In this document: positions 1 to 38,994 of the stretch, piece after piece
Position numbering within the stretch: the stretch's first letter is position 1
How the letters are laid out: each line of letters opens with the position of its first letter
DNA from: Desulfuromonas sp.
GTDB lineage: Bacteria > Desulfobacterota > Desulfuromonadia > Desulfuromonadales > BM501
NCBI RefSeq assembly: GCF_002868845.1
Contig: NZ_PKUB01000023.1
Coordinates: forward strand, 26,240-65,233
Direction: 5' to 3'
DNA: 38,994 nt
The notes under the pieces: model-generated
Told to the model about the DNA's origin: nothing
Seen by the model: only the letters and a program-made list of their open reading frames with translations
Databases searched by the model: none
Program-made: the position numbers and the translations under genes

Positions 1-224
1 CCGTTGTGCTCGAAGGCGTCGACATCGCCCGGGGCGGCCTTGTGGCAGTCGTAGCAGCCGACCCCGTTCTGGCCGTGGCCCGAGTCCTTCCACTGCATGT
101 ACAGCGCCGGGTTCGACGCCTTGTGGCAGGAGATGCAATCGACCGTTGCGGCAAAGCCGCCTGTCGCCGCCAAGAGCAGCCCTGCGACGGTCACGATTCC
201 TACGAGAGATAACCTTTTGAGCAT
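1..224 (-). CDS. Multiheme c-type cytochrome, N-terminal part (runs off the left edge)
   Basis: The visible 74 residues begin with a hydrophobic Sec signal peptide (about residues 1-26, ending GGFAA) followed by two heme-attachment motifs, CISCH and CYDCH, separated by a W..SGHGQNGVGC stretch. This pattern, with a His in SGH and another in FEHNG, resembles the N-terminus of octaheme cytochromes of the hydroxylamine oxidoreductase / nitrite reductase type; that subfamily assignment is an inference from about 50 mature residues. Such proteins are exported and carry electrons in the periplasm. The ATG at 224 has a GGAGGA ribosome site at the usual distance. The C-terminus and any further hemes lie outside the window. 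Confidence 0.85.
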   Translation of the reverse strand, partial: MLKRLSLVGIVTVAGLLLAATGGFAATVDCISCHKASNPALYMQWKDSGHGQNGVGCYDCHKAAPGDVDAFEHN

Positions 225-540
225 GATGCGTCCTCCTTGGCCGGTGGCGTACTTCCTTTCGATGACGGGCAGAGCCTCGTAGCGACGACCGACGCCGCAG
301 CGACTCAAGACAAACGAGCGATGGGGATGCCGTTGCCGGCACAACATTAAGAGCCTACCATCTCGCTGCCGGATGGCAACAGGCCGACAATGGAAGGGGG
401 GCTTCGAGGAGAGAGGCGCCTTTCTGGAGGAAGAACGCGAGCCAGGGCACATCGACCACAGAGCGAAGGGAAATATCCATACGTCATCTCTGTGTCCTCT
501 GCGTCTCTGTGGCAAAAGTGACTCTTGGGGCGCCGGGGGA
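225..540. other. Intergenic region upstream of the cytochrome; no gene seen
   Basis: About 300 bases separate the cytochrome start from the terminator at 541-574. No open frame here has a ribosome site or a recognisable product. The stretch must hold the cytochrome promoter, but I could not pick out a convincing -35/-10 pair on the minus strand. The only structured element is the CCACAGAG/CTCTGTGG repeat at 456-512. Confidence 0.6.
456..512. repeat. Dispersed-type inverted repeat (CCACAGAG ... CTCTGTGG)
   Basis: A perfect 8-bp inverted repeat (456-463 and 505-512) bounds a 57-bp element whose right half reads ctctgtgtcctctgcgtc. Elements of the form 'tctgtgtcctctgtgtctctgtggc' are, from memory, scattered between genes in many bacterial genomes including Geobacter relatives. 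Only one copy is visible in this window, so the repeat nature rests on that recollection and the inverted ends. Confidence 0.5.
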
Positions 541-574
541 GAAAAAAAGGCCCGCCTAAAAAACGGCGGGCCTT
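541..574 (-). terminator. Rho-independent terminator after the PilZ response regulator
   Basis: AAGGCCCGCC (547-556) pairs perfectly with GGCGGGCCTT (565-574) across an 8-nt loop. Read on the minus strand the stem is followed by a run of T (the A run at 542-548). It lies 25 bp past the stop codon of the response regulator and closes the long leftward operon. Confidence 0.9.
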
Positions 575-598
575 GGCGGGTCTGGAAGAGAGAGGGTC

Positions 599-1318
599 TT
601 ACCAGTGGGGAGTGATGGACTCCTGCTTGACGAACTCCTGGATCGCCTCCATGTCCTCCGGGGCGATCTCGGTAAACTGGACGCCGAAGCCGCAGGGCAG
701 CCCGGGCCGGTGCGCGGCCCCGTTCGCCTTTACCCAGGCCACCCTCCCCCGGCAATGAACGTCCCGCTCGACCTTTTCGGAGAGCTCGAACTTCAGCGCC
801 AGAGAGGTGTCGACCGCGAGAGGCTGATCGGTGGCGAGAAAGAGCCCTCCGGTGCAGACGTTCACCGCATAATCGGAGAGGAGGTGCTGGCCGGTGGTGC
901 CGTAGCGGACACGGAGGGTCGTCCGGACGCGCGGCAGGGAGCGGTCGGCGATGCCGAGGAGCCGGCGCGCCGTCGCGACGAAATGGTGGCGGTTGATCGG
1001 TTTGGGCAAAACGTCCTCGCAGCCGAACCGGCGGCACCGCTCGATATCAGCCTCGCTTCCCCGGGTGGTGACCATGACCACCGGAATGTCGCTCAGTTCC
1101 GCGTCCGCCTTCATCATTCGGCAGCACTCGTCCCCGGCGAGTTCAGGCATATGGAGATCCATGAAAACCAGGTCCGGTTTTTCCGCCTTGGCGATTGCGA
1201 GGGCCTCTTTACCGGTTCTGGCAATCAGCAGGTGAAAGTCCTCCCGCCGGAAAAAGGTCTTTTCCAGTTCAAGGAACAGTTCGACGTCATCGACGAGAAG
1301 AATCTTTTTCTTAGCCAC
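599..1318 (-). CDS. Response regulator with REC and PilZ domains
   Basis: A 239-residue two-domain regulator. The N-terminal receiver domain (about 5-120) has the acidic pair D10-D11, the phospho-acceptor D54 in VFMDLHMPE, T84/T85 and K106. The C-terminal PilZ domain (about 130-235) has an RxxxR motif (R132TTLR136) and NVCTGG (153-158) in place of the usual [DN]xSxxG, so Ser is replaced by Cys. PilZ domains typically bind cyclic di-GMP; with this substitution binding is plausible but not certain. I chose the GTG at 1318 because GGAGGG sits just upstream and the protein then begins one strand before the receiver core; longer ATG starts have no ribosome site. It is the last gene of the leftward run. 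No partner histidine kinase is in the window. Confidence 0.85.
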   Translation of the reverse strand: MAKKKILLVDDVELFLELEKTFFRREDFHLLIARTGKEALAIAKAEKPDLVFMDLHMPELAGDECCRMMKADAELSDIPVVMVTTRGSEADIERCRRFGCEDVLPKPINRHHFVATARRLLGIADRSLPRVRTTLRVRYGTTGQHLLSDYAVNVCTGGLFLATDQPLAVDTSLALKFELSEKVERDVHCRGRVAWVKANGAAHRPGLPCGFGVQFTEIAPEDMEAIQEFVKQESITPHW

Positions 1319-1401
1319 ACCACCCTCCATCGGGAAATACCCACTGCTCTTTACTTCATAACATGTCTGCATCATGAGCCTGAAAAAACGCACCCTCAAA
1401 C

Positions 1402-1434
1402 AGCCGGCGTCAGGCGGGCCCCCGGCCGCCGGCT
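1402..1434 (-). terminator. Possible weak terminator or attenuator hairpin
   Basis: AGCCGGCG (1402-1409) pairs perfectly with CGCCGGCT (1427-1434) at the stop codon of the upstream repeat protein. On the minus strand it is followed by GTTTGAGGGTGCGTTTTTT, a poor and distant T tract. It may reduce read-through into the response regulator rather than stop it. Confidence 0.3.
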
Positions 1435-2425
1435 ACCGCCGGCTCTCCTTGGCCGTCAGAAGCCGCCGGGCGTTGTTGACCAGGACCTGGGCCACCGACC
1501 GGCTGCGAACCATGTTCTTGAGATCCCTGTCCGTCAAAGCGTCCATAAAACGCAGGGCCTTGGGTGGAGGGGTGCGGGGATGCATGACAAGGGCCTTCTT
1601 GATCTCGCGGTTCTTGACCCACTCGCGGTTCAGCGCAATGAGCCGGATCAGCTCCTCCTGGGAACTCTTGTTCTTGACCAGGGTCAGAACCTCCCCCTCG
1701 GTGATGCGGGGGTTCTTCAGCGCGGCGGTACAGACCAACTTGTTGGTGTCCTTGAGAAAGATGCTGCGCCACTCCTTATCTCCGGTCATGGCGACCTTGA
1801 TCTTCTCGGCGACCTCCATCTCGAGGGAGAGCTGGTACTTGGACAGGTTGAGCTCTTCGCCTTCGTCGAAGAACTCTTCCCCGGACTCTTCTCCGTCGGA
1901 CGCCTCCGGACCCGGAGGCGCCTCTTCGGGGGGACCTTGGAGCTGCGCCTTGAGGTCCGGGGCGGCCTGGGCGTTGCCGAGAAGGGCCTCCGTCAGCTCC
2001 CGGTCCCCCTTGTCGAACCGCCCGCTTCCCACCACAAGTGAGAGGACCTGCGCGGGCGCCGCGGCGGCCACCCGCAGCAGGGTCCCCCGTTCCAGGACCG
2101 GGCTGGACAAAACCCGAGCCATGAGCGCTCCGTCCCCGAGACGAACTTTCGCAAGGAAGTCGAGAAGCTGGGGATGCACCCCCGGGTCCTCCACGACCGG
2201 GATCAGTTCGTTGGCGGGTATTTCGGCCAGGGTCTGGCGGGCGGCCGACTTGACCTCGGCATCCCTTCCGTGACCGAGCAGGAAAAGGAGCAGGGCGAAG
2301 TCTCGCATCGGAAGAGAGAGCCCCCCGCGGGCAGCGGCTAACTGCTACTCCCGCGGGGCCTCCCTGACGATCCTCGCCACGCGGGGGGAGACCTTGAGAC
2401 GCAGGTTCTTAGTCTGACTGGGCAT
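1433..2425 (-). pseudogene. Helical-repeat-like protein interrupted by an in-frame TAG
   Basis: Reading from the ATG at 2425, which overlaps the end of the SPOR gene, gives 26 residues (MPSQTKNLRLKV... ending EAPRE). An amber TAG at 2347-2345 follows, then the same frame continues QLAAARGGLSLP into a 291-residue open frame whose first ATG is at 2308. The two parts join as a smooth sequence, so this looks like one gene of about 330 residues broken by a single base, most simply CAG to TAG. The protein is Leu/Ala-rich and helical with a central acidic stretch (EESGEEFFDEGEE). It resembles HEAT-like repeat proteins; I do not recognise a named family. A second start at 2308 has only a poor ribosome site. 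At least nine other genes here, and this gene itself, end in TAG, so general recoding of TAG is unlikely. Confidence 0.7.
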
Positions 2426-3464
2426 GCCGGTTCACAAGGGCCGTATCCCCGTTTTCCAAAGCCCCCCCGGGTACAACGTCCACCTCGAGTCCGGCCTCCC
2501 GGGCCAGGGATGCCGCCTTTTCGGCGGCGGCCCGATCGGGAAAGGCCCCGAAGCTCAGGACAATCAAGGGAAGCTCGACCCGGGTTCTCTCCTCCTCGAC
2601 CGCGATGCCCTTCCGGGCCAGTTCTTCGGCATATTCCCGCGCCCCGCGCAGATCGTGAAAGGAAGCGGCGTAGACCGCCCAGTCGCCGCCCCGGGGAAGG
2701 TGAAAGGCCTGGGGCACCGACTCGGCCAGTTCGTCCAGCCTGTTTTTGGCTTCGGCGGCAGGAAGGATGCCGATCCGCAGCCGGGTCATCTCCACCGTCT
2801 TGTCCTTTTTGCGAGAACGGGGCTCAAAGCCGAGCTCCCGGACCTTCCGGGCCACCTCGGCGCTATTGGCCTCAACAAGGAAAGCGCCCGCCTGCAGAGT
2901 GAAGGCCCCGGTTCGGGCGGAGGCTGCTTCGGAGCGCCCGACCGGCTTCTGTGCCGGGGGAGCCGGGCCTGCGACCGGCTCCGGCTTGGAAGCCTGAACT
3001 GGGGCAGGCTTCGGCTTGGAAGCCTGAACTGGGGCAGGCTTCGGCTTGTAAGCCTGAACTGGGGCAGGCTCCGACTTGTGGACCTCGACGATCACCCCCC
3101 GCTCCAGAGCAGGCCGGTTCGCGGGGTCCGAAAGCTTTTCCCGCCCGGGCTCGCCGGTCGGCGAGGCGGGGATTGCGATCGGCTGTCGCTGCGGCAGCTC
3201 TGGGCGGACCGACTGCCCGGGAGCGTCCTGCCGTCCGGAATAAAGGTAAAGACCGGCCGAGGCCGCCACGACCAGCAGCAGCACCGCGCCCAGGATCCGG
3301 GGCAGCGGGCTCTTTTTACGGAGCGGGGCGCCCTCAGGCCCCGGAGACTCCTCCGGGGCCTGCAGTCCGTCCTCCGGAGTCCGAACCGATTCGTATTCCG
3401 GCCCGGTCACCTCCTCCAGTTCTTCCAGTTCTTCATCGAAATTAAATTCTTCTTCGGCTGCCAT
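2409..3464 (-). CDS. Membrane-anchored SPOR-domain protein with Pro/Lys repeats
   Basis: A 351-residue bitopic inner-membrane protein. An acidic cytoplasmic N-terminus (1-50) leads to basic residues and one membrane helix (about 54-75). A Pro/Lys/Ala linker follows that includes copies of SKPKPAPVQA, then two SPOR-like units (beginning near AFTLQAGAF, about 187, and WAVYAASF, about 262). SPOR domains bind peptidoglycan stripped of stem peptides, usually at division septa. The ATG at 3464 has AAGGAGG 11 bases upstream. It follows the EF-G-like gene by 37 bp and overlaps the start of the broken repeat-protein gene by 17 bp, suggesting co-transcription. Assignment of the domains is firm; a role in division is inferred from the family. 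Confidence 0.85.
   Translation of the reverse strand: MAAEEEFNFDEELEELEEVTGPEYESVRTPEDGLQAPEESPGPEGAPLRKKSPLPRILGAVLLLVVAASAGLYLYSGRQDAPGQSVRPELPQRQPIAIPASPTGEPGREKLSDPANRPALERGVIVEVHKSEPAPVQAYKPKPAPVQASKPKPAPVQASKPEPVAGPAPPAQKPVGRSEAASARTGAFTLQAGAFLVEANSAEVARKVRELGFEPRSRKKDKTVEMTRLRIGILPAAEAKNRLDELAESVPQAFHLPRGGDWAVYAASFHDLRGAREYAEELARKGIAVEEERTRVELPLIVLSFGAFPDRAAAEKAASLAREAGLEVDVVPGGALENGDTALVNRHAQSD
2981..3070. repeat. Three tandem 30-bp copies inside the SPOR gene
   Basis: Three near-identical 30-bp units (2981-3010, 3011-3040, 3041-3070) containing agcctgaactggggcaggct differ at only a few bases. They encode the decapeptide repeat of the periplasmic linker. The near identity suggests recent duplication and possible length variation between strains. 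Confidence 0.85.
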
Positions 3465-3501
3465 GGTCGGGCAGACCTCCTTTGGTCAGGGCATTCGACA
3501 G

Positions 3502-5580
3502 CTACTCTCCCTGCTTGAGTTCAGCCAGGATCTTTGCCGTCATGTGCGAGGGGACCTCCTCGTAATGGGAGAACTCCATGGTGAACAGGCCGCGGTCGGA
3601 GGTCATGGAGCGCAGCTCGGGAGCGTACTTGAGAACCTCGGCCATGGGCACCGTGACCGAGACGACCTGGTTGGTGCCGAGCGGCTCGACGCCGAGCACC
3701 TTGCCCCGCCGGGAGTTCATGTCGCCGATGACGTCCCCGACGCAGTCGTCGGGAACCGTGATCTCCATCTGCATGATCGGCTCGAGCAGGACCGGGCTAG
3801 CCGCCTCCGAGGCCCGCTTGAAGGCCATGGAGCCGGCGATCTTGAAGGCCATCTCCGAGGAGTCGACCGAATGGTGGGAACCGTCGAACAGGGTGATGCG
3901 CACGTCCTGCACCGGGAAGCCGCCGAGGGGGCCCTTGCGAATCGACTCGTGGATCCCCTTGTCGACCGCCGGGATGAAATTCCGAGGGATGACCCCGCCG
4001 ACGATCTTGTCGACGAATTCGTACCCTCCGCCTCTGCCGAGGGGCTCCATCTTGATCTTGACGTCGGCGAACTGGCCCCGGCCGCCGGACTGTTTCTTGT
4101 GCCGGTAGTGCTGCTCGATGCTCTTTTTGATAGTTTCCCGGTAGGGGACCTTGGGCTCCTTGAGAATGACCTCGGCGCCGAACTTGCGCTTGAGTTTCTC
4201 AACCGCCACCTCGACGTGAACCTGGCCCATGCCCGAGAGGATCATCTCCTTGGTCTCCTCGTCGCGCTGGATGTGCAGGGTCGGGTCCTCTTCCATGAGG
4301 CGCTGCAGGCCGCCGTAGATCTTGTCCTCGTCCCCCTTGCTCTTCGGCTCGAGGGCGAAGGAGATGACGGCCTTGAGGCTCATGGGGCTTTCGAAAAGGA
4401 TGGGCTTTGCCTCATCGCACAAGGTATCTCCCGTGGCGGTCACCTTGAGCTTGGCCACGGCCACGATGTCCCCGGCCGCCGCCTCGGGGACCGGCTTCTG
4501 CTTTTTCCCCTCCATGACGAAGATCTGACCGATGCGCTCGGTCGTCTCCTTGTTGGGGTTGTAGAAACTCGAATCGGATTTGAGGGTGCCGGAGTAGATC
4601 CGGAAGAGGGAGAGCTTGCCCGTGTAGGGGTCGCTGATGGTTTTGAAGACCATGGCGGAGAAGGGCTCGGCCGGATCGGGGCTGCGCTGTTCCTCCTCGC
4701 CGGTCTTGGGACTCGTTCCGTACTGGACCCCCTTGTCGAGCGGAGAGGGCAGACAGGCGACGATGTAATCGAGCAGCTGCCTTACCCCGATGTTGGCGGT
4801 GCCGCTGCCGCACAGGACGGGGGTGAAGACCCGGGTCAGCGTCCCCTCGCGCAGGCCGCGCAGGATTTCCTCGTTGGAGAGCTCCTCGGTCTCGAGGTAT
4901 TTCTCCATCAACTCGTCGTCGGCTTCGGCGGCCGCCTCTACCAGCATGAAGCGCAGCCGTTCCGCCTCATCCTTGTACTCGTCGGGGATTTCGGTTTCCT
5001 CGTAGGTCCCCTTCTCGTCGAACTGGAAGATGCGGGCCTTCATGGCGATCAGGTAGATGATCCCCTTGAAGTCGCTCTCGGAGCCGATGGGCATGTTGAC
5101 CGCCACCGCCCGGGTGGAGAGGGTCTTCTCGACGTCGTCGACGGCCTTGAGGTAATCGGCCCGCTCCCGGTCGAGCTTGTTGACAAAGACGATCCGCGGC
5201 ACCTCGAACTCGTCCGCCCACTTCCAGATGGTCTGGGTCTGGGCCTTGACCCCGTCGACGGCGGAAACGAGCAGAACCGCGCCTCCGAGTATGCGCAGGC
5301 AGCTGCGGGTATCGTGAAGGAAATTCGTGTAGCCGGGAGTGTCGACGATGTGCAGGTCGTGACCGTTCCACTCGCAGTGATGAAGGCTGGAGCTGATGGT
5401 GATTCCGCGCTTGATCTCCTCGGGCTCGAAATCCATGGTGGAGGACCCGTCGTCAACCCTGCCGAGACGATCGGTCATTTCGGTGTTGAACAGGATCGCC
5501 TCGGTGAGGGAGGTCTTGCCCGCGTCGCCCTGGCCTACAATTCCGAGGTTACGTAGATTTGCCGTTTGAAACTTCGCCAT
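3502..5580 (-). CDS. Elongation factor G-like translational GTPase (EF-G2 type)
   Basis: A 692-residue protein with full EF-G architecture. GTPase motifs are G1 GQGDAGKT (16-23), G2 RGITI (58-62), G3 DTPGY (80-84) and G4 NKLD (134-137). They are followed by domain II, domain III and a domain IV with SGGRGQFADV, then the C-terminal domain V. Canonical EF-G has DTPGH, where the His positions the catalytic water; here it is Tyr (Y84). This and the GQGDAGKT loop match the second, EF-G-like paralogues of many bacteria rather than the main fusA, and no ribosomal protein or tuf genes are nearby. The ATG at 5580 has AAAGGAG just upstream; a start five codons earlier lacks one. Whether it drives translocation is not known from sequence. 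Confidence 0.9.
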   Translation of the reverse strand: MAKFQTANLRNLGIVGQGDAGKTSLTEAILFNTEMTDRLGRVDDGSSTMDFEPEEIKRGITISSSLHHCEWNGHDLHIVDTPGYTNFLHDTRSCLRILGGAVLLVSAVDGVKAQTQTIWKWADEFEVPRIVFVNKLDRERADYLKAVDDVEKTLSTRAVAVNMPIGSESDFKGIIYLIAMKARIFQFDEKGTYEETEIPDEYKDEAERLRFMLVEAAAEADDELMEKYLETEELSNEEILRGLREGTLTRVFTPVLCGSGTANIGVRQLLDYIVACLPSPLDKGVQYGTSPKTGEEEQRSPDPAEPFSAMVFKTISDPYTGKLSLFRIYSGTLKSDSSFYNPNKETTERIGQIFVMEGKKQKPVPEAAAGDIVAVAKLKVTATGDTLCDEAKPILFESPMSLKAVISFALEPKSKGDEDKIYGGLQRLMEEDPTLHIQRDEETKEMILSGMGQVHVEVAVEKLKRKFGAEVILKEPKVPYRETIKKSIEQHYRHKKQSGGRGQFADVKIKMEPLGRGGGYEFVDKIVGGVIPRNFIPAVDKGIHESIRKGPLGGFPVQDVRITLFDGSHHSVDSSEMAFKIAGSMAFKRASEAASPVLLEPIMQMEITVPDDCVGDVIGDMNSRRGKVLGVEPLGTNQVVSVTVPMAEVLKYAPELRSMTSDRGLFTMEFSHYEEVPSHMTAKILAELKQGE

Positions 5581-5612
5581 GATCGCTCCTTTCATTCCAG
5601 CCGCAATAGGGG

Positions 5613-5642
5613 AAAATACGGTTATGAGATCACACCTCTTAA
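5613..5642 (-). promoter_or_regulatory. Candidate promoter for the EF-G-like gene
   Basis: On the minus strand TTAAGA (5642-5637), an 18-bp spacer and TATTTT (5618-5613) lie about 30 bp upstream of the start codon, in the 119-bp gap after coaX. Both boxes match consensus at four of six positions, so this is only suggestive. Confidence 0.35.
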
Positions 5643-5699
5643 ACCTGTGGGTTCACCTGGCACTGCTTAGAACTCGGGCATTCTGGAAAGTCGGACTCT

Positions 5700-6503
5700 C
5701 TACTGGCTCCTCCTTGGTGCCGATTCGCTCTGATTCGATGGCGTGTTGCGGGTGTAGATAATGCGCAGCCCCTCCAGGGTGAGGCAGGGGTCAACTGCGT
5801 CGATGGACTCCGAAGCCCTGGCGATCTGCTCGGCCAGCCCGCCGGTCCCCACGACTCTCGGCTCATCCCGGGCCTCCATCTTCATGCGGGCCACGATGCC
5901 GTCGACGAGGCCGACGTAGCCGAAGAAAAGCCCGGCCTGTATGCTGTTGACGGTGTTCTTGGCGATGACCTGGGGAGGCCGGGCAAACTCGACCCGGGGA
6001 AGCTTGCTGGCCCTTTCGAAAAGGGCCTCCGAGGAGATGCCCAGCCCCGGGGCGATGGCCCCTCCCTGGTATTCACCGCGCGCCGAAATGTAATCGAAGG
6101 TCGTCGCGGTTCCGAAATCGACGACGATGAGGCTGCCGCGCCACTTCTCGTAGGCCGCCACGGCGTTGACGATGCGGTCGGCCCCGACTTCGCGGGGGTT
6201 ATCGTACTGGATGGGCATGCCGGTCTTGATCCCGGGCCCGACGATGTAGGGCTTGAGCTTGAAATACTGCCGGCAGAGCCCTTCCAGGGCGGTGAGCATG
6301 GGAGGAACGACGCAGGAGATGATCACGTCGGCGATATCGGTGAAATGAAATTCGGAGAGGCGAAACAGCTCGTGGATGAGCATGGCGTTCTCATCCACCG
6401 TCCGGGAGGTATCGGTGGTGATGCGCCAGCTTCGAAGCAGCTCTTCGCCGCGGTAAAGGCCCAGAACCGTATTGGAGTTGCCCACATCGATAACAAGTAG
6501 CAT
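5700..6503 (-). CDS. coaX: Type III pantothenate kinase
   Basis: A 267-residue CoaX that phosphorylates pantothenate, the first step of coenzyme A synthesis, in the cytoplasm. It has the ASKHA-fold phosphate-1 motif DVGNSNT near the N-terminus, GADR (107-110) and DFGTATTFD (129-137), all typical of CoaX. The length is normal. The ATG at 6503 follows AAAGAGG; an upstream ATG six codons earlier has no ribosome site. It lies downstream of birA with a 115-bp gap that contains a weak promoter-like pair (TTGGTT, 17 bp, TAGGAT), so it may be partly expressed on its own. The birA-coaX pairing is common in bacteria. Confidence 0.95.
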
Positions 6504-6618
6504 AGGCCTCTTTCCCGGCAAATCCGAGGGTCCGCGAAGATCGCGGGGGGAGTTACCAGCTTCTAATCCTAGACCATCCCGCGGGGAAAACCAAGAAGGT
6601 TTTCATCCCGCCCGGTCC

Positions 6619-7608
6619 TCAGCCATCCAGGAGCCGCACATCGCCGGCAAGGATCTTTTCCCGTTCGCCGCTCTCCGCTTCCAGCAGGAGGGCCCCGTCG
6701 GATTCGAGCCCCAGGACGATACCCCTCTGGATGCGGCCCTGGGTGTCGACCTCGACCCTTCGGCCCACCACGTCGCAGAGGTCCTGCCACTTCTGGCGAA
6801 GGGGCCCGAAGCCCTCCCGGAGGAACGTGGCGTAGAGCTCGTCGAGGCGGCGGTACAGGGCCCTGGTGAATTCCAGCCGGGAGATTTGACGTCCCCCCTC
6901 CAGGGCCAGGGAGGTGGCCGGGTAGCGGAGGTCGTCCGGGAACTGCTCGGCGCCCATGTTGATATTGACGCCGATGCCGAGAACGACGTAGTGGACCGCC
7001 TCGGTTTCGGCGCTCATCTCGTTGAGCAGGCCGGCCACCTTCTTTCCCCCGAGGAGGATGTCGTTGGGCCACTTGACAGCCGCCGCCAGCCCGGCGACCT
7101 CTTCGGCGGCCAGAGCCACGGCCACCGCGGAGAGAAAGGTCAGCTGGGGAGCCAGAACGGGAGGGATGGGCGGACGCAGCAGCACCGAGGTGTACAGGTT
7201 GACTCCGGGGGGGGAGGCCCAGCGGCGCCCCATCCGCCCCTTGCCGCCGGTCTGGCGCTCGGCGACAACCACGGTCCCCTCGAGGGCTCCCTCCTCGCCC
7301 AGTGCGCAGGCCCGGGCGTTGGTCGAATCCGTCTCCTCGAAGTAGATCACTTCCCGGCCGATCACGCCGGTGTCGAGACCGGCCTGGATCTCGACGGGGG
7401 TCAGCGCGTCGGGAATCCCCGTCAGGCGGTATCCCCTGGAGGTCACGGCCTCGATAGTATAACCCATCTCCCGCAGCAGGCCGATCTGCTTCCAGACGGC
7501 GGAGCGGGAGACCCCGAGGCCCCGGCTGATCTCCTCCCCGGAGACGAACCCTCCGCCCTTCTGCCGAAACAGTTTAAGAATCTCTTCCCGCGCACCGCCT
7601 GCCGTCAT
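6619..7608 (-). CDS. birA: Biotin operon repressor / biotin-[acetyl-CoA carboxylase] ligase
   Basis: A 329-residue BirA of the two-domain class. An N-terminal winged helix-turn-helix (about 1-65; GEEISRGLGVSRSAVWKQ) would bind biotin operators. The catalytic domain carries GRMGRRW (the biotinyl-AMP binding loop) and KWPNDI. A small C-terminal SH3-like domain follows. It activates biotin and attaches it to the carboxylase carrier subunit. The HTH suggests it can also repress biotin genes, though none are visible here. The ATG at 7608 follows AAGGA and lies 18 bp after nadC, so the two are very likely co-transcribed. Confidence 0.95.
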   Translation of the reverse strand: MTAGGAREEILKLFRQKGGGFVSGEEISRGLGVSRSAVWKQIGLLREMGYTIEAVTSRGYRLTGIPDALTPVEIQAGLDTGVIGREVIYFEETDSTNARACALGEEGALEGTVVVAERQTGGKGRMGRRWASPPGVNLYTSVLLRPPIPPVLAPQLTFLSAVAVALAAEEVAGLAAAVKWPNDILLGGKKVAGLLNEMSAETEAVHYVVLGIGVNINMGAEQFPDDLRYPATSLALEGGRQISRLEFTRALYRRLDELYATFLREGFGPLRQKWQDLCDVVGRRVEVDTQGRIQRGIVLGLESDGALLLEAESGEREKILAGDVRLLDG

Positions 7609-7626
7609 TTTTCGGTCCTTCCCGCC

Positions 7627-8451
7627 CTAGCGAAACAGCATTGAGATATCGGCGGCCAGGTACGAGTGGGTCATCGCCCCCACCGAGATGAGATCCACCC
7701 CGGTCTCGGCGATCTCCCGAACTGTCTCCAGGTTGACCCCCCCGGAGGCTTCGGCGAGGGCTCGGCCGTCGATCAACTCCACCGCGCTGCACAGGGTCTC
7801 AAGATCCATATTGTCCAGCAGGATGATGTCGGCCCCCGCCTCCAGGGCTTCGCCCACCTCCGCGAGATCGCGGGTCTCCACTTCGATTTTCAGGGTATGG
7901 GGGGCGTAGTCGCGGGCGCGTCCGACGGCGGTGGCGATGCCCCCGGCGGCGGCGATGTGGTTCTCCTTGATCAGAACGCCGTCATAAAGGGAGGTGCGGT
8001 GATTGCGCCCCCCCCCCGAGCGTACCGAGTATTTTTCCAGGATCCGCAGGCCCGGGGTGGTCTTGCGGGTATCGACGATGGTCGCCCCGGTCCCCTCGAC
8101 CGCCTTGACGAAGCGGGAGGTCAGGGTGGCCACCCCGCTCATGCGCTGCAGCAGGTTGAGAGCCACCCGCTCGCCCTGAAGAAGGAAAGAAGCCTCGCCC
8201 TTCAGCCAGGCCAGCACCTCACCGCGCCGGACGCTCTGGCCGTCCTCGATGATCTTCTCGAAGGCCACCTCCTCGTCGAGCAGTTGAAAGACCCGGCGAG
8301 CGACGTCGATGCCCGAGAGGACGAAATCTTCCTTGGCCACGAACTCGGCCCGGACCACCTTGCCCGGGCTCACCGTGGCGAGGGTGGTCACGTCGCCGAG
8401 ACCGATGTCCTCCTGCAGAGCATTGCGGATAATGCGATCGATTTCCAGCAT
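7627..8451 (-). CDS. nadC: Quinolinate phosphoribosyltransferase (decarboxylating)
   Basis: A 274-residue NadC that makes nicotinate mononucleotide from quinolinate and PRPP in NAD synthesis. It shows the family signature DTRKTTPGLR followed by KYSVRSGGGRNHR and LIKENHI, then the acidic EVE and ILLDNM strands of the barrel and a C-terminal SGGVN and SVGAMTHS pair. The ATG at 8451 has AGGAG six bases upstream; the longer frame begins without one. It is the first gene of the leftward run and has a candidate extended -10 promoter at 8493-8522. Confidence 0.96.
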   Translation of the reverse strand: MLEIDRIIRNALQEDIGLGDVTTLATVSPGKVVRAEFVAKEDFVLSGIDVARRVFQLLDEEVAFEKIIEDGQSVRRGEVLAWLKGEASFLLQGERVALNLLQRMSGVATLTSRFVKAVEGTGATIVDTRKTTPGLRILEKYSVRSGGGRNHRTSLYDGVLIKENHIAAAGGIATAVGRARDYAPHTLKIEVETRDLAEVGEALEAGADIILLDNMDLETLCSAVELIDGRALAEASGGVNLETVREIAETGVDLISVGAMTHSYLAADISMLFR

Positions 8452-8492
8452 CGTAGACTCCTGAGTGGCGGCTAACATATTGAAAATGCTTT

Positions 8493-8522
8493 TTTATAGC
8501 ACAGCAGACAAAGCCCCCGCAA
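8493..8522 (-). promoter_or_regulatory. Candidate promoter for the nadC-birA-coaX run
   Basis: On the minus strand an extended -10, TGCTATAAA (hexamer 8498-8493, five of six matches), lies 18 bp after TTGCGG (8522-8517). The predicted start is about 35 bases before the nadC ATG. The weak -35 is offset by the TGn extension. Confidence 0.5.
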
Positions 8523-8677
8523 CCGAAAAGCCCGGAGCGCGGGACGGGGGAATTTTTCTTTACTTTTGCGGCTCCCTGCCGGAAAATACGGGGATTTTGA
8601 CAGCGGCTAAAACGGTCCCCTCGGCTCCCCTCGCCGGGACCGCCTTACCGCCCCGCCGTTGAAAAAGGAGGTAGGCC

Positions 8678-9583
8678 ATGCGTTCAACGTGGATACTCGC
8701 CCTTATTGCTCTCATCACCCTGACTTCGCCGGGTTGCGTCAAGAAATCGACCTATCTGCAAAAAGTCGATGAAGCCGCCCTCCTGGGCAACCGCTTCGAA
8801 GACCTGCAGTCCCGCCACAGCCAGCTTCAGCAGCAGAGGGACGAACTCGCCGCCCGCAACGACGACCTGGACCGGCGCCTGGCCGAATCCCTCGCCAAGG
8901 GAACCGCCCTCGAGCAGGACCTCGAGAGGGCCCGAAACGACATCGGGCGCCTGGAGAAGGTCCTCTCCGACCGCAGCGCCGAGGCCGGGGCGGCCATGGC
9001 CGAGATGCGCCGCACCACCGACCGCCTGGAAGAGGAGAACCGGGGTCTTCACCAGCAGGTCGAAAAAGAGCGACTCGCCCGGGAGGCCCGCCTCGCCCAG
9101 ATGAAGAGCACCTACGACGAGTTGGTGGACAAGATGGAGTCCGAGATCGAGCGGGGAGAAATCACGATCTCCGAACTGCAGGGCAAGCTCACCGTCAACC
9201 TGGTGGAACGCATCCTGTTCGATTCGGGCAAGGCGGACATCAAGCCCGAAGGCCTGAACGTGCTGCGCAGGGTGGGGGACATTCTGGGCGGGGTCAAGGA
9301 CAAGGCAATCCGGGTCGAGGGGCACACCGACGACGTCCCCATCAGCCCCCGCCTGCAGACGACCTTTCCGACCAACTGGGAACTCTCCACGGCCCGGGCC
9401 GCCAACGTCGTCCACTTTCTCCAGGATCGAGTCAACATCCCCGGCGAGCGCCTCTCTGCAGCCGGTTTCAGTGAATACCGCCCCGTCGCCGACAACGGGT
9501 CCCCCGAGGGGCGGGCGCAGAACCGCCGCATCCAGATCGTCCTGGTCCCTTCGGATGCCGAAACGATCCAGCCGCTGCAGTAG
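8678..9583 (+). CDS. OmpA-family lipoprotein with coiled coil
   Basis: A 301-residue exported protein. A short hydrophobic signal ends at Cys20 in LTSPGC, a plausible though not classic lipobox. Residues about 30-160 are heptad-rich coiled coil (Leu, Glu, Arg, Gln). The C-terminal part (about 170-290) is an OmpA/MotB-like peptidoglycan-binding domain with ILFDSGKADIKPEG, VEGHTDDVPI and the NWELSTARAANVV and GRAQNRRI motifs. It would tether outer membrane to the cell wall. The ATG has GGAGG seven bases upstream. It stands alone, ending at a strong bidirectional terminator. The 226-bp gap to the divergent nadC holds its promoter, but I see no convincing plus-strand boxes. Confidence 0.88.
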   Translation: MRSTWILALIALITLTSPGCVKKSTYLQKVDEAALLGNRFEDLQSRHSQLQQQRDELAARNDDLDRRLAESLAKGTALEQDLERARNDIGRLEKVLSDRSAEAGAAMAEMRRTTDRLEEENRGLHQQVEKERLAREARLAQMKSTYDELVDKMESEIERGEITISELQGKLTVNLVERILFDSGKADIKPEGLNVLRRVGDILGGVKDKAIRVEGHTDDVPISPRLQTTFPTNWELSTARAANVVHFLQDRVNIPGERLSAAGFSEYRPVADNGSPEGRAQNRRIQIVLVPSDAETIQPLQ

Positions 9584-9602
9584 ATCCGCCCATTCACAGG
9601 AA

Positions 9603-9638
9603 ACAAAAAGCCGGGGCCACAAGGCCCCGGCTTTTTGT
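9603..9638. terminator. Bidirectional rho-independent terminator
   Basis: ACAAAAAGCCGGGGCC (9603-9618) pairs perfectly with GGCCCCGGCTTTTTGT (9623-9638) across a 4-base loop. Because the arms carry A and T runs, it works in both directions and serves the OmpA-like gene and the convergent DUF4388-like gene. Confidence 0.93.
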
Positions 9639-9700
9639 CAACAACTCGATGCCGTCCCGCCGCTGCGGGATCGGTCCCTGGCGAAAAGAGCAGATCGCCC

Positions 9701-10369
9701 CTAGGTGCGTCCCTGCCTGACAGCCATATCGAGGGCCTTCTGCCACAGGGCTCCCATGCCAGGAGAATCGAGCAAGTCCCCGGCGTCCTCCCCTTGTCCC
9801 TCCCCGCTGGACAGCACGTCCAGCTTGGCCTCCGGAAGTCCGGCCACAGAGCGGGAGAGATCGGCCTGCGTCTCCAGGGTCTGGCCCCCGTCATGGAAAA
9901 AGCCAATGGGCAGCCCCTCCCGAAAGAAGATAAGGGCGGTGCGCTCTCCGGAGTAGACCCGCAGACAGCCGCTCAGGCGTTCCTCCCGAACAATTGCCAG
10001 AAGACGTTCGAGATCGATGAATTTGAGGGCCTGGCCCCGGTAGAGGACCTCTCCGTTCTGGAGGCCCCGCAGGAGCCTGACCAACTCGGGGGAAAGGCGG
10101 TAAATGCCGAGCCGCATCCCTCCCTCGATGGAACGCTCGAAAATCCGCGCGATGGCGTCGTAGGCGGTCAGCCTCTCCCGCTCGCCCTCGAAGAGGGCGT
10201 TGGTCAGCCGGCCCTGGGCGAAAAGGAGAATTCCCCTCTCCCTGCGCCCTGCGAAGTTGAGGTAGCCGGTGAAGGTCCCGCTGCGCAGCTTTTCCAAGGC
10301 TTCGGGAAGGTTCACCCTGCCCGGATCGATATCTTCCTTGACGGCATGGCCGCGGGGCAACAATGACAT
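9701..10369 (-). CDS. DUF4388-like protein with two related units
   Basis: A 222-residue protein without signal peptide or membrane helix. Two segments share one pattern: VNLPEALEKLRSGTFTGYLNF...GILLFAQGRLTNA (about 20-62) and IDLERLLAIVREERLSGCLRV...LIFFREGLPIGFF (about 117-160). This is the DUF4388/PATAN layout common in Desulfuromonadales and Myxococcota, where it often accompanies signalling domains; its molecular role is unknown. The ATG at 10369 follows GAGG. A good promoter lies directly upstream and a terminator downstream, so it is a single-gene unit. Confidence 0.75.
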   Translation of the reverse strand: MSLLPRGHAVKEDIDPGRVNLPEALEKLRSGTFTGYLNFAGRRERGILLFAQGRLTNALFEGERERLTAYDAIARIFERSIEGGMRLGIYRLSPELVRLLRGLQNGEVLYRGQALKFIDLERLLAIVREERLSGCLRVYSGERTALIFFREGLPIGFFHDGGQTLETQADLSRSVAGLPEAKLDVLSSGEGQGEDAGDLLDSPGMGALWQKALDMAVRQGRT

Positions 10370-10406
10370 GGGTCAGCCTCGATAATCGGGAATAAAATTC
10401 GACCAG

Positions 10407-10435
10407 ACAGTAAGCAAAATCCCCATCCCTGTCAA
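10407..10435 (-). promoter_or_regulatory. Sigma-70 type promoter for the DUF4388-like gene
   Basis: On the minus strand a perfect TTGACA (10435-10430), a 17-bp spacer and TACTGT (10412-10407) lie about 40 bp before the start codon, in the gap after the methyltransferase stop. Confidence 0.65.
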
Positions 10436-10451
10436 CAGCAACGAGCCCATC

Positions 10452-11444
10452 TCAGGGTTTGCGGGCCAAGACCATGCCGGTTTCGGGCCCGGCAGGGAGA
10501 ATCTCCGGCGCCTCGAAACCCTGCTCGGCCATCCAGGCGGCGACCTCCGCCCCGCCGTAGGCCCTCCCCCCCTCGGTCATGACAAGCATGTGTACCGAGA
10601 AAAGGGCCGCGTTCAGAGGCGAGGTCATTCCCTCGTCGAGGAGGAACTCGTGCACCGCCAGGGTCCCGCCGGGGTTGAGGGCTCTCCAGGCCTTTTCGAT
10701 GAGCATCCGGCAGCCGGGCTCGTCCTGCGAATGGAAAACCTGGGAGATCCAGACGAAGTCGACCCCCGAGCCGAGTTCGTCCCGGCAGAAGTCCCCCTCC
10801 ACCAGCCTGACCCGCTCGAGAAGCCCCTGCGCGGCAAGCCTCTCCCGGCCGACGGCCAGAGCGCCGGGCAGGTCGAAAAGCCGAACCTCCTCCAGGTGGG
10901 GATGGGCATCCAGGAAGGCCGACGCGTAGGTGCCGGGTCCGCCGCCGACATCGAGGACCACCTTTGCCCGGGACAGGTCGAGCTTGCGGGCCACCTGCGG
11001 CGCGAGCTCGCGGGTGACATCGTCCATGCCCCGTATGAAGTCCCGGGTCCACTCCTCTTTCGTGCCGAGGATGGCCTCCTCCCGAGGGCGGGCCGGGCGG
11101 CCGTCACGGATCACCTCGCCGAGATCGTTCCATGCCCCCCAGCAGTGGTGAATGTGCTTGAAGATGCTCCCCCGGAAGGCCTCCCCCTGCACCAGCCACC
11201 GGGAGGCCGCGGGGCCGTTGCGGTACAGGTCCCCCTCTTTCTGCAGCAGGCCCACCGCCACGAGGGCGTTCAGGAGGATGGTCAGGGCGCGGCCGTCCCG
11301 TCCCAGTTCGGCGGCCAGGTCATCGGCCACCCTCCCCTGCCCCACCCGGCTGAAGAGGTCGAGGTCGTTGGCCACAAAAAAGATCTTGGCCGCTTCGAAG
11401 CCGTGCGCCAGGCGCATCAGGTCGTGAAAAGATTCGAGTGTCAT
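10452..11444 (-). CDS. SAM-dependent methyltransferase, O-methyltransferase type
   Basis: A 330-residue protein with an N-terminal winged-helix dimerisation domain (about 1-90) and a C-terminal Rossmann methyltransferase domain. The SAM-binding motif I reads LDVGGGPG; it is followed by LFDLPGAL, a post-motif GDF and a VHEFLLDEG strand. This layout matches the family of plant-like and bacterial O-methyltransferases (acetylserotonin methyltransferase, BchU and CrtF relatives). The acceptor cannot be read from sequence. The ATG at 11444 has GGAGG seven bases upstream. It follows the ParA-like gene by 32 bp and is probably the last gene of that operon. Confidence 0.85.
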   Translation of the reverse strand: MTLESFHDLMRLAHGFEAAKIFFVANDLDLFSRVGQGRVADDLAAELGRDGRALTILLNALVAVGLLQKEGDLYRNGPAASRWLVQGEAFRGSIFKHIHHCWGAWNDLGEVIRDGRPARPREEAILGTKEEWTRDFIRGMDDVTRELAPQVARKLDLSRAKVVLDVGGGPGTYASAFLDAHPHLEEVRLFDLPGALAVGRERLAAQGLLERVRLVEGDFCRDELGSGVDFVWISQVFHSQDEPGCRMLIEKAWRALNPGGTLAVHEFLLDEGMTSPLNAALFSVHMLVMTEGGRAYGGAEVAAWMAEQGFEAPEILPAGPETGMVLARKP

Positions 11445-11476
11445 CGCCCTGCCTCCATCGGTTTGACCTTGCCTGA

Positions 11477-12763
11477 TCAACGCGCCAGGATCTCCCGCAG
11501 GACCCTGCGCCTCATGTCGGAAAAATGCCCATACCCCGCCTCGCCGAGGAAACTCTCGACGGGGCCGGTCTGAAGGGTAAGGAGGAGCGTCTCCCGGTAG
11601 AACTCCTCGGCGAAGCGCCCGGTGGCGCCTTCCAAAAAGGGTCCGTAGGGGGCATCTGACGGGCTGCCGACCTCCTCTTCGACGACCTTGTTCCCGGAGC
11701 CCTGGAACAGGTGAACGGTCAGGCTGGCCTCCGGTCCGAAAACCGCGGCCCCGCGGGTCTCGAGGGCGATGAGACCCTCCTCCGAAAGATAGGTTTTCAG
11801 GTCGGTGCCGCTGAGCATATCATCGAGGCAGGGGCCGTGCACCAGGCCGCGGCGCCGGCTTCGCATGTCGAAGAAGAAATGTCCCTCCGCACCCCCGGTC
11901 GTCTCCCCGCAAACCGGGCATCCCCCCTGAAGGCGCCGGGCCCGTCCCCGGGGTATCGCTCCGCCGGCCAGCGCGGCACTCCGTTGGCTCAAAGGGCGGT
12001 CCGTGTCGTCGAAGCGCTCAAGGACGAAGCCCGCCAGGTCTCGGAGCTGCCGGTGCACGACGGTCGAGCGGGCGTGGGTCAGGACAGGGTAGACCCGGCT
12101 GGAGAGGTTGGTGGCCAGTCCCTCCACCTTGGGGCTCTTGGCGATAAAGGTCTCGAGCACCTGGTAGCCCCTCTCCCGGGCGGAAAAGGACAGAAAGTCG
12201 CGCATCCCGATCTTGCCCCGGAGCCGCAACCGGGCATCGATGAGACTCGGCAGGAGCCACATCCTTTGCCCGTCGCCGCTGCTCCCAACGAGGGCCTGCT
12301 GCAGGGACGCCGCGTTGACCAGGGAAGCCCGGTCCTTGACCGGCACGAGCGCGAGATCGGCGGCCACCAGGGCGCTTCGGGTAAAGTAGTCGAGGATGGG
12401 GCGGGTATCGAGGATCAGGATGCCGGGCAGGTTTGAGGCGGCGAGGGCTCTACGAAGATGGTTCAGGTCGTCGTCGGGCGGGGAAAGCTCCCGCTCCGAT
12501 GCCAGGAACTGCACACCGTACTCGCCGAGCTGGGCCAACCCGGCAGCGGGCGCTCCTTCGAACAGGCCGGCCACGGAAGCGCCCCGGTGGGTGCCGATGG
12601 CGAACATGCTGTCGACGCTGAAATGGTTATCGAAGGAGGCGATGGTGACCGGCAGGTCCTCGCGCAGGGCCTTGAGGTAGACGGCCAGATTGGTGGCGAT
12701 GGTGGTCTTGCCCACCCCCCCCTTTTCGCTGGCGATCGTGACCACGAACGGAAACCCCTTCAC
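11477..12763 (-). CDS. ParA/MinD-type ATPase with a Cys-rich C-terminal part
   Basis: A 428-residue protein. The N-terminal half is a deviant-Walker ATPase with EKGGVGKTT (13-21), LILDTRP as Walker B and a signature Lys in KGG. The C-terminal half has CPVCGETTGG followed some 25 residues later by VHGPC, which together could form a zinc site, then a region without recognisable family. No ParB, parS site or replication gene is nearby, so classical chromosome or plasmid partition is unlikely. The GTG start at 12763 lies 9 bp after the ABC-F stop, with GAGGGGGTGG as ribosome site, so translation is probably coupled. Confidence 0.8.
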   Translation of the reverse strand: MKGFPFVVTIASEKGGVGKTTIATNLAVYLKALREDLPVTIASFDNHFSVDSMFAIGTHRGASVAGLFEGAPAAGLAQLGEYGVQFLASERELSPPDDDLNHLRRALAASNLPGILILDTRPILDYFTRSALVAADLALVPVKDRASLVNAASLQQALVGSSGDGQRMWLLPSLIDARLRLRGKIGMRDFLSFSARERGYQVLETFIAKSPKVEGLATNLSSRVYPVLTHARSTVVHRQLRDLAGFVLERFDDTDRPLSQRSAALAGGAIPRGRARRLQGGCPVCGETTGGAEGHFFFDMRSRRRGLVHGPCLDDMLSGTDLKTYLSEEGLIALETRGAAVFGPEASLTVHLFQGSGNKVVEEEVGSPSDAPYGPFLEGATGRFAEEFYRETLLLTLQTGPVESFLGEAGYGHFSDMRRRVLREILAR

Positions 12764-12772
12764 CCCACCCCC

Positions 12773-14701
<1,929 letters not shown>

Positions 14702-14707
14702 GGAGCA

Positions 14708-14716
14708 TATATACCA
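14708..14716 (-). promoter_or_regulatory. Extended -10 box directly before the ABC-F start codon
   Basis: On the minus strand TGGTATATA spans 14716-14708. Transcription would be expected to start 6-7 bases later, at or next to the A of the ATG (14701). No -35 is evident. Together with the missing ribosome site this suggests a leaderless message. Confidence 0.35.
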
Positions 14717-14863
14717 CAGGGAGCAGGGGCGGGGGAACGGGAAATGCCGGGGAGAAAAGAGTGGGCCCGAAGCAGGGGCGGCTTTTTTGAGCCCCCGCCG
14801 GGCGGCTGCCGTCGACTCGAATCCCCGAAACGCATCTTCCCCCTATCCAAAACCCCTTTTACC

Positions 14864-14872
14864 TGATATAGT
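14864..14872 (+). promoter_or_regulatory. Candidate extended -10 promoter for the RNase E/G gene
   Basis: TGATATAGT is an extended -10 (hexamer TATAGT, five of six matches) with no clear -35. A start near 14879 would give a leader of roughly 325 bases. Confidence 0.4.
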
Positions 14873-15205
14873 TGGCGGAATTTTGGGAGTGTCTCCTCCT
14901 CCCTTTTGGAAAGACCGCACCGGGCCACCGGCCCTGGCGATATACAACGCACAGTTTCAGCAGACCCCGGATCCGATTCCAGGCCCGAAAGAGGCCGGAA
15001 AAGACGGGGGAAGCATCCGCCCAGCACCCCCTTCCGTTTGGCGCAGCGCCATTTCCGGGCACGAGGGCGTGCGGGCAAAGATTTTCTGAGACGGATTCGG
15101 CCCAGCCGTCCCCCCAGGGGCGCCAGAGGAGAACCGTCCCGGCGGCGACCGCGCCGCATCACACCCCATTTGAGACCGTCCTGCGGGGCGGCCGGAAGGA
15201 TTCAC
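14873..15205 (+). other. Long 5' leader of the RNase E/G gene
   Basis: The 500 bases between the ABC-F start and the RNase E/G start hold no gene I can support. The second half is GC-rich with a small GGGCC-ACC-GGCCC hairpin. In Escherichia coli the rne leader is also over 300 bases and mediates autoregulation by RNase E. A similar role here is an inference from length and position alone. Confidence 0.4.
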
Positions 15206-17899
15206 ATGAGCAGAAAGATGCTTATCAACGCCACTCTTCCCGAAGAGAACCGGGTGGCCATCGTCGAAGAGGGTATCCTCACCGAACTCGACATCGAAAT
15301 TGCCGGCAAGGAACAGACCAAGGGCAACATCTACAAGGCGGTCGTTGTTCGGGTGGAAACCGGACTTCAGGCCGCCTTCGTCGATTTTGGAGGGGAGCGC
15401 CTCGGCTTCCTGCAGATAGGGGAGATTCACCCCTCCTACTACCAGTCCAGCGGAAACGACGGTGAAGGCAACCGACGCCCCCGGATCGGCGACGTGCTGC
15501 GCCGCGGCATGGAACTGCAGGTTCAGATCGTCAAGGAAGAGCGCGGCACCAAGGGGGCGGCGCTCACCACCTACCTCTCCCTTCCGGGCCGCTACATGGT
15601 GCTCATGCCCGGCAGCGACACCCGGGGCATTTCCCGCAAGATCGAAGAGGAATCCCAGCGCAAGAAGATCAAACAGGCCATGGCCTCGCTGGAGTTGCCG
15701 GAGAAGATCGGCTATATCGTCCGCACCGCCGGCATCGGCCAGAAAAAGGAAGAACTGAAGCGCGACTTCCAATACCTGCTGCGGGTCTACGAGAACATTC
15801 AGGCCCTGAGCAAAAAAGTCAAAGCGCCGGCCCTGGTCTACCAGGAATCGAACCTCGTCATCCGCTCGCTGCGCGACTACTTCAGCGCTGACGTTGACGA
15901 GGTGTTGGTGGACGATGCGGCGGTCTTCCAGGAGGCGCGGGACTTCTTCCAGCAGGTGATGCCCGAGTACGCCAAGCTGGTCAAGCTTCACCAGGAGCGG
16001 CGCCCCATCTTCTCCCGTTACCAGATCGAGGAGCAGATCGAAACAATCGCTCAGAACAAGGTCGCCCTCCCCTCCGGCGGCTCCATCGTCATCGACCCCA
16101 CCGAGGCCCTCGTCGCCATCGACGTCAACTCCGGCAAAATGGCCGGCGAGCAGGGAATCGAGGCGACCGCCACCCGGACCAATCTGGAAGCGGCCACCGA
16201 GGTCGGCAGGCAGCTCCGGCTCCGTGACCTGGGGGGGTTGATCGTCATCGACTTCATCGACATGCGTGACCGCAAACACATCCGCGATGTCGAAAAGAAC
16301 CTCAAGGACGCTCTCAAATCCGACAAAGCGCGGGTGACGGTGGGGCGCATCAGCCAATTCGGCCTCCTTGAGATGAGCCGCCAGCGCATCAAGTCGACCC
16401 TGGCGGCAGGCGCCTACCTCGGCTGCCCGCACTGCAACGGTACAGGCAAGGTCAAGAGCCCCGAGGCACAGGCCGTGGCTCTGCTGCGCAGAATCCATGC
16501 TGGAGTAGCCAAGGGACAGGTTGCCAGGGTAAACGCCGAGGTTCCCCTGGAGGTATCCACCTACCTGCTCAACACCAAACGCGAAGAACTTCTTCAGCTG
16601 GAACGGCAGTACGACATCACCATCCACATCAAGGGGCACCCCGGTTTCGTCGCCGACCAGGCCGACATCAGCCTCGCCAAGCGCGACAAAGATGCTGAAA
16701 AGACCGGCGACGTCGCCCAGGTCGTGACGGCAGCTGCCGGACTGGAGGCCCCCCCGGCCCCTGCCGCCGAAACCGCTCCAGCGGCCCAGGGCGAAGGACA
16801 GGAGGCCGCCCAGCCCCCTGCCGAAGGGGAAGGGGGCAAAAGGAGACGCCGGCGCCGGCGCAACAGGAAAAGACCCGCGGAAACCACACCGGGGCAGGAG
16901 TCGGCCGCCGCGGAAGCCGCGCCGCAAGAAGAAGCCATGCCCGAAACGCCTCCTGAGGCCGCTCCCACAGCGGATGAGAAGGGTCCCGAAGGAGAAGAAG
17001 AGGAAAAACCGAGAAGCCGCAGACGCCGCCGCAGGAGGAGGTCCGAAAAGACCCCTTCAGCTGAAACCGTCGAGACCGGGGGCGCTGACAAGACCGAAGC
17101 GACGGCCCCCGTCGAGCCGCCTTCTCAGCCCGAGGCCCTTGTCGAGCAGCCTTCTCAGCCCGAGGCCCCCGTCGAGTCGGCCCCCGAGTCCGTGACCGAG
17201 GAAAAGCCCAAGCCTGCGCCCAAGCGCCGCGCTCCCCGCAAGAAAGCCGAGAAAAAACCGGCCGAAGCGGCCGCCCCGGAAACAGCGGTGGGCGAAAAAG
17301 CGGCCCCCCCAGAGCAGACGAGCGAAGCGGCCCCCGAAGCCCCGGCCGAGGAGAAGCCCAAGCCTGCGCCCAAGCGCCGCGCTCCCCGCAAGAAGGCCGA
17401 GAAAAAACCGGCCGAAGCGGCCGCCCCGGAAACAGCGGTGGCCGAAAAAGCGGCCGCCCCAGAGCAGACGAGCGAAGCGGCCCCCGAGCCCCCGGCCGGG
17501 GAAAAGCCCAAGCCGGCGCCCAAGCGCCGCGCGCCCCGCAAAAAGGCCGAGGTAAAACCGGCCGAAGCGGCCGCCCCGGAAACAGCGGTGGCCGAAAAAG
17601 CGGCCCCCGAGCCCCCGGCCGAGGAGAAGCCCAAGCCGGCGCCCAAGCGCCGCGCGCCCCGCAAGAAGGCCGAGGTAAAACCGGCCGAGCCTCCTGCGGA
17701 GGCGACTTCTCAGGCGGAGCCCTCCTCAACGGCTGAAGTGAAACCTGAGGGCGCGTCCGAAGAGAAACCCAAACCGACCCGAAAGCGCCGATCGCCGGCC
17801 AAAAAGACCGAAGAGAAAGCGGCCGAGGAGACCGCGGAGCCAAAACCCAAACCGGCCCGAACGCGCCGACCGGCTCGCAAGAAAACCGAAACCGAATAA
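15206..17899 (+). CDS. rng: Ribonuclease E/G with long basic C-terminal tail
   Basis: An 897-residue endoribonuclease for mRNA decay and rRNA maturation. The first 500 residues are the conserved catalytic half: an S1 RNA-binding domain (about 35-125), 5'-sensor and DNase I-like regions, metal-binding D306 (AIDVNSG) and D349 (IDFIDM), and the zinc-link C407PHC410. Residues about 510-897 are low-complexity Ala/Pro/Glu/Lys/Arg with basic clusters (RRRRRR type) and repeats of KPKPAPKRRAPRKKAE. Escherichia coli RNase G lacks such a tail, while RNase E uses one as RNA-binding scaffold, but this tail shows no obvious partner motifs. The ATG at 15206 has GGAAGGA upstream; a longer open frame before it is GC-driven and lacks homology. 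Confidence 0.95.
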   Translation: MSRKMLINATLPEENRVAIVEEGILTELDIEIAGKEQTKGNIYKAVVVRVETGLQAAFVDFGGERLGFLQIGEIHPSYYQSSGNDGEGNRRPRIGDVLRRGMELQVQIVKEERGTKGAALTTYLSLPGRYMVLMPGSDTRGISRKIEEESQRKKIKQAMASLELPEKIGYIVRTAGIGQKKEELKRDFQYLLRVYENIQALSKKVKAPALVYQESNLVIRSLRDYFSADVDEVLVDDAAVFQEARDFFQQVMPEYAKLVKLHQERRPIFSRYQIEEQIETIAQNKVALPSGGSIVIDPTEALVAIDVNSGKMAGEQGIEATATRTNLEAATEVGRQLRLRDLGGLIVIDFIDMRDRKHIRDVEKNLKDALKSDKARVTVGRISQFGLLEMSRQRIKSTLAAGAYLGCPHCNGTGKVKSPEAQAVALLRRIHAGVAKGQVARVNAEVPLEVSTYLLNTKREELLQLERQYDITIHIKGHPGFVADQADISLAKRDKDAEKTGDVAQVVTAAAGLEAPPAPAAETAPAAQGEGQEAAQPPAEGEGGKRRRRRRRNRKRPAETTPGQESAAAEAAPQEEAMPETPPEAAPTADEKGPEGEEEEKPRSRRRRRRRRSEKTPSAETVETGGADKTEATAPVEPPSQPEALVEQPSQPEAPVESAPESVTEEKPKPAPKRRAPRKKAEKKPAEAAAPETAVGEKAAPPEQTSEAAPEAPAEEKPKPAPKRRAPRKKAEKKPAEAAAPETAVAEKAAAPEQTSEAAPEPPAGEKPKPAPKRRAPRKKAEVKPAEAAAPETAVAEKAAPEPPAEEKPKPAPKRRAPRKKAEVKPAEPPAEATSQAEPSSTAEVKPEGASEEKPKPTRKRRSPAKKTEEKAAEETAEPKPKPARTRRPARKKTETE
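17198..17690. repeat. 150-bp tandem repeats in the RNase E/G tail
   Basis: Units begin at 17198, 17348, 17498 and 17621. The first two are 150 bp (50 residues), the third is shortened to 123 bp, and the fourth is partial. Each starts with [EG]EKPKPAPKRRAPRKKAE. The copies are highly similar at the DNA level, which implies recent duplication. Confidence 0.85.
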
Positions 17900-17906
17900 C
17901 AAATGA

Positions 17907-17934
17907 AAAGGCCGGGGCAATTGCCCCGGCCTTT
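17907..17934. terminator. Bidirectional terminator, perfect palindrome
   Basis: AAAGGCCGGGGCAA (17907-17920) is followed directly by its complement TTGCCCCGGCCTTT (17921-17934). It lies between the convergent RNase E/G and Smr genes and overlaps the last bases of the Smr stop codon. T tracts are short (three), so efficiency may be moderate. Confidence 0.8.
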
Positions 17935-18631
17935 AACCTTCCTGTTTCGCCCCTTTGAGAAAGACCAGCAGGGCCCCCTCCCCGCCATACTGGCGGGGGG
18001 CCCTGCCCCATTCCAAGGCCCATTTGCGCCCCTCCTGTTCGAGAAGGCGCTCCACCTCTCCCCGCAGGACGGGTTCCCCCCCGGAGTGGTTTCCCCGGCC
18101 AGTCACGACAACAACGGTCCTCAATCCCTTATAAAGTGCGTCCTCCAGAAAATAACGCACCTTCTGCCGGGCTTCCTCACGGGTCAAACCGTGCAGATAA
18201 AGCTCGGCCTCGGGGGTCAATGCCCCCTTGCGCACCTGCTTCATGCGCCGCGGCTGGGCCTTCGGTTCCTTGTCCGGCTCGGGGATCTCGTCCCGGAAAG
18301 TGACGTCCATCTTCCCCAGGGCCTCGAGAAAGAGTTCCCCGTCAGAGCCCAGACCCGGGCTCGGGGGAGCGGCGTCCGCTCGAGTCGATTCTTCAGAAAG
18401 AGGCCTGTCCTGTCGCCCCTGCCCCTCCCCCGTCGTTTTCACCCCAAGCTTGGCCATCTCCAGAGCGAAAGCTTCCGCGTCGGTTGTTCTCCCCTGCGGC
18501 GCTGCGGGCGCGGGGGGAACGACGGGGCCGGACTGCGGCTTTTCCTCCTTAAAGCCAGACAGCCCCTTCAAGGTCTTGAAGGGGCTGTTCTGAAAGGCCT
18601 TTCGACCTTGGTCTTTGTTTTTCTTGGCCAT
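17933..18631 (-). CDS. Smr-domain protein
   Basis: A 232-residue protein. The first 130 residues are charged and low in complexity. The C-terminal 95 residues form an Smr domain: LYLHGLTREEARQKV, then VVVVTGRGNHSGGEPVLRGEVERLL, and a final GALLVFLKG strand. The Smr fold is found at the end of MutS2 and in small stand-alone proteins; it has nuclease activity on DNA or RNA in studied cases, and the LDLHGxT and GxGxHS motifs are both present here. The ATG at 18631 has no strong ribosome site. It is the last gene of the leftward group ending at the terminator. Confidence 0.88.
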   Translation of the reverse strand: MAKKNKDQGRKAFQNSPFKTLKGLSGFKEEKPQSGPVVPPAPAAPQGRTTDAEAFALEMAKLGVKTTGEGQGRQDRPLSEESTRADAAPPSPGLGSDGELFLEALGKMDVTFRDEIPEPDKEPKAQPRRMKQVRKGALTPEAELYLHGLTREEARQKVRYFLEDALYKGLRTVVVVTGRGNHSGGEPVLRGEVERLLEQEGRKWALEWGRAPRQYGGEGALLVFLKGAKQEG

Positions 18632-18704
18632 CGTATCAGCGCCGGACGATTTTGCGCCGTCCCTGAACCGCGCGGGTCTGCTGCTTGATAAGGGCGCCGG
18701 GCTT

Positions 18705-19361
18705 CTAGAGGTGAAATTGGTACCACAGGTAGCCGTAGGCCTTCATTTTCATTTTCCGGCCCTCCTTGAGGGCCTCGAGGTTGGCCAGCAGGGCCTCGTT
18801 GCTTCCGACCTTTTTGGCCCCCTTTTCCATGGCGGCGACGGCCTTGTCCCTCTCGCCCACCTTCTCCAGGCAGTAAGCGTAAAGGTTCCAGAGCAGAGGC
18901 TCCTTTTTGCTGGCGGAGCAGGCCTTCTCAAAAGTATCGATCATCTTGCCGGGCTTCTGCCGCTTCATGTAGCAGATCCCGAGCATCCCCATGGCCACCC
19001 AGTTGCGCACGAACCCCTTATCGAGGTAGCCGAAGGCCTTGGCGAAATCCCTTTTCAGGTAGTAGATGGTGCCGATCTGGGCGTTGAGGTTCTGCTTGAC
19101 GAAGAACTGCCAGCCGCTGAACCTGAAACCGCTCTCCATGACCTTCACCGCCTTGTCGAAGCGGCTGGCCTGGAGGTCCCGCTGGGCCTCTTCCATGAGG
19201 GCGGAAAACTTCTTCATAACGATGCGGGAGATGAGGAAAAAACAGAGCGCGAATACCGCCGCGGCGATCATGGAGACGTACAGGATATTCATCCAGGCCG
19301 CGAATGTGAGCCCGGCGGCGACGGCGGCGGCGAGCAACAGCGAAATGGCGAGGGTAAACAT
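18705..19361 (-). CDS. Small membrane protein with TPR-like repeats
   Basis: A 218-residue protein starting with two closely spaced membrane helices (about 1-21 and 26-46) and then helical repeats of TPR type (ALMEEAQRDLQASRFDKAVKV..., FAKAFGYLDKG, CLEKVGERDKAVAAMEKG). It is probably an inner-membrane protein with a cytoplasmic TPR domain for protein contacts. The ATG at 19361 was chosen because the hydrophobic segment starts there and a good promoter (19402-19430) overlaps the longer frame. I do not recognise a specific family. Confidence 0.75.
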   Translation of the reverse strand: MFTLAISLLLAAAVAAGLTFAAWMNILYVSMIAAAVFALCFFLISRIVMKKFSALMEEAQRDLQASRFDKAVKVMESGFRFSGWQFFVKQNLNAQIGTIYYLKRDFAKAFGYLDKGFVRNWVAMGMLGICYMKRQKPGKMIDTFEKACSASKKEPLLWNLYAYCLEKVGERDKAVAAMEKGAKKVGSNEALLANLEALKEGRKMKMKAYGYLWYQFHL

Positions 19362-19401
19362 GAGGAGGCCGATCCTTTCCTGGCAAAATTCAGAGGCGGG
19401 G

Positions 19402-19430
19402 ATACTATCAACCCTGCCTCGAAATGTCAA
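19402..19430 (-). promoter_or_regulatory. Sigma-70 type promoter for the TPR-like gene
   Basis: On the minus strand a perfect TTGACA (19430-19425), 17-bp spacer and TAGTAT (19407-19402) predict a start about 34 bases before the ATG at 19361. This also argues against translation from the earlier ATG at 19430. Confidence 0.65.
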
Positions 19431-19452
19431 AGGAATCCCAGCGAGCGAGGTA

Positions 19453-21174
19453 TCAGCTGCGCTGACGGGCCTGCACCAGAAGAGTCAACTGATCCCCCGG
19501 GCGAAGCACATGATTTTTCGGAAGGTTGTTCCAATTTCGGATCTGGCGGGTGGCCACCTCGAACTGGCGCCCGATCCCCCACAGAGTGTCCCCCTTGCGC
19601 ACCTCGTAGACGATCTTGCGCGGGGCTCCATCTCCGTTGCCGGTGGTTTTTCTGCCCTTGGCCCCGGAAGCAGAAACCGCCAGAGTCTGCCCAGGGCGGA
19701 TGACATTGCTCCAGCCGAGGCGGTTCCAGACCCGGAGTTCCTTCTCGGAGACACTGAATTTGCGCGCGATCTTCCACAGGCTGTCGCCTTTGCGAACGGT
19801 ATAGGTGCGGCGACGACTGCGGACGTAATCGTCCTCCATCTCATCGACGGGCAATCGACTGTAACCCTTCTTGAGGGGAAGGATCAGGTCGGTCCCGATG
19901 CGCAGGGCACGGGGATTCTTGATCCCGTTGAGAGCGATGATATCCTTCACCCGGATGTTGTAGCGCTGGGCAAGGGCAAGGAGGGTATCGCCGTTGCTGA
20001 CCCGGTGACGCTTGTAGTTGGCACGGTCGGCAGGGGGGAGCTGGGCGTAGGCCTCGGTGAACCTTTGGGCGCTCCCGGCGGGAACCCGGACGGGGTAATT
20101 CTTGATTTCGGGGGGAGTACACCAGCGCTTCAGCTCGGGGTTGAGCCCTTTGATTTCCTCGTAGGGGACATCGCAGAGTCGGGCGACCACGTCAAGGTCG
20201 GTGGCGGTGGGCAGCAAAACGACGTCGTAGGCGAGGGGCGGCTGGAACTCCAGATCGGTAAAGCTGTACTTGGCGGGTTCCTTGGCGATTTGCAGTACAG
20301 CCAGAAGCTTGGGGACGTAGTTCTTCGTCTCCGTTTGCAGGTGACTGCCCCGGCTCAGCTCCCAGAAATCGCGGGTCCGGTATTTCCTGATGGCCCCGTT
20401 GACCTTGCCGCCGCCGGCGTTGTATGAAGCGACCGCCAGATACCAGTCCCCGTCGAAGCGACGATGGAGGTCCTTGAGAAAACGAGCGGCGGACCGGGTG
20501 GCCTTCTCGAAATCCCGGCGCTCGTCGCGCCACCAGTTGCTCTCCAGGCCGTACATCCGGCCCGTGCTTTCAATGAACTGCCAGGGACCGACCGCATGGG
20601 CCCAACTGTAGGCCCGGTCGTTGAACCCCGATTCGACCATGGCCAGATAGGCCAGGTCCAGCGGCAGACCCTCCTCGGCGAAAATCTGCCGCATCATCGG
20701 CAGGTAGCGACCCGAACGCTGCAGCCAGCGGGCAAAGGTCCTGCGACCCGGTCCGGTGTAATAGTCGATGAAATAGCGAACCTTGTCGTTCTCCACCACG
20801 GGGAAATCGAAGACCACCTTCTCTGCCGGGACGGTCTCGCCCTCGTCTTCAGGGGGCAGCTGGCCGGCACCAGTGAGCAACCGGTTGTCCTCGAGGGTCT
20901 CCGGATCAACGGCGGGCGCCTCTTCCGGGATGAACGCCTGGCCCTGGTCGGGTTCCGCGAGTTCGACGCCCGTAGGAAATTGCTCCGCAGAAGAATCGTC
21001 AGCGGTCACCGAAGGGGGGATATCAGAAACGAGGGGGGCGCCCTGGGCGGCAGCCGAGACAGCGGGGTCTGCAGGGGCGGTCTGCTGCTGCGTCCGGGAC
21101 CAGAAATACGGGTCTTCGGCGGGCAGACAACCTCCAAAAAAAACCAAAAGGGCAAGGGCCCATAACTTCCTCAT
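19453..21174 (-). CDS. MltD-like lytic transglycosylase lipoprotein with three LysM domains
   Basis: A 573-residue outer-membrane lipoprotein. The signal ends at Cys16 in FFGGC. A Pro/Glu-rich linker leads to an SLT lytic transglycosylase domain (about 140-290) with the catalytic Glu in MVESGFNDRAYSWAHA and GPWQFIESTGRMYGL. Three LysM peptidoglycan-binding units follow near 383, 452 and 524 (each with a GDTL or GDSL core). It cleaves glycan strands to form anhydromuropeptides during wall remodelling. The ATG at 21174 has GGAGG eight bases upstream; a longer frame starts before the promoter at 21200-21229. It sits 51 bp after hflX. Confidence 0.93.
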   Translation of the reverse strand: MRKLWALALLVFFGGCLPAEDPYFWSRTQQQTAPADPAVSAAAQGAPLVSDIPPSVTADDSSAEQFPTGVELAEPDQGQAFIPEEAPAVDPETLEDNRLLTGAGQLPPEDEGETVPAEKVVFDFPVVENDKVRYFIDYYTGPGRRTFARWLQRSGRYLPMMRQIFAEEGLPLDLAYLAMVESGFNDRAYSWAHAVGPWQFIESTGRMYGLESNWWRDERRDFEKATRSAARFLKDLHRRFDGDWYLAVASYNAGGGKVNGAIRKYRTRDFWELSRGSHLQTETKNYVPKLLAVLQIAKEPAKYSFTDLEFQPPLAYDVVLLPTATDLDVVARLCDVPYEEIKGLNPELKRWCTPPEIKNYPVRVPAGSAQRFTEAYAQLPPADRANYKRHRVSNGDTLLALAQRYNIRVKDIIALNGIKNPRALRIGTDLILPLKKGYSRLPVDEMEDDYVRSRRRTYTVRKGDSLWKIARKFSVSEKELRVWNRLGWSNVIRPGQTLAVSASGAKGRKTTGNGDGAPRKIVYEVRKGDTLWGIGRQFEVATRQIRNWNNLPKNHVLRPGDQLTLLVQARQRS

Positions 21175-21199
21175 AAACGTGCCTCCGTAGGAAGTTTTC

Positions 21200-21225
21200 A
21201 GGCTAAAGGAAAAGCCCATCCAGTG

Positions 21226-21229
<4 letters not shown>
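21200..21229 (-). promoter_or_regulatory. Candidate promoter for the transglycosylase gene
   Basis: On the minus strand a perfect TTGACA (21229-21224), an 18-bp spacer and TAGCCT (21205-21200) overlap the hflX stop codon. The -10 is weak (three of six). Confidence 0.45.
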
Positions 21230-22863
<1,634 letters not shown>

Positions 22864-22880
22864 TGTCTAAGCGTCTCCAA

Positions 22881-22910
22881 CGAAAAAAGACCCTGGCGGG
22901 CCTTTTTTCG
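22881..22910 (-). terminator. Rho-independent terminator between fabI and hflX
   Basis: CGAAAAAAG pairs with CTTTTTTCG, with an inner CCC/GGG pair around TGGC and one internal mismatch. The T run on the minus strand follows the GC core. It sits 20 bp past the fabI stop and only 17 bp before the hflX start codon. Confidence 0.75.
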
Positions 22911-22929
22911 TGTGCGAATTAATCTGTCG

Positions 22930-23697
22930 TCAAGCCCCTTGGATATTGTACCCGGCATCGACATAATGAATTTCTCCGGTCACTCCGCTCGCCAGGTCGG
23001 AAAGGAGGTAAAGGGCCGAGCCGCCGACCTCGTCCTGGGTGACGCAGCGCTTCAGGGGGGCGCGCTCGTCCATGAGCTTGAGTTTCTCTCGGAAATTGGC
23101 GATGCCCGAGGCGGCCAGGGTCTTGATCGGCCCGGCGGAGATGCCGTTTACCCGGATCGCCTTCTCACCGAGTTCGGCAGCCAGGTAACGCACCGAGGCC
23201 TCGAGAGCGGCCTTGGCCACGCCCATGACGTTGTAGTTCGGAATCACCCGCGCGGCGCCGAGATAACTCAGGGTGACGATGCTGCCGCCCTCTTTCATCA
23301 GAGGAGCCGCATAGCGTGCCACCGCCACCAGGGAATAGGCACTGATGTCCATGGCGAGCGCGAAACCGTCGCGACTTGTCTGGCTGAACGGCTTTTTGAG
23401 GTCCTCCCGATTGGCGAAGGCGATGGCGTGAACGACGAAATCGATCTCCCCCCACTCCTTGCCGACTTCCTCGAAAACCGCCTCGACCTGGTCGTCGCTG
23501 GCCACGTCACAGGGAAGGATCAGCTTGGCATCGAGACTTTCGGCCAGCGGGCGAACCCGCTTCTCCAGGGCCCCGTTGAGATAGGTGAAAGCCAGTTCGG
23601 CCCCCTCCGCCCTCAGTTTCTGGGCGATCCCCCAGGCAATGCTCATATCGTTAGCGACACCCAGAATGAGGCCGCGTTTTCCGTCCATCAAACCCAT
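22930..23697 (-). CDS. fabI: Enoyl-[acyl-carrier-protein] reductase (NADH)
   Basis: A 255-residue FabI that reduces enoyl-ACP in the last step of each fatty acid elongation cycle. It has the atypical short-chain dehydrogenase cofactor motif GVANDMSIAWG near the N-terminus. The catalytic Tyr and Lys lie in NYNVMGVAKAA (Tyr-x6-Lys), preceded by the SYLGA strand, and the C-terminal end has SGVTGEIHYVDAGYN. The length is normal. The ATG has AAGGAGG seven bases upstream. A promoter candidate lies in the 91-bp gap after the DsbC-like gene. Confidence 0.96.
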   Translation of the reverse strand: MGLMDGKRGLILGVANDMSIAWGIAQKLRAEGAELAFTYLNGALEKRVRPLAESLDAKLILPCDVASDDQVEAVFEEVGKEWGEIDFVVHAIAFANREDLKKPFSQTSRDGFALAMDISAYSLVAVARYAAPLMKEGGSIVTLSYLGAARVIPNYNVMGVAKAALEASVRYLAAELGEKAIRVNGISAGPIKTLAASGIANFREKLKLMDERAPLKRCVTQDEVGGSALYLLSDLASGVTGEIHYVDAGYNIQGA

Positions 23698-23734
23698 ACA
23701 ACATTCCTCCTTGACACCATGAATTGAATAGGCA

Positions 23735-23763
23735 CTTCTAGCAGAAAGATGGAATTAAGGCAA
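23735..23763 (-). promoter_or_regulatory. Candidate promoter for fabI
   Basis: On the minus strand TTGCCT (23763-23758), a 17-bp spacer and TAGAAG (23740-23735), each four of six matches, predict a leader of about 30 bases before the fabI ATG. Confidence 0.4.
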
Positions 23764-23788
23764 GCTGTTTGCGACCGGCCGGGCGAGA

Positions 23789-24586
23789 CTAGTTCTGGCT
23801 CCGCTGGGCGGCAGTCCGGGGGGCAAGGAGCTCGAGCAAATCATTTGCCTTGCGAAATCCCGAAAAGACCCGTCCGTCGGGCAGGACCAGAGTCGGGGTG
23901 GATCGGATTCCGAGCTCTTTGACCAGGGCGATGGTCTGATCCACGGCATCGGTTTCGCAGAGGGGGGGCGGGACGGTTTTGCCCGCAAAGTTGTCCTCGA
24001 GCATGGCCAGGGAATCGTTGCAGAGGATGCTCTTGGAAATGGTATAGGCGTTGGGATGCATCTTCAGGGGATAGAGCTTGATCAGGAAAGCGATGTCCGG
24101 GTCGCGCCGGACCACCTCTCGAAGTTCTTCGTGAAGGCGTTTGCAGTAGGGGCATTCGGGATCGGTAATGACAACCGCCTTGGTCTTGGCGTCCTCCCTG
24201 CCGAGCAAAAGAGCATCATCCAGGGGAATTTTGCCGATGTCCACCCTGGTCGGCCGCGCCGATTGATCGTTGTTGATGTTCTTTCCGTCCTTCAGGCGCA
24301 CGATATTGCCCGCCACCAGATAAGACTTGGAGAAATCGACGTAAAGAGGGAACTTGCGGCCGCCCTTTTCCACCTCCACCGCCCAGACACCGGGCATCTC
24401 CCCCAACTCGACGCTGAGCACTCGATCGACCGTCCCCTTGAGCAACCCGGTCGCCTCTTCCAGTTCCAGGCTGTGGCAGTCGGTGCACTGCCCCGCGCCG
24501 CAGCCGTCTCCGGACATCGCCGCGCAGGGAATCGCCAGAAGAACCAGAAGGACAAAGGCCACCAGGGTTTCAAACAACCGTCTCAT
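23789..24586 (-). CDS. DsbC-like disulfide isomerase with an N-terminal CxxCH motif
   Basis: A 265-residue exported protein. A signal peptide (about 1-23) is followed by C34TDCH38, a motif that binds heme c in cytochromes, then a region with strands like those of the DsbC dimerisation part. A thioredoxin-fold domain (about 134-258) has C145PYC148 and the cis-proline P231 in RSTPTLVLPDG. Two more cysteines (C189, C210) match the structural disulfide position of DsbC-type proteins. It would shuffle disulfides in the periplasm, perhaps during cytochrome maturation. The ATG at 24586 has AAAGGA upstream. A promoter overlapped by a palindrome precedes it. Confidence 0.85.
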   Translation of the reverse strand: MRRLFETLVAFVLLVLLAIPCAAMSGDGCGAGQCTDCHSLELEEATGLLKGTVDRVLSVELGEMPGVWAVEVEKGGRKFPLYVDFSKSYLVAGNIVRLKDGKNINNDQSARPTRVDIGKIPLDDALLLGREDAKTKAVVITDPECPYCKRLHEELREVVRRDPDIAFLIKLYPLKMHPNAYTISKSILCNDSLAMLEDNFAGKTVPPPLCETDAVDQTIALVKELGIRSTPTLVLPDGRVFSGFRKANDLLELLAPRTAAQRSQN

Positions 24587-24724
24587 CAATAAAGTTCCTT
24601 TCACGAGTCAAACAGTCTCCTGCGAGCCTGCCTGTTATTCCTATCGACGGCACGGGCCGAGCCCGGTCTGCGCCGAACGAATCCGTTCCCTCTCCCCCCG
24701 GGCATGCCGGGTTGGAGAACCATG

Positions 24725-24744
24725 GTGCAATTTTACAATTGCAC
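24725..24744. promoter_or_regulatory. Palindromic operator-like site between dsbC-like gene and mntP
   Basis: GTGCAATT (24725-24732) and AATTGCAC (24737-24744) form a perfect 8-bp inverted repeat around TTAC. It covers the -10 of the leftward promoter (24730-24735), and TACAAT (24734-24739) also resembles a rightward -10. This is the geometry of a repressor operator. The regulator is unknown; the sequence does not match Fur or NikR consensus as I know them. Confidence 0.6.
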
Positions 24745-24759
24745 GCCCCTCTTTGGCAA
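24730..24759 (-). promoter_or_regulatory. Promoter for the DsbC-like gene
   Basis: On the minus strand TTGCCA (24759-24754), an 18-bp spacer and TAAAAT (24735-24730) each match consensus at five of six positions. The leader to the ATG at 24586 would be about 135 bases. Confidence 0.6.
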
Positions 24760-24791
24760 CCCCAAAGGCTTTCCGGCAAAACGCTTTGCGG

Positions 24792-24820
24792 TTGACATTC
24801 CCTTGTCGCGAGGGGAAAAT
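24792..24820 (+). promoter_or_regulatory. Candidate promoter for mntP
   Basis: A perfect TTGACA (24792-24797), a 17-bp spacer and GAAAAT (24815-24820, four of six) precede mntP by about 115 bases. The leader does not show a manganese (yybP-ykoY) riboswitch that I can recognise. Confidence 0.5.
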
Positions 24821-24933
24821 CCTACCCGTCAACCACCCGCAAGAACAAAAAAACGAGCCCACATCCCGAGTTCTTGAGCCGCCCGGCTGCCCTTGCGAGC
24901 GCTTGGGGACAGGGCCTCAAAAAAGGTCAGCCG

Positions 24934-25500
24934 ATGGACTGGATCACCCTGCTTGGCATTGCCCTGGCCCTCGCCATGGATGCCTTCGCCGTCGCCCTGG
25001 GGGCGGGGCTGACCCTGCCCCGCCTGACCGGAAGGCACCTTTTCCGACTCGGCTTTCACTTCGGTCTCTTTCAGGCGCTCATGCCCGTCCTTGGCTGGCT
25101 CGCCGGCCTCACGGTGCAGCAATGGATCAGCGCCTACGACCACTGGATCGCCTTCTGCCTTCTGATGCTGGTGGGGGGGAAAATGATCTACGAGGCCTTT
25201 TCCGAGAAAGTCGCAGAGAAAAACGCGCCGGACCCGACCCGGGGGATGACCCTTGTGGTCCTCTCCGTGGCGACCAGCATCGATGCCCTGGCCGTCGGCC
25301 TGTCTCTGGCCGTGATCGGCGTCGAGGTCTGGGTTCCGGCGGCGGTCATCGGACTGGTCGCCGGGGGCCTGACCGTCGCCGGGATGCTCCTTGGACGCCG
25401 GATCGGAGAGATTTGGGGAGCGCGGGTGGAGGTGCTTGGAGGGCTTGTTCTCTGCGCAATCGGGATAAAAATCCTGCTGGAGCACACTCTTTTGGCCTGA
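24934..25500 (+). CDS. mntP: Manganese efflux pump MntP
   Basis: A 188-residue inner-membrane protein with six predicted helices in two related halves. Each half has the Asp-containing motif of the family: MDAFAVALG (D16) in the first and SIDALAVGLS in the second. MntP exports Mn2+ to prevent manganese toxicity. The ATG at 24934 gives the typical family length and starts directly at the first membrane helix; its ribosome site (AAAGG) is modest. A 20-codon longer frame starts without one. It is divergent from the DsbC-like gene and convergent with the small unknown gene. Confidence 0.93.
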   Translation: MDWITLLGIALALAMDAFAVALGAGLTLPRLTGRHLFRLGFHFGLFQALMPVLGWLAGLTVQQWISAYDHWIAFCLLMLVGGKMIYEAFSEKVAEKNAPDPTRGMTLVVLSVATSIDALAVGLSLAVIGVEVWVPAAVIGLVAGGLTVAGMLLGRRIGEIWGARVEVLGGLVLCAIGIKILLEHTLLA

Positions 25501-25577
25501 CCACCGGCCGCCCGGCCCGAATCGAAAAGAGGTCCGCTGGCGGCCGAATCAGAGAGCGCCACAGCAGGGGGGCAAGC

Positions 25578-25919
25578 TCAATGGAGAACGTCCTGAAGGT
25601 AGGCCCTGGCCCGGGCACCGATCTCTTTCGGCTGGGCCTCCATTTCCAGGGCCGGCTTCCGCTCATCCCCGCTGACGTATCCCATCCGACTTATGCAGTG
25701 CCAGTCCTTGCCGTAAAGAAGTTCATGGGGAGCCATTTCCCGCCAGACCTTGGGACACTCCCCCTGCTCCAGCATTCTCAGAGCGTCGGACAGAAAATTC
25801 TCCCCCTTTCGGGTTCCGACCTCCTGGTAAACCCTTTCTCCCGGAAAACGAATCGCCAATTCCCCGAACCTGTTTTCATACAGCTCAGCATTGACGTTGA
25901 AAGAGACCCTTTCCCCCAT
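25578..25919 (-). CDS. Small protein of unknown function (113 residues)
   Basis: I do not recognise this protein. It has no signal peptide or membrane helix, two cysteines (C55, C75) and a mixed composition (FNVNAELYENRFGELAIRFPGE, then KVWREMAPHELLYGKDWHC). The ATG at 25919 has AGGAGGAAGGA upstream, a strong ribosome site, which supports it as a real gene; the open frame extends far upstream only because it runs antisense through rlmKL. It lies 247 bp after rlmKL and converges on mntP. Confidence 0.7.
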   Translation of the reverse strand: MGERVSFNVNAELYENRFGELAIRFPGERVYQEVGTRKGENFLSDALRMLEQGECPKVWREMAPHELLYGKDWHCISRMGYVSGDERKPALEMEAQPKEIGARARAYLQDVLH

Positions 25920-26166
25920 TCCTTCCTCCTCTGTTTTCGCTCTTGCCCGACAGCCGAACACCCAGGCGGCTGGGCTCCTGAGAAGAGCCCCTCCAGCTTG
26001 GCCACCAAGGAAAGTTTCCGACGGGAAACCGATCCTGTCTGTCAGCTTACCATTTTCCAGAGGATTGGCTACCGGCGGTTGAGGTCCTCCCACCTCTCTC
26101 TTGTTTCGCGCTCCCGCGCGGCCGATCCAGTCTCCCTTGGGGGGGGGCAATGGGCGCAAGGGCGAC

Positions 26167-28326
26167 CTAGGGCAAAGACACGCGCCAGCAGCGGTGGATC
26201 CGGGGGTTGCGCTGAAAGTCCTGTGGAATGGTCTGGGAGGAAATGTCCTCGATATTGAACCGGGAGAAGCCGCCGGGGTCGAGCCTGAAGCCTCGATTGT
26301 TGGTGGAAAAGAACAGCTCCCCTCCCGGAGCGAGAAGCCTTGCGGCGGCCTCCAGAAGAGCGACGTGGTCCCTCTGCACGTCGAAGTCACCCTCCATCCG
26401 CTTGGAATTGGAGAATGTCGGGGGATCGAGAAAAATGAGATCGAAGCGGCGGGACTCCTTCTCAAGCCAGCTCAGGCAATCGGCCTGGACCAGTTCGTGC
26501 CGGGAGTCGTCGAGTCCGTTGAGCGCCAGATTGCGCCGCGCCCAGTCGAGATAGGTCGCTGAGAGGTCCACGGAGGTTGTGGAGGCGGCCCCCCCCAGGG
26601 CCGCATGAACGGTAGCGGTCCCGGTATAGGCGAAGAGGTTCAGAAAGCGCTTACCGCGGGCCATTTCCCCGATTTTGAACCGCATCGGCCGGTGGTCGAG
26701 AAAGAGTCCGGTGTCGAGGTAATCGGCGAGGTTCACGAGGAACCTGCACTCACCCTCGCGCACCTCGTGGAAGCGACTCTGCCCGTCCAGCTTGACGTAC
26801 TGGGCACGCCCTTTCTGGCGCCGCCGGACCTTGAGAAAGACCTGCTCCTGCGGAACGTTCAGAATCTCCGGAAGAACCGCCATGACCTCCTTCAAACGCG
26901 TCCGGGCCTTTTCGGGGTCCACTGTATTGGGGGCCTCGTACTCCTGAACATGAACCCACTCGCCGTAAAGATCGACCGCCACCGCATACTCCGGCAGGTC
27001 GGCGTCATAGAGCCGGTAACATGAGATGGCGTTGCGGCGCGCCCAGCGCCCGAGGTGGCGCATGTTCTTGCGCAGGCGGTTGGCAAACATCAGGGCCCCC
27101 TCCCCCAGAGGGGACGGGGACGAAAGGCGCCCGGCCCGGGGGGAGGACCCCCAGTACCAGCGGGGATCAATCTCGAAATGCAGAAGCTGGCACTTCAGGG
27201 CGCCATTGAACAGAGTATGGATTTTGCAGGCCCTCAGGCCGATCTCCTTGCCCAGTTCCGGATTGCCGGTGAAAACCGCCGCCTTCCACGCCGGGAAATG
27301 CTCCTTCAACCGGTCGCCCAGGAGAGCGTAGAGAGGCCTCAGGCCGTCCACGTCCCCAAGTCTTTCCCCGTAAGGAGGGTTGACGACCACAAGGCCGGGA
27401 ACGGCTCCCGCCTTATTGCCCGGGACGACCTCTTCCAAAGCGCACCGTTCGAAACGGACCACGCCGTCCAGGCCGGCCCGCCGGGCATTGCTTCTGGCCG
27501 CCTCGACGGCCCGGCCGTCGACATCGGTGCCGTGAATGGGGGGCAGACCGGCCAGACCCGCCTCCCGCCGTTGGCCCGCCTCGGCGAGCAGTCGCTCCCA
27601 CAGGGGACGGTCGTGTCCCTTCCAACCGATAAAGCCGAAATAAGTCCGCAGCATCCCCGGCGCCACATCCCCTGCCATCAGGGCCGCCTCGACGGGCAGG
27701 GTCCCGGAGCCGCACATGGGGTCCACCAGGCCGCCGCCCTGCAGGGCCACCGCCGGCCAGCCGGCCCGTATCAAAAGGGCCGCGGCCAAACTCTCCTTGA
27801 GCGGAGCCCTGACACCCTCCTCGCGGTAGCCACGGCGGTGAAGACTTTCACCGGAGAGGTCGATACTGACCGTCGCCTGGTCCTGCTTGAGAAAAAGATT
27901 GATCCGCACATCCGGCCTCTCCAGTTCCACGTAGGGGCGCACCCCGAAACCGTCCCGAAAATGGTCCACAACCGCGTCCTTGACCTTGAGAGCGGCGTAA
28001 TGAGAGTGGCTGACCTGGGAGCGGACGACATTGGCATCGACGGCCAGGCTTCCTTCGGGGGTCAGATGTTCATGCCAGGCAATGGAGCGGACCCCGTCGT
28101 AGAGTTCCTCCGGTGTCGCTGCGGGAAAGCTCGCCAGGTTCAGAAGAACCCTGCTCGCCACCCGGGACCAGAGACAGGTCCTGTAGCCCAGTTCAAGGTC
28201 GCCCCCGAAGGAGACCCCCGCCCTGGCCTCTGTGGCCCGAAGTCCGCCCAGTTGGCGCAATTCATCGGCCAGAAGAGGTTCCATCCCCTTGGCGGCGGTG
28301 GCAAAAAAGGTAAGGTTCTGCGTCAT
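26167..28326 (-). CDS. rlmL: Bifunctional 23S rRNA methyltransferase RlmKL
   Basis: A 719-residue fused enzyme (Escherichia coli 702) that makes m2G2445 and m7G2069 in 23S rRNA. Residues about 45-150 are a THUMP domain. The RlmL half has DPMCGSGTLPVEAA and NPPYGERLG. After a linker, the RlmK half has LNLFAYTGTATVHAA and LDPPTFSNSKRMEG. The linker carries an odd Pro/Ser/Gly-rich stretch, WGSSPRAGRLSSPSPLGEG, not expected from Escherichia coli. The ATG at 28326 begins directly with the conserved FFATAAKGMEPLLADEL; its ribosome site is weak (GGAAC). Confidence 0.95.
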   Translation of the reverse strand: MTQNLTFFATAAKGMEPLLADELRQLGGLRATEARAGVSFGGDLELGYRTCLWSRVASRVLLNLASFPAATPEELYDGVRSIAWHEHLTPEGSLAVDANVVRSQVSHSHYAALKVKDAVVDHFRDGFGVRPYVELERPDVRINLFLKQDQATVSIDLSGESLHRRGYREEGVRAPLKESLAAALLIRAGWPAVALQGGGLVDPMCGSGTLPVEAALMAGDVAPGMLRTYFGFIGWKGHDRPLWERLLAEAGQRREAGLAGLPPIHGTDVDGRAVEAARSNARRAGLDGVVRFERCALEEVVPGNKAGAVPGLVVVNPPYGERLGDVDGLRPLYALLGDRLKEHFPAWKAAVFTGNPELGKEIGLRACKIHTLFNGALKCQLLHFEIDPRWYWGSSPRAGRLSSPSPLGEGALMFANRLRKNMRHLGRWARRNAISCYRLYDADLPEYAVAVDLYGEWVHVQEYEAPNTVDPEKARTRLKEVMAVLPEILNVPQEQVFLKVRRRQKGRAQYVKLDGQSRFHEVREGECRFLVNLADYLDTGLFLDHRPMRFKIGEMARGKRFLNLFAYTGTATVHAALGGAASTTSVDLSATYLDWARRNLALNGLDDSRHELVQADCLSWLEKESRRFDLIFLDPPTFSNSKRMEGDFDVQRDHVALLEAAARLLAPGGELFFSTNNRGFRLDPGGFSRFNIEDISSQTIPQDFQRNPRIHRCWRVSLP

Positions 28327-28444
28327 GGTGTTCCGATTCGAAGGTTGGGTTGATGTTCTTCCCTCTTGGGATTTGGCTCTCAGACCATATCACAGACCCG
28401 GTCCGGCGGAGAACCCTCAATCCCTGCCCGAGCCAGTGAAAAGC

Positions 28445-28473
28445 TTGAAATACCGCCGGCCATGGCATAAACT
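28445..28473 (+). promoter_or_regulatory. Sigma-70 type promoter for the three-gene cassette
   Basis: TTGAAA (28445-28450, five of six), a 17-bp spacer and TAAACT (28468-28473, four of six) predict a start about 28 bases before the ATG at 28508. It is the best plus-strand promoter in the 181-bp divergent gap with rlmKL. Confidence 0.65.
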
Positions 28474-28507
28474 GGCGGGGCATTTAATCCCCAGAGAGGT
28501 CCGTCCC

Positions 28508-29263
28508 ATGAAATACATCATGTACATCGTCTCCATCACCCTCCTCCTGACCCTGGGCATCTGGGGGTACGATTTCCTGAGCACCCCTTCCGCCCCACCG
28601 GACGGCGCGCTCGTCATCAATGACCGGGTCATCTCCCCCCCGGAACTGGAAATGAAGAAGAAATACTCTTCCTACCACCAAGGCAGCCAGGAGGAGTTCA
28701 TCGAAGGTGTCGTCACCCGCGAACTCCTCATTCAGGAAGCCCAGCGGGCCGGCATCGACCGCGAGGAGTCCTTTCGCCTGGCCATTCAGGACTTCTTCGA
28801 ACAATCCCTGATCAAAGTGCTGATGGATCGACAGTACCGGGACATGGAGGTCTCCGTCGGCCCCGAAGAACTGGAGGCATACCGCGACAACATCGGGAAG
28901 TTTTTTCACCTGACGGTTTTGAACTATCCGAGCGAGAAAGAAGCGATCGCGCAACGGGGGGAAAGACCGGAAGCAGTGCAGGAGTTTTTCGGCGACCTGC
29001 CCTGGCCGCTGCGGGACCGCCTGCTCCATTTGCAGCAGGGCCAGACCTCGGAGCCCTTCTCCCTGGGGGAGGAGTTCGTGCGGCTCAGACTGGACAAGGT
29101 CGAGCGGACCGAAGGACAGCAGGTCGAGCCGGACGGGGAGATGCTGCGGACGACCCTGCTCGAGGAGAAAAAAAGAAAAGCCATGGACTCGTGGCTGAAT
29201 GAACTGCGTCAGAAGGCGGCGATCACTCTGCCGGAAGCCATCAAAGATTTGGGGACGGACTAA
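28508..29263 (+). CDS. SurA/parvulin-like exported protein
   Basis: A 251-residue protein with one N-terminal membrane helix or uncleaved signal (about 4-22). Then comes an SurA-N-like helical segment (VINDRVISPPELEMKKKY, FIEGVVTRELLIQEAQRAGI, SFRLAIQDFFEQSLIKVLMDRQY). A shortened parvulin-type region (about 128-205) ends with LLHLQQGQTSEPFSLGEEFVRLRLDKVE. The catalytic parvulin residues are not evident, so it may act as a chaperone without prolyl isomerase activity. Similar proteins occur near exopolysaccharide loci. The ATG at 28508 follows GAGAGG. The stop overlaps the next start (TAATG). Confidence 0.75.
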   Translation: MKYIMYIVSITLLLTLGIWGYDFLSTPSAPPDGALVINDRVISPPELEMKKKYSSYHQGSQEEFIEGVVTRELLIQEAQRAGIDREESFRLAIQDFFEQSLIKVLMDRQYRDMEVSVGPEELEAYRDNIGKFFHLTVLNYPSEKEAIAQRGERPEAVQEFFGDLPWPLRDRLLHLQQGQTSEPFSLGEEFVRLRLDKVERTEGQQVEPDGEMLRTTLLEEKKRKAMDSWLNELRQKAAITLPEAIKDLGTD

Positions 29264-29865
29264 TGGCCAAAAAGTACCGCAGAAGAACCCGCAACTTCTT
29301 CATCAAGAAGGACATGCAGGGCAAACTCCTTTACCAGCATTTCCTCATGACCATTCTCGGCGTGATCGTTTTCGCCCTCATTTTCAGCCTGCTCTCGGCC
29401 GACAACCTGACCATCACCTATGAGAATCAACACATAAGGATCGGCCAGACCCCGCTCATCCTGCTCAAAGAGATGCTGAAGGCGCACTGGATCTTTCTGA
29501 TGACGGTCGGCCTGCTGGTCCTGGCGATGAACCTCATCCTGTACCACCGCTTCGCCGGGCCCGCCTATCGCTTTGAAATGACTTTTGGCGGTATGGTCAG
29601 CAAGGATCTCGACCAGCACATCTACCTGCGCTCCAAAGACATGATGAAGGAGCTGGCCGAACAGATCAACACCTTCAACCAGGACCTCTCGGACGAGATG
29701 CGCACAATCCGCCGCCATTGCGAAGCGGTCGAGGACCGCCTGGACCGCCTGGAGCCGGACACGAAAAATGCCCAGGCGACGGAGATGCTCAACCAGGCCA
29801 GGGAAGAAAACCGCCAGATCCAGAACCTTCTGGCAGCATACAAGCTGAAATCTGCGGACAAATGA
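29263..29865 (+). CDS. Two-helix membrane protein with HAMP-like segment
   Basis: A 200-residue protein. A basic N-terminus (KKYRRRTR) precedes two membrane helices (about 27-45 and 75-95) that bracket a small periplasmic loop. After the second helix comes HRFAGPAYRFEMTF and LRSKDMMKELAEQINTFNQDL, the pattern of a HAMP domain, and then a coiled coil to the end. There is no methyl-accepting, kinase or cyclase domain, so it is a sensor or scaffold stub, not a chemoreceptor. Its ATG overlaps the previous stop and its TGA overlaps the next ATG, so the three genes are translationally coupled. Confidence 0.72.
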   Translation: MAKKYRRRTRNFFIKKDMQGKLLYQHFLMTILGVIVFALIFSLLSADNLTITYENQHIRIGQTPLILLKEMLKAHWIFLMTVGLLVLAMNLILYHRFAGPAYRFEMTFGGMVSKDLDQHIYLRSKDMMKELAEQINTFNQDLSDEMRTIRRHCEAVEDRLDRLEPDTKNAQATEMLNQAREENRQIQNLLAAYKLKSADK

Positions 29866-30392
29866 TGAGAGCCGCCCGGCTTGCCTTGGCGACCCTCCTT
29901 TGTGTCGCCCTGGCAACCAACGCATTCGGTCTGGAGCTCAAGACCCGCTTCGCCACCGTCGAATACGAACGGCCGGAAGACCTCAGAACGTTCAACAAGA
30001 AGCTGCGACTGGGGTCCTTTTCCTTCCTGTTCGGCAAAAGAAACCAGCTCACCGTCGAGGAGGAGGTCGGCAGCAAGGTCGACAAGCTCAACGGAAGGGT
30101 CCAGGAGATCCTGGAGATGTTTCCCCGCCGACTGCGCTACAAGATCGTGCTGGTCCCCTCAAGGGGCGAGGTGCAGCAGGTCTACCGGCGGCAGTACGGG
30201 ACCAATGTGGACTTTATCGCCTTCTACGCGCCGGAGACCGACACGGTCTACGTGTCGGTCTCCGATATCAAGCTCACAGTCCTCGCCCACGAGCTGGCCC
30301 ACGTCGTCATCAACCACTACTTTGAAAACGCCCCCCCCGTCAAGATCCACGAAGTCCTCGCCCAATACGTGGAAGCGCAAATGGAATTGTAA
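29862..30392 (+). CDS. Secreted gluzincin-type metallopeptidase
   Basis: A 176-residue exported protein with a signal peptide (about 1-23, ending TNAFG). The C-terminus carries H143ELAH147, the zinc-binding HExxH, and 17 residues later HE164VLAQYVE, the third ligand pattern of peptidase MA-type gluzincins. The middle region (about 55-125) holds the strand-rich lead-in (RYKIVLVPSRGEVQQVY, FIAFYAPETDTVYVSV). It is short for the class and ends soon after the third ligand. The start codon at 29862 overlaps the previous stop; 29865 is also possible. The gene ends 6 bp from the convergent wzy-like stop with no terminator between. Confidence 0.78.
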   Translation: MMRAARLALATLLCVALATNAFGLELKTRFATVEYERPEDLRTFNKKLRLGSFSFLFGKRNQLTVEEEVGSKVDKLNGRVQEILEMFPRRLRYKIVLVPSRGEVQQVYRRQYGTNVDFIAFYAPETDTVYVSVSDIKLTVLAHELAHVVINHYFENAPPVKIHEVLAQYVEAQMEL

Positions 30393-30398
30393 ACGCCC

Positions 30399-32756
30399 TT
30401 ACCCTCCCCCCTCGGTCAGGATTTCCAGACGCTTGCGCACCCAGCCCTTCCCGGGGTCTAGAAGCAAAGATTTCCGGTACTCCTCGATGGCCCGGTAGGT
30501 AACCCCCAGTCGCTCGTAGAGGAAACCGGCCTCGCGCCTGAAACCGGGATCCCTCGGGAACAGTTCTATTCCCTGCTGTATCGCCTGAAGCGCTTCCTCC
30601 GTTCTTCCCCGATCGAAATAAAACTTTTTCAAATGCCAGAATGGCGCGGTACTTGGGGATTCCCCCTCGGTGCAAAACGGGATCGCCCTTCGGTATGTTC
30701 TTTCCCCCCGAGAGTCGAATCCAAGGTCCAAAAGGTAATCTCCAAAAGCGATTTGGGCTTGGCAAAGGGGGGGCAGAGCGGAGTCGATCGACTCGGCGTC
30801 GAACCCGTACAGAGCCAGCAGGGTAAGATAATCCCTTGAGCGCCTGGGGTCCCAGGTCATAGCCGTTCGCACCTGGCCCAGGCCCTCTTCCCAGTGGCCA
30901 TGAGAAAAGAGCCAGGAAGCGTACACCTTGCGTAATTCCGGATTTGAGGCATTGTTCTCCACCCCGGACCGAAGAAGTCTTTTCCCCTTTTCTTCCTCCC
31001 CCCAAAGCTCCAGGAGGAGCCCGAGTTTCTGCGCAACTTCACCATTGGTCGGATCAAGACGCAGGGCCGCCGTTAGATATTCCAGGGCCTGCGCCCTGTC
31101 TTCTACAGCAAGACTCAAGTCCGCAAGGATGAAAGGGACTTGCGGCGAGAGAGGATCAAGGTTTCTGGCGAGCTTGCCCTGTTCCAGAGCCGCCGTGATG
31201 TTCTTCGGTTCGGTTTGCGACAAGGAATCCAATCGGTCAAAAGACCTCATGCAGACGGCGGACAGGGCAGCGCCGCCATAGAACACCCCCCCGATGAGCG
31301 CCGTCACCCCGAGCAGGACGAAAGTCCTGGACAGGCGCCTGGCAAGCATGACGCTCAGGTTCGTCTTTCGACGACTCTTGGGGGAGCGGGAAGCGGCCGC
31401 GGAAGCAACCAGGCCCAGGAGAAAGAAAAAATAGAGCCCGTTGGCCCCAATGTGCAGGTTGAAATCGGTAACGCTATGAAACAAAATCGAGAGAAGGCCG
31501 GCCAAACCGCCAAGGAACAGGTAGATAGACGTTCGATTGCGCCGCTTGGAAAATTTCCGGTAACTCGCCGAAACCACCGCGAACAGAAACCACACCACCA
31601 GCCCTGTCCCTGCAATGCCCCCTTCCACCAGCAACTCGATGTAATCGTTGTGGGCATGGTCAACCATCAAACCATGGGTGTAAACGCTCTGGTACCGGGG
31701 GTAGATGTGGGCGAAGGTGCCGAACCCCGTCCCGAAAAGGGGGAAGTCCTGAATAACATCGCGGCTGTCCTCCCAATAATCGAGCCGCTGGTCGGCGATC
31801 TCCCCCCCCGAGGTCCGGATCCCCTCGAAGCGGTCAAATATTGGCCCCCACCCAAGGAAACCTACCGCCAACAGCATGGCAACCATGAAAAGGACCAGCT
31901 GCCTTCCTTTTTTTCGGTCCTTTCCGTGTTTCATGGCCAAAAACCCGAGGGCCAAAAGAGCGATCAGGATGCTGAATATCCCTCCCCGGGAAAGGCTCAA
32001 GAAAATCGAGGTTGAAATAAGGATCGCGGAAAAACCGAGGAGGATATGGGTATTGGCCCGAGGGTGGTTAAAGAACTCAGCAATCTTTTCGCGCAGCGAA
32101 TGGTAGCTGTATTCGGGCTGAGCGGACAAAAACATGGCCAGGACAACCGGAAGGATCATCTCCATGAGACCGGCATAATGGTTCCCGTTCACATAGGTCC
32201 CGAAGTGGTGCGAGGTCCGCGCTGGCCAGTCCCTGACAATCCACAGGATTCTGTCGTTTGGAAGGAGGAACTGAAGGATGCCGACAAAAGCGAATCCCCC
32301 CCCGAACAGAGCCAGAAAGACCGGGATTTTTTTGAGTGTCTTCCGATCGACGAGGAGTTGAACGGTCAAAAGGAAAAACGCTCCGTACCCGGCCACCCTG
32401 AGAAACTCTGCCAGGGTGGCCCTCGGCGCCAGGGAGACCGGCATCCAGACGCCGGGCCGTACGACCCAAACCGTTTCGCTATAAAGCTTCCATGTGTGCG
32501 GAGAGAGCAGGTGAAGAAGGAGGGGTGGCAGGGGAATCGCCTGGCAAAAAACATAGGCCAGAAATAGAGCCAGGGGGAGCATCCCGGGCGGGGAGTAAAC
32601 GGGAAGTTCCTTCCGGCGAGCCTCCCGCAAAGAGAGCCAAAGCGCCGCCACGCTCCCGCCCCCCACAAGAGCCAGGGACCATGTTTCGGTGGCGCCAAAG
32701 GCAAGGGGGGAAAAAACCAGAAGAGCAAAAAATAGTCGACGGGGCAGATCAGTCAT
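30399..32756 (-). CDS. Wzy/O-antigen ligase-type membrane protein with C-terminal TPR
   Basis: A 785-residue inner-membrane protein. About eleven or twelve membrane helices span residues 5-505. The Wzy_C/O-antigen ligase hallmark lies in the large periplasmic loop (GTGFGTFAHIYPRY, HAHNDYIELLVEGG). Residues about 540-780 are TPR-like repeats (AQALEYLTAALRLDPTNGEVAQKLG, TEEALQAIQQGIELFPRDPGFRREAG, AIEEYRKSLLLDPGKGWVRK). It would polymerise or ligate undecaprenyl-linked sugar units; the two roles cannot be separated by sequence. The ATG at 32756 overlaps the stop of the phosphatase gene by 8 bp. Confidence 0.85.
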   Translation of the reverse strand: MTDLPRRLFFALLVFSPLAFGATETWSLALVGGGSVAALWLSLREARRKELPVYSPPGMLPLALFLAYVFCQAIPLPPLLLHLLSPHTWKLYSETVWVVRPGVWMPVSLAPRATLAEFLRVAGYGAFFLLTVQLLVDRKTLKKIPVFLALFGGGFAFVGILQFLLPNDRILWIVRDWPARTSHHFGTYVNGNHYAGLMEMILPVVLAMFLSAQPEYSYHSLREKIAEFFNHPRANTHILLGFSAILISTSIFLSLSRGGIFSILIALLALGFLAMKHGKDRKKGRQLVLFMVAMLLAVGFLGWGPIFDRFEGIRTSGGEIADQRLDYWEDSRDVIQDFPLFGTGFGTFAHIYPRYQSVYTHGLMVDHAHNDYIELLVEGGIAGTGLVVWFLFAVVSASYRKFSKRRNRTSIYLFLGGLAGLLSILFHSVTDFNLHIGANGLYFFFLLGLVASAAASRSPKSRRKTNLSVMLARRLSRTFVLLGVTALIGGVFYGGAALSAVCMRSFDRLDSLSQTEPKNITAALEQGKLARNLDPLSPQVPFILADLSLAVEDRAQALEYLTAALRLDPTNGEVAQKLGLLLELWGEEEKGKRLLRSGVENNASNPELRKVYASWLFSHGHWEEGLGQVRTAMTWDPRRSRDYLTLLALYGFDAESIDSALPPLCQAQIAFGDYLLDLGFDSRGERTYRRAIPFCTEGESPSTAPFWHLKKFYFDRGRTEEALQAIQQGIELFPRDPGFRREAGFLYERLGVTYRAIEEYRKSLLLDPGKGWVRKRLEILTEGGG

Positions 32757-33453
32757 GAATCGGTTTGTTGGACATCACCGCGGCGGGGTTTGTCGTCACG
32801 AGCCTGCGCGCAGAGGGCTCCCCGACTATTTTTGCTGCGGCCTTCACCCCTTTGGAAAGGATCGGGGGCCGGGAACCGGGAGAATGGGCATCGCTGGCGA
32901 GGATATGAACCGCATGGTTCTTCAGAAGGTATTGGGCGCATTTTTTGACCTTTCGCCCGAATCCTCCGGTCAGGCTCTCGGCAGTGACCTGGACAAAGGC
33001 ACCCGCTTCGGCAAGATTGATGAGAAGTTGCGGTTTGGCAATGATGGACGGATTTCGTTCCGGATGGGTAATGATGGGAAGCAGGCCGGCCAGCTGGATG
33101 CGGTAAATCATGTCTCTGGCATTGTGAGGCAAGTGGGTGTAGGGGAATTCGAGCAGGACATAATCGGTGCCGTTGATGGTATGCCCTTTGAGGGTATCGA
33201 CATCGAGCAGGGCGCTGTTGTCGCCCCCCGGGGAAATCTCCAGCGGGATGCCCGCATCCTGCAATGCTGATCGGAACCGGTTCACGCGATCCCGGATGTC
33301 TTCCGGATCGTGGATCACCTCCCGCACGTGAGGGGTCGCGACGATGTGCTCTATCCCGTCGGCCACAGCCATCCGCGCCATCTCCAGCGATTCCTCAAGG
33401 GTAGAGGGGCCATCGTCGATGTCGTGCAAAATATGGCAGTGCAGATCAATCAT
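32749..33453 (-). CDS. CpsB/CapC-type tyrosine-protein phosphatase (PHP fold)
   Basis: A 234-residue metal-dependent phosphatase of the PHP superfamily. Metal ligands are visible in DLHCHILHDIDDGP at the N-terminus, the ATPH and THPERN motifs in the middle, and SDAH near the C-terminus. In Gram-positive capsule loci this family removes phosphates from the tyrosine-rich tail of the Wzc-like kinase, and the kinase next to it here has such a tail. Start choice is uncertain: the ATG at 33453 gives the family-typical MIDLHCH; an ATG five codons upstream (33468) is possible. Neither has a strong ribosome site. Confidence 0.9.
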   Translation of the reverse strand: MIDLHCHILHDIDDGPSTLEESLEMARMAVADGIEHIVATPHVREVIHDPEDIRDRVNRFRSALQDAGIPLEISPGGDNSALLDVDTLKGHTINGTDYVLLEFPYTHLPHNARDMIYRIQLAGLLPIITHPERNPSIIAKPQLLINLAEAGAFVQVTAESLTGGFGRKVKKCAQYLLKNHAVHILASDAHSPGSRPPILSKGVKAAAKIVGEPSARRLVTTNPAAVMSNKPIHD

Positions 33454-33597
33454 CAAGCAAACCGGCATTCACGGTGGGGTTAAATATCAAGCCTTGTCTG
33501 GCAGGGCCCCATCTCGCAGGCCAGGCCGCCCATCAGGAAATATCCCGTAGGGTTTCAGCCCCTTTCGGAGCGAGGTGGCGCACCAACCTCTGCCGGG

Positions 33598-33619
33598 AGA
33601 AAAAAACAGAATTCCTGTT
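33598..33619 (-). terminator. Weak terminator-like hairpin between kinase and phosphatase genes
   Basis: On the minus strand AACAG, GAATT loop and CTGTT are followed by a run of T, 27 bp past the kinase stop. The stem is only five AT-rich pairs, so it could reduce but not abolish read-through into the phosphatase gene. Confidence 0.35.
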
Positions 33620-33645
33620 CAAACTCAGCGACAAGGAACAGTCGT

Positions 33646-35862
33646 CTAGGCGGCCTCTTCCTGGGGCTTTTCCTCCTTGTACGCGGAATAATAGTACTGG
33701 TAGTAGTTGTAATAATAGTAGTCACTCTTTTCCAGGTTAAGAGCGTTGATCACCACCCCAAGCACGGTAGAGTTGACGTCCCGAAGTCCCTTCAGGGCCT
33801 TGCGCGCCATCTCGTAGGTGGTCTGGCGGGCCTTGGTCACCACAATCACACCGTCGCAGACGCGACTCAGGATCCGCGCATCGGCAACAGACAAAAGTGG
33901 CGGAGTGTCGCAGATGATAATGTCAAAACTCTCCTGCAGGGTGTCGAGCAATTTCTGCATCCGGGCTGAGGTGAGCAGTTCAGAAGGGTTCGGCGGAATC
34001 GGTCCTGAACTCATAAGGGTAAGATTGGGGATGGGGCCTTCCTGCAAAAAGCCTCCAGCCGAAACACCGGCCAGATAGGTGCTCAGACCGCTCTTGTTGC
34101 TCAGGCCGAACACCTTGTGCATACGTGGCTTGCGCAGGTCGCAGTCGATCAGGAGGACCCGCTTTTCCGACTGAGCCAGGGAGAGAGCCAAGTTGCATGA
34201 AGTCGTGGTCTTTCCCGCCCCCGCCTCGGAACTGGTCACGAGAATCTTTCGCGGCGGAGCGTCCGCGGCCGACAGGAGAACCCCTGTCCGCAGGGCCTTG
34301 TAGCTTTCGGCCAAGGGGGAGAGGGGCTCCTTCAGAACGACCTCCTCCACGTTCTGGTTTTCAGTCTTGTGAAACATGATCAAGCCGAGGACAGGGGTAT
34401 CGAGCTGACTCTCGGTTTCCTCCGGATACTTGACGGTGTTGTCCAGGTAGTCGATGAAAAACGCCAACCCGACGCCGCCGAACAGCCCGACGAGAATCCC
34501 CAGGAGAATGTTCCTGGTTTTGCGGGGGCTGATGGGGTAGGTCGGAACGGAAGCCTCCTCGACTATCCAGAGGTTGACCGGCTGGGTCTCCCCGGTAATA
34601 CTCTGCTCCTTCATTTTCACCAGCAGGGCATCGAACAACTGGCGGTTGGTATCGATCTCCCTTTTCAAGACCCCGTACTGGATGAACTTCTCGTTCAAAT
34701 TGAGGGCTTCGGCCTTGGTTTTTTTCATCTGGTCCAGAAGGTTGTTCTCGAAAGAGAGAGCCAACTCATACTCGTTCCTCATCCCCGCGATGAGCCGGGT
34801 TACGATCTGACGTTTTTTATTCTTGAGGACTTCGAGATCATTGGCGGCTTTGATCATGGAGGGGTGCTTCCGGCCATATTTCCCGGACAGTTCCATCGCG
34901 TGCTGCTCGGCCTTGATGATCTGTTCGCGCAGGGTCTGCAGGCCCTTATCCTCGGCGATACGGGGAATGGTCTCGGCGGCATCGGGATCATTGGAAACCT
35001 TCCGGGCCTTATAATACGAAGCCTCCAGGTTTTCCCTGTTGGCCTCGGCCCGGATCAGTTCGGTCCCGATCTGGGAAAGTTTTTGGGGGAGGACCGCAAT
35101 CCGGTCCTCAAGAGTCACCAGATCGTTCGCCCGCATGTAGTCCTGAAGGTCTATCTCGGTTTTTTCGAGCTTTTGGCGCTCCTCATCGGCCTTCTTAGTC
35201 ATCCAGTCCAGAGAGCGGCGCGTCGATTCCATCTTCATCTCGATGGTCTCCTCGATATAGGCCTCCGCCACCGAATTGGCGATCAGTGCCGCAAACTGAG
35301 GATTCGTCGAAACATAGCTGATATCGACGATACGGCTTTCCTCGACGGGACTGACACTGATTCCCCCACTGATCATGGAAGCCAACCCGTCCGCCAGGGA
35401 CCTCCCCGACCCCGCTTCGGTTTCCTCTTCAGCACTCTCGGACGCAGTCCGCCCTAAACCAAGGGTCTTGAAAACAATGGTTTTAACCTCCCGAAACCAG
35501 TTTCCGACCCCCTGCAGCAGGGAGGAATTCTCCTCGGCTCCCCCCATGTACGAATCCCAGGTCTCCTCAAGCTTCAACTTGTCAACGACCCGACGGCCAA
35601 CTCCCTGGCTTTGAATCAGTTGAAACTGGGTCTCGTAGTATTCGGGATCCCAGGAGTTGTACCGATAGGCGTCAACCAGCTCACTGGGAGCCACCTTTTC
35701 GATCATGACCTTCGTCGTCCCCGAATAAAGAGGGGTGGCGCTGAAGGTTCTGAGCAGGGTCAGTGCAAGTACGACGATCAGAACCATGACCACGGTTCCG
35801 CGCCGTTTGTTGATGATACGCAGGTAATCCCTTAAATGGATTTCCTCTTCTTTAGTATTCAT
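33646..35862 (-). CDS. Wzc-type chain-length determinant / bacterial tyrosine kinase
   Basis: A 738-residue inner-membrane protein. Two membrane helices (about 25-43 and 447-468) bracket a periplasmic Wzz region with long coiled coil. The cytoplasmic kinase domain has SSEAGAGKTTTSCN (Walker A), VLLIDCDLRKPRMHKVFG (Walker A') and IIICDTPPLL (Walker B), as in BY-kinases. The C-terminus carries a tyrosine cluster, ten Tyr within residues 715-728. Autophosphorylation of such tails controls oligomerisation and polymer length. It follows the Wza-like gene by 68 bp and precedes a CpsB-type phosphatase, forming the usual regulatory triad. The ATG at 35862 begins MNTKEEEIHLRDYL, typical of the family. 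Confidence 0.93.
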   Translation of the reverse strand: MNTKEEEIHLRDYLRIINKRRGTVVMVLIVVLALTLLRTFSATPLYSGTTKVMIEKVAPSELVDAYRYNSWDPEYYETQFQLIQSQGVGRRVVDKLKLEETWDSYMGGAEENSSLLQGVGNWFREVKTIVFKTLGLGRTASESAEEETEAGSGRSLADGLASMISGGISVSPVEESRIVDISYVSTNPQFAALIANSVAEAYIEETIEMKMESTRRSLDWMTKKADEERQKLEKTEIDLQDYMRANDLVTLEDRIAVLPQKLSQIGTELIRAEANRENLEASYYKARKVSNDPDAAETIPRIAEDKGLQTLREQIIKAEQHAMELSGKYGRKHPSMIKAANDLEVLKNKKRQIVTRLIAGMRNEYELALSFENNLLDQMKKTKAEALNLNEKFIQYGVLKREIDTNRQLFDALLVKMKEQSITGETQPVNLWIVEEASVPTYPISPRKTRNILLGILVGLFGGVGLAFFIDYLDNTVKYPEETESQLDTPVLGLIMFHKTENQNVEEVVLKEPLSPLAESYKALRTGVLLSAADAPPRKILVTSSEAGAGKTTTSCNLALSLAQSEKRVLLIDCDLRKPRMHKVFGLSNKSGLSTYLAGVSAGGFLQEGPIPNLTLMSSGPIPPNPSELLTSARMQKLLDTLQESFDIIICDTPPLLSVADARILSRVCDGVIVVTKARQTTYEMARKALKGLRDVNSTVLGVVINALNLEKSDYYYYNYYQYYYSAYKEEKPQEEAA

Positions 35863-35930
35863 GGGGATTTATCCTGAGCTGAGTCAAACAAGAAAAGACC
35901 GGAAAAGATCGAGAAAACAGCAATCAAATC

Positions 35931-36722
35931 CTAGAAGAAACTTTCGGGAACGACTATCACATCATCGGGAAGAATCTGTTCGTCCATGGGGGTCCTCTCC
36001 ATGATCCGCTCCTGCCCGTCGATCACGCGGATCACCTTGATCCGCCCCTTGGAAGCGATTTGAGTAAACCCTCCAGCCATGGAAATCGCCTTAATGACCG
36101 TGGTCCCCTCTTCAAGCTTGTAGGCGTCCGGCTTTTTCACTTCACCGGTAACATAGAACATTCCCGCCTTGGCGATAAAAACATTGTCCCCGTCCAGAAT
36201 GAACACGTCCTTCGACGTATCCCCTCGCTCCAGGAGATCTTTCAGGTTGACCCTGGTTACTTCCTCTACTGGAGCGCCCTTATGGCGGATGGTCAATTCA
36301 TCCCCTGCATCCTCGTTGAGCCCGCCGGCCTTTGAAATCAGCTCCAGAAGGGTGGTCGCCCCGCTCAGTTCGTAGAGGCCGGGGTTGTTCACATGACCCA
36401 TGATGACCACTTTTTTACTGCGGAACTCCTCGACAAAGACCGAAACCTGGGGATTGACGATGTACCCGTCCGCCAGCTCCATCCCCACCTTCTGGGCGAC
36501 CTGGGAAACCGTCAGCCCGCCGATCTCCACCTGACCGATCAGGGGGAAAATTATCGCTCCGTCGCTGCTGACTCGGACGATGGTTGTCAAGTCAAGGTGG
36601 TCATAGACATTGACCTTGAGGACATCCCCTTCCCCCACCTGATAATCGGTGTCAACCGCCAGAAGGGGCTGAGCGTGGGTGAAGAGGAGCAGAAATGTTA
36701 GAAGCAAGACCAACCTGGTCAT
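35931..36722 (-). CDS. Wza-type polysaccharide export protein with SLBB domains
   Basis: A 263-residue exported protein with a signal peptide (about 1-22). A polysaccharide export (PES) domain follows: YQVGEGDVLKVNVYD, VSSDGAIIFPLIGQVEIGGLTVSQVAQKV. Two SLBB units come next, one near GHVNNPGLYELSGATTLLELI and the other near GEVKKPDAYKLEEGTTVIKAI. No lipobox Cys is present, unlike Escherichia coli Wza, and there is no obvious C-terminal amphipathic helix, so the outer-membrane pore may be formed with the neighbouring beta-barrel protein. It ends DDVIVVPESFF, the usual family ending. The ATG at 36722 has a modest ribosome site (AAAGGGA). Confidence 0.93.
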   Translation of the reverse strand: MTRLVLLLTFLLLFTHAQPLLAVDTDYQVGEGDVLKVNVYDHLDLTTIVRVSSDGAIIFPLIGQVEIGGLTVSQVAQKVGMELADGYIVNPQVSVFVEEFRSKKVVIMGHVNNPGLYELSGATTLLELISKAGGLNEDAGDELTIRHKGAPVEEVTRVNLKDLLERGDTSKDVFILDGDNVFIAKAGMFYVTGEVKKPDAYKLEEGTTVIKAISMAGGFTQIASKGRIKVIRVIDGQERIMERTPMDEQILPDDVIVVPESFF

Positions 36723-36781
36723 ATGGGTCGTCCCTTTCAGGGGCAGCGGCGGGGTGCGTCCCGAGTCTGGCGACAGGCGCG

Positions 36782-38143
36782 TTAAAGCGCTGTCGTCAGG
36801 CTAAGAAAAGTGGTGTTGTCCTTGTAGTCGAAAATATTGAAGTTGGAGTCCCTCAGGGTAAAGGTGTAACCAAGGCTTAGGGCGAGCCACTCCTGAAGAT
36901 CGTAACCGAGGGAGAAGCCCGCACTGTAATAGTCGTCCTTGCGGTCATCAATCTGGATGCCGTTGGTTTGGCCCCTGCCGCGGTAACTGTCCCGGACATA
37001 GTACAGGTTAACGGCACCGTTGAGTTTGGTCCTGATCTTCTGGGCATACCCCAGCTGGAGGCTGTCGGTGAAAATCTCCTTGTACTCGCCAACGTCGGTT
37101 TCGTTGGTTTTCCGGTAGGCCTGGATATATCCTGACGTCTTGGGAGAGAAGCGATGGTCGAACTGGAATTCCAGGAGAAAATCGTCACTGTCTTTTATCG
37201 TCGGGTCATCAAAATCCTTTTGCCCGTATCCCGCTTTGAACCTGCCACGGGACTTGGCGGACACATCCCATTGGACACCCCCGAAATAATGATGCTCCAC
37301 GCTGTCCGGAGAAAAATCCTGATCGTAAACCACGTCGACGAACTCGTACTCGAGGAAAAGTGAGGTCTTGGGCCGGACCTTGAAGAAGACGTAGCCGGAC
37401 ACCGCGGTATCATCGCGGTCCCGAAAGCCGTTGCGGGCGGCATTGTCATAGTTCAAGCTGAAAAGGGAGAAATCGGCCCGCACCCGGAGCTTTGAACTGA
37501 TCTGGTAATTGCCGAGGAGGCTGACGATGTTCGATTTGAACTCGTCCCGTTGGGATCCCACGTTGGTGGCATATTCATCGTGGTTTATTTCAAAGACATC
37601 GGCCAACTCCACGGTCAGGCCGCCCCGGAAGTTGTGCAACAGCATCCCCTCGGCCCGATGGTTGACCACATCCTCGCCGGGGAAGTTTTTGTGGAAATTG
37701 AATTCCGCACTATAGAGGGCATACGCCTGGCTTCTACGTTCTGCATCGGTTTTGAAGCGGCTGATTTCAAGGCCGCCGGGGGAGATGTTCTGGGTCGACA
37801 TCTGCAGCAGCTGCTGGCGGCTCGCAGGAAAGGCCAACCAAATGCCGGGGGTGATGGTGCCGACCCATTCGCTCTCTTCGCGTGGCGATGCGACTTCGTC
37901 CTCGTCGACATTGTAGAGGTTGTCCGTGTAATACCCGCCCACGGAGACGAAGGGATGGATGTACCCCCTCTCGCTTCCGAAGAGTTCCCTGGCCGTGGCC
38001 CTTTGCCCTAGAGGGGAGGTCTTGATGGAGATGGAGGAGCCATCAGAGCTGCCAGTGGCCTCACCCCACTCCTGGGCCATCGCCTTTCCATAGAACAGGG
38101 CGCAGAGCGCCAAAGACAGAACAAGCGCACATTTGATCTTCAC
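36782..38143 (-). CDS. Outer-membrane beta-barrel protein of an exopolysaccharide locus
   Basis: A 453-residue protein with a signal peptide (1-23, cleaved after AMA). The rest is strand after strand of alternating hydrophobic and polar residues ending in an aromatic or hydrophobic position (ARADFSLFSLNYDN-like, SLFLEYEFVDVVYDQ, LGYAQKIRTKLNGAVNLYYVRD, LALSLGYTFTLRDS) and finishing in LSLTTAL. This matches the beta-barrel proteins (BBP2-like) next to wza and wzc in many exopolysaccharide clusters. The start is a GTG at 38143 with GGGGG about nine bases upstream. It lies 59 bp before the Wza-like gene and is probably the first gene of the operon. Confidence 0.85.
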   Translation of the reverse strand: MKIKCALVLSLALCALFYGKAMAQEWGEATGSSDGSSISIKTSPLGQRATARELFGSERGYIHPFVSVGGYYTDNLYNVDEDEVASPREESEWVGTITPGIWLAFPASRQQLLQMSTQNISPGGLEISRFKTDAERRSQAYALYSAEFNFHKNFPGEDVVNHRAEGMLLHNFRGGLTVELADVFEINHDEYATNVGSQRDEFKSNIVSLLGNYQISSKLRVRADFSLFSLNYDNAARNGFRDRDDTAVSGYVFFKVRPKTSLFLEYEFVDVVYDQDFSPDSVEHHYFGGVQWDVSAKSRGRFKAGYGQKDFDDPTIKDSDDFLLEFQFDHRFSPKTSGYIQAYRKTNETDVGEYKEIFTDSLQLGYAQKIRTKLNGAVNLYYVRDSYRGRGQTNGIQIDDRKDDYYSAGFSLGYDLQEWLALSLGYTFTLRDSNFNIFDYKDNTTFLSLTTAL

Positions 38144-38357
38144 TGGTCAGGAACCCCCAAGAAAAAAATTCATCGTTAACTGGTTGTCAGCACGGGCGAC
38201 AGAGACAACGGACCTCACATCCTGCAGGAATTCGCACAGAACAATCCGGAATCTACAATATATTAATTAGCAAGCAGAGCGGAGACCAACACAGTCAAAA
38301 ACATTGTTCTACCTAAAAACCCAGTCTCCGCGATGCTCTACCGCCCAATGCCCTTAA
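38144..38357. other. Intergenic region upstream of the beta-barrel gene
   Basis: About 214 bases, visibly richer in A and T than the flanks, separate the beta-barrel gene from the repeat gene. Besides the inverted repeat at 38279-38331 I see no gene and no confident promoter; a TTGACT near 38293-38298 on the minus strand lacks a -10 at normal spacing. Confidence 0.5.
38279..38331. repeat. Inverted repeat GCGGAGAC / GTCTCCGC
   Basis: A perfect 8-bp inverted repeat (38279-38286 and 38324-38331) encloses 37 bases. It lies downstream of the repeat gene and upstream of the beta-barrel gene. It could be a hairpin in either transcript; there is no T tract, so it is not an ordinary terminator. Confidence 0.5.
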
Positions 38358-38994
38358 TTATTGCGGTGCCGAGGGGCTGACCGACCCGGCGGTGGCGCGG
38401 CCGCCGGGATTCCCCTGGATCAGAGACACGGGCGGCGCTTCATTCGCCGGAGTATATCCGAGTCCGGGCAACTGTTTCACCCCGAGAGCAGCGGCCACCA
38501 GTGCGGGCGGAGCCTCGCAGCAGGCCGAACTCACGGCATACTTGGCAACGGTCGGACTGGCGAGACCGGCATCAAGAGCCCCGGAAACCAGCTGTTTCAG
38601 GCTCAAACCTTTTTCCATCGCGGTCGTGAATATTTCACAAATGCAGTCGTTGTTCTTCATGTGCAATATTGTCTTGACAATTTCCTGATCCGACATGCCC
38701 ACATCCATGGCCTGATCAAGCAACGTCTGGAAATCCGTTGGCACGGTGCCACAGGCCTGGGCCGAATCGGACTCTGCGTTATTTGTCAGTTCAGCGGCAA
38801 CCTGCGGTGCGGCAACCTGCGGTGCGGCAACCTGCGGTGCGGCAACCTGCGGTGCGGCAACCTGCGGTGCGGCAACCTGCGGTGCGGCGACCTGCGGTGC
38901 GGCGACCTTCGGAGCGGCGGCCTGCGGTGCGGCGGCCTGCGGTGCGGCGGCCTGCGGTGCGGCGGCCTGCGGTGCGGCGGCCTGCGGTGCGGCG
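38358..38994 (-). CDS. Protein with Ala/Val-Ala-Ala-Pro-Gln repeats and a Cys-containing C-terminal part (partial)
   Basis: The frame is open from the right edge to the TAA at 38358, so the start is outside the window; 211 residues are visible. The first 64 or so are pentapeptide repeats AAAPQ or VAAPQ (one ends in K). After a short ELTNNAESDSAQ link comes a helical domain with repeated GMSDQEIV / GLSLKQLV / GLASPTVA-type segments and five cysteines (ACG, DCIC, ACC), then a Pro/Gly/Ser-rich end. I do not recognise the family. The Pro/Ala repeat resembles linkers that span the periplasm or wall. A GTG at 38744 would give a shorter protein without repeats, but the in-frame, stop-free repeat favours the long form. 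Confidence 0.7.
   Translation of the reverse strand, partial: AAPQAAAPQAAAPQAAAPQAAAPQAAAPKVAAPQVAAPQVAAPQVAAPQVAAPQVAAPQVAAPQVAAELTNNAESDSAQACGTVPTDFQTLLDQAMDVGMSDQEIVKTILHMKNNDCICEIFTTAMEKGLSLKQLVSGALDAGLASPTVAKYAVSSACCEAPPALVAAALGVKQLPGLGYTPANEAPPVSLIQGNPGGRATAGSVSPSAPQ
38801..38994. repeat. 15-bp tandem repeat (VNTR), 13 copies to the edge
   Basis: Twelve complete units and one of 14 bases of the form CCTGCGGTGCGGCRR run from 38801 to the right edge. The left copies end in AA, two middle ones in GA, the right ones in GG; the unit at 38906-38920 has two changes (CCTTCGGAGCGGC). Unit length is a multiple of three, so copy number can change without breaking the frame. Confidence 0.92.

What the first reader, a model, noticed from the sequence alone, without database searches (positions are those of the whole stretch)
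28508..30392. Three coupled genes: parvulin-like protein, HAMP-like membrane stub and secreted HExxH peptidase
These genes share one good promoter (28445-28473) and overlap at their ends (TAATG and ATGA), so they form one translation unit. The products would sit at the inner membrane and periplasm: a SurA-like protein without clear catalytic residues, a two-helix HAMP protein lacking any output domain, and a small gluzincin with HELAH and a downstream Glu. A membrane sensor, chaperone and protease made in fixed ratio next to an exopolysaccharide locus could be an envelope quality-control or signalling proteolysis module. I know of no named system with this trio.
Basis: partly seen in the sequence, partly recalled or inferred. 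Interest (0 to 1): 0.6.

Follow-up and report, generated by a model that had tools for sequence, protein, structure and literature searches.

The report
Conserved chaperone–HAMP–peptidase trio beside exopolysaccharide exporters
Three overlapping genes, encoding a folding helper without its usual enzyme residues, a bare membrane relay and a minimal zinc protease, travel together in fixed order through very different bacteria, mostly beside the machine that exports slimy surface sugar, so they look like an undescribed accessory kit for building the cell's outer coat.

Summary
At 28508-30392 a SurA/EpsD-like anchored chaperone, a two-helix HAMP protein without output domain and a secreted minimal gluzincin (HELAH-16-E) are overlapping genes. 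No Pfam or NCBIfam model reaches its cut-off for them. Of 56 peptidase-family genes examined, 42 follow the other two; in 38 of the 40 loci concerned the three are consecutive and in this order. Loci come from the window's phylum and from records titled Nitrospirae and Omnitrophota. EPS export genes lie nearby in 26 of 40 loci (20 of 33 outside the profile seeds), against 0 of 11 loci with only a HAMP paralogue. HExxH is in 42 of 42 trio peptidases; parvulin active-site histidines are not conserved. Four loci adjoin a giant-protein export cluster instead, and two extra peptidase copies follow cyclic-dinucleotide riboswitches. Best reading: a dedicated periplasmic chaperone-protease unit for surface-matrix exporters. 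The module is well supported; the mechanism is inferred. The EPS operon also occurs without the trio. The claimed promoter is no better than chance.

The parts
28445..28473 (+). sigma-70-like promoter consensus (TTGAAA-17-TAAACT), ending 34 nt before gene 1
   Evidence: 9 of 12 matches; not more than chance
28508..29263 (+). gene 1: membrane-anchored SurA/EpsD/PpiD-type chaperone with shrunken, probably non-catalytic parvulin domain (251 aa)
   Evidence: profile of 9 members hits SurA and HP_0175 in the PDB at E 2e-7 to 4e-7; Foldseek E 6e-7 to 6bhf; active-site His columns not conserved
29263..29865 (+). gene 2: two-helix membrane protein, short periplasmic loop, HAMP, coiled-coil-like tail, no output domain (200 aa); 1-nt overlap with gene 1
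29862..30392 (+). gene 3: secreted minimal gluzincin peptidase, HELAH (143-147) plus Glu164 near the C-terminus (176 aa); 4-nt overlap with gene 2
30399..32756 (-). linked partner: Wzy_C/O-antigen-ligase-like protein with C-terminal TPRs, convergent, 6-nt gap
   Evidence: Pfam; adjacency seen in many trio loci
32749..33468 (-). linked partner: CpsB/CapC phosphatase-like
   Evidence: Pfam PF19567 above cut-off
33646..35862 (-). linked partner: Wzc-type co-polymerase/tyrosine autokinase
   Evidence: Pfam; NCBIfam TIGR01007 above cut-off
35931..36722 (-). linked partner: Wza/EpsE-type export protein
   Evidence: Pfam Poly_export and SLBB; closest NCBIfam model EpsE, below cut-off
36782..38143 (-). 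linked partner: EpsL-like outer-membrane barrel (BBP2_2)
   Evidence: Pfam; NCBIfam EpsL below cut-off

Best explanation
A dedicated envelope chaperone-protease accessory of surface-matrix export machines. Gene 1 is a SurA-lineage holdase tethered to the inner membrane that receives a client emerging in the periplasm. Gene 3 is a periplasmic zinc peptidase that trims the client or removes it when assembly stalls. Gene 2 is a HAMP dimer that anchors the pair at the membrane and may gate the peptidase. The likeliest clients are protein parts of the neighbouring exporter (the EpsL barrel, Wza or an associated secreted protein); where the module sits beside a giant-protein cluster, the client would be that machine or the giant protein. 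Shown by computation: lineage and fold class of genes 1 and 3, HAMP nature of gene 2, conserved order, retained zinc motif, lost parvulin site, linkage to exporters. Inferred: that the three proteins bind each other, that the peptidase is active, and what it cuts.
For: Order chaperone-HAMP-peptidase as consecutive same-strand genes in 38 of 40 loci, the other 2 with one gene call between. In 136 same-order genomes, strong peptidase hits in 17 and strong chaperone hits in 16, 15 shared; the three unshared ones lie where the contig ends (G020, G122, G114). EPS export families in 26 of 40 trio loci, at least two families in 19, versus 0 of 11 HAMP-paralogue-only loci of 12-20 kb; outside the loci that seeded the profiles, 20 of 33. 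Pairwise distances of the three proteins correlate (r 0.81-0.89, 39 trios) and also correlate with EpsL, Wza, Wzc and Wzy-TPR (r 0.75-0.94, 14-19 loci). HExxH in 42 of 42 trio peptidases; third ligand Glu in 41 (one after a 1-residue insertion), Asp in 1. Chaperone: SurA, E 2.6e-7; of 15 columns checked around the two parvulin His positions none has more than 3 His in 32 long members. Peptidase model pLDDT 86.7; best VIA-align matches are lugdulysin M30 (Z 10.2, rmsd 4.0, 130 aligned), collagenase H (Z 9.0) and M1 enzymes (Z up to 8.7).
Against: The same EPS operon stands without the trio in G010, G085, G029, G019 and G003 (G081 too, but on a short contig), so the exporter does not need it. 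14 of 40 trio loci show no EPS export gene at E<1e-15; 9 of these stretches are 15-21 kb long. No client was identified. HAMP lies in the cytoplasm by predicted topology, so acting on a periplasmic protease needs signal passage through the helices. Overlap of genes 2 and 3 is rare. Distance correlations are not corrected for species descent. For the peptidase no Foldseek match is below E 0.001, and the top one is TM1509, a YbeY-type protein by recall, not a gluzincin; YbeY chains also reach Z 8.3.
Confidence: 0.45

Rival explanations
1. Signal-gated periplasmic proteolysis, working like LapD-LapG: a cytoplasmic cue (cyclic-dinucleotide status or a partner binding the HAMP/coiled coil) is passed outward through the two helices to release or restrain the peptidase, which then trims a surface adhesin or matrix protein to hold or shed the matrix.
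For: The Lap system pairs a HAMP membrane receptor with a periplasmic protease for surface adhesion (starts of abstracts of PMC4359373, PMC3032553 and PMC3032545 in listings; the HAMP in LapD is recalled). In G113 a c-di-GMP-I riboswitch (47.5 bits, cut-off 35) ends 45 nt before a second peptidase copy; in G110 a c-di-GMP-I-GGC aptamer (68.1 bits, cut-off 59) precedes the second copy. Four trio loci adjoin giant-protein export genes; in L128 the trio follows the HlyD-like gene by 22 nt on the same strand. Parts of the periplasmic loop of gene 2 are conserved.
Against: No cyclic-dinucleotide domain in the window proteins or the relatives scanned. Riboswitches were found at 2 of 40 trio loci, both before extra copies; none in the window. 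LapD has GGDEF/EAL domains and LapG is a cysteine protease (recalled); neither is here.
Confidence: 0.25
2. Maturation protease for one secreted matrix protein: the peptidase makes a specific cut in a co-exported protein (for instance the small secreted protein encoded upstream of epsL), with gene 1 as its chaperone.
For: Retained catalytic motif; small proteins of unknown family near epsL (L058 and L145, no Pfam match; the window's); tandem second peptidase genes in G110 and G113.
Against: I saw no single candidate substrate accompanying the trio in all contexts, and L145 has such a small gene without a trio.
Confidence: 0.15
3. Outside-in envelope-stress sensor: misfolded clients on gene 1 shift the HAMP protein, and the cytoplasmic coiled coil signals to a separate partner; the peptidase ends the signal.
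For: The HAMP and tail are predicted to face the cytoplasm (helices, orientation by the basic N-terminus); response-regulator genes lie near the trio in G171 (Pfam), and similar genes stand near it in the same-genus G516 (by eye).
Against: Among the other neighbourhoods whose gene lists I saw (in part, 61, 65) I noticed no kinase, cyclase or regulator that recurs next to the trio; most neighbours were not scanned for domains.
Confidence: 0.1
4. Hitchhiking: three unrelated envelope genes that happen to stay together.
For: Each protein alone resembles common envelope proteins.
Against: Fixed order in 38 of 40 loci at median pairwise identities of 24-31% and in different surroundings.
Confidence: 0.05

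Closest known systems
SurA / PpiD (periplasmic chaperones with parvulin domains)
   Same: SurA-lineage sequence and fold; like PpiD an N-terminal membrane helix and a parvulin-like domain without the active-site histidine (PpiD facts from passages of PMC9797188).
   Different: About 250 aa, one shrunken parvulin domain or, in a short subgroup, most of it missing; followed by a HAMP gene and a peptidase gene.
EpsD-family PPIase of EPS loci (TIGR02925)
   Same: The NCBIfam model hit by most members, 7 of 9 at E<=0.1, best 8e-4; EPS-locus context (EpsD context recalled).
   Different: The window protein does not hit it.
BepA and other M48 proteases of outer-membrane quality control
   Same: Secreted HExxH zinc peptidase acting, if the analogy holds, on stalled outer-membrane clients (BepA role: start of abstract of PMC8423444; passages of PMC9797188).
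   Different: Pfam M48 score 15.1 against cut-off 20.3; no TPR domain; the chain ends just after the third ligand.
Af1503 of Archaeoglobus fulgidus
   Same: Membrane protein ending in a HAMP domain without output domain (passages of PMC3585426).
   Different: Gene 2 has a further coiled-coil-like tail and is fixed in a three-gene module; relatedness beyond HAMP was not tested.
LapD-LapG system
   Same: HAMP membrane protein plus periplasmic protease tied to surface matrix (starts of abstracts in listings; HAMP recalled).
   Different: No GGDEF/EAL domains; zinc peptidase instead of LapG's cysteine protease (recalled).

Membership tests
SurA superfamily (gene 1) | SurA-type N-domain and parvulin-like domain recognisable by profile or fold | tested here: met
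   PDB profile hits to SurA and HP_0175 at E about 2e-7; Foldseek E 5.6e-7 to 6bhf. The single-sequence Pfam score stays below cut-off (19 vs 27.2) and VIA-align Z is at most 7.9.
Active parvulin PPIase (gene 1) | conserved active-site histidines in the parvulin domain (positions recalled) | tested here: not met
   15 columns around the two expected positions: at most 3 His of 32 long members.
EpsD family TIGR02925 (gene 1) | score above the curated cut-off | tested here: not met
   Window protein: no hit at E<=1. Seven of nine members hit weakly, best E 8e-4; their bit scores were not printed.
HAMP domain (gene 2) | HAMP profile after the second transmembrane helix | tested here: met
   Three of three relatives scanned score 25.7-37.8 bits against cut-off 25; they are tied to the window protein by alignment (L085) or profile (L131, L132). 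The window protein itself has no hit.
Gluzincin zinc peptidases (gene 3) | HExxH plus downstream Glu ligand in a gluzincin fold | tested here: met
   HExxH in 42 of 42, Glu in 41 and Asp in 1; model matches M30, M9 and M1 enzymes, Z 8.7-10.2. Foldseek alone is weak. Zinc binding not testable here.
Peptidase M48 (gene 3) | Pfam PF01435 above cut-off | tested here: not met
   15.1 vs 20.3 bits; 4 of 9 members hit, best E 0.022.
LapD-LapG | LapD with GGDEF/EAL and LapG cysteine protease (recalled) | tested here: not met
   No such domains in the three window proteins.
Wza/Wzc/EpsL exopolysaccharide export locus (neighbourhood) | Poly_export, Wzz/GNVR kinase, BBP2_2 barrel, CpsB and Wzy_C genes together | tested here: met
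   Window 30399-38143, all above Pfam cut-off.

The most novel reading that the evidence does not exclude
The output-less HAMP protein is the signature of a general, undescribed family of membrane gates for surface-polymer export: one branch, with chaperone and peptidase, serves polysaccharide and giant-protein exporters, in some species under cyclic-dinucleotide control, while paralogues serve multihaem-cytochrome operons (with a rotamase protein or a trypsin-like protease nearby) and pilin-like operons. Each system would pair a HAMP gate with its own folding helper or protease.
Probability: 0.25. Interest if true: 0.8.

Novelty: new variant of a known kind. Interest (0 to 1): 0.6.

Why it matters
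Exporters of bacterial surface matrix span the envelope, and how their protein parts are folded, checked and tuned is poorly known. A conserved three-gene kit that follows these exporters in deeply separated bacteria gives concrete targets for that question, offers a role for HAMP domains with no output domain, and hints at a shared principle for polysaccharide, adhesin and cytochrome-wire biogenesis.

Tried and rejected
Known-family filing: Pfam and NCBIfam scans of the three window proteins gave nothing above cut-off. Scans of nine-member alignments of the chaperone (NCBIfam) and the peptidase (Pfam) gave only weak hits. Rejected: that the linkage is an accident of the window. Rejected as evidence: the promoter. 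The PDB profile search with the peptidase gave one hit, 1zxj at E 0.043, which I do not trust.

Peptidase-family genes without the trio, 14 of 56: L063, L090 and L095 lie at contig ends; L130 and L131 each hold an extra copy without HExxH; L065, L066 and L135-L140 are weak hits (E 1e-14 to 1e-7) and look like another subfamily; L134 (G395, E 3e-24) is a full-length hit that lacks the other two beside it. In the phylum sample, 29 of 395 genomes have a hit; of 23 with E<1e-20, I count 22 with the trio, G279's interrupted by a transposase gene. Weak peptidase hits in G022 and G029 and weak chaperone hits in G097, G101 and G106 were left out of the 17/16/15 count.

Second context: an M50-HlyD protein from L128 hits 16 of 395 phylum genomes. 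I read loci around nine of its ten best places outside the L128 locus itself: all nine have GAF-HlyD and SecA-like genes, seven a HlyD gene, and none a chaperone, HAMP or peptidase of the trio. So the trio is optional there. L061/L091/L092 and L128 belong to different branches of the trio, which suggests that the link arose at least twice. In L091, L092 and L128 these neighbours were recognised by their beginnings and by the 57% identity of the M50-HlyD protein between L061 and L128, not by Pfam; no SecA-like gene is in the L128 stretch.

Second peptidase copies in L087 and L094 were counted as genes, not as loci. The chaperone of L088 is cut by its contig. VIA-align rows do not exclude families that are not listed.

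Literature: searches aimed at the trio or its parts in EPS loci listed no description of it; some searches looked for related systems. Only listings and passages were seen, and most subscription papers are not held.
Full report
What is there. The window carries three + strand genes at 28508-29263, 29263-29865 and 29862-30392, joined by a TAATG and an ATGATGA overlap. They stand convergent, with a 6-nt gap, to a minus-strand run of a Wzy_C/TPR protein, a CpsB-like phosphatase, a Wzc-type autokinase, a Wza-type exporter and an EpsL-like barrel (30399-38143). Each of the three proteins has one match at E<=0.001 in the window's own genome, itself.

Gene 1. Single-sequence Pfam matches are weak (SurA_N_3 E 0.0013, 19 bits against 27.2). 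A profile of nine members finds solved SurA and HP_0175 at E about 2e-7, and the AlphaFold model (pLDDT 84.3, pTM 0.60) matches the same family in Foldseek (6bhf, E 5.6e-7). Its residues about 127-201 superpose on parvulin domains (71 residues on 6xd8 and 75 on 3gpk, both 2.2 A, Z 6.8 and 6.7), though Z below 8 alone would mean little. The histidines expected in an active parvulin site (positions recalled) are not conserved: in 32 long members no column of 15 checked has more than 3 His. Nine further members are only 185-199 aa; for L085 the alignment shows most of this domain missing, for the others I judge by length. Five of them (L085, L128, L130, L131, L133) pass a simple lipobox pattern. 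So the conserved core seems to be the SurA-like chaperone part with a membrane or lipid anchor, not isomerase activity. The NCBIfam model hit by most members is EpsD (TIGR02925): 7 of 9, best E only 8e-4, and not by the window protein.

Gene 2. Two strong hydrophobic helices at 27-45 and 76-94 enclose a short loop. The part after the second helix corresponds to the stretch that passes the Pfam HAMP cut-off in three relatives (37.8, 31.1 and 25.7 bits against 25); the window protein has no HAMP hit of its own. Nothing but a coiled-coil-like tail follows. An N-terminal KRR-x-FI-x-K-xx-Q-like stretch is shared with many paralogues elsewhere. HAMP proteins without an output domain have a precedent in Af1503 (passages of PMC3585426).

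Gene 3. HELAH and the later Glu are invariant in the eight aligned same-order members. In 42 trio peptidases HExxH is present in all, and the third ligand is Glu in 41 (40 at the same spacing, one after a one-residue insertion) and Asp in one, L132. The model (pLDDT 86.7, pTM 0.79) gives VIA-align Z 10.2 (4.0 A, 130 residues) to lugdulysin, 9.0 (3.0 A, 126) to collagenase H and 8.7 (2.8 A, 115) to the M1 enzyme ERAP2. Against this, YbeY, a HExxH protein of another kind, also scores 8.3, the top Foldseek hit is TM1509 (a YbeY-type protein by recall), and no Foldseek E-value is below 0.001. The late Glu ligand decides me for a minimal gluzincin; it is not a member of M48 by score (15.1 bits against 20.3).

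Conservation of the trio. Neighbourhoods were called with a home-made caller and labelled with profiles. Of 56 peptidase-family genes, 42 have the HAMP and chaperone genes upstream on the same strand. These fall in 40 loci once second copies are set aside; 38 have the three as consecutive genes in the same order, and two (L121, L130) have one extra call between. In L121 the extra gene matches a DDE transposase. In the order-wide searches I count strong peptidase hits (E<1e-40) in 17 genomes and strong chaperone hits (E<1e-15) in 16, with 15 in common; G020, G122 and G114 differ because the contig ends there. Median pairwise identities are 31% (peptidase), 24% (chaperone) and 29% (HAMP), and the three distance matrices correlate at r 0.81-0.89 (39 trios). 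That last figure is not corrected for species descent.

Neighbourhood. At least one of EpsL, Wza, Wzc, CpsB or Wzy-TPR (E<1e-15) lies in the stretch read for 26 of 40 trio loci, and at least two for 19. The profiles were built on seed loci; outside these it is 20 of 33. Of the 11 loci read around HAMP paralogues without a trio (L067-L077, 12-20 kb), none has any, nor have nine loci with a lone peptidase relative (L065, L066, L134-L140). L122 and L133 have only weaker matches and are counted as lacking. Evidence the other way: the same EPS operon stands without the trio in G010, G085, G029, G019 and G003, so the trio is an accessory. A second context is a cluster with M50-HlyD fusion, GAF-HlyD and HlyD proteins. 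In L061 Pfam shows these plus a SecA-like ATPase and a long upstream gene with RTX repeats; L091 and L092 look the same by their beginnings, and L128, of another class, has the M50-HlyD protein at 57% identity with GAF-HlyD- and HlyD-like genes by eye, and the trio 22 nt behind on the same strand. Nine of nine further loci of that cluster lack the trio.

Regulation. Rfam finds a c-di-GMP-I aptamer ending 45 nt before the second peptidase copy of G113 (L087, 47.5 bits) and a c-di-GMP-I-GGC aptamer between the two peptidase copies of G110 (L094, 68.1 bits), there followed by a GC stem and a T-run like a terminator (my reading of the letters). These are 2 of 40 trio loci; the window has none. The EPS operon of G029, which lacks the trio, also starts behind a c-di-GMP-I aptamer (L145). 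Geobacter is rich in cGAMP-sensing relatives of this riboswitch (passages of PMC8835794). This ties extra copies of the peptidase to matrix signalling in two genomes, no more.

Paralogues of gene 2. HAMP relatives occur in 33 of 78 same-order genomes, the non-trio ones at 20-37% identity. They lie beside multihaem cytochromes and NHL proteins, in L067 also with a Rotamase_2 protein; on both sides of a cytochrome gene and followed by a trypsin-like protease in L069, with the same gene families in L070; and directly after a pilin-like gene in L072 (N_methyl), with the same family in L073 and L075. This suggests, without proving, that the family marks surface-polymer operons.

Mechanism. The parts list, a SurA-type holdase plus an HExxH peptidase at the membrane next to an outer-membrane exporter, most resembles outer-membrane protein quality control, where SurA and PpiD carry clients and BepA removes stalled ones (passages of PMC9797188; start of abstract of PMC8423444). 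I commit to a dedicated version of this for matrix exporters at 0.45. A LapD-LapG-like gate is the main rival at 0.25: it explains the HAMP better and fits the riboswitches and the giant-protein context, but no cyclic-dinucleotide domain is present. Shown: lineage, motifs, order and linkage. Inferred: binding, activity, client and direction of signalling.

Novelty. Four literature searches aimed at the trio or its parts in EPS loci and five for related systems listed no description of it in the held open-access library; I saw listings and passages only. Each part belongs to a known superfamily, so I rate it a new variant of a known kind, with the conserved, exporter-linked combination as the new point.

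Noticed in passing
L149-L157, L061, L091, L092, L128: A conserved cluster of GAF-HlyD, M50-HlyD fusion, SecA-like ATPase and often HlyD, beside long repeat-type genes and DUF3467-like genes (DUF3467 by Pfam in L091, elsewhere by eye), looks like a giant-protein export system; M50-HlyD hits in 16 of 395 phylum genomes; one paper search listed no description.
   Followed up: partly
L067-L077: Output-less HAMP paralogues sit in multihaem cytochrome, HAMP-cytochrome-HAMP-trypsin and pilin-HAMP gene runs of same-order genomes.
   Followed up: partly
L130 6371-6712 and L131 8357-8950: Extra peptidase-family genes without HExxH stand divergently beside the trio, possibly dead paralogues (the L130 one may be a short call).
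   Followed up: no
L087 10052-10131 and L094 10497-10584: Cyclic-dinucleotide riboswitches precede tandem second copies of the peptidase.
   Followed up: partly
L145 619-696; L067 7899-7982: c-di-GMP-I riboswitch upstream of a trio-less EPS export operon, and a c-di-GMP-I-GGC riboswitch in a cytochrome/HAMP locus.
   Followed up: no
L121 7394-8761: A DDE transposase gene lies between the chaperone gene and a shortened HAMP call, so this trio may be interrupted.
   Followed up: no
window 38358-38744: Small protein upstream of the EpsL gene, with no Pfam match; relatives near EpsL in L058-L060. A possible client of the trio.
   Followed up: no
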